From Mycolicibacterium sp. YH-1 (lineage in GTDB: Bacteria > Actinomycetota > Actinomycetes > Mycobacteriales > Mycobacteriaceae): a DNA stretch of 64,000 bases. The stretch is from the NCBI RefSeq assembly GCF_022557175.1, contig NZ_CP092915.1, positions 1,302,001 to 1,366,000 on the forward strand, written 5' to 3'. Under the pieces are notes generated by a model. The model ran no database searches. It was not told the DNA's origin and was given only the letters and a program-made list of their open reading frames with translations. Positions 1-64,000 of the stretch are shown piece by piece (within the stretch, counting starts at the first letter, position 1; every line of letters starts with the position of its first letter). The position numbers and the translations under genes were made by a program.

Positions 1-286
1 GATTGAGCCCGCCCGCGTTGGCGACGATCTTGACGCCGCGTTCGAGCGCCAAGCCGAGGGACTCCTCGAGCTGTGTCAGAAATGTCTTGGCGTAACCGCG
101 GTCGGGGGCCTTGGCGCGGTCGCGGGCCAGGATCAGCATCGTCAGTTCCGCGAGATAGTCACCGGTGACGTAGTCGAGATCGCCGCCGGTGATCATCTCG
201 CGCATTGCGGCGTGCCGGTCGCCGTAGAAGCCCGAACAGTTGCCGATCCGCACAGGCTCCCGGGTCCTGCCCTCAGCACCGCTCAA
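1..286 (-). CDS. AtuA-like (DUF1446) protein, N-terminal part
   Basis: The gene runs off the left edge, so only about 95 N-terminal residues are visible. After a short leader they read VRIGNCSGFYGDR, then a TGDYLAELTMLIL block, and end in VKIVANAGGLN. These blocks are typical of the AtuA/DUF1446 family (acyclic terpene utilisation and related acyl-CoA catabolism in actinobacteria). I chose the TTG at 286 because a GGGAG ribosome site lies about 8 bases upstream; a GTG at 253 is the alternative and starts directly at the conserved block. The family's biochemical role is poorly defined, so the name is a family assignment only. Confidence 0.75.
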   Translation of the reverse strand, partial: MSGAEGRTREPVRIGNCSGFYGDRHAAMREMITGGDLDYVTGDYLAELTMLILARDRAKAPDRGYAKTFLTQLEESLGLALERGVKIVANAGGLN

Positions 287-440
287 CCCAAACTCCCATC
301 AACCAGACGCCTCGACCAACCGGTAGGTTAGTCGGTACCACCGGTCCCAAGTCAAGGATCGACCTCGCCGGTCACGGCCAGATCGCGGCAATGCCTCGCA
401 ATGGACCACTCGCTGCTGTCCACGGTCCTATAGTCCCTGC

Positions 441-755
441 ATGCTCCGCATTTGCGCCGCGGCCGCGGCCATCGTCGCCGCGCTGCTGGCCGCAGGCATC
501 CCCGCGAACGCCTACCCCGCCCCCCGCTCGTCGGGAATGGCCGCCGACTTTCCGGTCGGGATGTGCATCGACGTCGGGGACGACCTCACCATCGACTACT
601 TGAACCTCATCAACGTCGCGCCAGTGCCGTGCTCGGACCCGGACCGCAACTACCGGGTCACGCAGCACGTCGCCAACGAGCCGTTGTGCGGGCCGGACAC
701 CAACCGCGTGTTCCACACCCGCGACTCCGTCGTGCTGTGCACCGTGAACGCCTAG
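441..755 (+). CDS. small secreted cysteine-containing protein
   Basis: A 104-aa protein with a clear Sec signal peptide: the first 24 residues are hydrophobic and Ala-rich and end in an ANA|YP-type cleavage site. The mature part of about 80 residues has four cysteines, at about 41, 58, 77 and 100, which suggests two disulfides in an exported protein. I do not recognise a named family. The layout (short acidic domain, VGMCID near the start, a later PCSDPDRNY) recalls small mycobacterial exported proteins of the LppU type but lacks a lipobox. Codon use is typical of the genome. It stands alone, between the divergent AtuA-like gene and rpmF. Confidence 0.7.
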
Positions 756-870
756 CCGCGGCACCCGGGCTCTGCGCCGTTTTGGAGGCAACGCAGCCCA
801 CGGGCTATCCTTGGAGCCAATTGCCGCTGCCCTCGTGTGCGCGGCGACCCTGAGCGAGGAGATGTACGTC

Positions 871-1044
871 ATGGCTGTGCCCAAGCGGAGGATGTCGCGT
901 TCGAACACCCGTAGCCGGCGCGCGCAGTGGAAGGCCGAAAAGCCCGAACTCGTGGGCGTCACCGTTGCTGGTCAGCAGCACAAGGTGCCGCGTCGCCTGC
1001 TCAAGGCCGCTCGACTCGGCCTCATCAATCTCGACCGCCGATAA
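871..1044 (+). CDS. rpmF: 50S ribosomal protein L32
   Basis: A 57-aa basic protein starting [20 protein letters not shown], the signature of bL32. It belongs to the large ribosomal subunit. The start is the ATG at 871, preceded by GAGGAGATG at 855-863; a longer upstream reading frame exists but does not fit the family. It has no CxxC zinc-binding cysteines, so this is the zinc-independent (C-minus) type. The position just upstream of mprA is the same as in M. tuberculosis. Confidence 0.96.
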
Positions 1045-1076
1045 GTTTCACGTTCCTCGCCGCCGCGTGGCGCGCC

Positions 1077-1093
1077 TCTCAGTCCACTCTCAG
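1077..1093 (+). promoter_or_regulatory. MprA-box-like direct repeat before mprA
   Basis: Two exact TCTCAG copies (1077-1082 and 1088-1093) lie 11 bp apart, about one helical turn, 16 bp before the mprA start codon. OmpR-family regulators bind such tandem repeats, and MprA is known to autoregulate through loosely conserved direct repeats. A near copy with the same spacing stands before pepD. Confidence 0.6.
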
Positions 1094-1109
1094 ATAGTGG
1101 GTTGAAACT

Positions 1110-1802
1110 GTGCCTGTGCGGATTCTTGTCGTAGACGACGATCGCGCTGTGCGCGAATCCCTGCGCCGTTCCCTTTCCTTCAACGGATACTCAGTGGAAC
1201 TGGCGCAGGATGGCCTCGAAGCCCTTCAGCGCATTGCCAGCGATCGACCCGATGCCCTTGTGCTGGACGTGATGATGCCGCGTCTGGACGGCCTCGAGGT
1301 GTGCCGCCAGTTGCGCAGCACCGGGGATGACATGCCGATCCTGGTGCTGACAGCCCGTGACTCGGTCTCCGAGCGCGTCGCTGGTCTCGACGCCGGCGCC
1401 GACGACTACCTGCCAAAGCCCTTCGCGCTCGAGGAGCTGCTCGCCCGTATGCGGGCGCTGCTTCGCCGCACCACGATCGACGACCGGGCCGAGTCGGTCC
1501 CGATGACGTTCTCCGACCTGAGCCTCGACCCGGTGACCCGTGACGTCACCCGCGGGGACCGCCACATCAGCCTCACCCGCACAGAGTTCTCCCTGCTGGA
1601 GATGCTGATCGCCAACCCGCGCCGGGTGCTGACACGCAGCCGGATTCTCGAGGAGGTGTGGGGCTTCGACTTCCCCACGTCGGGCAACGCCCTTGAGGTG
1701 TACGTCGGATATCTGCGTCGCAAGACAGAAGCCGAGGGGGAGTCGCGCCTAATCCACACCGTGCGAGGGGTGGGTTACGTGCTGCGTGAGACGCCACCCT
1801 GA
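1110..1802 (+). CDS. mprA: two-component response regulator MprA
   Basis: 230 aa, OmpR/PhoB type. The N-terminal receiver domain shows the acidic pocket (LVVDDD, about 7-11), the phosphoacceptor Asp53 in [12 protein letters not shown], and the conserved Lys in LPKPF. A winged-helix DNA-binding domain fills about 130-226 ([10 protein letters not shown] ... [10 protein letters not shown] ... TVRGVGYVL). MprA controls the mycobacterial response to envelope stress and helps control sigma factors SigB and SigE. The GTG start follows the TCTCAG repeats closely, so the leader is short. Its stop overlaps the mprB start (TGATG), so the two are translationally coupled. Confidence 0.95.
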
Positions 1803-3274
1803 TGGCCACGTCGAGGTTCCCGCGACTCCGGACCGCGGCCCAGGACCCCCTGCACACCGCCAGTTCGGTGTCCCTGCGCTGGCGGGTGATGCTGCTGGCG
1901 ATGTCGATGGTGGCGATGGTCGTGGTGCTGATGGCCGTCGCCGTCTACGTCGTCGTCTCCAGGGCGCTCTATCAGGACGTCGACAACCAACTGCAGAGCC
2001 GCGCCCGACTCCTGATCGAGAGCGGATCGTTGGCGGCCGACCCCGGTAAGGCAATCGAGGGCACCGCGTACTCCGACGTCAACGCCATGCTGGTGAACCC
2101 CGGCCGGTCGATCTACACCGCCAACCAGGCTGGTGAGACGTTGCCGCTCGGGCAGCCGGAGAAGGACGTCATCCTCGGCAAGCTGCACATGTCGCTGCGC
2201 ACGGTGGACCACCAGCGGGTCCTGGCGTACCGACTGTCCAACGGCAGCTCGCTGCTGATCTCCAAGAGCATCGAGCCAACCGGCATGGTGCTCAATCGAC
2301 TCGGCACCATCCTGCTGATCGTCGGCGGCCTGGGCATGGCCATCGCGGCGATCGCGGGAGGAACGGTGGCCCGAACGGGGCTCAGACCCGTGGCCCGCCT
2401 GACACAGGCTGCCGAGCGGGTGGCCCGCACCGATGACCTGCGGCCGATTCCGGTACACGGCAACGACGAGTTGGCCAGGCTGACCGAGGCGTTCAACATG
2501 ATGCTCAACGCGCTGGCCGAGTCGCGGGAGCGCCAGGCTCGCCTGGTGTCCGACGCCGGCCACGAACTGCGCACCCCGCTGACGTCGTTGCGCACCAACG
2601 TCGAGTTGCTGATGGCGTCGATGGAGCCGGGCGCTCCGCGGCTTCCCGACGAGGAGATGGCCGGGCTGCGGACCGACGTCATAGCGCAGATCGAGGAGCT
2701 GTCCACATTGGTGGGCGATCTGGTCGACCTGACACGCGACGACGAGGGCGTGGCCGTGTACGAAGCGGTAGACCTGGCGGAGGTCGTCGAGCGCAGCCTC
2801 GAACGAGTTCGGCGGCGCCGCAACGACATCGAGTTCGACGTCCGTGTTGTGGGCTGGGAGGTGCACGGTGACGACGCGGGCTTGTCGCGGGCAGTCCTGA
2901 ACCTTCTCGACAATGCGGCCAAGTGGAGCCCGCCGAACGGGCGCGTCGCCGTGCGGCTGACACAACTTGACCCGTTCAATGCCGAACTCGTCGTGTCCGA
3001 CCACGGCCCGGGCATCCCTGCCGAGGAGCGGGGCCTGGTCTTCGAGCGCTTCTACCGGTCCACCGCGGCGCGTGCGATGCCCGGATCGGGTCTCGGCCTG
3101 GCGATCGTCAAGCAGGTGGTGCTCAAACACGGTGGGGCGCTTCGGATCGAGGAGACCGTGCCCGGCGGCATCCCGCCCGGCACCTCGATTCACCTGGTCC
3201 TGCCCGGCCGACCCGTCGCGACACGCGCGGGCGGAGCGGTGGACGGCGCCAGCCTGACCGCCGACAATGGTTAA
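1802..3274 (+). CDS. mprB: sensor histidine kinase MprB
   Basis: 490 aa. Order of parts: transmembrane helix about 29-53, extracytoplasmic sensor region about 54-165, second helix about 168-190, HAMP linker (TGLRPVARLTQAAERVA ...), dimerisation/phosphoacceptor helix with His254 in SDAGHELRTPL, and a C-terminal ATPase domain with N-box (LLDNAAKWSP), G1 (DHGPGIP) and G2 (GSGLGLAIVKQ). It phosphorylates MprA in response to envelope stress; in M. tuberculosis its extracytoplasmic part is thought to sense unfolded proteins. It is coupled to mprA by overlap and followed after 150 bp by pepD, a regulon member. Confidence 0.95.
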   Translation: MATSRFPRLRTAAQDPLHTASSVSLRWRVMLLAMSMVAMVVVLMAVAVYVVVSRALYQDVDNQLQSRARLLIESGSLAADPGKAIEGTAYSDVNAMLVNPGRSIYTANQAGETLPLGQPEKDVILGKLHMSLRTVDHQRVLAYRLSNGSSLLISKSIEPTGMVLNRLGTILLIVGGLGMAIAAIAGGTVARTGLRPVARLTQAAERVARTDDLRPIPVHGNDELARLTEAFNMMLNALAESRERQARLVSDAGHELRTPLTSLRTNVELLMASMEPGAPRLPDEEMAGLRTDVIAQIEELSTLVGDLVDLTRDDEGVAVYEAVDLAEVVERSLERVRRRRNDIEFDVRVVGWEVHGDDAGLSRAVLNLLDNAAKWSPPNGRVAVRLTQLDPFNAELVVSDHGPGIPAEERGLVFERFYRSTAARAMPGSGLGLAIVKQVVLKHGGALRIEETVPGGIPPGTSIHLVLPGRPVATRAGGAVDGASLTADNG

Positions 3275-3316
3275 CAAGCTGGTTCTCGGGGAAGTCTTCG
3301 GGCGTGCCGAGCGTTC

Positions 3317-3333
3317 TCTAAGTGGATTCTCAG
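3317..3333 (+). promoter_or_regulatory. MprA-box-like direct repeat before pepD
   Basis: TCTAAG (3317-3322) and TCTCAG (3328-3333) with the same 11-bp period as the exact repeat before mprA. It lies 93 bp upstream of pepD, a position that suits activator binding. pepD is a known MprAB target in M. tuberculosis, so the match is meaningful although one half-site has one mismatch. Confidence 0.55.
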
Positions 3334-3425
3334 CCCGATGGGGCATTGTCAGGCTCAGCCTTTCGTTGTAGTGGTGACCCGTGTAGGACCGAGCAGCAAC
3401 TCGAAGGAAGAGCGCCGACCGCAAA

Positions 3426-4760
3426 ATGACCAACCACCCGAGGTACACGCCGCCGCCACCGCCGGGAAACCGGCCAGGGCCGTATGACTCCGTGGCGCCG
3501 GGTTATCCCGGGGGTCCCCCGCGACCGGGGCCTGGCCAGCCGAACTACGACTGGCGCTACGTGACGCAGCAGCAGGCGTACCGCGGACCGCACGATCCCT
3601 ACCCAGGTGCACCTCAGCCGCGCAACATGCCCGGCGGACCCGGGGCGGTGCCGCCGCGGAAGCGTTCCCGCGCAGGCGCTTTGACCATCGGAGCACTGGC
3701 GATCGCCGTGGTGTCCGCCGGTATCGGTGGCGGTGTGGCCACGCTGGCCCAGCCGGACCGCGGCTCGATCAGTTCCGTGTTCTCGGATGCCACGCCGGGT
3801 GAGCCTGCCGCGAACCTGCCCGCCGGGTCTGTCGAGCAGGTCGCGGCCAAGGTGGTGCCCAGCGTGGTGAAGTTGGAGACCGACATGGGTAAGCAGTCCG
3901 AGGAGGGGTCGGGCATCATCCTCTCCTCCGACGGTCTCATCATGACGAACAACCACGTCGTGTCGGCGGCCAAGGACGGCGCCCCGAACGCGGGCTCCGT
4001 GCAGACCAAGGTCACCTTCGCTGACGGCAGCACGACGTCGTTCTCCGTGGTGGGCACCGATCCCAGTAGCGACATCGCGGTGGTCCGCGCCGAAGGAGTG
4101 AGTGGACTCACTCCCATAGCGCTCGGCTCGTCGGCGAATCTGCGCGTGGGCCAGGACGTGGTGGCCATCGGATCGCCGCTCGGCCTCGAGGGCACCGTCA
4201 CCACCGGCATCGTCAGCGCGCTGAACCGTCCGGTCGCCGCAGGCGGCGATGCGAGAAACCAGAACACCGTGCTCGATGCCATCCAGACCGATGCGGCCAT
4301 CAACCCGGGTAACTCGGGTGGTGCGCTGGTCAATATGAGCGGCGAACTGGTTGGCGTGAACTCGGCCATCGCGACCCTGGGTGGCGACTCGGCGCAGGCA
4401 CAGAGCGGTTCGATCGGGCTTGGCTTCGCGATTCCGGTCGATCAGGCCAAGCGCATCGCCGACGAACTGATTCAGAGCGGTACGGCCTCGCATGCCTCGT
4501 TGGGTGTGCAGGTGGGTAATGACGCGACCGTCGACGGGGCCAAGATCGTCGAGGTCACCGACAACGGTGCCGCGGCGGCAGCGGGTCTGCCCAGCGGTGT
4601 CATCGTGACCAAGGTCGACGACCGTCCGATCGGCAGCGCCGACGCTCTCGTGGCGGCCGTCAGGTCGAAGGCACCGGGTACCAAGGTCACGTTGACCTAC
4701 CTTGATCAGTCCGGCCAGCCACGTTCGGTCGACGTCACCCTCGGAAAGGCAGCACAGTGA
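3426..4760 (+). CDS. pepD: membrane-anchored HtrA-like serine protease PepD
   Basis: 444 aa. A Pro/Gly-rich cytoplasmic tail (1-80) is followed by one transmembrane helix (about 84-107), an extracytoplasmic trypsin-like domain and a C-terminal PDZ domain (about 350-440, ASLGVQVG ... VTLTYLDQSGQ). The catalytic triad is visible as His177 (TNNHVV), Asp216 (SSDIAVV) and Ser297 (NPGNSGGAL). HtrA proteins degrade or refold damaged envelope proteins; PepD acts with MprAB in the envelope stress response. ATG at 3426 fits the expected length. The stop overlaps the GTG of the following mog gene. Confidence 0.95.
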   Translation: MTNHPRYTPPPPPGNRPGPYDSVAPGYPGGPPRPGPGQPNYDWRYVTQQQAYRGPHDPYPGAPQPRNMPGGPGAVPPRKRSRAGALTIGALAIAVVSAGIGGGVATLAQPDRGSISSVFSDATPGEPAANLPAGSVEQVAAKVVPSVVKLETDMGKQSEEGSGIILSSDGLIMTNNHVVSAAKDGAPNAGSVQTKVTFADGSTTSFSVVGTDPSSDIAVVRAEGVSGLTPIALGSSANLRVGQDVVAIGSPLGLEGTVTTGIVSALNRPVAAGGDARNQNTVLDAIQTDAAINPGNSGGALVNMSGELVGVNSAIATLGGDSAQAQSGSIGLGFAIPVDQAKRIADELIQSGTASHASLGVQVGNDATVDGAKIVEVTDNGAAAAAGLPSGVIVTKVDDRPIGSADALVAAVRSKAPGTKVTLTYLDQSGQPRSVDVTLGKAAQ

Positions 4761-5329
4761 CCACGGCACCAGAGCGGCCATGGCTGAAAATGGTCACGCT
4801 CCCGTCGGTTCAGGCATATACGGTTGGGCATATGGAACAGCCGGCAGAGTTGGTGGGGCGCGCGCTTGTCGTCGTCGTGGACGATCGCACCGCGCACGGT
4901 GACGAGGAGGACCACAGCGGACCGGTGGTCACCGAGCTGCTCGGTGAGGCGGGTTTCGTCGTAGACGGTGTCGTCGTGGTGTCCGCTGATGAGGTGGAGA
5001 TCCGCAATGCGCTGAACACTGCCGTCATCGGCGGCGTCGATTTGGTCATCTCGGTGGGTGGTACCGGTGTCACTCCCAGGGATGTCACACCGGAGGCCAC
5101 CCGGACCATCCTGGACCGCGAGCTTCTCGGCATCGCCGAGGCGCTGCGCGCCTCGGGGCTGTCCGCCGGGATTGTGGATGCGGGCGTGTCCCGCGGTTTG
5201 GCCGGCATCTCGGGTAGCACGCTGGTTGTGAACATCTCCGGTTCACGCGGCGCGGTACGCGACGGTATGGCCACCCTTGGCCCACTCGCCAGTCAGGTGA
5301 TCGGGCAGCTCTCCAGCCTAGAGATATAG
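4757..5329 (+). CDS. mog: MoaB/Mog-type molybdopterin biosynthesis protein
   Basis: 190 aa from the GTG at 4757, which overlaps the pepD stop by 4 bp (GTGA) and has GGAAAGG upstream. An internal ATG at 4832 (MEQPAELVGRAL) would give 165 aa and starts just before the conserved domain. The MoCF_biosynth fold is clear: VVVVDDRTAHGDEEDHSGP, ISVGGTGVTPRDVTPEAT, and the late GSTLVVNISGSRGAV block. The family adenylylates molybdopterin during molybdenum cofactor synthesis. The operon position after pepD is the same as moaB2 in M. tuberculosis. The less biased codons in 4757-4831 leave the start uncertain. Confidence 0.88.
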   Translation: MTTAPERPWLKMVTLPSVQAYTVGHMEQPAELVGRALVVVVDDRTAHGDEEDHSGPVVTELLGEAGFVVDGVVVVSADEVEIRNALNTAVIGGVDLVISVGGTGVTPRDVTPEATRTILDRELLGIAEALRASGLSAGIVDAGVSRGLAGISGSTLVVNISGSRGAVRDGMATLGPLASQVIGQLSSLEI

Positions 5330-5376
5330 GTCCGCGCGCCCGGGTCAGCCGCGATATGCCCGCGCTTGCATATATG

Positions 5377-5408
5377 CATATCGACGTCAATATTCACAAT
5401 GATGTGAA
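5377..5408. promoter_or_regulatory. two adjacent palindromes downstream of mog
   Basis: A perfect 12-bp palindrome TGCATATATGCA (5377-5388) is followed by TTCACA-N4-TGTGAA (5393-5408). The stretch is markedly AT-rich for this genome. They could be operators for the downstream small ORF and porin region. No regulator is assigned. Confidence 0.3.
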
Positions 5409-5466
5409 CTGTCGCTGTGCGGACCCCGTTGTGTTAACGACGGGTGAACAGGCATGAACTTTCAAA

Positions 5467-5482
5467 TGTGACCTTCATCACA
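5467..5482. promoter_or_regulatory. CRP-type binding site
   Basis: TGTGA-N6-TCACA matches the CRP/GlxR consensus exactly. It ends 13 bp before the start codon of the 52-aa ORF at 5496, too close for classical activation of that ORF; it could repress it, or act as part of a larger control region for the porin genes downstream. Confidence 0.5.
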
Positions 5483-5495
5483 CTGAGGACTGGCA

Positions 5496-5654
5496 ATGAG
5501 CAACTCCGGACGCCACTCGCATCATTCAGTTAACAAAATTTTCGGGGACGAGATTCCCGATACCACTAGCGACGAACGTGACGACGGCCACCCCGGCGAC
5601 GATTTGGACCGCGAGCGGTGGCTGCGTGACAACGTGCCGCCGCACCACTCCTGA
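5496..5654 (+). CDS. small hydrophilic protein, 52 aa
   Basis: ATG at 5496 with GAGGAC 6-11 bases upstream; the stop is at 5652-5654. The product is acidic and polar: a His/Ser-rich start, then KIFGDEIPDTTSDERDD, then DRERWLRDNVPPHHS at the end. The regular codon structure and the non-random ending (W-rich, PPHH) argue for a real gene; I have the impression that similar short proteins occur in other mycobacteria but cannot confirm it here. Function unknown. It sits between a CRP-type site and the porin leader. Confidence 0.6.
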   Translation: MSNSGRHSHHSVNKIFGDEIPDTTSDERDDGHPGDDLDRERWLRDNVPPHHS

Positions 5655-6034
5655 CCTGGCGTTTCGTATTGAGCGAAGGTTGTCGCTCCTGGTCGCGGCC
5701 TCTCGTGCCGCCGTCGTGACCTTCAGATCGCGCTGACTGCTAGGTAATCCGTAGTGCCGTGCGCGCGGTGCGTGGAACCCCGCTGGAGTACCCCAGCAAA
5801 TCGGAACACGTTCTATTTCGGCCGTAACCGAACTTCTGCGCTTGCGTTGCCGGGTGGATGCCCCCCCGTTATGTTTCTGCTGTCAACGATGAGCATTTCG
5901 TAAGAGCAACATGTGAGGTTTCTAATTCCATTCACACGTAGCTCTTGCACGGTGTGTGGTTAAGCAGTAACACCGCACATCTGACAGACAGCGGTGAGCC
6001 GTGCCGGATCACCTTCGACGTAGCTAGGGAGAAC
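5655..6034 (+). promoter_or_regulatory. long leader/promoter region of the first porin gene
   Basis: 380 bp without a convincing gene, lower in GC than its surroundings. It holds AAC-AC-GTT with flanking A (5802-5815), which fits seven of the eight defined bases of the KstR consensus TNNAACNNGTTNNA, and ends with the ribosome site AGGGAG just before the porin ATG. In M. smegmatis the mspA promoter lies several hundred bases upstream and gives a long 5' leader, so a far-upstream start is expected. A reading frame from 5945 joins the porin frame, but the signal peptide shows the true start is at 6035. Confidence 0.4.
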
Positions 6035-6670
6035 ATGAAGGCAATCAGTCGGGTGTTGGTCGCGCTGGTCGCGTCCATCGCGGCGTTGTTCGCGACCACG
6101 GGCACCTCTCACGCAGGTCTGGATAATGAGCTGAGCCTGGTCGATGGCAAGGACCGCACGTTGACGGTCCAGCAGTGGGACACCTTCCTCAACGGTGTGT
6201 TCCCGCTCGACCGCAACCGCCTGACTCGTGAGTGGTTCCACTCCGGCAAGGCCAAGTACATCGTGGCCGGCCCCGGTGCCGATGAGTTCGAGGGCACCCT
6301 GGAGCTGGGCTACCAGATCGGCTTCCCCTGGTCGCTGGGCGTCGGGATCAACTTCTCCTACACGACCCCCAACATCCTGATCGACGATGGTGACATCACC
6401 GGTCCTCCCTTCGGCCTCGAGTCGGTCATCACCCCGAACCTGTTCCCGGGTGTGTCGATCAGTGCTGACCTGGGCAACGGCCCGGGCATCCAGGAGGTCG
6501 CGACCTTCTCCGTGGACGTCGCCGGCCCTGAGGGTGCCGTCGCGGTCTCCAACGCTCACGGCACCGTCACCGGTGCTGCCGGCGGTGTGCTGCTGCGTCC
6601 GTTCGCTCGTCTGATCTCGAGCACCGGCGACAGCGTCACCACCTACGGCGAGCCCTGGAACATGAACTAA
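6035..6670 (+). CDS. MspA-type octameric outer-membrane porin, copy 1
   Basis: 211 aa: signal peptide of 27 residues (MKAISRVLVAL ... GTSHA) and a 184-residue mature protein starting GLDNELSLVDG. This is the MspA fold, a goblet-shaped octamer that crosses the mycobacterial outer membrane and admits small hydrophilic solutes, nutrients and phosphate. The constriction-zone Asp residues are present (mature Asp90, Asp91, Asp93 in ILIDDGDITG). Mature residue 102 is Glu, whereas copy 2 and, as I recall, MspA have Asn. The start at 6035 is set by the ribosome site AGGGAG and the signal peptide. The position next to mog matches mspC of M. smegmatis. A hairpin follows at 6709-6743. Confidence 0.96.
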   Translation: MKAISRVLVALVASIAALFATTGTSHAGLDNELSLVDGKDRTLTVQQWDTFLNGVFPLDRNRLTREWFHSGKAKYIVAGPGADEFEGTLELGYQIGFPWSLGVGINFSYTTPNILIDDGDITGPPFGLESVITPNLFPGVSISADLGNGPGIQEVATFSVDVAGPEGAVAVSNAHGTVTGAAGGVLLRPFARLISSTGDSVTTYGEPWNMN

Positions 6671-6708
6671 CGTTTCACGCCTCTGCGGCGATTAACTGAA
6701 TCAAGCGC

Positions 6709-6743
6709 CACGTGCCGACCGGGCCTGGTCCGGTCGGCACGTG
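6709..6743 (+). terminator. hairpin between the two porin genes
   Basis: A perfect 14-bp stem (6709-6722 with 6730-6743) and a 7-base loop. No T-tract follows, as is common for mycobacterial terminators. It lies 38 bp after the first porin stop and 50 bp before the second porin start, so it should uncouple the two genes at least in part. Confidence 0.65.
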
Positions 6744-6793
6744 CAGCTTGGTGGGGGTGGGGGTCTTGCACCAATCAACCAACAAAGGATGAC

Positions 6794-7429
6794 ATGAAGG
6801 CAATCACTCGGGTGTTGGTCGCGCTGGTCGCGTCCATCGCGGCGTTGTTCGCGACCACGGGCACCTCTCACGCAGGTCTGGATAATGAGCTGAGCCTGGT
6901 CGATGGCAAGGACCGCACGTTGACGGTCCAGCAGTGGGACACCTTCCTCAACGGTGTGTTCCCGCTCGACCGCAACCGCCTGACTCGTGAGTGGTTCCAC
7001 TCCGGCAAGGCCAAGTACATCGTGGCCGGCCCCGGTGCCGATGAGTTCGAGGGCACCCTGGAGCTGGGCTACCAGATCGGCTTCCCCTGGTCGCTGGGCG
7101 TCGGGATCAACTTCTCCTACACGACCCCCAACATCCTGATCGACGATGGCGACATCACCGGTCCTCCCTTCGGCCTGAACTCGGTCATCACCCCGAACCT
7201 GTTCCCCGGTGTGTCGATCAGTGCTGACCTGGGCAACGGCCCGGGCATCCAGGAGGTCGCGACCTTCTCCGTGGACGTCGCCGGCCCTGAGGGTGCCGTC
7301 GCGGTCTCCAACGCTCACGGCACCGTCACCGGTGCTGCCGGCGGTGTGCTGCTGCGTCCGTTCGCTCGTCTGATCTCGAGCACCGGCGACAGCGTCACCA
7401 CCTACGGCGAGCCCTGGAACATGAACTGA
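6794..7429 (+). CDS. MspA-type octameric outer-membrane porin, copy 2
   Basis: 211 aa, nearly identical to copy 1; by eye I count six base changes in the coding sequence. Two alter the protein: Ser5Thr in the signal peptide and Glu102Asn in the mature protein. The stop is TGA instead of TAA, and identity ends at the gene boundaries. The ribosome site AAAGGA is at 6784-6789. Only about 50 bp separate this start from the upstream hairpin, so expression needs read-through or a very short private promoter. Function as for copy 1; octamers mixed from both proteins are possible because the subunits are so similar. Confidence 0.96.
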   Translation: MKAITRVLVALVASIAALFATTGTSHAGLDNELSLVDGKDRTLTVQQWDTFLNGVFPLDRNRLTREWFHSGKAKYIVAGPGADEFEGTLELGYQIGFPWSLGVGINFSYTTPNILIDDGDITGPPFGLNSVITPNLFPGVSISADLGNGPGIQEVATFSVDVAGPEGAVAVSNAHGTVTGAAGGVLLRPFARLISSTGDSVTTYGEPWNMN

Positions 7430-7446
7430 GCTAAGCCTCGCCAGAA

Positions 7447-7486
7447 CGAGAACAGCCCCCGGCCATTTGGTCGGGGGCTGTTCTCG
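7447..7486 (+). terminator. hairpin after the second porin gene
   Basis: A perfect 15-bp stem (7447-7461 with 7472-7486), GC-rich, with a 10-base loop. It stands between the porin gene and the convergent mscL and could serve both strands. It differs in sequence from the hairpin after copy 1. Confidence 0.75.
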
Positions 7487-7561
7487 TCGGCGTCCAACGT
7501 GAAGAAGTGTGCGAGAAACCGCTCGCAACTCGCCATCGTCTTCACGTTCGGCGGGAGTTGG

Positions 7562-8014
7562 TTAGTCCCTGTCGGCGCTCGTCATCTTCGCGGTGTCGGG
7601 GCTGGGGCCGGTGCCGGGACCGGTGACGTGCCTGCCGTCGGTCTCGCCAGCCAGCAGATCGCGGATCTCGGTCAGCAGGCTCAGCTCGGTGTCCTGGGCC
7701 TGCTCGACTTCACCCCGCTTGCGGAGTCGCTCGTAGGGCATCATGACCAGGAAATACACCACCGCCGCCACTAGGACGAAGTTGATGGCCGCAGACAACA
7801 GGATATTCAGGTCGATGGTCTGACCGCCGCCGATGCCGATCTTCAAGATGCCGTACTCGCTGTCGCCGCCGGCACCGATGCGATCGATGAGTGGCTGGAT
7901 GATGCTCTCGGTGAACTTGGTGACCAGCGCGGTGAAAGCGGTACCGATGACGACCGCGACTGCGAGATCGACGATGTTGCCGCGTGAGAGAAATTCCTTG
8001 AAGCCCTTCAACAC
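7562..8014 (-). CDS. mscL: large-conductance mechanosensitive channel MscL
   Basis: 150 aa. Starts [27 protein letters not shown], the strongly conserved first helix of MscL; the second membrane helix is [20 protein letters not shown], followed by the charged cytoplasmic bundle ([12 protein letters not shown]) and a Pro/Thr-rich tail. It forms a pentameric channel that opens under membrane tension and protects against hypo-osmotic shock. The position near mog matches Rv0985c. It is divergent from the small gene at 8107. Confidence 0.96.
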
Positions 8015-8106
8015 GAGCGTGCTCCGTCCTGTGGTGTGCTTTTCAGACAGCTAACGGTAGCCCCGCTGCGACTGCGGCGACGGCAGTACGGTGCTAGCTT
8101 CAGCAG

Positions 8107-8331
8107 GTGTCGATGCGGTTGAAGTCGTTCGTTGCAGTGGCAGTCCTGGCCGGGTTCTCGATTCTGTCCGCGGGGGCCGCGGGGGCGGAACCGACCACCC
8201 CGGCGCCGCCGCCAAGCATCGCCCCCGCCCCGACGTCATCGACGGATGAACTCACCGACATGGTGATGGACGCGCTTGAGGGAGGCCCGTCCAGCCCGTC
8301 CACTGCTCCACTTCCCCTGCCGCCGAGCTGA
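8107..8331 (+). CDS. small secreted Pro/Ser-rich protein
   Basis: 74 aa from a GTG at 8107. Residues 1-27 form a Sec signal peptide (MRLKSFVAVAVLAGFSILSAGAAGA|EP); a second possible start is the ATG two codons later. The mature part of about 47 residues is rich in Pro, Ser and Thr with one short amphipathic segment (DELTDMVMDALEG). No family recognised. Short exported Pro-rich proteins of this form are common in mycobacteria. Confidence 0.6.
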   Translation: MSMRLKSFVAVAVLAGFSILSAGAAGAEPTTPAPPPSIAPAPTSSTDELTDMVMDALEGGPSSPSTAPLPLPPS

Positions 8332-8333
8332 TC

Positions 8334-8999
8334 TCAGCGCAGCGTCAGCGTCACGGCTTGAGTGAGCGAGGCGCCCGCGACGTCGGCGGCCGCATGTGAT
8401 GGCAATGCCACCAGCACCACGCGGTGGTCCCCGCTCGCCGGGGACGACGAGCGCTCCGACACCAGGACGACAACGGCGTTGGTCGCGACCACCCGTGGTG
8501 GCGCGTCGGTACTGCCGCCGGGGGCAACCGAACTCGCGGCCAGGATGTCCACCACGTCTCCGGGGCGCAGCAGGTCCAGCAGCGCGAGATCGGCCAGCGC
8601 AAGCGGAACCACGCGGGCGTCGGGTCCGGCCGTCGCCTCGGCGAGACGCGGGCTCAGCACGCGTATGTCGGTGAGTACCTCGCCGCGTCGTGTCGGACCG
8701 GCGAGTGTCATACCGACGAGCTCAACCGGATTGGATTGGGCTCCGTCGGGAATCGTGGTCGCCGAATGGGATTCGACGCGCAGATCGGTGGCGCTCAGGG
8801 CGACGCCCGGGGTCAGATCGCGCGTGGCCACCACCACGTCGGCGTGGCCATCGGCCGGGTCGGGGCGCAGTGCGGCAGCGGCGGCCAGCAACACCAGGAG
8901 CCCGGCGAGGGTGCGGCGTGCGGCGATGGTTCGCGTCCAGTCGGGACGCAGCGCGACCAGGAGCCGACTGAGCGGCGACGCATCGATGGAATTCCCCAC
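8334..8999 (-). CDS. SAF-domain membrane protein (CpaB/FlgA-like)
   Basis: 221 aa, GTG start. A cytoplasmic N-terminus (1-28) precedes one membrane helix (TLAGLLVLLAAAAAL). The outer part begins with a SAF domain: VVVATRDLTPGVALSATDLRV ... VGMTLAGPTRRGEVLTDIRVL, followed by a second beta-rich segment with LLRPGDVVDILAA. This matches the RcpC/CpaB-like proteins of Flp pilus assembly, but no tad/flp genes are near. The relative position resembles Rv0990c, which lies beside ruc in M. tuberculosis; I could not confirm orthology. It lies downstream of ruc on the same strand. Confidence 0.8.
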   Translation of the reverse strand: MGNSIDASPLSRLLVALRPDWTRTIAARRTLAGLLVLLAAAAALRPDPADGHADVVVATRDLTPGVALSATDLRVESHSATTIPDGAQSNPVELVGMTLAGPTRRGEVLTDIRVLSPRLAEATAGPDARVVPLALADLALLDLLRPGDVVDILAASSVAPGGSTDAPPRVVATNAVVVLVSERSSSPASGDHRVVLVALPSHAAADVAGASLTQAVTLTLR

Positions 9000-9074
9000 G
9001 TGGCCACGGTAGGCAGCCGGGGGAGAGCGGGCCAGACCGCGAGGGCCGGCCTGTGGATAACTAGCTCGAAGCGC

Positions 9075-9455
9075 CTAGCTGGATGCCGCGGCGGGAGCTG
9101 AGTTGCTGGAACTCGACGAGCTGGAGCTGCCGGAGCTGGAGCCGGAGCTGCCTGAGTTGCTAGAACTCGAACCCGAAGTCGAGCTGGAACTCGAGGAGTC
9201 CGACGAGGACGACGTCGATGACGAGGAGTCGCCGCTCTTCGAACCGTTCGACGAGCTTGAGGCCGTCGTCTTGGACGAGTCGCGGCTGTCATTGCGATAG
9301 AAGCCGCTGCCCTTGAACACCACGCCGACCGACCCGTAGAGCTTGCGGAGCCGTCCGGTGCACTTCTCGCACGAGGTCAACGCATCATCGGTGAACGCCT
9401 GAACCGCATCGAAGCGGTTGTCGCACTCGGTGCAGGCGTAGGAATAGGTAGGCAC
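9075..9455 (-). CDS. ruc: FmdB-type zinc-ribbon protein, redox-regulated chaperone Ruc
   Basis: 126 aa. The N-terminal FmdB/CxxC zinc ribbon reads MPTYSYACTEC (Cys8, Cys11) and SCEKC (Cys29, Cys32); the remainder is a very Ser-rich, disordered tail. This is the arrangement of Rv0991c (Ruc), which under oxidising conditions loses zinc, forms disulfides and prevents protein aggregation, working with the DnaK system. The GTG start has GGAGGG six bases upstream. A CIRCE-like inverted repeat lies 29-55 bp upstream, pointing to HrcA and heat control. The Ser tail is longer and simpler than I would expect, probably through repeat slippage. Confidence 0.88.
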   Translation of the reverse strand: MPTYSYACTECDNRFDAVQAFTDDALTSCEKCTGRLRKLYGSVGVVFKGSGFYRNDSRDSSKTTASSSSNGSKSGDSSSSTSSSSDSSSSSSTSGSSSSNSGSSGSSSGSSSSSSSSNSAPAAASS

Positions 9456-9483
9456 TTTAACCCTCCGGGAATGGTCAAACTTG

Positions 9484-9510
9484 TTAGCACTCTACCGGTG
9501 CAAGTGCTAG
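9484..9510. promoter_or_regulatory. CIRCE-like HrcA operator
   Basis: TTAGCACTC (9484-9492), nine bases, then AAGTGCTAG (9502-9510). The CIRCE consensus is TTAGCACTC-N9-GAGTGCTAA, so the left arm is exact and the right arm has two mismatches at its ends. It lies in the gap between divergent ruc and the HNH gene, so HrcA could control either or both. Confidence 0.75.
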
Positions 9511-9519
9511 AACCGCTAA

Positions 9520-10215
9520 ATGGGTCGGCGCATTCCCGTACTGCTGGTGCTCGTGGTGCTCGGAATCGCCGTCCTGGTGTGGGTCGCGGTGCGTTCCGAC
9601 TCCAGGCCCGGCGCGGACGAGGCGGCGTCACCGTCGGCGGGCACGATCGCATTCGACCAGGCCAGGGCCGATCTCGGCCGGCTGCCGGTCAAGGCCTGGG
9701 ACCGCCGCAGCGACTACTCGCGACACCGGTTCGGCAAGGCCTGGAGTGACGAAGTCAACGTCGAGTTCGGCCACAACGGCTGCAATACCCGCGACGACGT
9801 GCTGCGCCGCGACCTCGTGAATCTGGTGCTGCGGTCGGGCACATGCTTCGCCCAGCGCGGCACTCTGCGCGACCCCTACAGCGGCCAGGTCATCGACTTC
9901 GTCCGGGGCCCGTCGACGTCCGACGCAGTTCAGATCGATCACGTCGTGTCGCTGTCGGACGCTTGGTACAAGGGGGCGCGGAACTGGGACGATCAACGTC
10001 GTCGTGACTTCGCCAACGATCCGCGCAACCTGCTCGCGGTGGCGGGGAACGCCAACTTCGACAAGGCTTTTCGCGATGCAGCCAGCTGGCTGCCGCCCAA
10101 CGTGGCCTTCCGTTGCGAGTTCGTCGCCAGGCAGGTCGAGGTGAAGTCGGCGTACGGCCTGTGGGTGTCGGGCAAGGAGAAGGACGCCATGGCCGATGTG
10201 CTGCGCGACTGCTAG
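9520..10215 (+). CDS. exported HNH endonuclease-like protein (DUF1524)
   Basis: 231 aa. An N-terminal hydrophobic helix (IPVLLVLVVLGIAVLVWVAV) acts as signal or membrane anchor. The rest is a DUF1524/GmrSD C-terminal-type HNH domain: VQIDHVVSLSDAWYKGA holds the metal-binding Asp-His pair, and NDPRNLLAVAGNANFDKA the conserved Asn. Such secreted HNH proteins are common in actinobacteria; an extracellular nuclease role is plausible but unproven. ATG at 9520 has no clear ribosome site; the CIRCE-like repeat is immediately upstream. Confidence 0.82.
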   Translation: MGRRIPVLLVLVVLGIAVLVWVAVRSDSRPGADEAASPSAGTIAFDQARADLGRLPVKAWDRRSDYSRHRFGKAWSDEVNVEFGHNGCNTRDDVLRRDLVNLVLRSGTCFAQRGTLRDPYSGQVIDFVRGPSTSDAVQIDHVVSLSDAWYKGARNWDDQRRRDFANDPRNLLAVAGNANFDKAFRDAASWLPPNVAFRCEFVARQVEVKSAYGLWVSGKEKDAMADVLRDC

Positions 10216-10225
10216 GCCGTTCCCC

Positions 10226-10819
10226 TCAGGAGGCGATGCCGAGTCGGACGAGACCCAGGTTCGGCGTCAGCGCGTGCGTCATCGGGACGTCGTGGGCCTC
10301 CCCGGGCAGGTGCTCGACCAACTCCTCGTCGCGGACGACGGCGACCAGTGTTGTCGTCGGCGAGGCCAGGTGCAGCGAGCGGTCATAGAAGCCGGCGCCC
10401 CGTCCGAGTCGCACGCCCGACCGGTCCACGGCCAGCGCGGGTACGCACACCAGCGCGGCCTGCGCGATGGCCTCGGGTGGCAGCCACGGCGGCGCGGGCT
10501 CGCGCAGCCCGAACGGGGCCTCGACAAGCCCGTCGGCGTCGTACTCGCCCCACGCGAGGGGCCGCGGATGCCCGTCGACCTCGCGGGCTACGGGTAGCAG
10601 GACCCGCACGCCCGCTGCGACCAACGCGTCCAGCATCTCGCGCGAGCCAGGCTCCGATCCGACGGGCACGTACGCGCAGACCGTCGCGTTCGCTGGCACG
10701 TGCGCGACCAGATGACGAAGCAGAGCCTCGGCCTCCGACCGACGTTGCTCGGCGGAGATCTCGCGACGCGCGCGCAGGATCGACCTGCGCAGTTCGGCCT
10801 TGGTCGTGTCCGCATTCAC
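10226..10819 (-). CDS. 5-formyltetrahydrofolate cyclo-ligase
   Basis: 197 aa, GTG start. Family blocks: KAELRRSILRARREIS at the N-terminus, VCAYVPVGSEPGSREMLDAL, and the signature LVCVPALAVDRSGVRLGRGAGFYDRSL that binds ATP and phosphate. The enzyme converts 5-formyl-THF to 5,10-methenyl-THF using ATP and recycles a storage folate. The position beside galU corresponds to Rv0992c. It is convergent with the HNH gene (10-bp gap) and divergent from galU. Confidence 0.93.
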   Translation of the reverse strand: MNADTTKAELRRSILRARREISAEQRRSEAEALLRHLVAHVPANATVCAYVPVGSEPGSREMLDALVAAGVRVLLPVAREVDGHPRPLAWGEYDADGLVEAPFGLREPAPPWLPPEAIAQAALVCVPALAVDRSGVRLGRGAGFYDRSLHLASPTTTLVAVVRDEELVEHLPGEAHDVPMTHALTPNLGLVRLGIAS

Positions 10820-10898
10820 GGCTACACCTTGTCATCCAACGGCGTGTCGGGGCGCTGACCTCGCGGACTAGACGGCGCTGCCAGCAGGGTATGGCGAT

Positions 10899-11825
10899 AT
10901 GGTGTCAACGATGACGACACAGGCTCAGGTGCGGATACCGCGTACCGCGGTGGTTCCCGCCGCCGGGTTGGGAACGCGATTCCTCCCGGCCACAAAGACC
11001 GTGCCCAAGGAGTTGCTACCCGTCGTTGACACGCCGGGAATCGAACTCGTCGCCGCCGAGGCGGCGCAGGCTGGTGGCGAGCGGCTGATCATCGTCACGT
11101 CCGAGGGCAAGGACGGTGTTGTCGCCCACTTCGTGCAGGACCTCATCCTGGAGGGCACGCTCGAGGCTCGCGGCAAGCACGTGATGCTGGAGAAGGTGCG
11201 CCGGGCGCCTGGACTGATCAAGGTCGAGTCCGTCGTACAGGCCGAACCGCTGGGACTGGGCCACGCCGTCGGGTGCGTCGAGGAGAAGCTGCTGCCCGAC
11301 GAGGACGCCATCGCGGTGCTGCTGCCCGACGACCTGGTGTTGCCGACGGGCGTGCTGGAGACGATGTCGAAGGTGCGCGCCAAGCGCGGCGGCTCTGTGC
11401 TGTGCGCCATCGAGGTGCCGCGCGAGGAGATCAGCGCCTACGGCGTTTTCGACGTCGAGGTGCTGCCCGACGCTGACAACCCGAATGTCTTGAAGGTCCT
11501 CGGCATGGTCGAGAAGCCGAAGGCCGAGGATGCGCCGTCGCTGTACGCGGCAGCAGGCCGTTACGTGCTCGACCGGGCCATCTTCGACGCCTTGCGGCGG
11601 GTGAAGCGCGGCGTCGGCGGTGAGATCCAGCTGACCGACGCGATCGCGCTTCTCATTGACGAGGGGCACCCGGTTCACGTCGTCGTTCATAGGGGCCGCC
11701 GACACGACTTGGGAAATCCCGGCGGCTACCTCAAGGCTGCGGTTGACTTTGCGTTGGAGCGCGATGACTACGGACCGGAGCTGAGGCGCTGGTTGGTCGA
11801 GCGATTGAATCTGGTCGAACGCTGA
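10899..11825 (+). CDS. galU: UTP-glucose-1-phosphate uridylyltransferase
   Basis: 308 aa. The nucleotide-binding signature VVPAAGLGTRFLPATKTVPKELLPVVD is at the N-terminus, with IEVPREEISAYGVFDV and the C-terminal HDLGNPGGYLKAAVDFAL block typical of GalU. It makes UDP-glucose for trehalose, glycogen and cell-envelope polysaccharide synthesis. ATG 10899 follows AGGG by about ten bases; ATG 10911 is an alternative four codons later with no better ribosome site. It heads the galU-glp-rimJ-glpR run. Confidence 0.96.
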   Translation: MVSTMTTQAQVRIPRTAVVPAAGLGTRFLPATKTVPKELLPVVDTPGIELVAAEAAQAGGERLIIVTSEGKDGVVAHFVQDLILEGTLEARGKHVMLEKVRRAPGLIKVESVVQAEPLGLGHAVGCVEEKLLPDEDAIAVLLPDDLVLPTGVLETMSKVRAKRGGSVLCAIEVPREEISAYGVFDVEVLPDADNPNVLKVLGMVEKPKAEDAPSLYAAAGRYVLDRAIFDALRRVKRGVGGEIQLTDAIALLIDEGHPVHVVVHRGRRHDLGNPGGYLKAAVDFALERDDYGPELRRWLVERLNLVER

Positions 11826-11889
11826 ACGCGGCGCCGAGAAGGACGCGGGATGGCGCGCGGCGGGTGACGAGACTGTAGAAAGGCGCACA

Positions 11890-13161
11890 TTGCGTTCGGT
11901 GGAGGAGCAGCAGGCTCGGGTAGCCGCCGCCGCGGTGGCACCTCGCCCGGTGCGCGTGGCCATTGCCGAGGCGCAGGGGTTGATGTGCGCTGAGGAGGTC
12001 GTCACCGAGCGGCCCCTACCGGGTTTCGACCAGGCCGCTATAGACGGATACGCGGTGCGCAGCGTCGACGTCCTGGGTGCAGAACCCATCGGCGAGGTCG
12101 ATGACGGTTCCAATGTGGGCCGCGTCGAGGAGATCAGCCTGCCCGTGATGGGCGTCATCGAGGCCGGCGCCCGCACGCCGAGCCGGCTGCAGCCCCGTCA
12201 GGCGGCACGTGTCCAGACGGGTGCTCCGATGCCGACGCTGGCCGACGCGGTCCTGCCGTTGCGCTGGACGGACGGCGGCGAGTCCCGTGTGCGAGTGCTG
12301 CGCAGCGTGCGGTCCGGGGCGTATGTGCGACGCACCGGTGACGACGTCCAGCCCGGAGACGTTGCGGTGCGGGCCGGAACGATCATCGGTGCCGCACAAG
12401 TCGGGTTGCTTGCGGCGGTGGGTCGCGAACGCGTGCTGGTGCATCCGCGGCCGCGACTGTCGGTCATGTGCGTCGGCGGGGAACTCGTCGACATCTCCCG
12501 CACGCCGGGCAATGGGCAGGTTTACGACGTCAACTCGTATGCGCTCGCCGCGGCCGGCCGCGACGCGGGCGCCGAGGTGAATCGGGTGGGCATCGTCGAC
12601 ACCCAGGCCAAGGAACTGCGCGACGTGGTCGAGGGGCAGATCAACCGTGCCGAGGTGGTGGTGATCGCCGGCGGCGTCGGCGGTGAGGCCGCCGAGAGCG
12701 TGCGTGCGGTGCTCGCCGAGTTGGGCGAGATCGAGGTGGCCCGTATCGCGATGCATCCCGGCTCGGTGCAGGGTTTCGGGCAACTGGGACGCGACGGTGT
12801 GCCGGTGTTTCTACTTCCCGCCAACCCGGTCAGCGCGCTGGTGGTGTTCGAGGTGATGGTCCGGCCACTGATCCGGATGTCGTTGGGCAAGCGGCAACCG
12901 CTGCGCCGGGTGGTGCAGGCGCGGACGTTGTCACCGATCACATCGGTCGCCGGGCGGAAGGGCTATCTGCGCGGCCAGCTGATGCGTGACCAGGACACCG
13001 GCGAGTACCTGGTGCAGGCGCTGGGCGGTGCTCCCGGCGCGTCGTCGCACCTGCTTGCCACCCTGGCCGAGGCGAACTGCCTGGTGATGGTTCCCGGTGA
13101 GGCCGAAGAGGTCCGCACCGGTGAGATCGTCGACGTCGCCTTCCTCGCCCAGCGCGGCTGA
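11890..13161 (+). CDS. glp: MoeA-fold gephyrin-like protein (Glp/MoeA1)
   Basis: 423 aa from a TTG at 11890 preceded by GAAAGG. MoeA domains are complete: PLPGFDQAAIDGYAVRS (N-terminal), VQTGAPMPTLADAV, the central MoCF domain with VIAGGVGGEAAESVRAVL, LLPANPVSALVVFEVMVRP, and the C-terminal beta barrel. It would normally be called molybdopterin molybdenumtransferase. The order galU-moeA-rimJ-glpR is however that of the locus encoding the corynebacterial gephyrin-like division protein Glp and its membrane receptor GlpR. The corresponding gene in M. tuberculosis is moeA1 (Rv0994). I consider a cell-division scaffold role at least as likely as cofactor synthesis; the sequence alone does not decide. 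Confidence 0.85.
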   Translation: MRSVEEQQARVAAAAVAPRPVRVAIAEAQGLMCAEEVVTERPLPGFDQAAIDGYAVRSVDVLGAEPIGEVDDGSNVGRVEEISLPVMGVIEAGARTPSRLQPRQAARVQTGAPMPTLADAVLPLRWTDGGESRVRVLRSVRSGAYVRRTGDDVQPGDVAVRAGTIIGAAQVGLLAAVGRERVLVHPRPRLSVMCVGGELVDISRTPGNGQVYDVNSYALAAAGRDAGAEVNRVGIVDTQAKELRDVVEGQINRAEVVVIAGGVGGEAAESVRAVLAELGEIEVARIAMHPGSVQGFGQLGRDGVPVFLLPANPVSALVVFEVMVRPLIRMSLGKRQPLRRVVQARTLSPITSVAGRKGYLRGQLMRDQDTGEYLVQALGGAPGASSHLLATLAEANCLVMVPGEAEEVRTGEIVDVAFLAQRG

Positions 13162-13178
13162 GCGAACGGGTCGGGCAC

Positions 13179-13832
13179 GTGAACCTGTGGCGCTCGCCGT
13201 CGTTACATCCGGGCTGGCCGAGGCCGATTGGGCCGCTCCGGGTGCCGGCGGGACTGGTTCGGCTTCGGCCGGTGCGCCTGCGTGACGGCGCGGTGTGGAG
13301 CCGGATCCGGCTGGCTGATCAGGCGCACCTCGAGCCGTGGGAGCCGGTCGCCGAGGTGAGCTGGGAAGTGCGCCATGCGGTCTCGTCGTGGCCGGCGATC
13401 TGCTCGGGACTCCGGGGGGAGGCCCGACGCGGACGGATGCTGCCCTATGTGATCGAGCTCGACGGCCAGTTCTGCGGCCAGCTCACCCTGGGCAATGTCA
13501 CGCACGGCGCGCTGCGATCGGCGTGGATCGGCTACTGGGTGGCCAGCGAGGTCACCGGTGGCGGAGTCGCGACTGCCGCCCTGGCGATGGGGGTCGACCA
13601 CGGCTTCGGCGCGGTGCGGTTGCACCGCATCGAGGCGACGGTGCGACCCGAGAACACCGCGAGTCGCCGCGTGCTGGCCAAGGCCGGGTTCCGGCAGGAG
13701 GGCCTGCTCGAGCGCTACCTCGAAGTCGACGGCGCATGGCGGGACCACCTCTTGGTCGCGATTACCGTCGAGGAGCTCTCGGTGTCCGCGACGTCGGCGC
13801 TCGTGCGGTCCGGTCGAGCGAACTGGGCCTGA
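13179..13832 (+). CDS. rimJ: GNAT acetyltransferase, RimJ type
   Basis: 217 aa, GTG start. GNAT motifs: a domain starting VRLRPVRLRDGAVWSRIR, motif A in YWVASEVTGGGVATAALAMGVDHGF, and motif B in RIEATVRPENTASRRVLAKAGFRQEGLL. Closest in layout to the ribosomal-protein N-acetyltransferase RimJ, but the substrate cannot be read from sequence. It sits 18 bp after glp and before the glpR control region, as Rv0995 does. Confidence 0.85.
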   Translation: MNLWRSPSLHPGWPRPIGPLRVPAGLVRLRPVRLRDGAVWSRIRLADQAHLEPWEPVAEVSWEVRHAVSSWPAICSGLRGEARRGRMLPYVIELDGQFCGQLTLGNVTHGALRSAWIGYWVASEVTGGGVATAALAMGVDHGFGAVRLHRIEATVRPENTASRRVLAKAGFRQEGLLERYLEVDGAWRDHLLVAITVEELSVSATSALVRSGRANWA

Positions 13833-13836
13833 ATCT

Positions 13837-13869
13837 TGTTACAGATGTGACATCTGTGACGAATGTGCT
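13837..13869 (+). promoter_or_regulatory. four 9-bp-spaced MtrA-like repeats before glpR
   Basis: TGTTAC (13837), TGTGAC (13846), TGTGAC (13855) and TGTGCT (13864) recur exactly every 9 bp. On the other strand this reads GTCACA-N3-GTCACA-N3-GTAACA, the pattern reported for the division regulator MtrA. The block also contains the 17-bp palindrome ACAGATGTGACATCTGT (13841-13857). A further inverted repeat AATTACA-N4-TGTAATT lies at 13881-13898. All stand 70-130 bp before the glpR start. Confidence 0.6.
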
Positions 13870-13967
13870 TGTAAGCGGAGAATTACAGGTGTGTAATTGT
13901 CCTCGGCGTGTAACCCCGGACGCGCTGGTCAATCGACCTAGTCTTATGGGGAAAGGAGCCCGGCGCC

Positions 13968-15203
13968 ATGCCAAGCATCCCCCAATCCCTTCTGTGGATC
14001 TCCCTCGTCGTGCTCTGGCTCTTCGTGCTCGTTCCGATGTTGATCAGCAAGCGCGACACCGTGCGCCGAACCAGTGACGTCGCTCTGGCGACGCGGGTGC
14101 TCAACACCGGCCGCAGCGCCCGCTTGATCAAGCGGCGCGGCCCCGCGGCCGGGCACCGAAGCGATCCCGACTGGCGCCCGATGCACGACGACCGCGATGA
14201 GCACGAGGACTTCGACGGGGACGAAGCGAAAACCGCCCCGCGCAAGGTCATCGTGCTGGCCGCCGCCAAGCCTGTGGAGGTCGAGTCCGAGTCGGAGTAC
14301 CTCGATGTCGACGTCGTGGAGGAGGACTCCGGTGCTCTGCCGCTGGGCGCCACCGCCCGCCAGCGCCTCGAGGATCCCGTTCTGCCACTGGACTTCACCA
14401 CCGCCGAGGACATCGGCGCTGCGCCCGACGAAGCGGAGGAGCCCGACGAAGCGGAGGCGCCCGCTGAAGCGGTCTACGAGGCCGGCCCGCCGACTGCTGC
14501 CATCCGCACGCCCGCCGATGCGGAGTTCGAGATCGACGAGCGCGTTGAGGAACCCATCGACGAGGTGATCGAGGACGACGTTCTCGAGGAGGAGCCCGTC
14601 GATGAAGTAGTGGAGGACGAGGCGTTCGACGACACCGTCGAGGACGAGCCCGCCGACGAGATCGACGAGGAACTCGAGTACCGGGCCGAGGGCACCGACC
14701 ACGACTACGAGACCGTCGACGACTCGTCGGGTCTTGAGGCCGTCTCGGAGAGTGATCTGGACGACTCGATGTCGCAGCCGCGACGTGACCGCTACCAGAC
14801 CAAGACCGCCGCCGCGGTGAGCGCGCGCAAGTTCGCGTTCCGCAAGCGGATGCTGATGTCGATGGCGGCGCTGCTGCTCGTTTCCGGTGTTGCGGCCGTC
14901 TTCCTGGGCTCGGCGCTGTGGTGGGTGTGCGGCACGGTCGGCGCGGTGACAGTGCTCTACCTCGGCTATCTGCGTCGGCAGACTCGCATCGAGGAGCAGC
15001 TGCGACGCCGTCGCGCGCAGCGTATGGCGCGGTCCAGGCTGGGCGTGGAGAACACCAAAGACCAGGAGTTCGATGTCGTGCCGTCACGGCTGCGGCGTCC
15101 CGGTGCGGTGGTGTTGGAGATCGATGACGAGGATCCGGTCTTCGAGCACCTCGACTACGCGACCTTCGGCGAATACCACCTACAGCGTGCGGCCGGGGAG
15201 TAA
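13968..15203 (+). CDS. glpR: GlpR/SepX-type divisome membrane protein
   Basis: 411 aa. One N-terminal membrane helix (SLLWISLVVLWLFVLVPMLI) is followed by a conserved RDTVRRTSDVALATRVLNTG segment, a long acidic, disordered region (about 70-270, many Glu/Asp with short repeats such as PDEAEEPDEAEAP), two closely spaced membrane helices (about 306-330 and 335-350: MSMAALLLVSGVAAVFLGSAL, WWVCGTVGAVTVLYLGYL), and a basic C-terminal part. This is the layout of corynebacterial GlpR and Streptomyces SepX, which connect to FtsZ and cell division. The M. tuberculosis counterpart is Rv0996. Its own control region separates it from rimJ. Confidence 0.82.
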   Translation: MPSIPQSLLWISLVVLWLFVLVPMLISKRDTVRRTSDVALATRVLNTGRSARLIKRRGPAAGHRSDPDWRPMHDDRDEHEDFDGDEAKTAPRKVIVLAAAKPVEVESESEYLDVDVVEEDSGALPLGATARQRLEDPVLPLDFTTAEDIGAAPDEAEEPDEAEAPAEAVYEAGPPTAAIRTPADAEFEIDERVEEPIDEVIEDDVLEEEPVDEVVEDEAFDDTVEDEPADEIDEELEYRAEGTDHDYETVDDSSGLEAVSESDLDDSMSQPRRDRYQTKTAAAVSARKFAFRKRMLMSMAALLLVSGVAAVFLGSALWWVCGTVGAVTVLYLGYLRRQTRIEEQLRRRRAQRMARSRLGVENTKDQEFDVVPSRLRRPGAVVLEIDDEDPVFEHLDYATFGEYHLQRAAGE

Positions 15204-15245
15204 TTTCGGCCGACGGACCACGGCTGGTAACCTTGCTCTCCGCAA

Positions 15246-15318
15246 GGGGCTATAGCGCAGTTGGTAGCGCGTCTCGTTCGCATCGAGAAGGTCGGGAGTT
15301 CGATTCTCCCTAGCTCCA
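15246..15318 (+). tRNA. tRNA-Ala (anticodon CGC)
   Basis: A 73-base cloverleaf: acceptor GGGGCTA/TAGCTCC, D-arm GCGC/GCGC, anticodon stem TCTCG/CGAGA around loop TTCGCAT (anticodon CGC, reads GCG), T-arm GGGAG/CTCCC with loop TTCGATT. The third acceptor pair is G:U, the identity element of alanine tRNA. CCA is not encoded. Confidence 0.95.
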
Positions 15319-15346
15319 CAGAGATTGAATGCGTCGCGCGGCCCCG

Positions 15347-15775
15347 TCAGTCGGCCACATCGAACGCCGCGATGACCTTGGTCGGCGTGATTCGGACCAC
15401 CAGTTCGCCGGGAACCCCGTTGCGCCGGCCGAACTCCTCAGCACGGTCCTGGCCCATGTACCGCGCGGCGATCCGGGTGGCGGTTTCTAACAGGTCGGTG
15501 TCGTTCGCACTGATCGAGGCGATGCCCTGAACCTGCACGAACGAGAACGGCGGTTTGTCGTCGTCGACAACGAGCACGGCACGGGGGTCGCGAAGAAGCG
15601 CACGCCCCTTCGCAGTTGTACTCCCGGTGTTGAAGACCAATTGGCCGTCCTCGACGAGGAACCAGATGGGGGCCACCAGCGGCCGGCCGTCCGCGGCGAG
15701 GTATCCGAGCTTGCCGGTGCGGGTGCCCTCGGACAGGAAGGCGATGACGTCGGCGGTCAGAGGCGTGGTTGCCAT
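15347..15775 (-). CDS. PPOX-class (pyridoxamine 5'-phosphate oxidase fold) F420/flavin-dependent protein
   Basis: 142 aa. Split beta-barrel flavoprotein pattern: LGYLAADGRPLVAPIWFLVEDGQLVFNTGSTTAKGRALLRDPRAVLVVDDDKPPFSFVQVQG. Mycobacterial proteins of this size and motif are usually F420-dependent. The substrate is unknown. It starts 8 bp after the stop of the amidohydrolase gene on the same strand, so the two probably form an operon. Confidence 0.85.
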   Translation of the reverse strand: MATTPLTADVIAFLSEGTRTGKLGYLAADGRPLVAPIWFLVEDGQLVFNTGSTTAKGRALLRDPRAVLVVDDDKPPFSFVQVQGIASISANDTDLLETATRIAARYMGQDRAEEFGRRNGVPGELVVRITPTKVIAAFDVAD

Positions 15776-15782
15776 ATGCGCC

Positions 15783-16925
15783 CTAGAAGACTCGGGTCTG
15801 GCCCTCGAGCACCGGCACGGTCTCGGGCAGTTTGTAGGTCTCGATGCCGTTGCGGAACATGATGGCCTCGCGGGCGTGTTCGGGCAGGTGTTTGACCAGC
15901 CAGCGTGGGTCGTCGAACGTCCAGTGCGGGTAGTCGCTGCTGTAGAGCAGGATCTTCTCGCACTCCATCCAGTCGAAGGCGCGCGAGAGTTCGGTCTTGT
16001 CCTGCGGATAGTCCAGCGGCTGGGTGGTGAACTTGATGTGGTCCTTGATGTACTCGCTGGGCTTGCGCTTGATGTCCATCCAGGATTTGCGCTTCTCGTA
16101 GATGGCGTCCATCCGCCACATCAGCGGCAGGATCCAGGTGAACGCGTGCTCGACGAACACGATGCGCAGCGTCGGGAAGCGGTCGAAGACGCCGTCGAAG
16201 ATCAGGCTCATCACCTGATTGGCCGCCAGCAGCGAGTAGGTGGTCATGAAGTCGTGGTTGTAACTGGGGAATCCCACTGGCGGGGTGGGTAATTCCTCGA
16301 AGTGGCTACGGGACAGATGGCAGCTCACCGTGATGTCGTGTTTCGTCGCGGCACTCCAGACCGGATCGTAGATCGGGTCGCCCCAGGACGGGCGCCGCTC
16401 GGCCTTGATCAGGATCTGTGCCATGTACGGGTGGTCAGCCCACTTCTCGATCTCGGCGGCGGCGTCATCGGGAGTCTCTATCGAGACGCAGATCGAACCA
16501 CGCCACCGTTCGTGCCAGTTGTTGTGGCTGTCCAGCCAGTGATTGGCCTGCCACGCGTTCAACGCACAACTCATGGCGTGGTCCGCCCCGGCCAATCGGG
16601 CGGGATAGGCGCCGGGTTCGAGAATCGCGATGTCGGAGCCCGCCTCCATGATCAGTTGCCGGAACGCCAGGTCAGGATCGCTGCCGGGGAACTCGCCATC
16701 GGCGGGAAAGGTATCGACTCGCATCGCATAGGAGTGCGCGTAGTCAGGCGCGTCGTAGTAGATCAGGTCCCCGAACGCATGTGTGCCGTAGTACTTGCTT
16801 CGCCACGGCTCCGGGATGTACTGCGCCAGCTCGCCGCTTCGTGGCATGGGATGGACATCGGAGTCGACGCACCGCACAGCGATGCGCTGGGTGGCCGCGA
16901 TACGTCGATCGGCTGTCATCGACAT
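15783..16925 (-). CDS. amidohydrolase-family protein (ACMSD-type)
   Basis: 380 aa from the ATG at 16925, with GAGG just upstream; a GTG at 16949 lengthens it by eight unlikely residues. Family features: CVDSDVHPMPRSGELAQYIP (metal-binding region, here DxH), MSCALNAWQANHWL, VSCHLSRSHFEE, FVEHAFTWILPLMWRMDA and the late LLYSSDYPHWTFDDP with the metal-site Asp. These enzymes are zinc-dependent hydrolases or decarboxylases in catabolism of aromatic or cyclic compounds. The substrate is not predictable. It is followed by the PPOX gene. Confidence 0.85.
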   Translation of the reverse strand: MSMTADRRIAATQRIAVRCVDSDVHPMPRSGELAQYIPEPWRSKYYGTHAFGDLIYYDAPDYAHSYAMRVDTFPADGEFPGSDPDLAFRQLIMEAGSDIAILEPGAYPARLAGADHAMSCALNAWQANHWLDSHNNWHERWRGSICVSIETPDDAAAEIEKWADHPYMAQILIKAERRPSWGDPIYDPVWSAATKHDITVSCHLSRSHFEELPTPPVGFPSYNHDFMTTYSLLAANQVMSLIFDGVFDRFPTLRIVFVEHAFTWILPLMWRMDAIYEKRKSWMDIKRKPSEYIKDHIKFTTQPLDYPQDKTELSRAFDWMECEKILLYSSDYPHWTFDDPRWLVKHLPEHAREAIMFRNGIETYKLPETVPVLEGQTRVF

Positions 16926-17053
16926 GGTGCCTCCTCGCTCACGTACCACTGTGCGACGCGAGGCTCCCGGTGTCCAGCAACTGGACCTTCTCGATCGGTG
17001 GCAGACACTCGCGGAGTGAAGGGAACTTCGTTCGCGGGGTTATCGTGGCCTCC

Positions 17054-17320
17054 ATGAGCAACCCGCAAGTGCCCGGCGGGGTGGTGCACGAGCTGCCCGC
17101 GGATCTGCGCGACGCGTTGAGGGGCAATGACACGGCACTGGCTGCCTGGAACGACATCACGCCGCTCGCACGCAACGAGTTCATCTGTTGGGTTGAGGAC
17201 GCCAAGCAGGCGGCGACCCGGGAGCGGCGCATTCGCCGGACCCAGGAGGAGCTGGAGGAGGGCATGCGACGGCCCTGCTGCTGGCCGGGATGCAAGCACC
17301 GCGAGCGGACCGGCAGCTAG
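17054..17320 (+). CDS. YdeI/OmpD-associated family protein
   Basis: 88 aa. The family signature is nearly the whole protein: HELPADLRDALRGNDTALAAWNDITPLARNEFICWVEDAKQ, then RRIRRTQEELEEGMRRPCCWPGCKHR with a CCxxxC cluster. I chose ATG 17054 because the conserved region starts directly after it; the long upstream frame is not coding. Members are linked to envelope stress or antimicrobial-peptide tolerance in other bacteria; the mechanism is unknown. Confidence 0.82.
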   Translation: MSNPQVPGGVVHELPADLRDALRGNDTALAAWNDITPLARNEFICWVEDAKQAATRERRIRRTQEELEEGMRRPCCWPGCKHRERTGS

Positions 17321-17437
17321 CGCACGGCTTGTCGTCGGCGTTGGCTGCCGACGGGGTGAGCGTCAGCTTGGCCGCGATATCCGCTCTCTCCTCGCACCTT
17401 CTCCGCAAAAGTCGGATCTCGCTGTTCGTGTTGCCTA

Positions 17438-18379
17438 CTACGGGGTGCCCAGGCGGGAGAACAGCGCGGTGGCGTTGTCGCGGTTGATCGCAGCGTGGTC
17501 CGTGATGCCTGGGTAGTCGTCGAGACCCGCGGTGAAGTACTGCACTGCCGGCGGCGGGGCGAAGGGCCAGTCGCTGCCGAACAGGACGTGCCCCGGCTTG
17601 GCGAACGCGAGCAGGCTTGGCAGAGCGGCGGCGCTGCCCGACAGCGCGGTGTCGAAGTAGAACCCGGCGAAATCCTCGAGGCTGTCCATCGGACTGCGGC
17701 CAGTGTCGGCGACCATTCCCACGGCCATTCGGTGCGCGGCGTAGGGCACGAAACCGCCTGCGTGGCTGAGGATGAACCTGATGTTGGGGTAGCGGCGACG
17801 GACCTCGTTGCGCACCAGAAGGTACGCGGCACGGGTGGTGTCGAGCAGGAAGTCCGCGGCGAACGGGGCGATGCCGGGGACGGTGGGCCCGGGGAGTTCG
17901 GCGGGGTGGATGAACACCACCGCGGCGCGTCGGTCCAGTTCAGCGAACAACTCATCCTGTCCGGGCTGGCCGAGGTAGGTGCCGTTGGTGTTGGCGAGCA
18001 GCACCACACCGTCGGCGCCGAGGTCGTCCAGTGCGCGTGCGATCTCGGCGACGGCCTGCCCGAGGTAGGGCATTGGCGGGGTCGCGAAGAAGCCGAACCT
18101 GTCGGGTCGGTCCTTGGCCAGCTCGGCACTGTAATCGTTGACCTCGCGGGCGATCCGCACCGCTTCACCCTCGTCGGCGGCGGGGCCGGTGCCGGGTGTG
18201 GACACCGACAGGATGCCTGTCGCCGTGCCGATGTCGTCCATCATCGACAGCGCTGACTCGGCGCTCCAGTTCGGTAGGGCGCGGCCTCCCGCGTCGGCGA
18301 TGCCCTTGGTCCTCAGCCATTCGGCGTATCCCGGCGGCACGATGTGTTGATGGACGTCGATCCTGTTGGGTGCGGACAT
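17438..18379 (-). CDS. amidohydrolase-family protein (ACMSD-type decarboxylase-like)
   Basis: 313 aa. MSAPNRIDVHQHIVPPGYAEWL carries the HxH metal site; DRFGFFATPPMPY, VVFIHPAELPG (metal His), IRFILSHAGGFVPYAAHRM (metal His) and HVLFGSDWPFAPPPAV (metal Asp) complete the ACMSD pattern. This is a separate, shorter paralogue type than the gene at 15783-16925. It is probably cotranscribed with the SnoaL-like gene upstream. The substrate is unknown. Confidence 0.87.
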   Translation of the reverse strand: MSAPNRIDVHQHIVPPGYAEWLRTKGIADAGGRALPNWSAESALSMMDDIGTATGILSVSTPGTGPAADEGEAVRIAREVNDYSAELAKDRPDRFGFFATPPMPYLGQAVAEIARALDDLGADGVVLLANTNGTYLGQPGQDELFAELDRRAAVVFIHPAELPGPTVPGIAPFAADFLLDTTRAAYLLVRNEVRRRYPNIRFILSHAGGFVPYAAHRMAVGMVADTGRSPMDSLEDFAGFYFDTALSGSAAALPSLLAFAKPGHVLFGSDWPFAPPPAVQYFTAGLDDYPGITDHAAINRDNATALFSRLGTP

Positions 18380-18558
18380 CCTGGGTCTCCTCCTGGTGCG
18401 CCCAGTCGTCGCGGATACCGGCGCCGGCCAGTGCGGGGAACGGTCCCATCAGGATGACGAACGGACTTCCCGGCGAGTGTGAATTGACCGAATTCGCCGA
18501 CGATTCTGCGGCTCTGCAAATGGCCGGGCTCAGCGGGTGCGTCGCGACACCGAGGCGT

Positions 18559-19068
18559 CTACTTGACGACTCGGCGAGCGACCTTCTTCAACACCCTGTG
18601 GATCCGGGGCGAGAGATACACGGCGACAAGCCCGTTGAATACGTCTTCGCGGAGCCGGGTGAGTTTGGAACTCGCGATCAGCCACTCGGTGCCGACCTTC
18701 TCGTAGGTCTCGGTGTAGTGGCCGTAGCCGCGAAGGTTCACGCCAGGGCCGAACCGGACGACGTCCTCGAGCGCCCACACGCCGCGGGCGGTCGTCGGGG
18801 AGGTCAGTTCGATCTCGGGCGCATGCACTTGATGCACGGTGGCCTGGGAGCGCAGGGCCTTCCGGGTGAACGCAACGAACTCGTCGGCGCCGTTGATGAT
18901 CTTGCCGCCGGACTGTGAGGTGTCGCTGATGAAGTCATCGGCGAAGAGCTGCCGCCAGGCGGTCCAGTCCTTGGTGTCCAGGTAGCGGCAGTAGCGGGCC
19001 TTCAGTTGTTTGATCGCCTCAAGCTCGATCAGCACAGCGGCATTGTCGGTCGAGACATCCATACTCAC
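18559..19068 (-). CDS. SnoaL-like (NTF2-fold) protein
   Basis: 169 aa, GTG start at 19068 with AAGGAG upstream. NTF2-like cone fold: AIKQLKARYCRYLDTKDWTAWRQLFADDF, then HQVHAPEIELTSPTTARGVWALEDV and GHYTETYEKVGTEWLIASSKLTRLRED. Members are small isomerases, dehydratases or dioxygenase subunits in catabolism. The basic C-terminal tail (RVLKKVARRVVK) is notable. Same strand as its catabolic neighbours. Confidence 0.83.
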   Translation of the reverse strand: MSMDVSTDNAAVLIELEAIKQLKARYCRYLDTKDWTAWRQLFADDFISDTSQSGGKIINGADEFVAFTRKALRSQATVHQVHAPEIELTSPTTARGVWALEDVVRFGPGVNLRGYGHYTETYEKVGTEWLIASSKLTRLREDVFNGLVAVYLSPRIHRVLKKVARRVVK

Positions 19069-19132
19069 TGCGACTCCTTGTGGGGTAGCCCGTCGATTGA
19101 CCCATTGTGGGCCAACCCCTGATGGGCTGCGG

Positions 19133-19723
19133 CTATCCGGGTCGATTCGACTCGCCCTTCAGGCTGCCGATGCCCAGGGAGTGGTCAGCTGGCCGAGGTG
19201 CACCTGTCGCCTCGAATCTGTAGACATAGGCCTGCGGGTCACGGTCGACGATGTGCAGGCCCTTCGTCGTGGGGTGCCGGGCCATGAACTCGCTGTACTG
19301 CTCGCCCAGCGCCTCACGGAGCCCGATGGGCGCATGGCGGCGAAAGTCTGACAGACCCTCGCGTTCCTCCTCGCCCATGTGGTCGTCGTTCGCCTCGCGG
19401 GTCCGATCGACTGCGTCCCACCACTTGGTACTCCCAAGGCTCGCTGCGTCGGCTGCGCGTACACCGTCACGAATTTCGTTGTGATCGCCTATCGCATCGA
19501 GTGTCTCACCCTCCGGATCGTCGGCGCCGCGCTTCAAAAGCTGTGGGTAGAAGATCTTCTCCTCGACGTATGCGTGAACATCCAGCTTGTCGGCGAGAGG
19601 ACGCCAAACCCTCTCGAGCGCATCTCTGTTGGGCGACGCCAGCGCCCGCAGCTCGTCGAGCTGTGCGAACTGCTCGCGGAACCACGCGTGGTCGGCGAGT
19701 ATCAAGCTGCTGATGTCATCCAT
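19133..19723 (-). CDS. hemerythrin-like HHE-domain protein
   Basis: 196 aa. HHE cation-binding pattern: LILADHAWFREQFAQL, LDVHAYVEEKIFYPQLL and IGDHNEIRDGV, then a later helix with NDDHMGEEEREGL. It would bind a di-iron centre and may sense or carry oxygen or NO. The C-terminal tail (about 140-196) is less ordered. The start lies 9 bp after the stop of the VOC gene, so they are cotranscribed. Confidence 0.88.
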   Translation of the reverse strand: MDDISSLILADHAWFREQFAQLDELRALASPNRDALERVWRPLADKLDVHAYVEEKIFYPQLLKRGADDPEGETLDAIGDHNEIRDGVRAADAASLGSTKWWDAVDRTREANDDHMGEEEREGLSDFRRHAPIGLREALGEQYSEFMARHPTTKGLHIVDRDPQAYVYRFEATGAPRPADHSLGIGSLKGESNRPG

Positions 19724-19732
19724 GGCGAACTC

Positions 19733-20161
19733 CTAGGCCGGCGGATCGGGTTCGGGTGGAATGCCCCACACGAGGCAGAAAGTGTGCCCGGCGGGGTCGC
19801 GATAGACGCGGAAGGCATCGCCAGGCCCCTCGTTGCCGACGTCGGGTACGCGAGTTGCCCCGACTGCCAGCACGTCTCGCTCGGCGGTATCCACGTCGTC
19901 GACCTGGATGTCCAGGTGGAACTGCTGTGACCCGGCGGGGTCGGGGAACCGCGGCGGCTGGTGCTCTGGCGAGAGCTGAAACGCCAGCCGGGTGCCATGG
20001 GGAGTGGTCAGCACGGTCCAGTTGGCGTCGGAGACGTCCAGCTCGCCACCGACCAGGCTGGCGTAGAACTGCGCCAGCGCCTCCGGATTCTTGCAGTCCA
20101 CCACCATCGAGCGCAGCCGTCCGATCATGGTGTCGGGATTACCGGTGGGTGGCGTCGTCAA
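19733..20161 (-). CDS. VOC-family (glyoxalase/dioxygenase fold) protein
   Basis: 142 aa with paired beta-alpha-beta-beta-beta modules: LRSMVVDCKNPEALAQFYASLVGGEL and QQFHLDIQVDDVDTAERDVLAVGATRV, ending in RVYRDPAGHTFCLVWG. Members are metal-dependent lyases, dioxygenases or binding proteins. The substrate is unknown. It lies between the TetR gene and hemerythrin on one strand with gaps of 16 and 9 bp. Confidence 0.83.
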   Translation of the reverse strand: MTTPPTGNPDTMIGRLRSMVVDCKNPEALAQFYASLVGGELDVSDANWTVLTTPHGTRLAFQLSPEHQPPRFPDPAGSQQFHLDIQVDDVDTAERDVLAVGATRVPDVGNEGPGDAFRVYRDPAGHTFCLVWGIPPEPDPPA

Positions 20162-20177
20162 ACGAGCGCCACGGGGG

Positions 20178-20756
20178 CTACACGGCGGGGGTCAGCGAGT
20201 TGACCACCATGCGGGTGGTCAGCTCGGCACGGTCGCGCGAATAGGCGCGTCCCTCACTCAGGATCGGATAGACGATGCCGCCGACGATGGCGTCGGCCGC
20301 GGCCTGTGCGGTCGGCTCGTCGATGTGCGCGGCGAGTAACCGTGACTTCACCGAGTCCTGAAGCGGCGTGCTGAACCCGCTGCGCAACCGCGCCGCGACG
20401 TCCTCGTGCTCCAGCGAGGCGGCGGTCAGAATGCGCAGCATCGCCGCGCCGCGCTCGGTGGTCAGGGTCGCCGCGAGGTTTCGGGCCCACGCGGTGAGGT
20501 CAGCACTGAGGTCCGCGGTGTGCCTGACGGGTCGCAGGATCTTGTCGGCGTCCGCGAGCAGGACATCGGCCACCAGTGCCGGGCGGCTGGGCCACCAGCG
20601 GTAGATCGTCTGTTTGCCGACCCCGGCGCGCGCGGCGACGGCCTCAATGGTCAGGCCGTCGAAGCCGCGCTCAACGAGGAGTTCGCGGGTGGCCGTGACG
20701 ATCGCCAGCCGAGACTTCTCGTTGCGGCGCCGCGGTGTGGCCGACTCGCTCGACAT
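20178..20756 (-). CDS. TetR-family transcriptional regulator
   Basis: 192 aa from ATG 20756. The HTH is [40 protein letters not shown] (about 20-58); the C-terminal ligand domain is of the TetR_C_33 kind. It is divergent from the acyl-CoA dehydrogenase gene, and an 8+3+8 inverted repeat lies between them at 20822-20840, so it probably represses that gene and perhaps itself. The ligand is presumably an acyl-CoA or its precursor. A long upstream extension of the frame is not coding. Confidence 0.9.
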
Positions 20757-20821
20757 CGCCCGGCTCCTCTGAGGTCTGTGCGCTTTACAGGGGTGGGACC
20801 CTGCCCGTAGTCTGCCATAAG

Positions 20822-20840
20822 ACGAGACGTTTCGTCTCGT
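20822..20840. promoter_or_regulatory. TetR operator: ACGAGACG-TTT-CGTCTCGT
   Basis: A perfect 8-bp inverted repeat with a 3-bp centre in the 108-bp gap between the divergent TetR gene and the acyl-CoA dehydrogenase gene. It ends 24 bp before the TTG start at 20865, in the right place to block transcription. Confidence 0.75.
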
Positions 20841-20864
20841 ATGGATCAGGAAAGGCGAAGCCAG

Positions 20865-23090
20865 TTGGCGATAGCCATCACCGCAGAGCAGGCGCAGCTC
20901 GCCGATGCCGTCGGCCGGTTCGCGGCGCGCCACGCGCCAGTCGACAAGACCCGCAGCGCGCTCGAAACCCTTGCCGTGGGCGAGGTTCCGACCTGGTGGG
21001 ACGATCTGGTCGCCCAGGGCTTCCACGCTGTGCACATCCCGGAACGCTTCGGCGGGCAGGGTGGCCGGCTCACCGACGTCGCGTGCGTCATCGAGACCGC
21101 GGGCAAAGCACTGCTACCCGGGCCCCTGCTGCCGACGATCACAGCCAGCGCCGTTGCTCTGCTCGCCGAAACCGGGACAGCCGCAACGCTTCTCGGTGAG
21201 CTGGCAGGTGGCCTCACCGCGGCGGTGGTATTACCCGACCGTGCCACCTTCCGCGCCACCGCGACCAAGGAGGGCTGGCAGGTCACCGGCTCCTCGGGTG
21301 TGACGCTCGGCGTCTGTTCGGCCGCGCGAGCCCTGGTGGCCGCGCGAACCGACGATGACGCGTTGGTGTGGTTCGTGGTCGACACATCGACTGACACCGC
21401 AACCGTGGCGTCCGCGCGGGGAACCGACCTCACCACCGACGTCGGAGTCCTGAACCTCCGCGACCACCCCGTGCCGGAGTCGACGGCACTGCGCGGCCTC
21501 GACGTCGAGCGCGTGCGATGCGTTGTCGTCGGTCTGACCGCCTGCGCAACCGCAGGCATGGTCCAGTGGGCGGTCGACGCGGTGTCAGACCACCTGAGGA
21601 ACCGCGAGCAGTTCGGCAAGCTCATCGGCACATTCCAGGCACTCCAGCACAAGGCGGCGACCCTGCTGGTCAACAGCGAACTGGCGACGTCGGCTGCCTG
21701 GGATGCGGTGCGCGCCGTCGATGAGCCGCTGAGCCAACATCGGCTCGCTGCCGCGGGGGCCGCGGTCATGGCCGTGTCGCCCGCACCAGAGCTGGTACTC
21801 GATGCACTCACGATGTTCGGTGCGATCGGCTTCACCTGGGAGCACGACCTGCACCTCTACTGGCGTGGCGCCACCAGCCTTGCCGCGTCGATCGGCCCCG
21901 TCGCCCGGTGGGCGCGGCAGGTGGGCGAACTCACGGGTGTCCACGCGCGGGACACCTCCCTGAACCTCGACGATGTCGAGAAGGAGTTCCGCGACCGGGT
22001 GGCCGCCACACTGGATGAGGCACTGGCCCTGCGCAATGACGGGCCGGGCCGGCAGGGCGACTACGAGCACTTCGAAACCGGGCCCCAGCGCAATCTGATC
22101 GCCGACGCGGGTCTCATCGCGCCGCACTGGCCGTCGCCGTGGGGAATCGACGCGAATCCGTTGCAGCAGATCATCATCAACGAGGAGTTCGACAAGCGGT
22201 CCGCCCTGGTGCGGCCGTCGCTGGGTATCGCCGAGTGGATTCTGCCCACGATCATCAGCGCAGGCCCGCCCGATGTGCAGGAGCGGTTCATCCCACCGAC
22301 ACAGCGTGGGGAGTTGGCGTGGTGCCAGCTGTTCAGTGAACCCGGTGCGGGCTCAGACCTCGCGGCGCTTGCGACCCGGGCGACCAAGGTCGACGGTGGC
22401 TGGCGCATCAACGGACACAAGATCTGGACGTCCTGCGCGCAGGTCGCCGACTTCGGGGCACTGCTGGCCCGCACGGACCCCGCGGCCGCCAAACACCGTG
22501 GCATCGGGTACTTCATCCTCGACATGCGTGCCGACGGCATCGAGATCCAGCCCATCAGGCAGGCCAGCGGCGAGTCGGACTTCAACGAGGTCTTCCTGAC
22601 CGACGTCTTCATCCCCGACGACATGTTGTTGGGTGAGGCCACCGACGGGTGGAATCTCGCGATCGCCACCATGGCGCAGGAGCGGGTCGCCATCGGGGGT
22701 TACGTGAGCTGGGACCGCTTGGGTGCCCTGCGAGCACTCGCCGCCTCCGCCGACGAGGTGGACCGCCAGGACCTCCTGCGCGCGATCGGGGATGTCGAGG
22801 CCAACACCAACGCGATCAAGTCATTGGGGGTGCGCGAAACCATCCGGCTGCTCGACGGCCAGGCCGCTGGAACAGCCTCCAGCATCGCCAAGGTGGCCAT
22901 GAACATCCTGCTGCGCAAGACCTACAAGGCGATCCTGGAGTTGACCGGTCCGCTGGCCATGATCGAGGACTCCGATCCCGCCGTTGTGCAGCCCTACCTG
23001 CGCCTGCCTGCCGAGCTTCTCGGCGGTGGCACCAACGAGATTCAGCTCAACATCATCGCCCAGATGATCATGGGGCTGCCCCGCAAATGA
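20865..23090 (+). CDS. fused double acyl-CoA dehydrogenase (FadE6/FadE34-like)
   Basis: 741 aa from TTG 20865 ([16 protein letters not shown]), which has AGGAAAGG nine bases upstream; ATG 20841 would add eight residues but has no ribosome site and abuts the operator. Two acyl-CoA dehydrogenase domains lie in tandem: residues about 1-370 ([30 protein letters not shown]) and about 380-741 ([38 protein letters not shown]). Mycobacteria use such fusions on sterol-derived or bulky acyl-CoAs. It introduces an alpha-beta double bond with FAD. It is followed by a hairpin and the thiolase-fold gene, suggesting one pathway. Confidence 0.88.
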
Positions 23091-23105
23091 TGAGCGGGCC
23101 GCACA

Positions 23106-23153
23106 ACCGTCGTGCAGATCTCGCGGCGAATGCGCCGAAATCTGCATCACGGT
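23106..23153 (+). repeat. imperfect long hairpin
   Basis: About 21-23 bases on each side pair with a few mismatches and a 2-base bulge (ACCGTCGTGCAGATC ... AAATCTGCATCACGGT). It sits between the dehydrogenase stop and the thiolase start and may attenuate transcription. Its style resembles the hairpin at 24853-24918. Confidence 0.5.
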
Positions 23154-23190
23154 CGTCCACAAGTGAGTACTCGAACGCCGGAGGGTAGTA

Positions 23191-24399
23191 ATGGGTTTAC
23201 GTGGTGAGGCCGCGATCGTCGGCTACGTGGAGCTGCCGCCCGAGCGGATGCAGTCCGCCGCGCCTGCGCCGTTCACGATCGAGCAGTGGGCCCAGCTCAG
23301 TGCCGCCGCCCTGGCCGACGCGGGCGTCTCGGCCGAGCGGGTCAACGGAATCGTCACCACGCACCTGGGGGAGTCGGAGATCTTCGTGCCCTCCACGGTG
23401 GCCGAATACCTCGGGATCCGAGCGGATTTCGCGGAGATGGTCGACCTGGGTGGTGCCAGCGCCGCCGGAATGGTGTGGCGCGCGGCGGCCGCGATCGAAC
23501 TCGGCATCTGTGACGTCGTGTTGTGCACCGTGCCGTCGCGCTACATCACCGCGACGTCGGAGAGGAAGCCGAAGCCGATCGTGGACGCCATGTTCTTCGG
23601 CGCATCGAGCAACCAATTCGGTTCCCCGCAGGCCGAGTTCGAGATCCCCTACGGCAACCTCGGCCAGAACGGCCCCTACGGGCAGGTGGCCCAGCGCTAC
23701 GGATCGGTCTACGGCTACGACGAGCGGGCGATGGCCAAGATCGTCGTCGATCAGAGGGTCAACGCCAACCACACCGAGGGTGCGATCTGGCGTGACAAGC
23801 CGCTGAGCATCGAGGACGTGCTCGCCAGCCCCGTCATCGCCGACCCCCTGCACATGCTGGAGATCGTGATGCCCTGTGTCGGCGGTGCCGCCGTCGTGGT
23901 CGCCAACGCCGATATCGCCCGGCGCGCGCGCAATCGCCCGGTGTGGATCAAGGGATTCGGCGAGCACGTGCCCTACAAGACGCCGACCTACGCCGAGGAT
24001 CTTCTCGACACCCCGATACGACGGGCGGCCGAGACCGCGTTCGGGATGACCGACCTGACCCGCGACCAGATGGACATGGTGTCGATCTACGACTGCTACA
24101 CCATCACGGTGCTGCTCAGCCTCGAGGACGCGGGATTCTGCGAGAAGGGCAAGGGCATGGAGTTCGTGAGCGAGCACGACCTCACGTTCCGGGGCGACTT
24201 CCCGCTCAACACCGCCGGTGGTCAACTCGGCTTCGGCCAGGCGGGGCTGGCTGGCGGTATGCACCACGTGTGCGACGCCACCCGTCAGATCATGGGCCGT
24301 GCCGGTGACGCGCAGGTGGCCGACTGCGACCGCGCCTTCGTCTCGGGCAACGGCGGCATCCTCAGCGAGCAGACCACCCTCATCCTGCAGGGCGACTGA
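23191..24399 (+). CDS. thiolase-fold protein without the acylated cysteine (Ltp2/SCP2-like, possible aldolase)
   Basis: 402 aa, thiolase superfamily, lipid-transfer (SCP-x) branch: GEAAIVGYVELPP, MSIYDCYTITVLLSLEDAGFC-type core, GQLGFGQAGLAGGMHHVCDATRQ, and SGNGGILSEQTTLIL. The position of the nucleophilic Cys is Ser90 in DLGGASAAGMV. Loss of this Cys is typical of Ltp2-type retro-aldolases that shorten steroid side chains together with a DUF35 partner, and the next gene is such a partner. I therefore expect C-C cleavage of a hydroxyacyl-CoA instead of thiolysis. The substrate is unknown. Confidence 0.82.
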   Translation: MGLRGEAAIVGYVELPPERMQSAAPAPFTIEQWAQLSAAALADAGVSAERVNGIVTTHLGESEIFVPSTVAEYLGIRADFAEMVDLGGASAAGMVWRAAAAIELGICDVVLCTVPSRYITATSERKPKPIVDAMFFGASSNQFGSPQAEFEIPYGNLGQNGPYGQVAQRYGSVYGYDERAMAKIVVDQRVNANHTEGAIWRDKPLSIEDVLASPVIADPLHMLEIVMPCVGGAAVVVANADIARRARNRPVWIKGFGEHVPYKTPTYAEDLLDTPIRRAAETAFGMTDLTRDQMDMVSIYDCYTITVLLSLEDAGFCEKGKGMEFVSEHDLTFRGDFPLNTAGGQLGFGQAGLAGGMHHVCDATRQIMGRAGDAQVADCDRAFVSGNGGILSEQTTLILQGD

Positions 24400-24410
24400 A
24401 CGGAGCCATC

Positions 24411-24830
24411 ATGACTATGCCCAGCTTCGAACGGCCCATGCCGGTCAAGACGCCGACCAGCGCCCCCTTCTGGGATGCGCTGGCACGTCACGAGATAGCG
24501 ATTCAGTACTCGCCCTCGGCGCAGACCTACGTCTTCTACCCGCGGGTGCTCGCGCCACGGACGCTCGCCGACGACCTCGAGTGGCGCACGATATCCGGTA
24601 TGGGCACGCTGTACTCCTACACGATCGCCCGCCGACCCGTCGGCCCGCACTTCATCGATGCCGTCCCGCAGCTCCTGGCGGTCGTCGAATGGGATGAGGG
24701 GCCCAGGTTCTCCACCGAGATGGTCAATGTGGCACCGGAGGAGTTGAGTGTCGGCATGCGGGTGGCGCCGGTGTTCTGCGACTACCCCGACCACGACGTC
24801 ACCATGCTGCGCTACGAACCGGCCACCTGA
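24411..24830 (+). CDS. DUF35/OB-fold partner protein lacking the zinc ribbon
   Basis: 139 aa. N-terminal helix-rich part (PTSAPFWDALARHEIAIQYS), then an OB-fold (GTLYSYTIARRPVGPHF ... LLAVVEWDEGPRFSTEMVNV ... VGMRVAPVFCDY). The usual DUF35 rubredoxin-like zinc ribbon has four Cys; here the equivalent stretch (IQYSPSAQTYVFYPRVLAPRT) has none. The family forms obligate complexes with thiolase-like proteins and hydratases. The start is 12 bp after the thiolase-like gene. Confidence 0.85.
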   Translation: MTMPSFERPMPVKTPTSAPFWDALARHEIAIQYSPSAQTYVFYPRVLAPRTLADDLEWRTISGMGTLYSYTIARRPVGPHFIDAVPQLLAVVEWDEGPRFSTEMVNVAPEELSVGMRVAPVFCDYPDHDVTMLRYEPAT

Positions 24831-24852
24831 GCGGCTCACACCACTACCCACG

Positions 24853-24918
24853 CACGCCGAGACTGCGGGGAGATCGCGCTTTCGACTGGAAACGCGATCT
24901 CCCCGCAGTCTCGGCGTG
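24853..24918. repeat. perfect 26-bp inverted repeat (hairpin)
   Basis: Positions 24853-24878 pair without mismatch with 24893-24918 around a 14-base loop; the loop itself can extend pairing (TTTC with GAAA). It is far longer than needed for termination. It lies after the OB-fold gene and before the TetR operators. It may be a strong terminator or a dispersed hairpin element. Confidence 0.8.
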
Positions 24919-24944
24919 GGGTGATGCCGGTGACCAGCGGGAAC

Positions 24945-24979
24945 CTACACATGTGTAGCAAATTCCTACACATGTGAAG
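24945..24979. promoter_or_regulatory. tandem TetR-type operators
   Basis: CTACACATGTGTAG (24945-24958) is a perfect 14-bp palindrome; CTACACATGTGAAG (24966-24979) repeats it with one change. Their centres are 21 bp apart (two helical turns). They lie 23-57 bp before the TetR start, so autoregulation is likely. Confidence 0.7.
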
Positions 24980-25001
24980 CTTCCGGTGGTAGCTTTGTGT
25001 C

Positions 25002-25637
25002 ATGCCGACGCTGGCGAAGGCGAAACCGCGAGGTCGGGCCGCACATCTCGGCCCGGAACGACGCCGTCCGCAGGTGCTCGACGCCGCGTTGGAGCTCACG
25101 GTCGAACAGGGCGTCGCCGAGGTGACGATCGGTGCGATCGCCGACCGGCTGGGCGTCACCCGGCCCGTGATCTACGCCTGCTTCGCCGACCGGATCGAGA
25201 TCATCACCGCGCTGCTGGAGCGCGAGACCGCCTACCTGCGTGACGCACTGGTCGAGACGCTGCGCTCGGCGCGCGGCGACGACCCGGAGTCAGTCTTCGT
25301 CGGTGGTTTCGTGTCGCTGTTGAATGTCGTCGCGGCCCACCCCAACTCGTGGCGGGTGGTCTTCTCGGCCCGGCCCGATCCCGCGGTTCTCGGCCGGTTC
25401 AAACGGGTCCGCGCGGAGTTGGCGAGCAAGGCCGCCCACTGGATCGGCCCGGCCCTGACCGCCTGGTGGGGCTTCTCCGACCTGGACGCCAAGCTGCCCG
25501 TGCTCATCGAGTTCTTCATCTCCTCGTGCGAGGCGGCGGTGCGCACACTGCTCGACACCACGAACACCTGGACCGCCGATGACCTCGGCGCGATGTACGG
25601 GCGCATGGTCTGCCACGCCCTTCAGGCCGCCAAGTAA
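25002..25637 (+). CDS. TetR-family transcriptional regulator
   Basis: 211 aa. HTH: VLDAALELTVEQGVAEVTIGAIADRLGVTRPVIYACFADRIEII (about 25-70), preceded by a basic tail (KAKPRGRAAHLGPERRRP). The ligand domain is helical and unassigned. The tandem CTACACATGTGTAG-type sites directly upstream are its probable operators. It is followed after 40 bp by the MpaB-type oxygenase and is likely its regulator. Confidence 0.9.
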   Translation: MPTLAKAKPRGRAAHLGPERRRPQVLDAALELTVEQGVAEVTIGAIADRLGVTRPVIYACFADRIEIITALLERETAYLRDALVETLRSARGDDPESVFVGGFVSLLNVVAAHPNSWRVVFSARPDPAVLGRFKRVRAELASKAAHWIGPALTAWWGFSDLDAKLPVLIEFFISSCEAAVRTLLDTTNTWTADDLGAMYGRMVCHALQAAK

Positions 25638-25677
25638 TCCATCCGACAACAGCATCCGATGACAAGGGGAGTAATCG

Positions 25678-26757
25678 ATGACGATCACAGGTACCGCTAA
25701 ACCGCCCCGGGGGAGTGCGGCGCAGCCACACGAGGACTACGGATTCTTCGGTCCGGACTCGGTGACGTGGAAGGTGTGGGGCTACCCGACGTCGCTGACC
25801 GTGGGGTTCCAGCGGTCCGTCGTGGTGGAGGAGCTCGACCCCAACCTGGTCGCCGCGGTCGACAAGACGCACGATATCTACAAGCGGCCGCGCACTCGAT
25901 ACGACCGCACGCTGCGCTACTTCGCGATGGTGGCTTTTGGAGGCTCACGCGAAACCGCCACCGCCGCTGATGTTCTGGTCAAGATCCACTCCAAGGCGAT
26001 CGGCACCGAGCCCTACGGCGGCGGACGCTACGATGCGAACGACCCGGCCTCGCAGCTGTGGATCCACCTCACCGCGTGGCATTCGATTCTCTACGCCTAC
26101 GAGAAGTACGGGCCCGGCCCGCTCTCGCCGCAGGAAGAGGCCCGGTACTGGGAGGAGTGCGCCGTCGCCGCCGAGCTGCAGACGTGCTCGCCGGATGACG
26201 TCCCGCGTACCCGCGACGGGGTGCGACGCTACTTCGAGTCGATGCGACCACAGTTGCAGGCCAGTGAGATCGCCGTCCAGGCGATGGACCATCTGCTCAA
26301 GGCCGACGTGATGCTGCCGCCCATGCCGCGGGCGGCGCGCCCCGCGGCGTGGCTGGTGACTCGAGTGCTGCGGGCCGGCACCATCGCGACGATGCCACGG
26401 TGGATGCGGGAGATGAGCGGGCTGCGGCAGCCCAGCATCGTCGATGTGCTGGTGCGGCCGATCCTGTGGACCAGCTTCCACGCGATCCGCATCAGCCCCC
26501 GTGCGGAGCTGATGGCGCTCAAGATCCTGTCACCGATGACGCACCCGGTGGTGGCACCCATCAAACTCGGTGTGGCACCGGTCAACCCGGAGGTCGTGAC
26601 GCCGGCCGAGGCGCGGACCCGGTACGGCTTGGATCGGCCCGCTGAGGCGCACCAGGAGTTGCGGGCGCGGCAGGCGGCGCGGGTCTTCGGTGAGGGTATC
26701 GAGCCCAGCGACGAAGGACTCATCGAGTCCGAGCCGATCCTCGGTCGGATGAGCTGA
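25678..26757 (+). CDS. MpaB/latex-clearing-protein family oxygenase (DUF2236)
   Basis: 359 aa. Family blocks: FFGPDSVTWKVWGYPTSLTVGFQRSVVVEELDP, RTRYDRTLRYFAMVAFG, VLVKIHSKAIGTEPYGGGRYDANDP, and LWIHLTAWHSILYAYEKYG; the conserved His residues in KIHSKA and WIHLTAWH are candidate haem or metal ligands as in Lcp and MpaB. MpaB oxidatively cleaves a prenyl side chain of mycophenolic acid; bacterial members are uncharacterised or cleave polyisoprenes. A proline- and Arg-rich C-terminal half lacks a clear membrane helix. The next gene is a small membrane protein. Confidence 0.85.
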   Translation: MTITGTAKPPRGSAAQPHEDYGFFGPDSVTWKVWGYPTSLTVGFQRSVVVEELDPNLVAAVDKTHDIYKRPRTRYDRTLRYFAMVAFGGSRETATAADVLVKIHSKAIGTEPYGGGRYDANDPASQLWIHLTAWHSILYAYEKYGPGPLSPQEEARYWEECAVAAELQTCSPDDVPRTRDGVRRYFESMRPQLQASEIAVQAMDHLLKADVMLPPMPRAARPAAWLVTRVLRAGTIATMPRWMREMSGLRQPSIVDVLVRPILWTSFHAIRISPRAELMALKILSPMTHPVVAPIKLGVAPVNPEVVTPAEARTRYGLDRPAEAHQELRARQAARVFGEGIEPSDEGLIESEPILGRMS

Positions 26758-26760
26758 CCG

Positions 26761-27135
26761 GTGAAATGGGCTGCACTCCTTCGTGACCGCGTCGTCCTCG
26801 CCCTGGTGGCGGTGGCGATCCTAGTCACGGGGCTCTTCGCGCTGTATCTGCCGACGGCACTGGATGATTACGACAAGTGGGGATTCCGGATCACGTGCGG
26901 GTCGGCGTTGTCGGCTGACTACGAGCAGGCCGCCACCGCCGATGCACACGCGGCAGGCGCAGGCGACTACACCGACCAGTGCCAGTCCGCGATCTGGTGG
27001 CGCCGCGGCTGGGCCAGCACGCTGGTACTGATCGGTGCGGGCCTGTCGATCTCGCTGCTGATTTCGGTCGCGAGGAGTCCATCGCCGCAACCAGCCGAGG
27101 ACAGCGGGTCGCGAGGCCCACGCCCTTCGTCGTGA
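26761..27135 (+). CDS. small membrane protein with two helices
   Basis: 124 aa, GTG start 3 bp after the oxygenase stop. Helix 1 about 11-30 (VVLALVAVAILVTGLFALYL), an outer loop of about 50 residues with two Cys (ITCGS, TDQCQ) that may form a disulfide, helix 2 about 84-103 (TLVLIGAGLSISLLISV), then a Ser/Pro tail. No family recognised. It is likely cotranscribed with the oxygenase. Confidence 0.65.
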   Translation: MKWAALLRDRVVLALVAVAILVTGLFALYLPTALDDYDKWGFRITCGSALSADYEQAATADAHAAGAGDYTDQCQSAIWWRRGWASTLVLIGAGLSISLLISVARSPSPQPAEDSGSRGPRPSS

Positions 27136-27185
27136 GGTGTGGGCGGCGCCGTGGAAGCGACGCGGTCACGCGACTCCGCGTGCCT

Positions 27186-28130
27186 CTACTTGTCGGAAAG
27201 ATCCTCGGCGGACTGGATCTCGACCTCGGCGGTCGCCTGGATGAGTGCCAGCAGCTCTTTGTCCAGACCGGGAGCGAACTCCTCGCGCCGTTCCGGTGCG
27301 ATGGTCATTGGGAACCCCTCGGGCATGATCGCGGTGCTCAGCTCGGTGCCGTCGTTGGACGGCGACGCCCCTCGATACAGCTTCGCCGCCTGGCTCTGGT
27401 CGTCGGAGCTGAAGGTGTACTGAATGCTCTGCAGTCCCAAATCGAGCAGCTTCTTGACCTCAGGGAACTTCGCGGCGTTCGTCTTGGGGATCGGCAGCGC
27501 CGCACCCCAATTCACGCCGAGGCTCTCAAGTGCCTTGGCGAATGCGTTCTCGTGCGCCTGGTCGCGAACGATGAGGTAGGCGATCGTGGAACGGGCTGCC
27601 TTGTTGTCGGTCATCTGGTAGATCCGGCACTTCTGCAGCCGTCCCGTCGACTCCAACATCAGGTTGTACAGCAGGTCGAGCACCAGGTTCCCGCTGTTGT
27701 AGACGTAGGACCCGAGCCACGGATTGCCTGCGGCATCCACTGGTAGCGCGCCCTGGGCACCGACCAGGTAGTGGTGAATGTTGCTGGTGTCCAATGCGAT
27801 CTTGAGAGGTGTTGCACCCTTGGCTCCCGGCTGATCGACCGTGTCCGTCTTCTTGCCGTTGTACTCCGGCGACCCGTCCAGCAGACGCGCGATGGTCGTA
27901 CCGATGAGCTCCACGTGGCTGATCTCCTCGGTCCCAACGCCCTGGAGCAGGTCCTTGTACGGCTTCGACGTCGCGTCACCCCGGAAGTTCATGCTCTGGA
28001 ACAGGTACTGCATCATGGTGCGCATCTCGCCGAACTGGCCACCAAGACCCTCTTGCAGCGCATTGGCCGCGGCTGGATCGGGCTCGTCGACAGCGATCTC
28101 ATTGATGAGTTGTTGAGTGTGCAGGTACAT
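27186..28130 (-). CDS. manganese catalase
   Basis: 314 aa. Di-manganese four-helix bundle: ligand-bearing motifs NALQEGLGGQFGEMRTMMQYLFQ, VGTEEISHVELIGTTIARLL and IVRDQAHENAFAKALESLG (Glu and His ligands). It degrades hydrogen peroxide in the cytoplasm without haem. An exact SigF-type promoter lies about 170 bp upstream on the same strand. In M. smegmatis the Mn catalase MSMEG_6213 is a strong SigF target with similar neighbours, which supports the assignment. Confidence 0.95.
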   Translation of the reverse strand: MYLHTQQLINEIAVDEPDPAAANALQEGLGGQFGEMRTMMQYLFQSMNFRGDATSKPYKDLLQGVGTEEISHVELIGTTIARLLDGSPEYNGKKTDTVDQPGAKGATPLKIALDTSNIHHYLVGAQGALPVDAAGNPWLGSYVYNSGNLVLDLLYNLMLESTGRLQKCRIYQMTDNKAARSTIAYLIVRDQAHENAFAKALESLGVNWGAALPIPKTNAAKFPEVKKLLDLGLQSIQYTFSSDDQSQAAKLYRGASPSNDGTELSTAIMPEGFPMTIAPERREEFAPGLDKELLALIQATAEVEIQSAEDLSDK

Positions 28131-28298
28131 GACTCTCCTTCGTCGACTACCGGCGCTTGAGGCAGCGTCGCGCTAGTCGGTCTTCGATCAGTGGGCGGCG
28201 CACGTGCCGACCGGATCGGTCGACGTATCGGATAGGGCGCCTTCTTCGTGATTCGCCGGCGATGCTCAGGTTTCTGGAAGCATGCGGTTCAGGCTTGA

Positions 28299-28322
28299 TA
28301 CCCAGGTGTTTTCCGCGCAAAC
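28299..28322 (-). promoter_or_regulatory. SigF-type promoter of Mn catalase
   Basis: On the minus strand GTTT (28322-28319), 15 bases, GGGTA (28303-28299): an exact match to the mycobacterial SigF consensus GTTT-N15-17-GGGTA. The predicted leader to the catalase start at 28130 is about 160 bases; 28131-28298 holds no gene. Confidence 0.75.
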
Positions 28323-28401
28323 ACCGGTGTCGCCCCCTCCTGAATCACGTGGTGCACACGACCGTGTGACGCGAGTCGCGAGGCAACCGCCACGATGCGA
28401 G

Positions 28402-28425
28402 GTTTCAAGTTGTTGAAACGGTGTA
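28402..28425 (+). promoter_or_regulatory. SigF-like promoter of the CsbD-type gene
   Basis: GTTT (28402-28405), 15 bases, GTGTA (28421-28425); one mismatch in the -10. The -35 overlaps an inverted repeat GTTTCAA-N4-TTGAAAC (28402-28419). The leader to 28561 is about 130 bases. With the opposite promoter at 28299-28322 it forms a divergent pair in the 430-bp gap 28131-28560. Confidence 0.5.
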
Positions 28426-28560
28426 TCCCCAGTGCAGTGGCAGCGGGGTCGGGCCTTGCCGTCGGCCGCACGCTGGCCCGCGAGTCCGTGACTGACCAAT
28501 TCAGGGCCATCAGCAGTGACTTCGCGGCCCTAAGACCTCACAATGATCTCTAGGAGAGAC

Positions 28561-29118
28561 ATGACAGAGCACGACAAGGCTGACGAAGCCCGCAAGGGAC
28601 TCTTCGACTCGATCAAGGGCAAGGTAAAGGAATTCGCCGGCGCCGTGACCCGAAACGACTCGTTGACCGCCGAGGGCCAGCTTGAGCAGACCCAGGCCAA
28701 GGAGCGTAAGGAGGCGAACGCCGTCGAGGCCGTCGCCGACGCCGAGGCCAAGCAGGCCCGAGCACAGGCCGCGGACGCCAGGCTGGAGGGCGTCAAGGAG
28801 CGCATGGCGGTGGACGCCGAGACGGCGGCCGCGGAGAAGTCCATCAAGAGTCAGCAGGACGCGCAGAAGCGTGCGGTCGAGCAGGCCGGGGCGCAGGAAG
28901 CTGCCCGTGGGATGACCCAGGCTGAGATCGATGCCCGACGCGGTGTTGAGCAGGCCAAGGCCGAGGAGCGCCAGGAGATCAGTGCCGCCAGCGGTGAGTT
29001 CGTGGATGCCGTCGGCGAGCACCAAGCCGCGGTGCAGGAGGCTTCCGCCGAGCAGGCCGAAGCCGATCGGATCCGAGCACGCGCCGACCGCCTGACCAAC
29101 GACGCCGACCTGCCCTGA
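28561..29118 (+). CDS. CsbD-like stress protein with coiled-coil tail
   Basis: 185 aa from ATG 28561 (AGGAGAG directly upstream); an ATG at 28543 in frame has no ribosome site. The N-terminal part, KGLFDSIKGKVKEFAGAVTRNDSLTAEGQLEQ, is a CsbD domain, a SigB-type general stress marker. The remaining 140 residues are Ala/Glu/Gln/Lys-rich and strongly predicted to form a coiled coil. Function unknown. It lies 130 bp after a SigF-like promoter and upstream of another coiled-coil gene, as in the M. smegmatis MSMEG_6210 region. Confidence 0.85.
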   Translation: MTEHDKADEARKGLFDSIKGKVKEFAGAVTRNDSLTAEGQLEQTQAKERKEANAVEAVADAEAKQARAQAADARLEGVKERMAVDAETAAAEKSIKSQQDAQKRAVEQAGAQEAARGMTQAEIDARRGVEQAKAEERQEISAASGEFVDAVGEHQAAVQEASAEQAEADRIRARADRLTNDADLP

Positions 29119-29144
29119 GCAACCCGTAGCCCTAGGAGATATCA

Positions 29145-29822
29145 ATGAGAATCACCGAACTACCGATCGCAGTTCTACGCTTTCAGTATCAACTCGTACG
29201 GACTCCGCTGGAACTGATCGAGGACCGAGTGGTGTCGCGGATGGGGGCGGAAGCGCCTGCGCGACTGTTCTACGAGCGCTCGCTCGGCGTGCTCGACGCG
29301 ACCGTTGGCAGCGCCCTCGGAGATCCGAGGTTGGAGAGGCGTGGCTCAGCGCTCGTCGACCGAAGCGACGCGCTCAGCCGCGCAGCACAACTCGAGGAGA
29401 CCGCGACCCAGAAGAAGGCGAAGGCCGATGCCGAGCTGGCGGCCAGTCGCGAGAAGGTCGTAGAGGACCGGGACCAGGCCCACGAGGCCAAGAAGCAGGG
29501 TGTCGAGGAAGCTCGCGCCGAGGCGGAGCAGCGCAAGCGTGCCGCAGCGGAGGAGGCGCGGGAACGCACCGCCGCGACGAAGCGGCAGGTGGACGAAGTG
29601 GCTGCCCGGCGCACCAATGCGGCCGAGGAGATCAAGCGCAACGAGCAGGCGAAGATCCGTGCGGCCGAGCAGAAGGTCACCGCGGCAGCCGATTCCAAGC
29701 TCAAAGATGCCCAAGCCAAGCGTGATGAGGCTGAGAGCAAGCGTGCGCAGGCGAATCGGGTGGAGCAGTTGGCCGACGTCGAGAAGCAGAATCGGCAGGC
29801 CAAGCGGGCCGCCAAGCCCTAA
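29145..29822 (+). CDS. Lys/Glu/Ala-rich coiled-coil stress protein
   Basis: 225 aa. A short ordered N-terminus (MRITELPIAVLRFQYQLVRTPLELIEDRVVSRMG) precedes a long, highly charged helix (about 75-225) rich in Lys, Glu, Ala and Gln. Genomes often mislabel it as an IF2-family translation factor because of this low-complexity region; it has no GTPase motifs. ATG has AGGAGAT upstream. It is cotranscribed with the CsbD gene, so it is probably a SigF-regulated general-stress protein of unknown mechanism. Confidence 0.8.
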   Translation: MRITELPIAVLRFQYQLVRTPLELIEDRVVSRMGAEAPARLFYERSLGVLDATVGSALGDPRLERRGSALVDRSDALSRAAQLEETATQKKAKADAELAASREKVVEDRDQAHEAKKQGVEEARAEAEQRKRAAAEEARERTAATKRQVDEVAARRTNAAEEIKRNEQAKIRAAEQKVTAAADSKLKDAQAKRDEAESKRAQANRVEQLADVEKQNRQAKRAAKP

Positions 29823-29834
29823 CGGCTCTGCGGC

Positions 29835-29873
29835 AAGTGGGCCCCTCCGTCATATTGACGGAGGGGCCCACTT
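29835..29873. terminator. strong bidirectional terminator hairpin
   Basis: A perfect 18-bp stem (29835-29852 with 29856-29873) with a 3-base loop TAT. It starts 12 bp after the coiled-coil gene stop and stands 37 bp from the convergent GH13 gene stop. Confidence 0.9.
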
Positions 29874-29909
29874 TCAGCCAACGGGTCTGCGCCGCAGTGC
29901 TTCAGGGCT

Positions 29910-32162
29910 CTAGGGACTGCTCGACTCAGCGGCGTCCGACTCCTCAGCGGGCATCTCGACGAGAAGTGACATGCCGTGATGGGCCGGCATCTCGACGGTG
30001 AAGCTGTGCAGATCATCCACTGTGGCAAAGGACTTGCCGGTGAACATGTCCGACACCACCCCGCTGGGGGGCAGCTTCTCGGACCGCACGGTGCCGGCGA
30101 CATCCTCATTGGCGAAGTTCAGGACAGTCAGCTGATACCGACCCTCGTCGGCCAGTTGATGCACCAGCACCAGCATGCCCCGGTGGGACACCTCGGGGAT
30201 GTCGATCTGGCGGCTGGTGGCGATTCCGTAGTGGGACCGAACTCGCAGGATTGCCTGCAGCTGGCGCAGGAAACTGGCGTCGTCGGCCATCTGTTCTGGA
30301 ATCGAACCGTAAAGGCTTCTGCCTCTGGGCATTCCGGCCAGCGATTGAGTCGCCGACGGGTTGACGCCCATCAGGTCGTGAGCCGATCGGTGAATCCAGC
30401 GGGTGTCGCCCTCGCGCAGTAACTCCGGGATGTTCGAGGGTGGCAACGTCAGCATCCCGCACAGGTCCCATCCCGACAGGGCGAAGACACCCGGCTGGAG
30501 GGCGTTGAACATCGCCAGCAGGAGGTGAGCCCGCCTGATGTGATCGACATCGTCGATGGTGTCCAGGTCGGTGACGCCGAGGGTGGCAGCGATGACGGTG
30601 GCGGTGGTGCAGGCGATTCCATTGGTGGTGAACACCAGGTTGTAGGGACCGTTCTCGCCCGTGAGCTTCTGGGTGAGGTCGGCGCGGATCGTCTCGCCGA
30701 GCGCCTCGCCGGTGATCTCCTCGCCCTTGTAGGTGAAGACGTCATCCCGGTGCCCGGTCGACCAGTGCACCAGTTCGTAGGTCAGCTCGTCGTGGTTCTG
30801 CAGCGCGTGCACCAGGGAGGCGGGGTCGACTCCGAGTTCGAGCGTGGTGCGCAGCGTCAGCCGGAGGAACTCCGTGTCGGCGGTGGCCAGCGCGTGTTGA
30901 TAGGCAGGTCGGTTGATGAAGTCATAGGACAGGTCCGCACCGGCCGCGCCGACGTCCCGTATGTCGTCGATGGTGAGGTTCAGCTCCTGGAAGGTGAAGC
31001 CGCCGACCTTCCGCACCATGCTCGCGATCAGGTGGTTGGCGGCCTCCGACAGCGGGTGACCCTCAGACCATGCGGTGCTGTCCTCGGCGGCGGTCTTCTC
31101 CGCGCCCAGGAATCCGTTCGCGTCCAGTCGAAGTCCACCGGTGCCCAGGTCGGTGAGCGAGTGCAGGGCGTCCCCGATGACCAGGCGCATGCCCGCGAAG
31201 GACGGGTCCAGCCAGTTGATCGAGGGCTGACCGTCCTTGAAGTAGTGCAGGTAAACCCATCGGCGCTGCACACCGTCGGTGCCCAGCACCGAACGGGTGA
31301 CACTCCAGTTGGTCTCCTTGACGCCCTCGGCGTAGAAGATCACCCGCTGCAGCCGGCCGATGATGTAACCGGCCTTGTCCAGCCACTGCTCGGTCTCGGC
31401 GTCGATGTTCACCGAATCGGCCCCGGGCGGCACAGCGGGCAGGTTCTCCCAGTCGCGTTCGTCGATCTCGACCATGTGATAGATGCCGGGGTAGTCGGCG
31501 TACTTCATCTCCGCCAGCCGGAAGTCCGCGCCCTTGCCGGTGTGCCCTGGGACGATGTCGTCGATGATGGTGCCGCCGTACCAGTTCGCGGTGCCGCACA
31601 TGGTGCGGAATTCGTCCTCGGTGCCGAAGGCCGGGTCGATCTGGGTGCTGATGCGGTCGAAGTGGCCATCGACGCTGGGGGTCTGCTCCCATCCGGAGAG
31701 ACCTCCGGCCCGCTTGACCGGCCCGGTGTGGATGGCCTCGATGCCGATCTCGGCGAATGCCTTCCACATGCCCTCATCGGCCATGGCCTTGAGGAAGGAC
31801 TCGTTCGGACGGGTGATCAGCGACAACGGATACGCGGTGAACCAGACCGCGGCGGTGTCGACCGCGTGGCGGGGGCTCGGGGTGGCGTACGGGTTCTGCC
31901 ACATCGAACCCTGGCCGGAGAACTGCTGACTGATCTCGTTGGCGTCGGCGAGCATCGACTGCGTGAGCAGCCAGGACACATAAGCCGGGTTGTCGGCGGT
32001 CGCCGGCCCGTCCTGGGCGACGGAGCGCCGGTTGAACGGCGCGCGCACACGCGGGCGGAACCGCAGCGAGCGCGGGCGCGCCGGGTGCAGATGTTCGTCG
32101 AAGGTGGGTTCGGACGGTTCGCGGGCTTGATCGTCGGGTTCGGACTCTGCCGCCTCGGACAT
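29910..32162 (-). CDS. GH13 alpha-amylase-family enzyme (trehalose synthase-related)
   Basis: 750 aa. The (beta/alpha)8 barrel shows all catalytic residues: nucleophile Asp in [12 protein letters not shown], acid/base Glu in FTFQELNL, and the transition-state Asp in [12 protein letters not shown]. The barrel is preceded by an Arg-rich N-terminal extension (about 1-60) and followed by a C-terminal beta domain. The pattern is close to TreS-type maltose-trehalose isomerases and related glucosyltransferases, but the linked maltokinase and GlgE genes are absent, so it may act on another alpha-glucan. It lies convergent with the stress pair. Confidence 0.87.
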
Positions 32163-32305
32163 GTGCCCCCTTCGCGAAGTATTGGCCGTTCGACCGGTTG
32201 TCGTGTCGCAGTATTGCCAGCGCGACGTGGGGTTGAAACAAGTCGTGCGTTCCAGTCTCCAAAGTAGCGCGGCTCGATGCCGCGCACCGGGCTCGGAGAT
32301 CGCTG

Positions 32306-33292
32306 CTACCGGGACTCGCTCCGACGCGCCGTCTCGAAGCGCTTGCGGTACGTGCCGGGTGTGATGCCCAGTTCGCGCCTGAACAGTCGGCGCAGGGATT
32401 CGCCGGATCCGGTCCCCGTCCGTTCCGCGACGTGATCGAGGGAGTCGTGACCGCTGGTGAGCAGGGTGCAGGCCGCCTCGAGCCGGGTCCGGTCGACGAA
32501 ACGTTGTGGCGTGTAGCCAGTCTCGGCGAGGAACAGTCGGGACAGGTGGCGAGCGCTCACCCCCGCGGCCTCGGACAGCGAGCGCAGAGAGTGGTTGTGA
32601 CTCGGATCGCTGGTGATGAGGTTCATGACGTTCCGCACGATGGAGCTGTCGGTGGGCAGCGCGTCGAGACGGACGCTGAACTGTGATTGGTCACCGGGGC
32701 GGGCCATGAAGACGACCAGCTCCCTGGCGACTTCGCGGGCCAGTGTCGCGCCGTGGTCATGCTCGATCAGCGACAGGCTCAGGTCGATGCCCGCGGTGAC
32801 ACCTGCCGATGTGACGTAGTCACCGTCGGTGACGAAGATTGCGGCCGAGTCCACAGTGAGTTCGGGAAATCGGGCGGCGAGGTGGTTTGCGAGCTTCCAG
32901 TGGGTGGCGACCCGTCGCCCGTCGAGCAATCCGGTCGCGGCGAGGGGGAACGCTCCGGCGCAGATGGAGACCGTCCGGCGGCTGCGTTTCGCCAGTGTGC
33001 GGACGGCGTCGATGAGGGCGGGGTCGCTGATACTCCTCTGCCAGTTCGGTGCGCCGGGCACCAGAAGGGTGCCGATGGCCTGCGGCAGCGCGTCCACCGG
33101 CACGTCAACGCCGAGCCGAACCCCCGAGCTGGCGACAACGTCCTGGCCGGTGAGCGAGGTGTTGATGATCCGGTAGTGCGCGCCGAGGGCATTGGCCGCC
33201 GCGAGGGCGTCGATTGGACCGGTCACGTCGAGCGACTGGATGCCGTCGTAGAGCAGTACGACGACGGCATGGGGGACAGGGCCTGGTGCCAT
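32306..33292 (-). CDS. GlxA-type AraC-family regulator (DJ-1/PfpI plus HTH)
   Basis: 328 aa from ATG 33292. The N-terminal DJ-1/PfpI-like domain ([25 protein letters not shown] ... [26 protein letters not shown], with Cys in SICAG) is followed by an AraC HTH pair ([43 protein letters not shown] ... [19 protein letters not shown]). It is divergent from the HD-domain hydrolase at 33439 and probably controls it; the regulator's ligand may be a small reactive compound. Confidence 0.9.
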
Positions 33293-33438
33293 GGTGGCCA
33301 ATCTGCGCCGTTGTGGCGGCCATGTCCACATGTGAGGGTTTCGCGTCCATCTGGACGCTGCCGCTCCACGCTCGTGCGGCCGATGCTGGAGGAACCGGGA
33401 GCTGTATCGGCGCTCCCAGCACAGAGGAGAGGAACATC

Positions 33439-34086
33439 ATGACCAGTACCCCTGAAGTCATTGCCGGAGTGCGGATCCCAGACAGTGCTCTGGCTCGGGA
33501 GGCCACCGGGTTGATCCGGGACACCACGAATGAGCTGATCTTCCATCACTCGCGACGAGTGTTTCTGTTCGGAAGTCTGCAGACGCGCGGCTGGGGCGCG
33601 ACCCCCGACCCCGAACTGCTCTACATCGCCGCCATGTTCCACGACACCGGGCTGGTGGCGCCCTACCGCGGTACCGCGCAGCGGTTCGAGATGGACGGCG
33701 CCGACGCGGCGAGAGAGTTCCTCATCTCGCGTGGGCATTCTGAGCAGGAGGCCCAGATCGTCTGGACGGCGATTGCGCTGCACACCACACCGGAAGTGCC
33801 CCACAAGCTCGATCCGGTGATCGCTGCGACCACCGCGGGGGTGGAGACCGACGTGGTCGGCCTTCACCTGGACGCGCTCAGCGCCAGTGAGATCGACGCG
33901 GTGACCGCGGTGCATCCGCGGCCGGACTTCAAGAACCGGATCCTGCAGGCGTTCGTCGACGGCTTCGGCTACCGGCCCGAGACCACCTTCGGCACCATGA
34001 ACGCCGATGTGCTCGAGCACTTCGTGCCGGGGTTTCATCGGATCGACATGGTCGACCTCGTCAAGAACTCGGCCTGGCCCGAATAG
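33439..34086 (+). CDS. HD-domain hydrolase (cyanamide hydratase-like)
   Basis: 215 aa from ATG 33439, preceded by GAGGAGAGG; the longer frame upstream is not coding. HD motif: ELIFHHSRRVFLFG, then IAAMFHDTGLVAPY (His-Asp pair), VWTAIALHTTPEVP (His) and a late ADVLEHFVPGF. This resembles the fungal and bacterial cyanamide hydratase family, which hydrates nitriles such as cyanamide to urea; other HD proteins are phosphohydrolases. The divergent GlxA-type regulator suggests induction by the substrate. Confidence 0.85.
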   Translation: MTSTPEVIAGVRIPDSALAREATGLIRDTTNELIFHHSRRVFLFGSLQTRGWGATPDPELLYIAAMFHDTGLVAPYRGTAQRFEMDGADAAREFLISRGHSEQEAQIVWTAIALHTTPEVPHKLDPVIAATTAGVETDVVGLHLDALSASEIDAVTAVHPRPDFKNRILQAFVDGFGYRPETTFGTMNADVLEHFVPGFHRIDMVDLVKNSAWPE

Positions 34087-34144
34087 CTCGGGGGTCGTCA
34101 GCTGCGATTTCGGCGATCCGTGATGTTCTTCAGGCAGAATCGCA

Positions 34145-35278
34145 ATGGTGACGACGCCGCCGCGGGGCCCCGGCCAGCCTGGTTGGCGCGACAGGGGGAC
34201 TCAGCCGCCGCCTGACCCTGCGACGCGACGGATTCCGCGTCCCGCACCGCCCGAACCCCCGACCGAGCAGATCCGGCGCAGACCGCCGCCACCCGTGGGC
34301 CGTCCGCCGGCTGGGGGTCCGCCGCCGGGATACCGGCCACCCGGCGGTCCACCTCCGCCGCCGCGCGCAACGCCACCTCCGCCCCCACGCCGGGCAGCGC
34401 CACCACCACCACCGCCGCCTCCGCCGCGGTCGGTGCCACCACCACCGCTTCCGCCGCGGGTGATGCAGCAGCCGCCGCCGTCAAAGGCTCCACCGCCACC
34501 GCCACCGCCAACTCCATCGCTTCCGCCATCCAAAGGTGAAGAGCCGAAGAGGTTCTCGCAGTTCTGGAACCGGCAGTCGATCATCCTGGTGGCGGTCATC
34601 ATCGTCGCGCTCCTGACGGGTGGCCTGGCCGGCGGGGAACTCTATGCGCGAAGCCGCGCGGACAGCATCCTTGTGGCGGTCGCCGAGTGCGTCGTCCAGG
34701 ACGGCGCCACCATCTCCTTCGGCGTGAACCCGCCGTTCCTGTGGCAACACATCACCGGTCACTACACGAACATCTCCGTCGAGACCGCCGGAGACCGGGT
34801 GCAAGACGCCGACGGGATGACGGCCGACGTGACGCTGGCCGACGTGCGACTGCAGGAGACCGACGACTCCAAGGGCACCATCGGATCGTTGGAGGCCACC
34901 CTCACCTGGAAATCGGCAGGCATCAAGGACACGGTGGCCGCGAATCTCCCCGGGGTGGGCAGTCTGATCACGGGTGCCCGCACCGACCCGGCCGCGGGCA
35001 CCATAATCCTCGAAGCCGGCGACAACAGTGTGACGGCCAAACCCGTTGTCGCCGACGGTGATCTCAATCTGCAGGTTCTCGACGTCAATGGCCCGCTGCC
35101 GAAGGACACGGTGCAGTCAGCGCTGAATGACCTCACCAAGAAGCTCAACGACAACTACCCGCTCGGCATTCACGCGGACAGTGTCGAGGTGACCGCTACC
35201 GGCGTCGTGGGGAAGTTCTCCAGTCAGAACGCGTCGATCCCCAAGGAGGACGCGGACCCCTGCTTCGCGCGCCTGTAG
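34145..35278 (+). CDS. membrane-anchored DUF2993 protein with proline-rich tail
   Basis: 377 aa. Residues 1-135 are extremely Pro-rich and cytoplasmic, followed by a single membrane helix (about 145-167, QSIILVAVIIVALLTGGLAGG) and an outer DUF2993 domain (about 170-377; ARSRADSILVAVAECVVQDGATISFGVNPPFLWQHITG ... YPLGIHADSVEVTATGVVGKFSSQ). DUF2993 includes LmeA, a periplasmic lipid-binding phospholipase needed for phosphatidylinositol mannoside and lipoarabinomannan assembly. Binding or transport of envelope lipids is a fair guess. A Cys pair in the outer domain may form a disulfide. Confidence 0.85.
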   Translation: MVTTPPRGPGQPGWRDRGTQPPPDPATRRIPRPAPPEPPTEQIRRRPPPPVGRPPAGGPPPGYRPPGGPPPPPRATPPPPPRRAAPPPPPPPPPRSVPPPPLPPRVMQQPPPSKAPPPPPPPTPSLPPSKGEEPKRFSQFWNRQSIILVAVIIVALLTGGLAGGELYARSRADSILVAVAECVVQDGATISFGVNPPFLWQHITGHYTNISVETAGDRVQDADGMTADVTLADVRLQETDDSKGTIGSLEATLTWKSAGIKDTVAANLPGVGSLITGARTDPAAGTIILEAGDNSVTAKPVVADGDLNLQVLDVNGPLPKDTVQSALNDLTKKLNDNYPLGIHADSVEVTATGVVGKFSSQNASIPKEDADPCFARL

Positions 35279-35284
35279 AAGGCC

Positions 35285-36007
35285 CTACGGGTGCGGCATG
35301 ACGATGGCGAACGGGTGGTGTTTGGACCTCGCCGTGTGCGCCCCGGTGTCGTGGTGCTCACCGGCCTCGGGGTTCCAGTCCGGCCAGCGGTCTCCGGTTT
35401 CGTAGTCCGCGAGTGTGGAGACGGCGACACGGCCACTGCTGTTGACCACGACGGCTCCCGGCAACTCTGCCAGCCCGGGCAGAAGCACTTCCTCGAGCGA
35501 GGACACGAGTATGTCGGCACACATGACGCCCGAGAACGCTCCGTCGAGTTCAAGGGGAAGTGACGTGGTGACCGTGATCTCGTTCGAGCAGAGGTAATCG
35601 ACAAACGGACCGGCGACGTGCTGCTGGCCGCTGGAGTGCGGCACGCGGTACCACTCGAGTCGGGCCAGGTCGATTGCGGCCTGCCCCGGTCCGAACGTGG
35701 ACGACGCGAGCAGTGCTCGATCGGGTCCCTGCCACCAGGCCAATGGGTTGCCGGTTGACACGATGTCCCCGCTGGCGCAGTACCCCGCGCCGTAGATGGG
35801 TCGTGATGCTCCGCTGAGGATCTTTCGGACGTCGTCCTCGATCAGGTTGGCGAGTTGGGTACCACCGAGTGCGCCGAACCGCATCGCGGCACCCAGCTTC
35901 TGCTGAAGTCTCGGCCGCCATTCCTCGAGGGTCGCGAAGACGCCGTCGAAGAACTCATCGATGTGCTGAATCGCGCGATCCAACACGTCTGCCGATGTGA
36001 CTGTCAC
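35285..36007 (-). CDS. cache-domain protein linked to polyamine-type operon
   Basis: 240 aa from GTG 36007, which has GGGAGGG close upstream; an ATG at 36043 would add 12 residues. It has no membrane helix or signal peptide. The fold looks like a PDC/Cache ligand-sensor domain: AGYCASGDIVSTGNPLAWWQGPDR, LEWYRVPHSSGQQHVAGPFVDYLCSNEITVTTSLPLELDGAFSGVMCADILVS. It probably binds a small amine and is cotranscribed with the GntR gene upstream, making it a candidate cytoplasmic sensor for the divergent transport operon. Confidence 0.7.
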   Translation of the reverse strand: MTVTSADVLDRAIQHIDEFFDGVFATLEEWRPRLQQKLGAAMRFGALGGTQLANLIEDDVRKILSGASRPIYGAGYCASGDIVSTGNPLAWWQGPDRALLASSTFGPGQAAIDLARLEWYRVPHSSGQQHVAGPFVDYLCSNEITVTTSLPLELDGAFSGVMCADILVSSLEEVLLPGLAELPGAVVVNSSGRVAVSTLADYETGDRWPDWNPEAGEHHDTGAHTARSKHHPFAIVMPHP

Positions 36008-36127
36008 GTGCCCTCCCAATGAGATGTGAGAGTCTATGCCCATTGCCTGTGATCTCGGCCACCGCCGTCACGGAGAGTTCGTGACCTTCGGGCCGTGCCA
36101 GGCGGGCTGAGCGAACGGGTGGGAGCG

Positions 36128-36880
36128 CTAGAGGTTGGCGCGGTAGGCCACGAGCCAGCGCACCGAGTCCCGTACGTTCTCGCGCACAATGCGCCGGGCC
36201 AACTCGACGTCGCGGCGGCGTATCGCGTCGATCTGTTCGACCAGGGCGTCGTGGGTGGCGTGACGCGCTTCCACGTCAGTGTCCTGCAGCGCCAGTAACG
36301 GGGTGAACTCCGTCTGGAGCCGGACATGCTCGGTGGTGAGTCGCACGGATTGGCTCAGTGAGGCGAGTTCGAGCTGTACATCGGTGATTCTGCGCCGCCA
36401 CAGCTCGCGTGGTAAATCACGTGCCTGCGTGAGGACTTCGTGCACCACTGCAAGTTCTTCGGGGGTGGCCCGGCGGCACGCGTACTCCGCGCAGGCGCTC
36501 GAGACGACCTCATAGTGCAGACCAAGGTCTGCAAGCGCGACGCGCGGCATTGATTTGAGCACCTGGGCGTTGACGGCCTCGACGGCGCCGGGGCTGGGAC
36601 GTACGAAGCTGCCGCCATTTCGACCGCGACGCGTTTCGATGAGCCCGCGATACCGCAGAGCGCTCAACGCCTCACGCACGGTGACGACTGCGACCCCGAA
36701 GAGATTCGCGAGTTCATTCTCGCTTGGCAGGCGCTCTCCCTCGACGAAGGCGCCGGCTGAGATCGCCTGCACCAGCCGGGTTTCGACGAGCGCGGTACGG
36801 CCCTCCTCGCCGATGGGCGCAAATGCCGCTGTGCGTAATCGACTTGACGGACTCGGGTGGTGCGGCGCGACCGCGTTCAC
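36128..36880 (-). CDS. GntR-family (FadR/FCD type) transcriptional regulator
   Basis: 250 aa. The winged HTH is ISAGAFVEGERLPSENELANLFGVAVVTVREALSALRYRGLIETRRGRNGGSFV (about 39-92). The C-terminal FCD domain contains DLGLHYEVVSSACAEYACRRAT and a late HDALVEQIDAIRRRDVELARRIVREN helix pair with likely metal-site His. It is divergent from the ABC transporter operon and likely represses it until the amine or a product binds. AT-rich overlapping palindromes lie between them. Confidence 0.9.
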   Translation of the reverse strand: MNAVAPHHPSPSSRLRTAAFAPIGEEGRTALVETRLVQAISAGAFVEGERLPSENELANLFGVAVVTVREALSALRYRGLIETRRGRNGGSFVRPSPGAVEAVNAQVLKSMPRVALADLGLHYEVVSSACAEYACRRATPEELAVVHEVLTQARDLPRELWRRRITDVQLELASLSQSVRLTTEHVRLQTEFTPLLALQDTDVEARHATHDALVEQIDAIRRRDVELARRIVRENVRDSVRWLVAYRANL

Positions 36881-36984
36881 CGCTCACCCCCTTGTCCGTC
36901 TCCTTTCCTTAAGTCTGCCATGTGGGTTGCGAGCCGCCGCCGGACATGCGGGCCGCCGAATCGTTCCCTGGCATGCGTTCGAGT

Positions 36985-37007
36985 GATATACATCTAATAT
37001 CCGATGT
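36985..37007. promoter_or_regulatory. candidate GntR operator
   Basis: Overlapping inverted repeats GATAT-N7-ATATC (36985-37001) and ACATC-N8-GATGT (36990-37007) in the gap between the GntR gene and the ABC transporter operon, an AT-rich patch that also fits a promoter. The binding protein is inferred from position only. Confidence 0.4.
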
Positions 37008-37052
37008 TATAGTTCTACGCGCATCGGCGAGAGAACTGGGAGACCACGCACC

Positions 37053-38159
37053 ATGTCGCAGGGCATCAAGCAGGAGACGTCGCCTTCTCGGGGTGGGGGA
37101 GCGCCGGTAGCACCTGCAGTCTCAGTTCAGGGCGTGAGCAAGATGTTCGGCGATCTCACCGCGGTCAACGAGCTCAACATCGACATTCGGCAGGGCGAGT
37201 TCTTCTCGATGCTCGGGCCATCGGGCTCGGGCAAGACCACAGTCCTGCGGATGATCGCCGGATTTGAAGAGGTCAGCTCGGGCAAGATCCTGTTGGACGG
37301 TGCAGATGTGACCCGCACCGCGCCGTTCGACCGCGAGGTCAACACCGTCTTCCAGGACTACGCGTTGTTCCCGCACCAGTCCGTCGCCGAGAACGTCGCG
37401 TACGGGCTCAGGGTCCGCAAGGTCGACCGCAATCTGCGCACGAAGATGGTGGGCGAAGCACTCGAACAGGTGCAGCTGAGTCACCTGGCGGAGCGGCGAC
37501 CCTCGCAGCTCTCCGGCGGTCAAAGGCAGCGCATCGCACTGGCCCGAGCCTTGATCCTGCGGCCGAAGGTCTTGCTTCTCGACGAGCCATTGGGGGCTCT
37601 CGACAAACAGCTGCGCGAGCAGATGCAGTTCGAACTCAAGCAGATTCAGCGAGACGCCGGTATTACCTTCGTGTTCGTCACGCACGATCAGGAGGAGGCG
37701 CTGACGCTCTCCGATCGTGTGGCTGTGTTCAACGGTGGCCGGATCGAGCAGGTGGGAAGCCCTCGCGAGATCTACGAGTTCCCGCAGACCGTGTTCGTCG
37801 CGAAGTTCCTCGGCGTGACAAACCTGTTGCCCGAAGCCCTTTCACGTGACCTGCTGGGAGTGGCGGCCGTGCACAGTCTGCGCCCCGAACGCGTGCAACT
37901 GGCAGCGCCGGGCACGGCGGTCGACAGCGACACCGTGGCGCTGCCTGCGGTGGTGCTCGAAGAGGTCTATGCGGGGCCACAGACGCGCTACCTCATCGAG
38001 GTTGAAGGCGGCCTGCGCCTGACCGCCGAGACACAGAACAGCCATGCGCCGCGGGTTGCCACCGGCGTCAGCCGCGGCGATGCGGTGAGCGTGCAGTTCC
38101 TGAAGGACCATGCCACCGCGATTCCCGAAACACAGGGCTGCAGCGCCACGGCTGCCTGA
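37053..38159 (+). CDS. polyamine-type ABC transporter, ATP-binding subunit
   Basis: 368 aa. Walker A GPSGSGKTT, Q-loop (FQDYALFPHQSV), ABC signature LSGGQRQR, Walker B VLLLDEPLGALD, and switch His in FVTHDQEEA. A C-terminal TOBE-like domain (about 270-360: LRPERVQLAA ... VVLEEVYAGPQTRYLIEVEGG) is typical of PotA and other PotA/MalK-type subunits. It energises uptake through the permeases encoded at 39558 and 40454. Confidence 0.92.
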   Translation: MSQGIKQETSPSRGGGAPVAPAVSVQGVSKMFGDLTAVNELNIDIRQGEFFSMLGPSGSGKTTVLRMIAGFEEVSSGKILLDGADVTRTAPFDREVNTVFQDYALFPHQSVAENVAYGLRVRKVDRNLRTKMVGEALEQVQLSHLAERRPSQLSGGQRQRIALARALILRPKVLLLDEPLGALDKQLREQMQFELKQIQRDAGITFVFVTHDQEEALTLSDRVAVFNGGRIEQVGSPREIYEFPQTVFVAKFLGVTNLLPEALSRDLLGVAAVHSLRPERVQLAAPGTAVDSDTVALPAVVLEEVYAGPQTRYLIEVEGGLRLTAETQNSHAPRVATGVSRGDAVSVQFLKDHATAIPETQGCSATAA

Positions 38160-38269
38160 CGCACAACACCACCGGTGGACACAGAGCACCGGTTCGACAC
38201 AGGTGAATCGTCTGATCCAAGGACCACGTCTTCGTGGATCCGTCGTACCCAAAAGGAGTGCAAGACCAC

Positions 38270-39442
38270 ATGAAAAAGTACCTCGCCATCCCAGCAGCCG
38301 CGGCGGCACTTGGCCTGGCACTGGCCGGTTGTTCGACCGGCGGTACAGGCGCGAGTTCCGACGGACTACAGATCGATGTGCCCGACATCCCGAAGATGGA
38401 AACGCTTGGCGACAACGAGAAGCAGGTGAACATCGTTGCCTGGTCGGGCTTCGTCGAACCGGCATGGGCCGACAAGTTCACCGCGGAGACCGGTTGCACC
38501 GTGAACCGCAAGGTCGCCGCGACCAGCGACGAGATGGTGCAGCTCATGCGGACGGGTGACTACGACCTCGTGTCCGCATCGGGAGATGCGAGCCTGCGAC
38601 TCATTGTCGATGGCAATGTACAGCCGCTCAACACCGATCTGATCCCGAACTTCGGCGATGACATCGTGGAGGGGATGAAGGGGCAGCTCTACGACACCCT
38701 CAACGGCAACGTGTACGGAATCCCGATCGGTCGTGGCGCAAACATCTTGCAGTACAACACCGATGTCGTATCCGAAAAGCCCGACAGCTGGAGTGTCGTG
38801 TGGGAGAAGGACTCGCCCTACGCCGGCAAGATCGCGGCTTACGACAGTCCGATCTACATTGCCGATGCAGCGGTCTATCTCATGGCGACCCAGCCCGAGC
38901 TGGGGATCAAGAACCCCTACGCGCTCGACAAGGATCAGCTGGCCGCAGCGGTCGATCTGTTGAAGGAACAGAACAAGATGGTCTCGGAGTACTGGAATCC
39001 TTCGACCAATGTCACGTCGTTCACTGGCGGTAACTCCGTGGTGGGCACCTCCTGGGAGGTGTTGCGAAAGGCGACCCAGGACGAGAGGTTCCAGTCCGTG
39101 CTGCCGAAGGAGGGCGCGACGGGTTGGTCTGATGCCTGGATGCTCGCGGCAGAGGCCAAGAACCCCAACTGCGCCTACGCGTGGATGGACTACACGAGTT
39201 CACCGCAGGTGAACGGTCAGATTGCGATGAACTTCGGGATGGCCCCGGCCAATGGTGCGTTCTGTGATCTGAGCGCCGAGGCGAAGGCGCACTGCGACGA
39301 CTACAGCGCCACCGACGAGGACTACTACTCGAAGGTCTGGTTCTGGACGACTCCGATCGAGCCGTGCCTTGACGGCCGCAAGGACGTGAAGTGCACCAGC
39401 TATCAGGACTGGACGGCCGCCTGGCCGACGGTCAAGGGATAG
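38270..39442 (+). CDS. polyamine-type substrate-binding lipoprotein
   Basis: 390 aa from ATG 38270; AAAAGGAG is 11 bases upstream, and a longer frame has no ribosome site. Signal peptide with lipobox LAGC (Cys23 lipidated) anchors it outside the membrane. Family pattern of PotD-type binding proteins: VNIVAWSGFVEPAWADKFTAETG, DYDLVSASGDASLRLI, NVYGIPIGRGANILQYNTDVV, and GSIDLGWS-like GATGWSDAWML region. The ligand is likely spermidine, putrescine or another cationic amine, judged mainly from the neighbouring amine oxidase. Confidence 0.9.
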   Translation: MKKYLAIPAAAAALGLALAGCSTGGTGASSDGLQIDVPDIPKMETLGDNEKQVNIVAWSGFVEPAWADKFTAETGCTVNRKVAATSDEMVQLMRTGDYDLVSASGDASLRLIVDGNVQPLNTDLIPNFGDDIVEGMKGQLYDTLNGNVYGIPIGRGANILQYNTDVVSEKPDSWSVVWEKDSPYAGKIAAYDSPIYIADAAVYLMATQPELGIKNPYALDKDQLAAAVDLLKEQNKMVSEYWNPSTNVTSFTGGNSVVGTSWEVLRKATQDERFQSVLPKEGATGWSDAWMLAAEAKNPNCAYAWMDYTSSPQVNGQIAMNFGMAPANGAFCDLSAEAKAHCDDYSATDEDYYSKVWFWTTPIEPCLDGRKDVKCTSYQDWTAAWPTVKG

Positions 39443-39453
39443 TCCGCTAAACG

Positions 39454-39483
39454 GGTTGGGGCGGATCAGGGTCCGCCCCAACC
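39454..39483 (+). terminator. hairpin between binding-protein and permease genes
   Basis: A perfect 12-bp GC-rich stem (39454-39465 with 39472-39483), 6-base loop. In transporter operons such a hairpin commonly lets the binding protein be made in excess over the permeases, by partial termination or by protecting the upstream mRNA. Confidence 0.65.
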
Positions 39484-39557
39484 AGGGCATCCTCATGCTC
39501 TGCGGGTCTGCATCTTCTTCTCACTCAATTGGTTTCACTTAGTCAGCGAGGGTCGCC

Positions 39558-40442
39558 GTGAGCACCAAGACCGTACTCGTGCGCCGGTCCAAACCGGTGT
39601 CGACCGCACTGTTCCGCCACCCGCGGGGGCGTCTTGCCGCCCTGCTGGCGGCGCCAATGATCTGGCTCGTCGGTGTCTACCTGCTGTCGCTTGTGGGGCT
39701 GCTGATCACGGCGTTCTGGACCACGGATCCGTTCACCTCGCGTGTGCGGCCGGGATTCACGTTGGACAACTTCGTGAGCCTGGTGACGGTGCCGGCCTAC
39801 CTGGCCACCGCGTTGCGCACGCTCGGCATCGCCGTCGCGGTGACCGTGATCTGCGCTGTCTTTGCAGTCCCGCTGGCAGTCTTCATCGCGAAGGTTGCCC
39901 GCCCCGGCTATCGCGCGCTGCTCGCCATCGGGGTCACGCTGCCCCTGTGGGCCGGATACCTGGTGAAGATCATCGGCATGCGCCTGGTCTGGACGGAGAA
40001 CGGCTTCTTCAACTGGGCGCTGTCGCCGCTGGGGATCACTGGTCCTGCGCTCGGCACGGTCACGGTGATCCTCACCCTCGTCTACCTCTGGTTCCCGTAC
40101 ATGGCCATTCCGGTGTACTCGGCTGTCTCGCAGATTCCTGACAACCTGTTCGACGCATCAGCGGACCTGGGCGCCAACGGTTTCGCCACTATCCGAACGG
40201 TTGTCGCGCCGCTGCTCATCCCGGCAGTGTTCTCCGGATCCATCTTCACGTTCTCGTTGAGCTTCGGCGACTACATCGCAGCGATGTACGTGGGCGGCTC
40301 CACTCAGATGATCGGCAGCATCATCGCGTCGAACATCAATCTCAATCCTCCACTGGCGGCGGCCTTCTCAGTAGTGCCAATCGTGATGGTGCTGCTCTAC
40401 CTGGCCGCGGTGCGTCGCTCCGGCGCCCTGAACAACCTGTAA
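39558..40442 (+). CDS. polyamine-type ABC transporter permease (PotB-like)
   Basis: 294 aa, GTG start. Six membrane helices; the ABC-contact motif is VSQIPDNLFDASADLGANGFATIRTVVAPLLIPAVFSGSIF (EAA-type loop) and the protein ends in a short cytoplasmic tail. Member of the PotB/PotH group of inner-membrane permeases, pairing with the next gene. Confidence 0.92.
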   Translation: MSTKTVLVRRSKPVSTALFRHPRGRLAALLAAPMIWLVGVYLLSLVGLLITAFWTTDPFTSRVRPGFTLDNFVSLVTVPAYLATALRTLGIAVAVTVICAVFAVPLAVFIAKVARPGYRALLAIGVTLPLWAGYLVKIIGMRLVWTENGFFNWALSPLGITGPALGTVTVILTLVYLWFPYMAIPVYSAVSQIPDNLFDASADLGANGFATIRTVVAPLLIPAVFSGSIFTFSLSFGDYIAAMYVGGSTQMIGSIIASNINLNPPLAAAFSVVPIVMVLLYLAAVRRSGALNNL

Positions 40443-40453
40443 GGGAGCCCGAT

Positions 40454-41263
40454 ATGCTTCGCCTCAGGCGTGGTACGAAGATCGCGCTGGCTGCCATAGC
40501 CGCCGTTGTGTTCGCCTTCATGTACATCCCGCTGTTCGTGATAGTCATGAACTCCTTCAACGCGGGCCGTGTCGCCGGTTGGCCCATCCCGGGGTTCTCG
40601 CTGCAGTGGTGGGGCGCGGCCCTGACCAATCCGGCGGTGCACGCGGCGTTTCTCAACTCGGTGATTGTCGCCCTCGTGGCGACCGGAATTGCGCTGGTAC
40701 TGGGCACACTGGCTGCGTTCGCCCTGCAGCGGTTCCGCTTCTTCGGTCAGAACACCGTCAATCTGCTGCTGGTGCTGCCGATCACCCTGCCCGGCATCGT
40801 CACGGGTGTGGCGCTGTCGAACACGTTCCATTCTGTCCTCAAGCCGATGGGCATCAACGTTGGGTACTGGGGCATGATCATCGCCCACGCCACGTTCTGC
40901 ATCGTCATGGTGTTCAACAACGTCATCGCGCGTCTGCGCCGTATGAACCCGAACTTCGAGGAGGCCTCGATGGATCTCGGTGCGGGTATCGGCCAGACCT
41001 TCAGGCTGATCACCTTCCCGCAGTTTCGAAGCGCATTCATCGCCGGCGCATTGCTTGCGTTTGCACTGTCATTCGACGAGATCGTGGTGACCATCTTCAC
41101 GGCACCGCCCGGCGTCGAAACGCTGCCGCTGTGGATCATGAACCAGATGGCCCGCCCGAACGAGGTCAATCAGGTGAATGTTGTTGCGACGGTGATGATT
41201 CTGATGTCACTGATTCCCGTCTACTTCTCGCAGCGAGCGCAGTCATCCTCCGATGTGAAGTGA
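40454..41263 (+). CDS. polyamine-type ABC transporter permease (PotC-like)
   Basis: 269 aa. Six membrane helices with EAA-type motif FEEASMDLGAGIGQTFRLITFPQFRSAFIAGALLAFALSFDEIVVTIF. PotC/PotI type. The start is 11 bp after the PotB-like gene, so they are translated together and form the transmembrane pore. Confidence 0.92.
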   Translation: MLRLRRGTKIALAAIAAVVFAFMYIPLFVIVMNSFNAGRVAGWPIPGFSLQWWGAALTNPAVHAAFLNSVIVALVATGIALVLGTLAAFALQRFRFFGQNTVNLLLVLPITLPGIVTGVALSNTFHSVLKPMGINVGYWGMIIAHATFCIVMVFNNVIARLRRMNPNFEEASMDLGAGIGQTFRLITFPQFRSAFIAGALLAFALSFDEIVVTIFTAPPGVETLPLWIMNQMARPNEVNQVNVVATVMILMSLIPVYFSQRAQSSSDVK

Positions 41264-41357
41264 CGCTGACAATTTGAGCTATCGAACGAAGAGCTCCCCG
41301 CACACTCCATGACCGCTGAACTCGTTGGATCCTCACCATCGTTCAAAGGAGAACACC

Positions 41358-42755
41358 ATGACTAAACCTGATCTCAGTACGACCGCCTTCAGGCGGCGGG
41401 CCTTTCTTGGCGGTGCCGTTGGCCTTGCCGCGCTGGGGATCGTCGGCTGCGCCAAGGGTTCCCCCCCGGAGACCAACTCTGCGGGCAACGGCAAGTCGGG
41501 CATCGACGTCATCGTGATCGGCGCTGGCTCAGCGGGAGTCGCCGCAGCGCGAGAACTCAGGGATGCCGGCAAGAACGTCGTAGTTCTTGAGGCGCGTGAT
41601 CGGATCGGCGGGCGAATGTGGACCGACCGCACCATCATGACCATCCCGCACGAGCGCGGGGCCTCTCTGTGTCACGGCGGACCCGACACGGCCACCTGGC
41701 CGTGGGCACAGAAGTTGGGCATCAAAGACCGCAAGTTTGTGCAGAACATGTCTCGGTACACCCCGAGTACTCCCTGGGTGAGATGGGACAGTCCAGAGTT
41801 CTATGAGTTCCCCGAGGGAACGCCCAAGATCGCGATGCCACTGCCCGAGCCCAAGGGCTCTGAAACAGCGACACAGTATCTGCAGCGCCTCGGCATCGAC
41901 AAGACCAACTACCCGTTGGCCCTGCTGGGAATTCAAGTCGACCACGAACAGTTCGACGCGTATCCGGCCGCCGAGATTGTCGAAACCCTCACGTCCTGCT
42001 TCGATGTGTCGAAGACGGGCAAGATTGAACCCGACGGTTACGCAGGCGACTTCAAGCTGCTGGCGCCATACGATGAGATTCCCACGGCTGTTGCCGAGGG
42101 TGTCGACATTCGCTACAACACAGTTGTCAACACCATTCAGTATTCCGAAAACGGAGTCACGGTACAGGCCGGTCCTGAGACATTCGAGGCGTCCAAGTGC
42201 GTTGTTGCGGTGCCCATCGGGGTGCTGCAGCACGATGACATCACATTCGATCCCCCGTTGGAGTCGGACCGACGTAAGACCATCGACGGCATCCAGCAGA
42301 CGGTGGCGTTCAAGACGATCCTCGAGTTCGATCACCCGGTGCGGCCCGAGGGCTTTGACATGGTGAACCAGCATGACGTGGGTCCGTGCCAGTTCTGGGA
42401 CGAGTCAACGGGAATGCCTGGTTACGACGGGCAGCTCATTGTTGCGTGGGACACCGGTGACCGGGCTCGTGAATTGCTGGCTCTGCCTGAGGAACAGCGG
42501 TTCGCGGCGGCGCTTGAGGGTGTCCACAAACTGACGGGCGACAGGGGACTGCGGTACATCAACGCCTCGAACTACGACTGGCGCAACGACAAGTTCGCCT
42601 ACGGCGCGTACGCCACTGGCGAAAGGCATCCCGAGGTCATCTACAAGCCGATGAAGGACACCGTTTTCTGGGCGGGTGCGATCATGAGCTCGGTGGCCAA
42701 GGCCCACTCGAGCGGGCTCGACGCGGCCAAAACCACCCTGGCGGTTCTCAAATAG
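41358..42755 (+). CDS. flavin-dependent amine oxidase, exported lipoprotein
   Basis: 465 aa from ATG 41358 (AAAGGAGA upstream). It starts with a Tat-like signal (FRRRAFLGGAVGLAALGIVGC, lipobox Cys), so it is exported folded with FAD. Then the dinucleotide-binding GxGxxG (DVIVIGAGSAGVAAARELRDAG), GGRMW motif, ending AGAIMSSVAKAHSSGLDAAKTTLAV. It oxidises a primary or secondary amine to an aldehyde or imine with release of hydrogen peroxide. Downstream of the transporter genes, it probably processes the same polyamine outside the membrane. Confidence 0.88.
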   Translation: MTKPDLSTTAFRRRAFLGGAVGLAALGIVGCAKGSPPETNSAGNGKSGIDVIVIGAGSAGVAAARELRDAGKNVVVLEARDRIGGRMWTDRTIMTIPHERGASLCHGGPDTATWPWAQKLGIKDRKFVQNMSRYTPSTPWVRWDSPEFYEFPEGTPKIAMPLPEPKGSETATQYLQRLGIDKTNYPLALLGIQVDHEQFDAYPAAEIVETLTSCFDVSKTGKIEPDGYAGDFKLLAPYDEIPTAVAEGVDIRYNTVVNTIQYSENGVTVQAGPETFEASKCVVAVPIGVLQHDDITFDPPLESDRRKTIDGIQQTVAFKTILEFDHPVRPEGFDMVNQHDVGPCQFWDESTGMPGYDGQLIVAWDTGDRARELLALPEEQRFAAALEGVHKLTGDRGLRYINASNYDWRNDKFAYGAYATGERHPEVIYKPMKDTVFWAGAIMSSVAKAHSSGLDAAKTTLAVLK

Positions 42756-42761
42756 TTGTCA

Positions 42762-42813
42762 CGGCGGGTGTGATGGGTCGCGGCGAGTGTGCCGCGGCCC
42801 ATCGCGCCCGCCG
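42762..42813 (+). terminator. terminator of the amine operon
   Basis: A 23-bp stem (42762-42784 with 42791-42813) in which three positions are G-U wobbles and all others pair exactly; 6-base loop GAGTGT. It begins 6 bp after the amine oxidase stop. Confidence 0.8.
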
Positions 42814-42950
42814 CGTTGTCTCGCCGGTGTCATTACCGCTACCGCGCATGGTCACTACCGGCTAGCCGTAGTCGCTGGTCTTTGCAGTGCTCACTGGCAT
42901 TGAGCGTGCGACGATCGTGGTCGCAGACTCCGCTAGACAGAGAGGTCATC

Positions 42951-43775
42951 ATGCCAACGATCACCACGTCCGACGGTACCGAGATCTTCTACAAGGACTG
43001 GGGGACTGGGCAACCCATCGTCTTCAGCCATGGTTGGCCGCTGTCGGCCGACGACTGGGACAATCAGATGCTGTTCTTCCTGGCACAGGGCTACCGCGTC
43101 ATCGCCCACGACCGGCGCGGCCACGGCCGCTCCACCCAGACCGGTGACGGCCACGATATGGACCACTACGCCGACGATCTCGCAGCGGTGGTCGAACATC
43201 TCGATCTGCACGACGTGATCCACGTCGGGCACTCCACCGGTGGCGGCGAGGTGGCCCACTACCTCGCGCGCCACGGCCAGGACCGGGCCGTGAAGGCAGC
43301 GCTCATCAGCGCGGTGCCCCCGTTGATGGTGCAGACCGACGCCAATCCCGAGGGCCTGCCGAAAGCGGTCTTCGACGACCTGCAGGCGCAACTGGCGGCC
43401 AACCGGTCGAAGTTCTACCGCGACCTGCCGTCGGGGCCGTTCTACGGTTTCAACCGGCCGGGCGTGGAGCCCGTCGAAGCCGTCATCGCCAACTGGTGGC
43501 GGCAGGGCATGATGGGCGGGGCCAAGGCGCACTACGACGGCATTGTCGCGTTCTCCCAGACCGACTTCACCGAGGACCTCAAGAGGATCACCATCCCAGT
43601 GCTGGTGATGCACAGCGAGGACGATCAGATCGTGCCCTACGTGGCGGCCGGCCCGAAGTCCGCCGAGCTGCTGCCGAACGGAATTCTCAAGACCTACCAG
43701 GGATTCCCGCACGGCATGCCCACCGTGCAGGCTGACGTGATCAACGCCGACCTGCTCGCATTCCTGCGGTCCTGA
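42951..43775 (+). CDS. alpha/beta hydrolase, non-haem haloperoxidase-like
   Basis: 274 aa from ATG 42951. SMP30-free serine hydrolase of the Cpo type: [37 protein letters not shown], nucleophile elbow [14 protein letters not shown], and late Asp (HSEDDQIVP) and His ([10 protein letters not shown]). Named chloroperoxidases because they use peracids to halogenate non-specifically; the physiological role is usually ester hydrolysis. It stands alone. Confidence 0.9.
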
Positions 43776-43799
43776 CGCCACGGCGACCGACCGGGATCG

Positions 43800-43949
43800 T
43801 CACCCGCTGGGTTCGTCCTCGTCGTCTGCCTCGATCACGTCGGGAGTGGGCTTGTCGGTGTCCACGTCATCGGCCGACTGCATGGGCCGGCCGCGGTCGT
43901 CCTCGTCCGGTTCGTCGGCGTTGTCGTACAGTCCCGTTCCGCGTGGCAC
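43800..43949 (-). CDS. small acidic protein, 49 aa
   Basis: GTG at 43949 with AGGACAGG upstream, stop at 43800-43802. Starts VPRGTGLYDNADEPDED and is strongly acidic throughout (Asp/Glu about 40 per cent), ending DEDEPSG. Regular third-position GC and a clear ribosome site support it. No family recognised. A SigF-like promoter on the same strand lies at 44010-44033. Confidence 0.55.
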   Translation of the reverse strand: MPRGTGLYDNADEPDEDDRGRPMQSADDVDTDKPTPDVIEADDEDEPSG

Positions 43950-44009
43950 AGCGACACCTGTCCTCTCTCGCGTCAGGCGGGCGCCGAACGCCCGTCACCA
44001 AGAGGAGGA

Positions 44010-44033
44010 TGCCCGTCAGCCTCCCAGTGAAAC
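44010..44033 (-). promoter_or_regulatory. SigF-like promoter of the 49-aa gene
   Basis: Minus strand: GTTT (44033-44030), 15 bases, GGGCA (44014-44010); one mismatch in -10. The predicted leader to 43949 is about 55 bases. The 334-bp gap 43950-44283 otherwise holds only the opposite promoter at 44165. Confidence 0.35.
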
Positions 44034-44164
44034 GACGTGCTGCCGACTGTGACGGGCCCCACGCACCCGAGGTGATTTCCCTCATGGCCGGTGTGGCCTT
44101 CGTGACAGCGCAGGCGTGGGCATTTTGAGTTTCGCCGAGGTGGCGATAAAAACGGTGGCAACAA

Positions 44165-44190
44165 GTTTTGGGAGTATCCGTCGGTGGCTA
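44165..44190 (+). promoter_or_regulatory. SigF-like promoter of the ketosynthase gene
   Basis: GTTT (44165-44168), 17 bases, GGCTA (44186-44190); one mismatch in -10. The leader to 44284 is about 85 bases. Confidence 0.35.
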
Positions 44191-44283
44191 CCTCTGCAGA
44201 GCAAACGGCGGCATGTTTCCTGGCGTTTTGGGGTATCTGGCGCGGTGACGTTCTAGCGTCGGCTATCAGAGAGGCGGATAACC

Positions 44284-45522
44284 ATGCAGAGTCCACTTCC
44301 CGACGTCGTCATCACCGGTGTCGCGCTCACCACGTCGCTGGCAGCGAGCACCGAGGGCACTTGGTCTGCGCTGGTCGAAGGCCGTAGCGGGATCGGCCCG
44401 CTGTCGGCACCCAATCTGGAGGGCCTGGACCTGCCGGCCAAGATCGGCGGGAAGCTCCTGGAGGACTTCGACGCCGAGTTGTCCCGCGTCGAGCTTCGGC
44501 GTCTGTCCTATCTGCAGAAGAACGCGCTGGTGTTGAGCCGACGCGTGTGGGAGGACTGCGGCTCGCCCGAGGTCGACACCACACGGCTCGGAGTCTCTGT
44601 CGGCACCGGGCTGGGCACCACCGAGGAGGTCATCCACGCCTACGAGGCGATGCGCAGCAAGGGGCTCAAGGCGGTCTCGCCGTTGGTGGTGCAGATGTTC
44701 ATGCCCAACGGGCCTGCGGCGACGGTCGGGTTGGACCGCGGCGCCCAGGCTGGTGTCACCACACCGCTGCGGGGCGATGCGTCCGGCGCGGCCGCGGTCG
44801 CGGAGGCGTGGCGAAGCATCTTGTTCGGCGACGCCGACATCGTCATCTGCGGTGGGGTCGAGTCACACATCGAGGCTGTTCCGATCGCCGCGTACTCCCA
44901 GATAGAGGGCGTGCTGTCCACCGACAACGACGATCCGCAGGGTGCGTGCCGCCCTTTTGACCGCGATCGGACGGGCACGGTTTTCGCGGAGGCCGGCGCC
45001 ATGCTCGTCATGGAGACCGAGGAGCACGCCAAGGCACGAGGCGCCCGCATCCTGGCCCGCGTCATGGGTGTCGGAATGTCATCCGACGGCTATGACACGT
45101 TCTTCGCCGATCCCGGCGCCGAGCAGCAGGCGTATGCGATGGAACGGGCGATCGAGCTCGCGGGGCTCGCTCCGACCGATATCGACCACGTCAACGCTCA
45201 CGCAGCAGGTGTGGTGTCCGGTGACCTCGCGGAGGCGACCGCGCTGCAGAAGGTGTTCGGCGAGCACCGCCCCGCGGTGTACGCGTCGAAGGCCGCGCTC
45301 GGGCACTCGTTCGGGGCTGCCGGCGCCGTCGAGTGCGCTCTGACCGTGCTCACGCTGCGCGACGGCATCGTGCCGCCGACACTGAACCTGCACCACCTCG
45401 ACGAGCGGATGGACCTCGATGTCGTGGCGGGGGAGGCCAGCCACGGTGACTACCGGTATGCCGTCAGCAACAGTTTCGGCTTCGGCGGCAACAACGTGTC
45501 AATAGTCTTCGGGCGGTACTGA
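44284..45522 (+). CDS. KasA/KasB-like beta-ketoacyl synthase with Asp instead of the active-site Cys
   Basis: 412 aa, colinear with mycobacterial KasA across its length (VSPLVVQMFMPNGPAAT, AEAWRSILFGDADIVICGGVE, ALGHSFGAAGAVE, NSFGFGGNNVSIVFGRY). At the nucleophile position KasA has TPVSACSSGSEA; here it reads TPLRGDASGAAA, so Cys171 is replaced by Asp165 (codon GAT, 44776-44778). The catalytic histidines (His306 in NAHAAG and His341 in ALGHSFG) and Lys336 are kept. It therefore cannot form the acyl-enzyme, but could decarboxylate malonyl-ACP as KSQ-type domains do, or serve as a non-catalytic partner. Promoter upstream is SigF-like. Confidence 0.9.
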   Translation: MQSPLPDVVITGVALTTSLAASTEGTWSALVEGRSGIGPLSAPNLEGLDLPAKIGGKLLEDFDAELSRVELRRLSYLQKNALVLSRRVWEDCGSPEVDTTRLGVSVGTGLGTTEEVIHAYEAMRSKGLKAVSPLVVQMFMPNGPAATVGLDRGAQAGVTTPLRGDASGAAAVAEAWRSILFGDADIVICGGVESHIEAVPIAAYSQIEGVLSTDNDDPQGACRPFDRDRTGTVFAEAGAMLVMETEEHAKARGARILARVMGVGMSSDGYDTFFADPGAEQQAYAMERAIELAGLAPTDIDHVNAHAAGVVSGDLAEATALQKVFGEHRPAVYASKAALGHSFGAAGAVECALTVLTLRDGIVPPTLNLHHLDERMDLDVVAGEASHGDYRYAVSNSFGFGGNNVSIVFGRY

Positions 45523-45717
45523 CCCGTCGGCTGGCGCTGAGGGCTCGCCGCGCTCACCGAGGACGTACGCACGGCAGTCGCACTGCTGGTAGGGATGGTC
45601 GTCATCCTCGTCGACGATATCGTCGGTGCAGTTCAGGCAGCCACGGCACCTCCCGAACATCGTGTGTTCGGGGTGGCGATGTCCGCACACGCAGCGGTCG
45701 TAGATTCCGTGACTCAT
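45499..45717 (-). CDS. small cysteine-rich putative zinc protein
   Basis: 72 aa from ATG 45717. Cys pattern: DRCVCGHRHPEHTMFGRCRGC-LNC (CxC, CxxC, C) and QQCDCRAY (CxC), with two His between, enough to bind one or two zinc ions. An acidic middle (DDIVDEDDDHPY) follows. No family recognised. Its last 24 bp overlap the end of the ketosynthase gene on the other strand. Confidence 0.7.
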   Translation of the reverse strand: MSHGIYDRCVCGHRHPEHTMFGRCRGCLNCTDDIVDEDDDHPYQQCDCRAYVLGERGEPSAPADGSVPPEDY

Positions 45718-45745
45718 CGAACCGGATCCCGTGTAGCGAGGGCGG

Positions 45746-47107
45746 TCAAATGCCGACAGCCTTCTCGAGCTGGGCCAGGGAGTCATCGAGGTGGCCCAGG
45801 AGATGCTGCAGGTGCGGCACGCTGCGTCGACAACCGACCAGACCGAAGTCGAGGTTGTCGGCGTTGTTTGTGAGTGAGATGTTGAGCGCCTGACCGTTGA
45901 GTGCGATGGAGAAAGGATAGTTGCCGTCGAGCCGGGCGCCGTTCCAGTACATCGGCTCACGCGCACCGGGCACGTTGGAGATGACGACGTTGAACGGTGG
46001 AGGTGTCGATGAGACGACGCCGGGCACCAGTCCGAGTGCGATTCCGGACATCAGGAATGCGGATAGCGCCAGAGCCTGGGTACGCGGTAATTCGGCGAAC
46101 ACCTGCTTGTTCTCGCGCATCGATCTGTTGATCGCCTCGAGGCGTTTCGCGGGGTCCTCGATATCGGTGGCGAGGTTGCACAGGATCGTGCCGACCATGT
46201 TGCCCCCGGCGTCCTGCTCGTCCTCGGCTCGCAGGCTCACCGGAACCATCGCGATCAGCGGGGCGTCCGGCAGCGCCGCATGGTCGATGAGGTAGGCGCG
46301 CAATGCGCCGGCGCACATGGCCAGTACGACGTCGTTGACCGTCGCACCCGTCGCGGACGTGATGTCCCGAATCCGTGCCAGCTGCCACGACTGTGCAGCC
46401 ACCCGACGGGCGCCGCCGATCGGTACGTTGAACATTGTCCTGGGTGCCCGGAATGGCAGCGTCAGTTGCTGTTCGAGGAGCGCCGCCCTGGCCAGGGACA
46501 GCCCCGACGGAGCGAGCAGGGCCAGGGAACCCGCGTTGTCGAGGAGCGACTTCAACGGTGACTTCGACCGCTCGACCGCGGTGCGCTTCTTCGGCCCGAT
46601 CGTCCACGGCACCAGGGGGTCGCGGTCATCGGAGTCCGGTGTGAGCGAGCGAATCAACAGGCGCTGGGCGGAGACGCCGTCGATGAGCGAGTGGTGGAAC
46701 TTCACGTAGACCGCGAAGCGTCCGTCGGCCAGACCCTCGATGAGGTGTGCCTCCCACAGCGGCCGGTGTCGATCGAGCAGCGTGCTGTGCATTCGCGACG
46801 TCATCTCCAGCAGGTCTCGTACCCGACCGGGGCGTGGCAATGCCGATCTGCGCACGTGGTAATCGATGTCGATATCGTCGTCGAACGCCCACGCCACGTT
46901 GGAGATACCGCCCAGCAAGCTGCCCGGGTGTTTACGGAATGTCGGCTGGATGTCGTCGCTCTTGACCATCACCTCGTAGAGGTCCCGCAAGTAGTCGGGT
47001 CCCGCGTCGGCGGGTGGCTCGAACAATTGCAGGCCGGCGACGTGCATGGGATGCTCACGTGACTCACCCACGAGGAATATCGAGTCCGTGGGAGAGATCA
47101 ACTTCAC
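45746..47107 (-). CDS. wax ester synthase/diacylglycerol acyltransferase (WS/DGAT)
   Basis: 453 aa, ATG start. Catalytic motif HHSLIDG (His138, His139, Asp143) in VKFHHSLIDGVSAQRLL; also VVLAMCAGALRAYL, LRAEDEQDAGGNMVG, NVVISNVPGAREPMYWNGARL, all typical of actinobacterial Tgs enzymes. It joins acyl-CoA to diacylglycerol or fatty alcohol, producing storage triacylglycerol or wax esters. It follows the Cys-rich gene and is divergent from the alpha/beta hydrolase; both may take part in lipid turnover. Confidence 0.93.
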   Translation of the reverse strand: MKLISPTDSIFLVGESREHPMHVAGLQLFEPPADAGPDYLRDLYEVMVKSDDIQPTFRKHPGSLLGGISNVAWAFDDDIDIDYHVRRSALPRPGRVRDLLEMTSRMHSTLLDRHRPLWEAHLIEGLADGRFAVYVKFHHSLIDGVSAQRLLIRSLTPDSDDRDPLVPWTIGPKKRTAVERSKSPLKSLLDNAGSLALLAPSGLSLARAALLEQQLTLPFRAPRTMFNVPIGGARRVAAQSWQLARIRDITSATGATVNDVVLAMCAGALRAYLIDHAALPDAPLIAMVPVSLRAEDEQDAGGNMVGTILCNLATDIEDPAKRLEAINRSMRENKQVFAELPRTQALALSAFLMSGIALGLVPGVVSSTPPPFNVVISNVPGAREPMYWNGARLDGNYPFSIALNGQALNISLTNNADNLDFGLVGCRRSVPHLQHLLGHLDDSLAQLEKAVGI

Positions 47108-47161
47108 CTGCGAAACGTTACCCGTCGGTAGGCTGGAAGTCCGAAAGGATCGGAGACCGCG

Positions 47162-48034
47162 GTGACAGAACTAAAGTTCGTCGACATCCATGGTGAGCGG
47201 TTTGCCTTCCACGACGAGGGCGAGGGCGAGGCGCTGCTCCTGATTCACGGCATGGCCGGGAGTTCGGAGACCTGGCGTGCGATCCTGCCGCAGCTGGCGA
47301 AGAGATATCGGGTCATCGCGCCCGATCTGCTGGGGCACGGTCAGTCGGCAAAGCCGAGGACCGACTACTCGCTGGGGGCGTTTGCCGTGGGTCTACGCGA
47401 CCTGCTCGACGAACTCGGAGTCGACTCGGCGACCGTCGTCGGTCACTCGCTGGGCGGTGGTATCGCGATGCAGTTCCTCTACCAGCATCCCGAGTACTGC
47501 AGTCGGCTCGTGCTGATCAGCAGCGGTGGGCTCGGCCAGGACGTCGGCCTGATTCTGCGCCTGCTGTCGGCGCCGGGCGCCGAACTCGTCATGCCCGTCA
47601 TTGCTCCCGGACCCGTGCTGCGCGTGGGCAATTCGGTGCGTGGCTGGCTGACCTCGATGGGGCTGCGGTCACCGCGGGGCGCCGAGATCTGGAACGCGTA
47701 CTCGTCGTTCTCCGACCCCGCGACGCGCGGGGCGTTCCTGCGTACGCTGCGGTCGGTCGTGGACTATCGAGGCCAGGCGGTCAGCGCGCTGAACCGGCTG
47801 CAGTTGCGCGCCGAGATGCCGACTCTGGCCATCTGGGGTGAGGACGACACCATCATCCCGGTCGATCACGCGTACGCCGCGCTCGATGCACGGCCGGACT
47901 GCCGCGTCGAAGTGCTGTCCGGTGTGGGCCATTTCGCGCATGTCGAGGCGCCCACCGAGGTGGTCGACCTCATTGACGAGTTCATCACGAGCACTGCCGA
48001 ATCCGTGGCCGACTCCTCGGGGTTCCGCACTTAG
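47162..48034 (+). CDS. alpha/beta-fold hydrolase
   Basis: 290 aa, GTG start. Oxyanion HGMAGSSETWR, nucleophile Ser96 in VVGHSLGGG, Asp in IWGEDDTIIP and His in GVGHFAHVEAP. It resembles mycobacterial lipases/esterases with short cap domains (about 125-200). The substrate is unknown. Divergent from the WS/DGAT gene, so a lipid-linked role is possible. Confidence 0.9.
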   Translation: MTELKFVDIHGERFAFHDEGEGEALLLIHGMAGSSETWRAILPQLAKRYRVIAPDLLGHGQSAKPRTDYSLGAFAVGLRDLLDELGVDSATVVGHSLGGGIAMQFLYQHPEYCSRLVLISSGGLGQDVGLILRLLSAPGAELVMPVIAPGPVLRVGNSVRGWLTSMGLRSPRGAEIWNAYSSFSDPATRGAFLRTLRSVVDYRGQAVSALNRLQLRAEMPTLAIWGEDDTIIPVDHAYAALDARPDCRVEVLSGVGHFAHVEAPTEVVDLIDEFITSTAESVADSSGFRT

Positions 48035-48078
48035 CCGACGCCACGCATGGCGGCGGAATCGGTGGGTATCCCGGTTCG

Positions 48079-48615
48079 GTGACTAGAACCGCGGTGCTGG
48101 TGATCGACATGCTCAACACCTACGACCACCCCGACGCCGAGCAGCTCGCGGCGAACGTGGCCGAGATCATCGACCCACTCGCCGATCTCATCGCGCGCGC
48201 CCGATCGCGAGACGACGTCGACCTCGTCTACGTCAACGACAACCGCGGCGACTTCGGTGCCGACAAGCGGGACCTGGTACGGGCCGCGCTGCACGGCGAA
48301 CGAGCCGATCTGGTCGAGCCGATCGCGCCCGGCGAAGGGTGCATGTTCTTGACCAAGGTGCGCCACAGCGCCTTCTACGCAACCCCGCTCGACTACCTGC
48401 TCGGCCGGACAGGGGCACAGCGCATCGTCCTCACTGGCCAGGTCACCGAGCAGTGCATCCTCTACTCGGCGCTCGACGGATACATCCGGCACCTCGACGT
48501 GGTGGTGCCGACCGATGCCGTCGCGCCCATCTTTCCCGAACTCGGCGACGCCGCACTCACGATGATGCGGCGGAACATGTCAGCTGATCTGGTGTCGGCA
48601 GCGGACTGCCTGTGA
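48079..48615 (+). CDS. isochorismatase-family cysteine hydrolase
   Basis: 178 aa, GTG start. Catalytic triad Asp10 (VLVIDMLNTY), Lys93 (FLTKVRHSAF) and Cys126 (LTGQVTEQCILYSALDGY). Family members hydrolyse isochorismate, N-carbamoyl compounds or nicotinamide; which one cannot be told. It follows the hydrolase gene by 44 bp. Confidence 0.9.
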   Translation: MTRTAVLVIDMLNTYDHPDAEQLAANVAEIIDPLADLIARARSRDDVDLVYVNDNRGDFGADKRDLVRAALHGERADLVEPIAPGEGCMFLTKVRHSAFYATPLDYLLGRTGAQRIVLTGQVTEQCILYSALDGYIRHLDVVVPTDAVAPIFPELGDAALTMMRRNMSADLVSAADCL

Positions 48616-48649
48616 CAGTGGTTATTCGCGCGTCGCGAGAAGCTGACGC

Positions 48650-48674
48650 GTTTCATTGGGCTGATTGCCGGGAA
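48650..48674 (+). promoter_or_regulatory. SigF-like promoter of the PfpI gene
   Basis: GTTT (48650-48653), 16 bases, GGGAA (48670-48674); one mismatch in -10. Predicted leader about 40 bases to GTG 48722. Confidence 0.45.
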
Positions 48675-48721
48675 GCTCCATCTGGAGGGGTGAGGTCCAC
48701 CCGAAATGGAAGGGGTTCACC

Positions 48722-49267
48722 GTGAGCAATGTCCTGGATGGCAAGCGGATTGCCATTCTCGCCACCGACGGTGTCGAGCGTCGCGAACTCGCGGAGCCGC
48801 GCAGCGCGCTGCAGGGTGCCGGCGGTCAGACCGATCTGCTGTCGCTGCAGACCGGACAGATCAGCGCCCGCGACCACGACCTCGAGCCGGCGGGCGAGTT
48901 CGACGTCGACCGCAAGGTCAGTGATGCGGCCGTGGACGAGTATGACGCGCTGCTGATCCCCGGCGGCACCGTCAACGCGGACAAACTTCGACTCGACAGT
49001 TCCGCGGTCGACTTCGTTCGCGACTTCGTGCAGTCCGGCAAGCCCGTCGGCGTCATCTGCCACGGTCCGTGGGCTCTGGTGGAGGCCGGTGTCGTCAAGG
49101 GCCGCACCCTGACGTCGTATCCGAGCATTCGCACCGACCTGCGCAACGCGGGGGCGAATCCGGTCGATGAGGAGGTCGCGATCGACGGAAACCTGGTGTC
49201 GAGCAGATCACCCGATGACCTGCCGGCGTTCTGCAAGGCCATCGTCAGCCAGTTCGCCGGCGGTTGA
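48722..49267 (+). CDS. DJ-1/PfpI-family stress protein
   Basis: 181 aa from GTG 48722 (AAGGGG upstream), which removes 19 unlikely residues of the longer frame. PfpI pattern: KRIAILATDGVERRELAEPRSAL (with the conserved Glu), DALLIPGGTVNADKLR and the nucleophile elbow GVICHGPWALVEAG with Cys113-His114. Members are glyoxalase III-like, deglycase or chaperone-type stress proteins. A SigF-like promoter lies just upstream, matching a stress role. Confidence 0.9.
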   Translation: MSNVLDGKRIAILATDGVERRELAEPRSALQGAGGQTDLLSLQTGQISARDHDLEPAGEFDVDRKVSDAAVDEYDALLIPGGTVNADKLRLDSSAVDFVRDFVQSGKPVGVICHGPWALVEAGVVKGRTLTSYPSIRTDLRNAGANPVDEEVAIDGNLVSSRSPDDLPAFCKAIVSQFAGG

Positions 49268-49313
49268 CAGCCAGACCGCTCAGTCCGACGCGTGCAACCA
49301 CTGATCGCGGGCG

Positions 49314-49338
49314 GTTTTCGGAGCATTCTCGCGGGGTA
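49314..49338 (+). promoter_or_regulatory. SigF-type promoter of the GT2 operon
   Basis: GTTT (49314-49317), 16 bases, GGGTA (49334-49338): exact SigF consensus. Transcription would start about 49345, so the transcript has almost no leader before GTG 49349, or about 20 bases before ATG 49364. Confidence 0.7.
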
Positions 49339-49348
49339 GATACAACCC

Positions 49349-50071
49349 GTGCCCCTCCAACAGATGACCTACCAGCAGGCTGTCGTCGTCGTTCCGGCGC
49401 ATGATGAGGCGCAGCACCTACCGCTGTGTCTGAAGTCCGTCGTGACCGCGGCGGCGTGTCTGCCGATCCCGGTCCTCGTGGTGGTGGTGCTGGACTCCTG
49501 CACCGACGATTCGAAGCAGCTGTCGGGGCGTTTCGGCTCCGACGTGCACTTCGTCGAGATCGAGGCGGGCAACGTCGGTGCGGCCCGCGCCGCGGGCTTC
49601 TCGTACGCCCGGTCGACATGCGGCATGGACTCGGATCAGTCCTCCGTCTGGTTCGCCACCACCGACGCCGACAGCGTGGTGGATCCGGACTGGCTCATCC
49701 GCCAGACGGCATCGGGTGCCGACATGGTGCTTGGTGTGGTCCGCGTCGCCGATTGGCGGCGCTATCCTGCCGCGGCGATCCGTCGCTATCTCGCCGCCTA
49801 CCGGGCCAAGCGGCGGCCCGACGGCCACGGACATGTGCACGGAGCCAATATGGGCTTTCGGGCCGAGGCGTACTGGCGTGTGGGCGGTTTCGCGAACCTG
49901 CCCAACGATGAGGACGTCGACCTGGTCAGGCGGTTCGAGGAGCACGGCTACCGCATCGACCGTGACGCGCGGCTCTCGGTGGTGACCTCGGCGCGGCAGA
50001 TCGGTCGGGCGCCACGGGGATTCGCGGCGCATCTGCGCTCGGTGCAGCTCGCCCGGCAGGACCAGGTGTGA
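49349..50071 (+). CDS. family 2 glycosyltransferase
   Basis: 240 aa from GTG 49349; ATG 49364 is a shorter alternative. GT-A fold: QAVVVVPAHDEAQHLPLCLKSV, a DxD-type metal site in FATTDADSVVDPDWL, and the acceptor region HGANMGFRAEAYWRVGGF with NDEDVDLVRRFEEHG carrying the likely base. It has no membrane helix, so it works on a soluble or membrane-surface acceptor. It heads a run of four overlapping genes (overlaps of 4 bp each) under an exact SigF-type promoter. Confidence 0.88.
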   Translation: MPLQQMTYQQAVVVVPAHDEAQHLPLCLKSVVTAAACLPIPVLVVVVLDSCTDDSKQLSGRFGSDVHFVEIEAGNVGAARAAGFSYARSTCGMDSDQSSVWFATTDADSVVDPDWLIRQTASGADMVLGVVRVADWRRYPAAAIRRYLAAYRAKRRPDGHGHVHGANMGFRAEAYWRVGGFANLPNDEDVDLVRRFEEHGYRIDRDARLSVVTSARQIGRAPRGFAAHLRSVQLARQDQV

Positions 50072-51024
50072 GCCCGGAGGGCAGCAGTGTCGAACTGCTC
50101 TGGCGCTGGCTCCAGGCGGGACACCTCGACCTGCCGGTACCCGCGTCGGGACAGACCGCCGCCCGCTGGTGGAAGCTGGCCGCGATGACCGAGAACGACG
50201 TCGTGGCAGGACGATTGGCCGAGGCTCACACCGACGCCGCGGCGATCCTGACCGAACTGGACGGCCCGACGCCCGAGCGTGACCAGCTCTGGGGTGTGTG
50301 GGCTGCGGAGGTACCGGACAGTGTGGTGGTCGCCTCCGACGCTCACGACGGCGTGATGCTCAATGGAAGCAAGGCGTGGTGTTCGGGAGCCGGATTGTGC
50401 ACGCACGCACTGGTCACCGCCCGACGCGACGACGACCACCGTGGCCTGTACGCCGTCGATCTCCGCTCCGACGGTGTGCAACCAATGGCGGCGAGTTGGC
50501 GCAACGCCGGTATGCGTGACAGCGATACCCGGTCGGTGCAGTTCACCGACGTGCCCGCGGTTCCCGTCGGCGGCCCGGGGGAGTACCTGAGCCGACCCGG
50601 ATTCTGGTACGGCGCCATCGGCGTCGCGGCCTGCTGGCTGGGTGGCGCGCGAGCCGTCGCGGGCCCGCTCTACCGCGCCGTGGCCGACGAGCACAGTCCC
50701 GCATCGGCCGACGCTCACGCCCACGCGCACCTGGGTGCGATCGACGCGGCACTGGCCGCCGCCGAGGCCATGCTGGTATCCGCCGCGTGCGTGGTGGACT
50801 CCTCGCCCAATGGAGTTCGCGCCGAACTGATCGCGCGCCGAGTCCGCGCCGTGGTCGAACACGCTGTGGACGAGGCGATAACCCGCACTGGCCGGGCATT
50901 GGGCCCAGCACCGCTGGCGCTGGACGGTCGGCATGCCCAACGGGTCGCGGACCTGACGATGTACGTGCGCCAGAGCCACGCCGAGCGTGACCTCGCAACG
51001 CTGGGCCGGTTGGCGGCGCGATGA
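50068..51024 (+). CDS. acyl-CoA dehydrogenase-like protein, short
   Basis: 318 aa, against about 380 for the family. It keeps the middle and C-terminal acyl-CoA dehydrogenase parts (GVMLNGSKAWCSGAGLCTHALVTAR, FTDVPAVPVGGPGEYLSRPGFWYGAIGVAACWLGGARAVAG) but the N-terminal helical domain is reduced and the family's C-terminal Glu region is hard to place. It may bind FAD and act on an acyl-carrier or CoA ester, or have a changed role. GTG start overlaps the GT2 stop by 4 bp. Confidence 0.8.
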   Translation: MSPEGSSVELLWRWLQAGHLDLPVPASGQTAARWWKLAAMTENDVVAGRLAEAHTDAAAILTELDGPTPERDQLWGVWAAEVPDSVVVASDAHDGVMLNGSKAWCSGAGLCTHALVTARRDDDHRGLYAVDLRSDGVQPMAASWRNAGMRDSDTRSVQFTDVPAVPVGGPGEYLSRPGFWYGAIGVAACWLGGARAVAGPLYRAVADEHSPASADAHAHAHLGAIDAALAAAEAMLVSAACVVDSSPNGVRAELIARRVRAVVEHAVDEAITRTGRALGPAPLALDGRHAQRVADLTMYVRQSHAERDLATLGRLAAR

Positions 51025-51788
51025 CGACGGCGCGGATCAGCAACTGCGCCCGGTTCGCCGAGCGGTCCATCGACGGGGGCGGCACGCCGAGCAGTGCGTG
51101 GCTCGGGTGGCGTCGCGACGTCGAATCGCTGGACCTCGACGAGTGCCCAGCGTTGATCGTCGTCGCGCCCCACCCCGATGACGAGACACTGGGTTTCGGC
51201 GCGACCGCGGCGTCCCTGCGGATGCGCGGCGTGGACGTCACGGTTGTCGCCGCCAGCGACGGTGGCGGCGCCTACCCCGGCCTGTCTCCTCTGGAGCGGC
51301 GCTGGTTGGAACGCGACCGCCGTGCGGAGACCGAACTGGCGACCAGGATGCTGGGTCTGGACCCCCCGATCTGGTTGGGTCTGCCGGACGGTGAACTGGA
51401 TCGTCACGAGGATGCTCTCACCGACGTGCTGACCGAGTTCCTATCGGCCGCCGCGCCGGGATCCTGGTGTGCGGCAACGTGGCGGGGTGACGGCCACCCC
51501 GACCACGAGGCAGTCGGCCGGTCCGCTGCGGCGGCGTGCGCCGCCACGTCGTCGACACTGCTGGAGTACCCGGTCTGGATGTGGCACTGGGCCGAGCCGA
51601 ACGATGCCGACGTGCCGTGGCAGCGGATGCGCCGCCCTGTTGTGGACGGCGGCTGTTCAGTCCGGAAGCGAAACGCCGCCAACGTCTTTCGCACACAACT
51701 CGCGCCGTTCGAACCCGGTGGTGACCCCATCTTGCCGCCGTTCGTCGTGCAGAGACTTATGGCGGTCGGCGAGATGGTGTTCCTGTGA
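51021..51788 (+). CDS. PIG-L family de-N-acetylase
   Basis: 255 aa. Zinc motif VVAPHPDDETLGFG (His51, Asp53, Asp54) and the second site GDGHPDHEAVGRS complete the PIG-L/LmbE active site. Members remove acetyl groups from GlcNAc-containing compounds (GlcNAc-PI, mycothiol precursor, chitobiose). The start overlaps the preceding gene by 4 bp. In other bacteria this domain is often fused to the kind of methyltransferase that follows here. Confidence 0.9.
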   Translation: MTTARISNCARFAERSIDGGGTPSSAWLGWRRDVESLDLDECPALIVVAPHPDDETLGFGATAASLRMRGVDVTVVAASDGGGAYPGLSPLERRWLERDRRAETELATRMLGLDPPIWLGLPDGELDRHEDALTDVLTEFLSAAAPGSWCAATWRGDGHPDHEAVGRSAAAACAATSSTLLEYPVWMWHWAEPNDADVPWQRMRRPVVDGGCSVRKRNAANVFRTQLAPFEPGGDPILPPFVVQRLMAVGEMVFL

Positions 51789-52426
51789 CAGGGCGGCTTT
51801 CCGACAGCTACTTCGACGATATGTATGCGGCGTCGCCCGACCCCTGGCAACTCGCAGAACGGTGGTACGAGGCGCGCAAGTACGCGATCACCATGGCGAT
51901 GCTGCCGCGGCGGCGCTTCCGGCACGCGTTCGAGCCGGGCTGCTCAGTGGGCGTGCTCACCGAGATGCTGAGTCAACGGTGTGACCGGGTGACGGCCACC
52001 GACGTCGCGAGGGTGGCGCTGGAGAGTGCCCGCAAGCGGCTGTCTCACGGTGACCGGTTCGACGGCGTCACGCTGCTCCAGTCCTCCCTCGACACGCCCT
52101 GGCCCGCCGACGTCGATCTGGTCGTGCTGTCCGAGGTGGGCTACTACCTCGACGCACCCTCGCTGCGCGCCGTGCTAGCCCGAGAGTGTCCTCGACTGCC
52201 GCGCGGGGCCACGCTGATCGCGGCGCACTGGCGCCATCGGGTCGATGACTATCCGCTCACAGGTGACGAGACCACCGACATCGTGGCGCACACACCCGGA
52301 TTACACCTGCAGGCACGCTACCTCGACGATGACGTCGTCATCGGCCTGTTCAGCGTCGGTGCGACGCCGTCGGTGGCCGCCAGCACCGAGATTCCCGGCG
52401 CGTTCAACCCGCCGGAGGATCACTAG
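51785..52426 (+). CDS. NodS-like SAM-dependent methyltransferase
   Basis: 213 aa, GTG start overlapping the PIG-L gene by 4 bp. It matches the NodS group: SYFDDMYAASPDPWQLAERWYEARKYAITMAMLPRRRF, SAM motif I AFEPGCSVGVLTEML, VTATDVARVALESARKRL, and LVVLSEVGYYLDAPSLRAVL. NodS N-methylates a de-N-acetylated glucosamine in Nod factors. With the GT2 and de-N-acetylase genes this suggests a modified amino-sugar product. The stop at 52424-52426 abuts the next SigF-type promoter. Confidence 0.88.
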   Translation: MTGRLSDSYFDDMYAASPDPWQLAERWYEARKYAITMAMLPRRRFRHAFEPGCSVGVLTEMLSQRCDRVTATDVARVALESARKRLSHGDRFDGVTLLQSSLDTPWPADVDLVVLSEVGYYLDAPSLRAVLARECPRLPRGATLIAAHWRHRVDDYPLTGDETTDIVAHTPGLHLQARYLDDDVVIGLFSVGATPSVAASTEIPGAFNPPEDH

Positions 52427-52427
52427 G

Positions 52428-52452
52428 GTTTCCGCACTCGGTCACCCGGGTA
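52428..52452 (+). promoter_or_regulatory. SigF-type promoter of the secreted 150-aa gene
   Basis: GTTT (52428-52431), 16 bases, GGGTA (52448-52452): exact SigF consensus. It begins 1 bp after the methyltransferase stop. Predicted leader about 55 bases to ATG 52512. Confidence 0.75.
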
Positions 52453-52511
52453 TTGACACATGCAACGAAGAGACGTCGTCACCGGGACGACGCGAACCAG
52501 CGGAGAAGGAC

Positions 52512-52964
52512 ATGGCCTCACGACACCGAGTGCGGGAACGGGGACTCAGCGGGGCGAATTTCACGATTGCGGCAATCTCAGCGGCCGTCGTGTTCGCCGC
52601 GGTGGTCTCCGCGGCTGTCGTGTACTTCATCGGGTCCACGGTGTCCTACGCGGGTGACGCCGCTGATTCCGTCGCTCCGCCTCCGCAGACCGTCGGCCTG
52701 GAGGGCACGATAGTTGCCGTATCGGCAGATTCGGTGACCGCACGCGGCGTGGACGGCCGGGACCGCACCTACCTCGTCAACGCCGACACCACGGCGATCA
52801 CCGGTACCAGCGGTCAGGTCGACAGTGCCGGTTCGGCTTTCGCTGTCAACGACGAGGTGTCCATCGTCGGCGTCATGGTGGACGGCACGCCCGTCGCGAC
52901 GGCCGTCGCTCACCGTTCGGTTTCGAACCTGAACGGGCCGCCGATGGACTACGCGCTCCCGTAA
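52512..52964 (+). CDS. membrane-anchored beta-domain protein (DUF5666-like)
   Basis: 150 aa from ATG 52512 (GGAGAAGGA upstream). A helix at about 17-42 (FTIAAISAAVVFAAVVSAAVVYFIGS) anchors it; the outer part has an OB-like repeat, VGLEGTIVAVSADSVTARGVDGRDRTYLVNADTTAITGTSG, resembling DUF5666. Function unknown; it is placed under an exact SigF-type promoter, so stress-induced envelope protein is the best description. Confidence 0.75.
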   Translation: MASRHRVRERGLSGANFTIAAISAAVVFAAVVSAAVVYFIGSTVSYAGDAADSVAPPPQTVGLEGTIVAVSADSVTARGVDGRDRTYLVNADTTAITGTSGQVDSAGSAFAVNDEVSIVGVMVDGTPVATAVAHRSVSNLNGPPMDYALP

Positions 52965-52976
52965 CCCAGTGCGTCC

Positions 52977-53339
52977 CTACTGCGCAGCGTCGCGCAGACC
53001 TGTCAGAGCGGCCTCGACCGACGGGTAGAGGGCGAGGAACTCGTCGAGGCGGGTCAGTTGAATCGGCCGTGCCGTCACCGGGCCGGTGGCCACCACGGCG
53101 AATCTGCGCGAACCGCCCAGTCGTTCGTGCGTCTCGGCGAGGATCCGCAGCCCGACGGACGCCAGGAACGTCACCGCGGTGAGATCGATGACGACGCCGC
53201 CAGGACCGTCGTCGAGCAATTCGGTCAAGAGGTTCTCCAGGGCTGGCGCGGTGGCGAGATCCACAACACCGTCGACCGTCAGTACGGTGACATCGTCCCG
53301 TCGCTCAACAGAGGTCGAGATCCCATCATCTGATGACAA
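52977..53339 (-). CDS. STAS-domain anti-anti-sigma factor (RsbV-like)
   Basis: 120 aa from a TTG at 53339 (GGAGGGA upstream). STAS fold with the phosphorylation site Ser61 in LTAVTFLASVGLRIL. Unphosphorylated, such a protein binds the RsbW-type kinase and frees a sigma factor. It is divergent from the RsbR-S-T-X-UW operon and is the most likely substrate of the fused kinase/phosphatase encoded there. Confidence 0.92.
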   Translation of the reverse strand: MSSDDGISTSVERRDDVTVLTVDGVVDLATAPALENLLTELLDDGPGGVVIDLTAVTFLASVGLRILAETHERLGGSRRFAVVATGPVTARPIQLTRLDEFLALYPSVEAALTGLRDAAQ

Positions 53340-53508
53340 CGGCCATCCCTCCCTCTCCCGTGGCGCATCACAACACCATTCCCTGCGCGAGCCTAGTGCC
53401 CGCCGACACCCGCTGAGATAATTCGAGTCCTCGGCTCGCCGGGTGTCGTCAGGCTAATGTCGAATTCGGCGATGCGCAGAGTCGTGCACGGCCCGGTGGG
53501 AGAGCGGA

Positions 53509-54372
53509 ATGTCTGAGGAATTGTCGATCGATGCGGTATCCGGTGAGGGTTTGCTACCTCAACTGGTCAAACACCTCAGGCAGAACCGCACCGTGCTCCG
53601 CGAGGAGTGGGCTCGCCGCATCACCGAGGCGCAATTGCTGACCGCGATGACACCCGAGGAACTCTTCGGCGAGGCCACCGCGGTCTACGACAACTACGTT
53701 GAGGTGCTCGAGACGGGCAGCGTTGAGGCGCTGCAGGCCTACGCCCGCGACCTGTCCGAGCGCATCATTCCCCGAGGTGTCGAGACCGACGAGGTGCTCG
53801 GCATCGTGCTGCTGTTGCGCGACGTCCTCGCGCGCTCGCTGTTCGAGAAGTACCAGACCGACTTCGACCTGCTCAACCGCGTGCTCGACGCCTACGAGCC
53901 AGCCGCCAACCGCATCGCAAACACCGTGGGTGTCAGCTTCGTTCAGGAGCGCGAGCGCATCATCCGTCAGCAGCAGGAAGCCATCCGCGAGCTGTCCACC
54001 CCGGTGCTCCAAGTGCGCGAGCAACTGCTGATTCTGCCGATCATCGGCGTGCTCGACAGCCCCCGCGCCCGCCAGCTCACGGAACAGTTGTTGCGGGCGA
54101 TTCGCGCCAACCGCGCCAAGGTCGTCGTCATCGACATCACGGGTGTGCCGACCATCGACTCGACGGTGGCCAACCACCTGGTGCAGACGGTCGACGCGTC
54201 GGGTCTCATGGGCGCCAACGTCATCATCACGGGCCTGTCCTCTGACATCGCGCTCACTCTGGTGACAATCGGCCTGGACCTGTCGAAGATGAACGCGGTC
54301 GGCGATCTGCAGGGTGGCATCGAGGAGGCCGAACGCCTTCTCGGCTACGAGGTCACTCGCGCCGGCGAGTAG
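53509..54372 (+). CDS. rsbR: RsbR-type stressosome protein
   Basis: 287 aa, ATG 53509. The N-terminal half (about 1-150) is a helical sensor (non-haem globin-like/RsbRD_N fold); the C-terminal half (about 165-280) is a STAS domain with IDITGVPTIDSTVANHLVQTVDASG. The position of the key Thr in RsbRA of Bacillus is Ser218 here; Ser184 stands near the second regulatory site. RsbR and RsbS make the megadalton stressosome that holds RsbT until stress. Confidence 0.9.
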   Translation: MSEELSIDAVSGEGLLPQLVKHLRQNRTVLREEWARRITEAQLLTAMTPEELFGEATAVYDNYVEVLETGSVEALQAYARDLSERIIPRGVETDEVLGIVLLLRDVLARSLFEKYQTDFDLLNRVLDAYEPAANRIANTVGVSFVQERERIIRQQQEAIRELSTPVLQVREQLLILPIIGVLDSPRARQLTEQLLRAIRANRAKVVVIDITGVPTIDSTVANHLVQTVDASGLMGANVIITGLSSDIALTLVTIGLDLSKMNAVGDLQGGIEEAERLLGYEVTRAGE

Positions 54373-54396
54373 CTCGCCAGACGGTCACGGAATCTC

Positions 54397-54789
54397 ATGC
54401 CAGTACCCATCCTCAAGCAGGGCGCCATCCTCATCGCGACAGTGCAGGCGGCCCTGACCGACTCCGATACCGAGCGGCTGCGCCAGGACCTGATGGAGCG
54501 GGTCAGCCGGTTCCGCGCGCGCGGCATCATCGTGGACGTCACGGCGATCGATGTCATGGACTCCTATGCGGCGCGGTCGTTGCGCACCATCGCGCACATG
54601 ACTCGACTGCGTGGCGCGGACACCGTGATCGTGGGTCTACAGCCCGAGGTCGCCTTCGCGATGGTGCAGCTCGGACTCGTCTTTGACGGGATGCACACCG
54701 CGCTCGATCTCGAGGAGGGGCTGGCGCTGCTGCACCGGCAACTGGCATCGAGTCGAGAACCGGTGATCGGCCGAGACATTGACGACTGA
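54397..54789 (+). CDS. rsbS: RsbS-type stressosome scaffold protein
   Basis: 130 aa. A single STAS domain with the phosphoacceptor in DVMDSYAARSLRTIA: Ser56, matching Ser59 of Bacillus RsbS. It forms the stressosome core with RsbR and is phosphorylated by RsbT, which then leaves to activate RsbU. The stop overlaps the RsbT start by 11 bp. Confidence 0.93.
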   Translation: MPVPILKQGAILIATVQAALTDSDTERLRQDLMERVSRFRARGIIVDVTAIDVMDSYAARSLRTIAHMTRLRGADTVIVGLQPEVAFAMVQLGLVFDGMHTALDLEEGLALLHRQLASSREPVIGRDIDD

Positions 54790-55198
54790 ACAGCCCGCCG
54801 TCACCGTCGTCGACGTGAACGACTCGGACGACATCGTCACCGCGCGACAGGCGGGTAACCAGCTCGCACGGGACCTCGGCTTCTCGCTGACCGACGTCAC
54901 GATGATCGCCACCGCCATCTCCGAGATAGCCCGCAACATCACGAGTTACGCAGGCAGAGGCGCCATCCGCATCGACGTGCAGGTCCGCGACGGGCGCCGT
55001 GCGCTGGTGGTGCGCGCCGAGGACGAGGGCCCGGGAATCCACGACGTCGATCGCGCCATGGAGGAGGGCTATTCGACGGGTCGTGGCCTCGGGCTGGGGC
55101 TGCCCGGTGCTCGACGCCTGATGGACAGGCTGACCGTGGACTCGGTGCCCGGCCGCGGCACCGTCATCGAGATGTGGAAGTGGACGCCGGAGCGGTGA
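54779..55198 (+). CDS. rsbT: RsbT-type serine/threonine kinase
   Basis: 139 aa from TTG 54779. GHKL ATPase: N-box ATAISEIARNITSYAG (Glu49, Asn53), G1 EDEGPGI, G2 TGRGLGLGLPGARRL. It phosphorylates RsbS and RsbR and activates the RsbU-type phosphatase downstream. The TTG start lies inside the rsbS end, an unusual start fixed by the overlap and the ribosome-like site GGCCGAGA is weak; ATG or GTG alternatives within 20 codons are absent. Confidence 0.9.
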   Translation: MTTEQPAVTVVDVNDSDDIVTARQAGNQLARDLGFSLTDVTMIATAISEIARNITSYAGRGAIRIDVQVRDGRRALVVRAEDEGPGIHDVDRAMEEGYSTGRGLGLGLPGARRLMDRLTVDSVPGRGTVIEMWKWTPER

Positions 55199-55818
55199 AC
55201 GACAGCGGACGCATCGGACCCATCGAGTGGGCAGTCGCCGCGCGCCCACTGCCTGGGCAGGACGCGTCCGGTGATCAGGCCATCGCCGTCGCGGTAGGCC
55301 CGGGGGCCGCCGTCTTCGGCGTGATCGACGGACTCGGTCACGGCCCCGCCGCGGCGGTGGCGGCACGACGCGCGGTCGCCGTTGTCGGCGAGCACCGGGG
55401 TGAGTCCCTCGAGGCGATGGTGACGCATTGTCACCGCGAGCTGGCGAGCACCCGTGGCGCGGCGATGACTCTGGCCCGCATCGACTTCACGACCAGCACT
55501 GTGAGGTGGGTGGGTGTGGGAAACGTCGCCGCGAATCTCGTCGCCCGTGCACCGAGCGGGTTGGCGACGAGTTCCTCGGCACTTCTGGCCGGCGGAATTG
55601 TGGGTTCTGAGTCGCTGCGCGTCCACTCGTCAGATTCGGTCGAGATGCGCCCGGGCCACCTGCTGGTGATGACCAGCGACGGCATCACCGATGACCATCT
55701 CGACGCGGTCGACTTCGGTGCACCCGCCGAGACGATTGCGGAACGGATTCTGCGGGAACACTGCCGCGTGACCGATGACGCGCTCGTCCTCGTTGCCAGG
55801 CACCGAGGCACTCTCTGA
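55195..55818 (+). CDS. rsbX: RsbX-type PP2C phosphatase
   Basis: 207 aa from GTG 55195, overlapping rsbT by 4 bp; a start at 55174 would overlap more. SpoIIE/PP2C fold: VFGVIDGLGHGPAAAVAARR (metal-binding Asp) and LLVMTSDGITDDHL (second Asp). RsbX removes phosphate from RsbR and RsbS and resets the stressosome. Overlaps the next gene by 1 bp. Confidence 0.9.
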   Translation: MNDSGRIGPIEWAVAARPLPGQDASGDQAIAVAVGPGAAVFGVIDGLGHGPAAAVAARRAVAVVGEHRGESLEAMVTHCHRELASTRGAAMTLARIDFTTSTVRWVGVGNVAANLVARAPSGLATSSSALLAGGIVGSESLRVHSSDSVEMRPGHLLVMTSDGITDDHLDAVDFGAPAETIAERILREHCRVTDDALVLVARHRGTL

Positions 55819-57995
55819 TGCAGGGTGGCGACTTCTTCCAAAGCTACGGGCGGGCCTTGCGGCGGTATCTCAGCGATGGTGAGGAGGCGAGCCTGGCCGT
55901 TGGCCACGAACTGGGCCGACGGGCGCTGAAGGAGAAGGTCAGCCTGCTCGAGATCATCGAGGAACACTCCCGGGTGGTCGAGCAGCAGCCGGCGTCCCCG
56001 GCTGCGGCGCTGCCGTTTCTGCTCCAGACGCTCGCCACCTTCGACGTCGCGACCGGCGGCTATCTGGACGGTGCCGAGCGCTACGCGCAGCAGCGTGCCC
56101 GGGCCGATGACCTCGCCGACCGTGATGCGTTCCGCACCGCGCTGGTGAACTCGCTCCAGGAGGGGTTCTTCGTCGTGGAGCGCGACGGCACCGTCACCGA
56201 GGTCAACGAGGCCTTCGCCAACATCACCGGGTGCGGGGCCGACGGTCTGCCCTACCGCTGGCCCTACCCGTGGCTGGTCGACGAACAGGTGGCCGCACAG
56301 CGGCTTCGTCAGCTCGTCGCTGAGGGGACCCTGCAGTCCGAGACCCCGATCCAGCACCGCAACGGGCGCATCACGTGGGCCGCGGTGAGCATGAACGCGG
56401 TGACCTCGGACGGGGATGACCGTGGCGCCTACGTCGGGACCATCCGCGATATCACCGCAGCGCGTGCGGCGGAGGCGCGCAGAAGTGCGGTGGTCCGCTT
56501 CGCAACGGACATCGGCGTGGCCACCAGCGTCACCGAGGTGCTCGACATCCTGCTCGACGAGTGCCGCGCGATCGACGTGACGCGCATCGTGGTGGTGCGG
56601 TGGACGCGGGCCGGCGCGGAGCCCATCGTCCAGGCCACCGATCGCAGCACCGCGTGGCGTGACCTCGATGCCGCGCTGCAGGTCGCGTTCGACGGTGCCC
56701 GGCGGTGGCCGCCGTTGTCGGTAGAACCAGTCGGAGCGTCGGAGGCAAGCCCGCTGTCGACGGGCATGATGACGGTGTTGTCCGGCGCGGACGACACGGC
56801 GCTGTGGCTGGAGTACGCGCAGCCACGGCTGACCAGCGACGAGGACAGGCTTCTGGTCGCGGCGCTGGTCGGCCATCTGAGCCTCGCCGTGCAGCACGTG
56901 CGTCAGTTCGAGGCGGCCCGCGAGGCGTCCCTGACGCTGCAGCGCGCCATGATGCCGACCACCAGACCGCCGGTCGGATTCGCGGTGCGCTACGAGCCTG
57001 CGGTGTCGCCGCTGGAGGTCGGTGGCGACTGGTACGACGTGCTGGTGATCGGTGACGATCGGATCGGCATCATCGTGGGGGACTGCGTGGGCAGTGGGCT
57101 GGGCGCCGCCGCGGTCATGGGCCAGCTCCGGAGTTCGGCGCGCGCACTGTTGGTCAACGGCGCTGAACCCGCCCGGCTGATCGAGGAACTGGACTCCGCG
57201 GCCATGGTCATTCCCGGTGCCTACTTCACCACGGTGTTCGTCGGCACGCTCAACACGGCGACGGGCGATCTGACCTACAGCAGCGCTGGGCACCCGCCCG
57301 CACTGCTGGCCGCACCCGACGCCGCCATCGAGATGTTGACCGAGGCGAGTGCGGTGCCATTGGCGGTGCAGCATCCCATCACCCGTCCGCAGGCATCGAC
57401 GAGGCTGCAGCCCGGTGCCACGCTGATGCTCTACACCGACGGTCTCGTCGAGCGCCGCGGCCTGGTGATCGATGACGGAATCCGCAGTGCCGGTGACATC
57501 CTGGTCGACACCCTCGGCTGCTCGGCGGAGGACGTCGCCGACGCGATGCTCGGAAGTCAGACGCCCCCTGGTGGATTCGACGATGACGTGGCCATCGTGG
57601 TGTATCGGCGGCCGCCCACTGCGCTGCGGCTCGAGGTGGTGGCGACACCGGATCAGTTGGCCGACATCCGTGCCCGCCTGGCCGACTGGCTGCGGGCCGT
57701 CAGCATCCCCGAGGAACTCGCCGCCGACATCACCCTCGTCGTCAACGAGGCCTGCACCAACAGCATCGAACACGGGTACCGCGGCAGGCCGGCAGGCCCG
57801 ATGTCGGTGAGCGCAGAGGTAAACGGCCGCGAGATCTGTATTGAGATAACAGATTCCGGCTCCTGGAAGACACCCGATCCGAACCCGCGAGTGCGTGGCC
57901 GTGGGGTTCCGCTGATGCGGGCGGTGAGCGGTGGAATGTCGGTCGATGGCACCGCGGCGGGGACCACCGTCACCATGTCGTTCCCCTTCGACTGA
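55818..57995 (+). CDS. PAS-GAF-PP2C-HATPase fusion: RsbU phosphatase and RsbW kinase in one protein
   Basis: 725 aa, ATG start. Order: RsbU-N-like helical region (1-95), PAS (about 100-215; LQEGFFVVERDGTVTEVNEAFANITG), GAF (about 225-380), PP2C phosphatase (about 390-610; LEVGGDWYDVLVI, GDCVGSGLGAAAVM, YTDGLVERRG, DDVAIVV), and a GHKL kinase domain (about 620-725; ITLVVNEACTNSIEHGY, ITDSGSW). Opposing activities on an STAS partner are thus fused, as in M. tuberculosis Rv1364c, which also carries an STAS domain. Here the STAS is the separate divergent gene at 52977-53339. Confidence 0.92.
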   Translation: MQGGDFFQSYGRALRRYLSDGEEASLAVGHELGRRALKEKVSLLEIIEEHSRVVEQQPASPAAALPFLLQTLATFDVATGGYLDGAERYAQQRARADDLADRDAFRTALVNSLQEGFFVVERDGTVTEVNEAFANITGCGADGLPYRWPYPWLVDEQVAAQRLRQLVAEGTLQSETPIQHRNGRITWAAVSMNAVTSDGDDRGAYVGTIRDITAARAAEARRSAVVRFATDIGVATSVTEVLDILLDECRAIDVTRIVVVRWTRAGAEPIVQATDRSTAWRDLDAALQVAFDGARRWPPLSVEPVGASEASPLSTGMMTVLSGADDTALWLEYAQPRLTSDEDRLLVAALVGHLSLAVQHVRQFEAAREASLTLQRAMMPTTRPPVGFAVRYEPAVSPLEVGGDWYDVLVIGDDRIGIIVGDCVGSGLGAAAVMGQLRSSARALLVNGAEPARLIEELDSAAMVIPGAYFTTVFVGTLNTATGDLTYSSAGHPPALLAAPDAAIEMLTEASAVPLAVQHPITRPQASTRLQPGATLMLYTDGLVERRGLVIDDGIRSAGDILVDTLGCSAEDVADAMLGSQTPPGGFDDDVAIVVYRRPPTALRLEVVATPDQLADIRARLADWLRAVSIPEELAADITLVVNEACTNSIEHGYRGRPAGPMSVSAEVNGREICIEITDSGSWKTPDPNPRVRGRGVPLMRAVSGGMSVDGTAAGTTVTMSFPFD

Positions 57996-58107
57996 ATTTC
58001 CGAAGTCCTTGCGTACGGCGGGTTGGACTTGCGGCCGGTGACGATGGTGACGCCACCGTGCGCTCGGAGACGGTCAAGCACCGCCAAGCCGTCGCATCTG
58101 TCAGCCG

Positions 58108-58476
58108 CTAGAAGGTCGTGGCCAACACCAGTGCCGCGGCGGCGAGCAGCGCCCAGCCGAACGCCGGCACGACGATGCCCCAACGGCGACGGGCCGTGAA
58201 CACCGAGACCGCCGCGGCGAGCACCGCGACCGCGGGCGTGCCGTAGAGGATCAGGCCGAAGGTGGTCTCGTTCGGTCCCAGTTCGGTGCACGTGTTGCTG
58301 GTGCATCTCGCTGTACCGAGCACCTGTAGGTAGGCATACCCGACGACGGCCAGCGCGCCGGGGATCAGCAACGCGGCGAGCACCCAGTTCAGGATGGTCC
58401 GCCGGCGATGACCCTCTGGCGAGGAGGAGTCCTGTGACGTGTCTCCGACGTTCCGTGCGGTGGATGACGCGGCCAT
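58108..58476 (-). CDS. small membrane protein, three helices
   Basis: 122 aa. Polar N-terminus (1-28), then helices at about 29-51 (LNWVLAALLIPGALAVVGYAYL), 72-92 (FGLILYGTPAVAVLAAAVSVF) and 99-119 (GIVVPAFGWALLAAAALVLA); the first outer loop has two Cys (ARCTSNTC). No family recognised. An exact SigF-type promoter lies 42-67 bp upstream. Confidence 0.75.
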   Translation of the reverse strand: MAASSTARNVGDTSQDSSSPEGHRRRTILNWVLAALLIPGALAVVGYAYLQVLGTARCTSNTCTELGPNETTFGLILYGTPAVAVLAAAVSVFTARRRWGIVVPAFGWALLAAAALVLATTF

Positions 58477-58517
58477 TGAGTCGCCTCCGGGATCGGGTGA
58501 ATTCGGTGGGAGATGGC

Positions 58518-58543
58518 TACCCCCGTACCCTCCGCACCGAAAC
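58518..58543 (-). promoter_or_regulatory. SigF-type promoter of the three-helix protein
   Basis: Minus strand: GTTT (58543-58540), 17 bases, GGGTA (58522-58518): exact consensus. Predicted leader about 35 bases to the start at 58476. Confidence 0.7.
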
Positions 58544-58585
58544 CCGGCGTCGTTCTGCGTTTCAGCGTGTTACTGCGCGGCCTGA

Positions 58586-58759
58586 CCACCGGCGCGGATC
58601 TCGTCGACGTCGCGACCATCCACACCACCCGGTATTCGCAAGATCAAGGCCTACAAGCGAATTCAATCTGTACTCGGAGATCATCAGAACACTGCCGAGC
58701 GCGCGCGCCAGCAGGCGAGGAAGTGCCGCAACAAGGCCCGCAAGCTCATCGCGGCCTGA
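58586..58759 (+). pseudogene. possible CHAD-domain remnant
   Basis: In one frame without a start codon, ending at TGA 58757-58759, the sequence reads KIKAYKRIQSVLGDHQNT and then a basic Arg/Lys/Gln-rich end. The first part resembles the C-terminal helix of CHAD domains (polyphosphate-binding). Neighbouring frames carry no matching upstream part. I take it as a degraded fragment or a chance likeness; it lies between two SigF-type promoters. Confidence 0.25.
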
Positions 58760-58774
58760 CGTCGCTCGCTCGGC

Positions 58775-58798
58775 GTTTCACGTGATCGGCACCGGGTA
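58775..58798 (+). promoter_or_regulatory. SigF-type promoter of the UsfY pair
   Basis: GTTT (58775-58778), 15 bases, GGGTA (58794-58798): exact consensus. Predicted leader about 45 bases to ATG 58850, which has AGGAGGGAG at 58836-58844. Confidence 0.8.
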
Positions 58799-58849
58799 TC
58801 CGACGGAGTGCGCGCGCCACGGCGACGGGTGCGCAGGAGGGAGTCCGAC

Positions 58850-59161
58850 ATGGGTGATGATTCCAAGGATCCGATCGATCACGCCAGGACGACGCGGCAG
58901 CACGCGGGCGAGACGATGAAGAACGGCACCAACGCCCCTGGTCTGGTCATCTTGGCACTCGGCGTGATGGCGATGGTCTTCGGACTTGCGGCCTTCGCCT
59001 CTGGCGCCGCCACCGCGGGTTCGGTCGCTGCGATCATCGCCGTCTGCGCCTACGTCGTGGGCGGTGCCTGGCTCTTCGTCACGCACCGACGCGTCCGGCA
59101 ACAGGAGCTGAGGTGGGCCGCCGGACATCCGCACGCCGAGGCTCCGCCTCCAGCCAGTTGA
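58850..59161 (+). CDS. UsfY-like membrane protein
   Basis: 103 aa from ATG 58850. N-terminal MGDDSKDPIDHARTTRQHAGETMKNGTNAPG and C-terminal THRRVRQQELRWAAGHPHAEA flank two helices (about 32-52 and 58-78). The start DP-DH-RTTR-AGE and the layout agree with UsfY, a small protein encoded beside sigF in M. tuberculosis; I recognise this from memory. Function unknown. An exact SigF-type promoter lies directly upstream, far from the sigF locus. Confidence 0.75.
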   Translation: MGDDSKDPIDHARTTRQHAGETMKNGTNAPGLVILALGVMAMVFGLAAFASGAATAGSVAAIIAVCAYVVGGAWLFVTHRRVRQQELRWAAGHPHAEAPPPAS

Positions 59162-59171
59162 GGATGGTGCC

Positions 59172-59459
59172 ATGGCGAGAAGTGGGCCGCATCCCACCGA
59201 CTTCTGGGAGCCCCTTGTGGGGCTCGTCCTCGTCATCGTCGGCATCGCGTCGGTCGGCGCACTGCTGGTGGCTGCGGGCGGAGGCTACGCGAGCCCGGCG
59301 TTGATCCTGACGGGCGCGGCAGCGCTTCTGCTCGGCGGGGGCCTGATGCTGATGATGCATTCCGGACGGCATGACAGAGGCCTGCTCAGGACCCATGCGG
59401 ATGCCGAGCAGCGCCGCCGCTACCGCGCCGAGTTCCGCATCAGGCGGTCCGGGCGCTGA
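59172..59459 (+). CDS. small UsfY-related membrane protein
   Basis: 95 aa. Two helices (about 15-34 LVGLVLVIVGIASVGALLVA and 41-62 ALILTGAAALLLGGGLMLM) and a basic tail (DAEQRRRYRAEFRIRRSGR). Same size and topology as the preceding protein and 10 bp after it, so one operon. Relation to UsfY is by layout only. Confidence 0.65.
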   Translation: MARSGPHPTDFWEPLVGLVLVIVGIASVGALLVAAGGGYASPALILTGAAALLLGGGLMLMMHSGRHDRGLLRTHADAEQRRRYRAEFRIRRSGR

Positions 59460-59467
59460 CGGTCGTT

Positions 59468-59953
59468 CTAGCCGGTAGTTGTCTGGTGCGCAACGAGTCT
59501 GAGATGTGTCCGGGGCGGCCGCACCGCGGTGTGGATCGCGCCCTGCAGTGAGCGCGCCACGGGTAGTGCGCCGGCCGGGTCACAGATCCGCAGCAGCCGG
59601 TTGACCTCGTCGCTCGGCAGCACCACGAGGTTCACACCGCGTTGCGAGCACGAGACGTTGATTCGGTGCAGGACCGAGAACCCAGCGGTGCCGAAGAAGG
59701 TCAGCCCGCGCAGATCGAGGATCAGTCGCTTGGCCGCGCCGAGGTTGTGCTCGACGAAGTCCGACAGGGTGGTCGCATTCGAGGCGTCGATCTCGCCCTC
59801 GACGGTGTGCAGCGAGATATAGGAACCGATGGGCCGCGCGGTGAAGTGCGTGCCGCGGCGCCGGGATGTGCCCCGGCTACGGTGATGTGCAAGTGACATG
59901 TCCAGAAATCCATCCGCGATGACGTGCAAGAGTGTCGGCCCGCTGTGGGCCAC
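59468..59953 (-). CDS. STAS-domain protein with Thr at the phospho-site
   Basis: 161 aa from ATG 59953; ATG 59899 (residue 19) is a plausible shorter start. STAS domain about 45-140: EGEIDASNATTLSDFVEHNLG, LILDLRGLTFFGTAGFSVLHRI. Where the divergent STAS at 52977 has Ser61 (FLASVG), this has Thr89 (FFGTAG). Thr could still be phosphorylated, or this may bind a kinase permanently. Convergent with the UsfY pair (9 bp between stops). Confidence 0.82.
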   Translation of the reverse strand: MAHSGPTLLHVIADGFLDMSLAHHRSRGTSRRRGTHFTARPIGSYISLHTVEGEIDASNATTLSDFVEHNLGAAKRLILDLRGLTFFGTAGFSVLHRINVSCSQRGVNLVVLPSDEVNRLLRICDPAGALPVARSLQGAIHTAVRPPRTHLRLVAHQTTTG

Positions 59954-60151
59954 TGCCGCAGTGTGAATTGCGGGTCCGATGTCGTTGTGTGCGGGGCTGG
60001 GGTCTCAACCTCCAGTTGAGCGTAGTGCGAAATCGGTGGCGGGACAATGGCCCTTAGTGGCTTCTAATAGTCCCTGATCAGCGCGTTTTCAGCCTCACCC
60101 GGTGCCACTCGGTGAACCCCGGTCTGGTACCGGCGCACGACGGATTCCGCT

Positions 60152-60175
60152 GTTTGCCTACGGCGGCAGCGGGAA
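60152..60175 (+). promoter_or_regulatory. SigF-like promoter of the Rho_N gene
   Basis: GTTT (60152-60155), 15 bases, GGGAA (60171-60175); one mismatch in -10. Predicted start about 60182, only about 30 bases before ATG 60212. The gap 59954-60211 otherwise holds nothing I can recognise. Confidence 0.45.
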
Positions 60176-60211
60176 TCCCTCTCCAATCCGAGGTATGGAG
60201 GTGTGAGGACG

Positions 60212-60469
60212 ATGCCCAATCCGTCGCTCAAGAACGAGGACATGTACGAGGAACTGCGCAAGCAGGGCAACTCGAAGGAGAAGTCCGCGCGCATCTCGAA
60301 TGCCGCCGCCGCGCGCGGTAAGTCGGCCGTCGGGCGCAAGGGTGGCGAGTCCGGATCGTATGACGACTGGACTGTCCCCGAGCTCAAGAAGCGCGCGAGG
60401 GAACTCGGCTTATCGGGCTACTCGGATCTGACGAAGGACCGCCTGGTCGCAAAACTCCGGAATCACTGA
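60212..60469 (+). CDS. small Rho_N-domain (SAP-like) protein
   Basis: 85 aa from ATG 60212 (GAGG 13 bases upstream); GTG 60203 gives 88. First half: MPNPSLKNEDMYEELRKQGNSKEKSARISNAAAARGKSAVGRKGG, a DUF7218-type motif common in stress-linked small proteins. Second half: DDWTVPELKKRARELGLSGYSDLTKDRLVAKLRNH, a Rho_N/SAP fold that binds nucleic acid. Probably a small DNA- or RNA-binding stress protein. Confidence 0.85.
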   Translation: MPNPSLKNEDMYEELRKQGNSKEKSARISNAAAARGKSAVGRKGGESGSYDDWTVPELKKRARELGLSGYSDLTKDRLVAKLRNH

Positions 60470-60497
60470 GACACGAAGAACCGTCCGGAGGTTGGTC

Positions 60498-60998
60498 ATG
60501 GACGTCGACCATCCGCGGGCCAATCAGGCCTGGGATCGCGATGCCCGTGGTGAGACGGAAGTCCAGCGACTGGACCGCAACTGGTCGAGTCTCCTGCAGG
60601 AGCTTCGGGTAGTGCAGACCGGTGTCCAGTTGCTCACCGGGTTCATGCTGACCCTTCCATTTCAGCCCCGATTCGACCTGCTCGACGAGGGCATGAGGAT
60701 TGTGTACCTGGTCAGTGTGGGCTGTGCGGTGGCGGCCACCGTCCTGCTGGTCGCGCCGGTCGGAATGCATCGGGTCTTGTTCCGGCAGCGCCGGCTCGCA
60801 TCCCTGGTGGCGGCGGCGCATCGCCTCGCCTACGCGGGACTGCTGCTTCTGGGTGCGGCGCTGGTGGGGATGACCGTCATCGTCTTCGACGCGGTGGCGG
60901 GCCATCAGACCGCCTACATCGCGGGCAGCGTTGCGATGGCGGCCTTTGCGGTGTTCTGGGTGGTCGTGCCGGTGGTGATTCGCGTCTCACATCGGTGA
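60498..60998 (+). CDS. four-helix membrane protein (DUF6328-like)
   Basis: 166 aa from ATG 60498 (GGAGG six bases upstream). Four helices after a polar N-terminus (RLDRNWSSLLQELRVVQTGVQLLTGFMLTLPF ... AVAATVLLVAPVGMHRVLF ... YAGLLLLGAALVGMTVIVFDAVAG ... AAFAVFWVVVPVVI). The Q-rich ELRVVQTGVQ start is typical of DUF6328. Function unknown. Downstream of the Rho_N gene by 28 bp. Confidence 0.75.
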   Translation: MDVDHPRANQAWDRDARGETEVQRLDRNWSSLLQELRVVQTGVQLLTGFMLTLPFQPRFDLLDEGMRIVYLVSVGCAVAATVLLVAPVGMHRVLFRQRRLASLVAAAHRLAYAGLLLLGAALVGMTVIVFDAVAGHQTAYIAGSVAMAAFAVFWVVVPVVIRVSHR

Positions 60999-61106
60999 CC
61001 GCGATCGAAATTTCTCTCGCGGCTGGGAATGACGGGCGCCGTGATCCGGGTTGGTCCGAGTGGGATGTCACCCGCAAGGGATCCCGGACACCAGGAGATA
61101 CGAAAC

Positions 61107-61355
61107 GTGAACGTGACTGCAAGAGAACCAAAATCAATCGCGGTGATCGTCGGCAGTGTCGCCGTCGCGGCGGCCGCCATCACCGTCGGCGTACTACAGG
61201 GATCTGCGAACTCGGAGACCTTTGCCGGTGATATGAGCACCGGGGTGACCGTGACCGCGACCACTGCGCCGAGCGAGGCGCCGATCCCCGCGGCGGCGCC
61301 CGCGATAACGGGCCCGGCCCCGTTGCCGCTTGAGGAGCAGGGCCTGCCCGGCTAA
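61107..61355 (+). CDS. small secreted or anchored Ala/Pro-rich protein
   Basis: 82 aa from GTG 61107 (CAGGAG nine bases upstream). One helix about 11-29 (SIAVIVGSVAVAAAAITVGVL), then an outer Thr/Ala/Pro-rich part. No family recognised; simple exported proteins of this form are frequent in mycobacteria. Confidence 0.55.
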   Translation: MNVTAREPKSIAVIVGSVAVAAAAITVGVLQGSANSETFAGDMSTGVTVTATTAPSEAPIPAAAPAITGPAPLPLEEQGLPG

Positions 61356-61399
61356 CGGGTTTCGCCACTTCCTTGCCGGTAGCGACGGACCCGCCGTAG

Positions 61400-62406
<1,007 letters not shown>

Positions 62407-62407
<1 letters not shown>

Positions 62408-63243
62408 TGGCGAGCGCGGCCGGCAACAGACCGCCGTTGAACAAGGACACGCGGCTATGCATCTCGCTGGCAGCACGGCCGAGCAATATCGGCACCCGAT
62501 TCCACAACCACCTGTACGACGTGCTGGGACTCGACTTCATCTACAAGGCGTTCACCACCACCGACATCGCGGCGGCGATCGGCGGGGTGCGCGCACTGGG
62601 GATCCGCGGATGCTCGGTGTCGATGCCGTTCAAGGAGGACGTCATCGACCTCGTCGACGAGGTCGAGGCATCGGCGCGGGCCATCAACTCGGTCAACACG
62701 ATCGTCAACGACGACGGACACCTGGTGGCCTCGAACACCGATTACCTTGCCGTGCAACGCCTGATAGACGACCATCGGCTGGATCCGTCGTCGACGGTGC
62801 TGATCCGCGGCAGCGGTGGAATGGCCAGTGCCGTTGGCGCGGCCTTCCACGACTACGGTTTCGACACCGGCACCGTCGTCGCCCGCAACGCCGACGCGGG
62901 ACGCGAACTAGCGGCGCGACTCGGCTACGAGTACAGCCCTGAGGTGGCAGACCGTGTTGCCGCGATCATCGTCAACGTCACGCCGATCGGGATGGCGGGC
63001 GGACCAGAGTCCACCGAACGGGCCTTCGACGAATGGACCATCGCCCAGGCGAACACGGTGTTTGACGTGGTGGCGCTCCCGTCGGAGACACCGCTGATCG
63101 CCGCGGCCCGCGCGGCGGGCGCCCATGTCATCACCGGGGCCGAGGTGATCGCTCTGCAGGCAGCCGAACAGTTCGAGCGCTACACCGGGGTGCGGCCGAC
63201 GGCGGAGCAGGTGGCTGAGGCGTCGGCGATCTCGCGGGCGTGA
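62407..63243 (+). CDS. shikimate 5-dehydrogenase-like protein
   Basis: 278 aa, ATG start overlapping the pat stop. Substrate Lys76 in SVSMPFKEDV and Asp112 in ASNTDYLAVQRLI are conserved; the NAD(P) fold has RGSGGMASAVGAAF, a slightly altered GxGGxx motif. Homologues with this wording in actinobacteria are AroE paralogues that may act on quinate or another hydroxyacid. A separate aroE is expected elsewhere in the genome. Confidence 0.82.
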
Positions 63244-63253
63244 CGCTGCGGCG

Positions 63254-64000
63254 TCAAGCGTTCGCCAGGATGATTCCTCGGCGTACCTCTTCCGGGCTGT
63301 GGCCACTGGAATCCGCGTAAAGCATCCTCGCCGCGATGAACCACGACAGCGACGAATGCACTGCATCGGCCGTGGGGGATGCGTCGTCGGGCAGCGCGAG
63401 TTGAAACGGCAGCGTCAGCGGGGATCCGGCCTTTAGTGCAATTGCCTTGCCCAGATTGATGATTGGCCCGTTCAATGCACTTAACTGGCCGGGCTGGCGG
63501 ACCAGGGGATGAGACTCGCGGTGGCGCTGCCAGTGCACCGCGAGATCGCCGTCGGGCAGGTCGGCGGCAGGGGTGAGAACCACGTGACCCGACACCGTGT
63601 CGCCTGCCCTGAACACCGATGCGGCCAGCACGATCTCGACATCGGTCTCCGCGACACCCGACACCCGCTCCATCGGCGCCTCGAGCGCCTCCACCGGGTC
63701 GACGTCCTCGACCCCGATCAAGACCGTGAAGTCCCCGCGGGTGCCGATATCACGCCCACCGCGTTCGATCGCCACCCGGCACGACCACCGGGCGATCTGT
63801 TCGGACGATCCGGGCGCCCACGACGGCACCGTGAAAGTCGATGTCGTTCCGGCGAACTCGCCCGCGATCACCGGAACGTCGAGGCGGCTGACGCAGACCC
63901 AGTCCTCGGCATCGCGCTCACCACCGTGGTACCGGTAGAAGTTGTCATAACCCCACTCCAACCGCACCGAATCGACCCTGTCGAGGGGCCTGTCATTGGT
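63254..64000 (-). CDS. Spo0M/arrestin-like protein, C-terminal part
   Basis: The gene enters from the right edge; the visible 248 residues are open to the window end. Spo0M pattern: RLEWGYDNFYRYH, DWVCVSRLDVPV, IARWSCRVAIERGGRDIGTRGDFTVLIG, then a second beta-sandwich with ASVFRAGDTVSGHVVLTP and GKAIALKAGSPLTLPFQLALP. Arrestin-like sandwiches bind cytoskeletal or signalling partners; the Bacillus member links to sporulation. The true N-terminus is outside the window. Confidence 0.8.
   Translation of the reverse strand, partial: TNDRPLDRVDSVRLEWGYDNFYRYHGGERDAEDWVCVSRLDVPVIAGEFAGTTSTFTVPSWAPGSSEQIARWSCRVAIERGGRDIGTRGDFTVLIGVEDVDPVEALEAPMERVSGVAETDVEIVLAASVFRAGDTVSGHVVLTPAADLPDGDLAVHWQRHRESHPLVRQPGQLSALNGPIINLGKAIALKAGSPLTLPFQLALPDDASPTADAVHSSLSWFIAARMLYADSSGHSPEEVRRGIILANA

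Follow-up and report, generated by a model that had tools for sequence, protein, structure and literature searches.

A conserved four-gene module behind a predicted SigF-type promoter in Mycolicibacterium sp. YH-1 is a candidate pathway to a small N-methylated amino-sugar glycoside

Several described systems share parts of the enzyme set considered here. The NodB-NodS steps of the rhizobial Nod factor have their counterpart in a NodS-like methyltransferase standing beside a de-N-acetylase, which is of NodB type in one lineage; however, none of the four module proteins matches a NodC or NodA family, the scores remain below the NodS and NodB equivalog cut-offs, and the module adds a flavoprotein of the acyl-CoA dehydrogenase (ACAD) fold and a putative stress-type promoter. 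The mycothiol and bacillithiol pathways (MshA-MshB, BshA-BshB) likewise combine a glycosyltransferase with a PIG-L deacetylase, but the module has a family 2 glycosyltransferase (GT2), no recurrent ligase among its clustered neighbours, and a methyltransferase and a flavoprotein in addition. The flavoprotein shares its fold with both FadE-type ACADs and flavin monooxygenases of the DszC/TdsC type (high Z to DszC and TdsC). KijD3 and DnmZ are amino-sugar N-oxygenases acting on nucleotide sugars of antibiotic pathways; the module protein is shorter (318 aa) than these and than DszC/TdsC, and scores above the cut-off of no NCBIfam model. Finally, the mycofactocin glycosyltransferase MftF is the best NCBIfam match of the GT2 (E 1e-9), with a score of 37.8 bits where the model requires 280.

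The window, i.e., the whole analysed stretch of 64,000 nucleotides (NZ_CP092915.1, positions 1,302,001 to 1,366,000), carries four adjoining genes on its forward strand. They encode the GT2 (49349–50071, 240 aa; Pfam PF00535, Glycos_transf_2; alternative ATG at 49364), the short ACAD-fold flavoprotein (50068–51024), for which we propose a flavin monooxygenase function, a PIG-L (LmbE-like) de-N-acetylase (51021–51788, 255 aa; PF02585) and a NodS-like SAM methyltransferase (51785–52426, 213 aa; PF05401). By ORF coordinates every adjoining pair overlaps by exactly 4 bp, as the preliminary description had stated; these overlaps suggest translational coupling, while the fixed stoichiometry that it had read from them does not follow. 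On the same strand, a SigF-type site, GGTTT-N16-GGGTA, is located at 49313–49338 and is followed after 10 bases by the GTG start of the GT2 gene, so that there is indeed almost no leader.

A passage of PMC4694148 gives the SigF consensus as GTTT-N14-19-GGGTA, which the window site fits close to the gene start. The strict motif occurred in 98 of 20,000 random 181-base windows, and in four of 38 upstream regions of mycobacterial operons against a background of 0.42%. It was present in six of 74 upstream regions, although L011 and L045, counted separately here, are one locus. Given these low counts among all and among mycobacterial regions, the predicted promoter looked clade-specific. Near the start, the 38 mycobacterial regions contained sites of the forms GTTTAA-N-GGGAA and GGTGTGAAA-N-GGCTA. 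A wider SigF-like motif, built from these sites of the same 38 regions and hence chosen post hoc, was present just upstream in 30 of the 38 loci against a background of 2.5%. It was missing in L012, L016, L068, L073, L046, L065, L075 and L061, of which L012 has a strict site further up; three duplicate loci (L045, L066, L077) were left out of the 38-locus count. The site in the window is probably more than a chance match. In M. smegmatis the GT2 gene MSMEG_1097 is strongly SigF-dependent (PMC4694148); as at most a possible ortholog of the window gene, it was given no weight.

All four genes were found in 56 of 148 genomes of the same genus, in 54 of these 56 within 6 kb. Of 33 relatives fetched on the basis of their PIG-L, 27 had the complete set, as did 56 of 80 named loci selected through the ACAD-like protein. 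Gene order was shuffled among the 33 relatives, and in five of them PIG-L and methyltransferase form a single frame; the shuffling and the fusions together indicate that what selection maintains is the set rather than a fixed order. The conserved four-gene arrangement with such fusions, which the preliminary description had proposed to look for, was recovered as a co-occurring set with fusions, the order itself being reshuffled. Its restriction of the undescribed cluster to mycobacteria proved too narrow, since the reshuffled set crosses phyla and occurs in other actinobacteria, in proteobacteria and on one Nostoc plasmid. Neighbour clustering of 35 loci showed the four module genes to be common to nearly all, some further clusters being judged shadow ORFs and ignored, and the ACAD-like gene lay near the methyltransferase in 24 of the 25 phylum-scan loci tested (L170–L194). 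Two clusters without it (L038 and L040) belong to one genome, G030, which has an ACAD-like gene elsewhere; another cluster (L133) is without PIG-L. Judged by their sequences, the four genes are a real and conserved module. The enzymes are of known kinds; for their combination and product we found no earlier description, and for none of the enzymes an assay, among the open-access papers listed in our searches, as judged by titles and the beginnings of abstracts.

The GT2 matches Glycos_transf_2 with 51.9 bits (Pfam cut-off 23.3), and its residues D106, D108 and E188 are invariant in all 21 aligned sequences. PIG-L scores 83.9 bits against a Pfam gathering cut-off of 28.2. Its residues H51, D54, E55, D157, H159, D161 and H162 are invariant in 23 of 23 aligned proteins and D53 is nearly so; we take the HPDDE and HPDH motifs to be the metal-binding and catalytic residues. 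Within NCBIfam it comes closest to BshB1, BshB2 and MshB, with equivalog scores (45.5, 40.9 and 31 bits) that fall short of the cut-offs (182.5, 195.25 and 224.35 bits).

The window cluster has no NodB-type (CE4) deacetylase, its deacetylase being PIG-L. In another lineage a CE4 deacetylase replaces PIG-L: 11 of 12 fetched loci have the order CE4-ACAD-MT-FAD reductase-GT, and the CE4 gene is present in all 12. In the three of 12 loci examined, the CE4 protein belongs to PF01522 and has NodB as its best NCBIfam match (E 1e-30 to 1e-35); 11 of the 12 CE4 proteins have all five motifs intact. Eight of the 11 genomes with CE4 loci have no PIG-L relative at 1e-8. The exchange for a NodB-type enzyme lends independent support to a sequence of de-N-acetylation followed by N-methylation, and indirectly supports deacetylation of an N-acetyl sugar by PIG-L. 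NCBIfam matches of both deacetylases and of the methyltransferase are all far below cut-off.

The methyltransferase itself exceeds the gathering cut-off of Pfam NodS (52.2 bits; cut-off 24) and does not reach that of the NCBIfam NodS equivalog (54.6 bits; cut-off 300). A profile of its family matched NodS 3ofj with E 7e-29 and the PDB entry 4isc ('Methyltransferase') with E 1e-63. No NodC family was among the Pfam and NCBIfam matches of the GT2 at E 1e-3, and no NodA acyltransferase family was found by Pfam and NCBIfam in the four window proteins, nor in five flanking proteins, for one of which the best 25 of 36 matches were considered. The Nod-like chemistry suggested earlier is thus retained for the deacetylation and N-methylation steps, which the CE4 exchange supports, and given up for a Nod factor proper.

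The ACAD-like protein matches only the middle domain of ACADs (Acyl-CoA_dh_M, PF02770; 41.5 bits, cut-off 33.3); the N-terminal and C-terminal Pfam domains gave no match in the window protein. At the position of the catalytic glutamate in the YEGT motif all 22 family proteins have Gln, followed by Ser, His or Gln in the next column, whereas five FadE proteins of the same genome have Glu there (a sixth, L211, was left out because of a wrong frame). Some ACADs carry the catalytic glutamate elsewhere. With both the YEGT glutamate and the two terminal domains missing, we reject the acyl-chain role proposed for this gene in the preliminary description. A structure was predicted for the ACAD-like protein only; in the structure search ACADs and monooxygenases tied, so that its resemblance to flavin monooxygenases of the DszC/TdsC type is as strong as that to ACADs. 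DszC ranked first in Foldseek, KijD3 and DnmZ were among the 50 matches listed, and a CSGA motif is common to the protein and DszC. The sole NCBIfam matches of the window protein, SfnB and a hydroxyphenylacetate hydroxylase oxygenase, are far below cut-off; a variant from L198 has DszC as its best match (31.5 of 850 bits). The CE4 operons also encode an FAD/NAD reductase, and the single one tested is HcaD-like. We read these matches, the CSGA motif and the reductase as hints of an oxygenase.

We propose, with a probability of about one half, that the genes form a self-contained, stress-induced biosynthetic module for a small N-methylated and probably flavoenzyme-oxidised amino-sugar glycoside; we infer its substrates, order of steps and product as follows. 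The GT2, probably cytosolic, would add an N-acetyl-amino sugar to a small acceptor. PIG-L, or the NodB-type enzyme in one lineage, would take off the acetyl group, and the NodS-like enzyme would methylate the freed amine. The ACAD-fold flavoprotein, most likely an FMN/FAD monooxygenase, would then oxidise the product at or near that nitrogen. The resulting small amino-sugar glycoside would be produced, alongside trehalose and catalase, when cells reach stationary phase, dry out or face oxidative stress. A dedicated amino-sugar pathway appears somewhat probable; the chances of the N-methylation step are evenly balanced, and those of the monooxygenase role stand equally for and against. A bolder version, for which the odds are unfavourable and which we offer only tentatively, would have a mobile four-enzyme cassette, controlled by the general stress sigma factor and able to use either of two deacetylase types, make a phylum-spanning, unnamed class of stress metabolites for survival of drying and oxidation, namely N-methylated and N-oxidised amino-sugar glycosides, possibly trehalose-based. 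If either version is true, an overlooked part of bacterial survival of drying and starvation would extend from mycobacteria to plasmid-bearing Acinetobacter, as a small-molecule pathway sometimes travelling with trehalose and catalase genes, and Nod-type 'deacetylate then N-methylate' chemistry would exist outside symbiosis. The cassette is small enough for transfer to a laboratory host with a mass spectrometry readout.

The same enzymes could instead tailor the envelope under stress, modifying an amino sugar of a polysaccharide, a glycolipid or a peptidoglycan-linked glycan with no free small molecule. The Novosphingobium version has three further glycosyltransferase genes (one of GT4 type), as polysaccharide loci do, and the EcfG targets that PMC6599016 names for Sphingomonas melonis include several glycosyltransferases and an exopolysaccharide gene, which may or may not belong to the module cluster. 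However, the Pfam matches of the four window proteins include no domain for membranes or secretion and, judged shadow ORFs aside, no neighbour family beyond the four genes exceeds six of 35 loci, so that we consider this reading rather unlikely. Alternatively, PIG-L and the methyltransferase could act on a redox cofactor or a molecule resembling a thiol, with the flavoprotein as its oxidase; this would agree with the BshB/MshB matches and with the catalases near some clusters. MshA and BshA are glycosyltransferases of GT4 type. The module enzyme is a GT2, no ligase family recurs among the clustered neighbours and the equivalog cut-offs are missed by far, which makes a thiol-like product very improbable.

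To a lipo-chitooligosaccharide resembling the Nod factor, with the ACAD-like gene working on the acyl chain, as the strong form of the earlier proposal had it, we give almost no credence: NodS-like and NodB-type genes do occur together in one lineage, but the four proteins have no NodC or NodA family match and the dehydrogenase glutamate is absent. It is also conceivable that the ACAD-like protein works on its own as a stress enzyme, with the pathway consisting of GT2, PIG-L and the NodS-like enzyme only. It is the sole module gene left in 13 of the 148 genus genomes and is accompanied by PIG-L alone in 11. In six orphan loci it is under purifying selection (15 pairs, dN 0.05–0.15, dS 0.31–1.22; part of this divergence may predate the loss of the other genes), and may therefore have a role outside the pathway. 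Furthermore, GT-PIGL-MT clusters without an adjoining ACAD-like gene exist in G030 (L040) and G123, which both have one elsewhere. Its place near the methyltransferase in nearly all phylum-scan loci and its movement with the set across phyla speak against this separation, which we regard as improbable. A genome-wide check for PIG-L at nine named orphan loci gave six mycobacteria with distant relatives only; L111 is not a true orphan, since its genome has a strong PIG-L relative elsewhere (E 1e-71).

In viral contigs, 85 pattern matches were found but none proved to be a relative, and phage origin or spread of the module was rejected. One of two protein searches, both used for breadth only, was limited in its scoring to the 7,999 candidates with the most words in common. 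Catalase, the next neighbour judged real, lay near only six of the 35 clustered loci, which we counted against a stress context. Trehalose and catalase are textbook bacterial stress protectants. Among 11 annotated records from the plasmid collection, three have neither gene type and likewise count against that context; eight have trehalose and/or catalase genes in the stretch shown and, like the SigF-like sites, count for it. On two Comamonas plasmids the module is enclosed by trehalose genes, in the order otsA-ACAD-PIGL-MT-GT-otsB.

Four genes on the forward strand of the window encode a family 2 glycosyltransferase (GT; 49349–50071), a short ACAD-fold flavoprotein (ACAD-like; 50068–51024, Pfam ACAD middle domain), a PIG-L protein (51021–51788) and a NodS-like methyltransferase (51785–52426). 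Each adjacent pair has 4 bp in common and all Pfam matches scored above the cut-off, which bears out the operon with 4-bp overlaps proposed in the preliminary description. The putative SigF-type promoter proposed with it was also recovered: the site GGTTT-N16-GGGTA lies 10 bases upstream of the first start codon and agrees with the SigF consensus in the available passages of PMC4694148. The closest named relatives are from mycobacteria (Mycolicibacterium hodleri, 75% for the ACAD-like protein).

A second site of the same form is located at 52427–52452, directly behind the operon and before a gene (52512–52964) for a small protein that had no match in a Pfam search. Further downstream, next to the operon, Pfam revealed a stressosome-type regulatory block (52977–55818) that begins with a STAS gene on the minus strand, followed by RsbR-like STAS, RsbS-like STAS, RsbT-like HATPase and SpoIIE-type phosphatase genes; the Rsb names are our presumed assignments. 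Among 38 mycobacterial loci, a SigF-like site was found within 100 bases upstream of the GT gene in 30, compared with 2.5% of random windows, a figure inflated because this wider motif was broadened once the upstream sequences had been inspected; the strict published consensus was found in four of the 38 against a background of 0.42%. In M. smegmatis, strong dependence on SigF is reported for the GT2 MSMEG_1097 in passages of PMC4694148, and this gene also appears in lists from a zinc-homeostasis study and a spray-drying study.

Following an initial survey of 61 genomes, tblastn analysis of 33 loci chosen by PIG-L revealed the complete four-gene set in 27 and a fusion of PIG-L and methyltransferase in a single open frame in five. 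The expected conservation of the set is thus upheld, but not that of a fixed order, since gene order varies among these loci and the genes sometimes lie on both strands. When loci were chosen by the ACAD-like protein, 56 of 80 named loci were complete. The cleanest count comes from 148 genomes of the genus (threshold E 1e-30): 60 contained the GT, 84 the ACAD-like gene, 70 PIG-L and 59 the methyltransferase, and 56 had the complete set, 54 of these inside 6 kb. Pairwise Fisher tests gave 7e-18 to 5e-32, values that overstate co-occurrence because related genomes are not independent. In the phylum sample (246 genomes) the methyltransferase profile matched 26, and an ACAD-like gene was located near the methyltransferase in 24 of 25 loci, the exception being L183 (L170–L194, mostly with about 1.5 kb of flank). 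Judged from these sequences, the four genes form a module. The methyltransferase match of genome G133 (C124:2012255–2016847) is broken in two, with about 4 kb between the halves, owing either to an insertion or to the assembly.

Within this phylum there is a lineage in which no PIG-L was seen at the locus; of the 26 genomes matched by the methyltransferase profile, 14 from family f32 and one from f23 belong to it. Twelve loci (L195–L206) were fetched from 11 of these 15 genomes, and 11 of them carry, all in one direction, genes for a CE4 deacetylase, the ACAD-like protein, the methyltransferase, an FAD reductase and the GT, with fragmented matches in L201 (ACAD-like and reductase) and L196 (reductase). 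The twelfth, L199, contains only CE4 and methyltransferase; the complete copy in its genome is L200. Pfam assigns the CE4 protein to the polysaccharide deacetylases, and in three of the 12 its best NCBIfam match was examined and proved to be NodB (E 1e-30 to 1e-35; 105–123 bits, under the cut-off of 240). TFDDGP, HCxxH, RxPWG, DxxDW and LxHD, which we take to be the NodB homology motifs, are all present in 11 of the 12 proteins. Eight of the 11 genomes lack any PIG-L relative at 1e-8 genome-wide, and the remaining three contain weak ones (best 5e-15). PIG-L and CE4 deacetylases have unrelated folds and the same kind of activity. The swap of these unrelated types beside the same partner genes is our strongest argument for de-N-acetylation as the reaction at this step. 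It also brings NodB-type and NodS-like genes together in an actinobacterial lineage.

The methyltransferase family profile matched 4isc, an entry named only 'Methyltransferase', at E 1e-63, and NodS 3ofj at E 7e-29, with DPW and E-x-x-YYL in common. The window protein, however, reached 54.6 bits with the NodS equivalog, far under the cut-off of 300, so N-methylation by this NodS-like enzyme is only plausible. Of the Nod-like chemistry suggested earlier, de-N-acetylation is retained in view of the PIG-L/CE4 swap, but none of the four window proteins matched a NodC or NodA family in Pfam or NCBIfam, which means that the product is probably not a Nod factor.

Relatives of the ACAD-like protein were also found in 47 plasmid records, 19 of them from Acinetobacter. 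Fourteen records, picked for diversity and including two from Acinetobacter (L124 and L131), were scored with the four module profiles, and 11 contained the complete set. By this scoring PIG-L was weak in L125 (28 bits, beyond a catalase gene) and absent from L133, and L130 had the ACAD-like gene alone. Trehalose and/or catalase genes accompany the module in eight of 11 annotated records inspected (none were seen in those of Kitasatospora, Methylobacterium and Pandoraea). The eight are from Acinetobacter johnsonii, Cupriavidus basilensis, Novosphingobium, Legionella lytica, Paracoccus and Roseivivax, together with two Comamonas plasmids that carry otsA-ACAD-PIGL-MT-GT-otsB as a single run. Since catalase was near only six of 35 loci in a wider set, this link is real but not general. 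On the Acinetobacter plasmid L124 the module occurs with catalase and otsAB, with IS elements close by, possibly a mobile drying-tolerance island. On a Nostoc plasmid (L136) the ACAD-like, PIG-L and NodS-like genes follow one another and a GT lies on the opposite strand, and the module thus extends to cyanobacteria.

The most likely product of the module is a small N-methylated amino-sugar glycoside, formed under stress. More tentatively (probability about 0.3), it may represent a phylum-spanning class of stress metabolites, N-methylated, N-oxidised amino-sugar glycosides, possibly trehalose-based, made by a mobile four-enzyme cassette with interchangeable deacetylases. The kinds of enzyme are already known and their combination is new to us; among the open-access matches listed, judged by title, start of abstract and passages, none described the module.

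Partial loss bears on the role of the ACAD-like protein. Its gene is the sole survivor in 13 of the 148 genus genomes and is left with PIG-L only in 11; three of the 84 matches contain a stop codon. In six named mycobacteria (L056, L058, L062, L063, L074, L083) the orphan gene is intact, GT and methyltransferase are absent from the locus, where the search was made, and PIG-L relatives elsewhere in the genome are distant (best E 2e-13 to 4e-12). Orphan genes gave dN 0.05–0.15 and dS 0.31–1.22 (15 pairs; closest pair L062/L074, 0.05 and 0.31), and those of six complete loci dN 0.06–0.14 and dS 0.68–1.15 (15 pairs). The orphans are under purifying selection, which argues against the ACAD-like protein serving this pathway alone.
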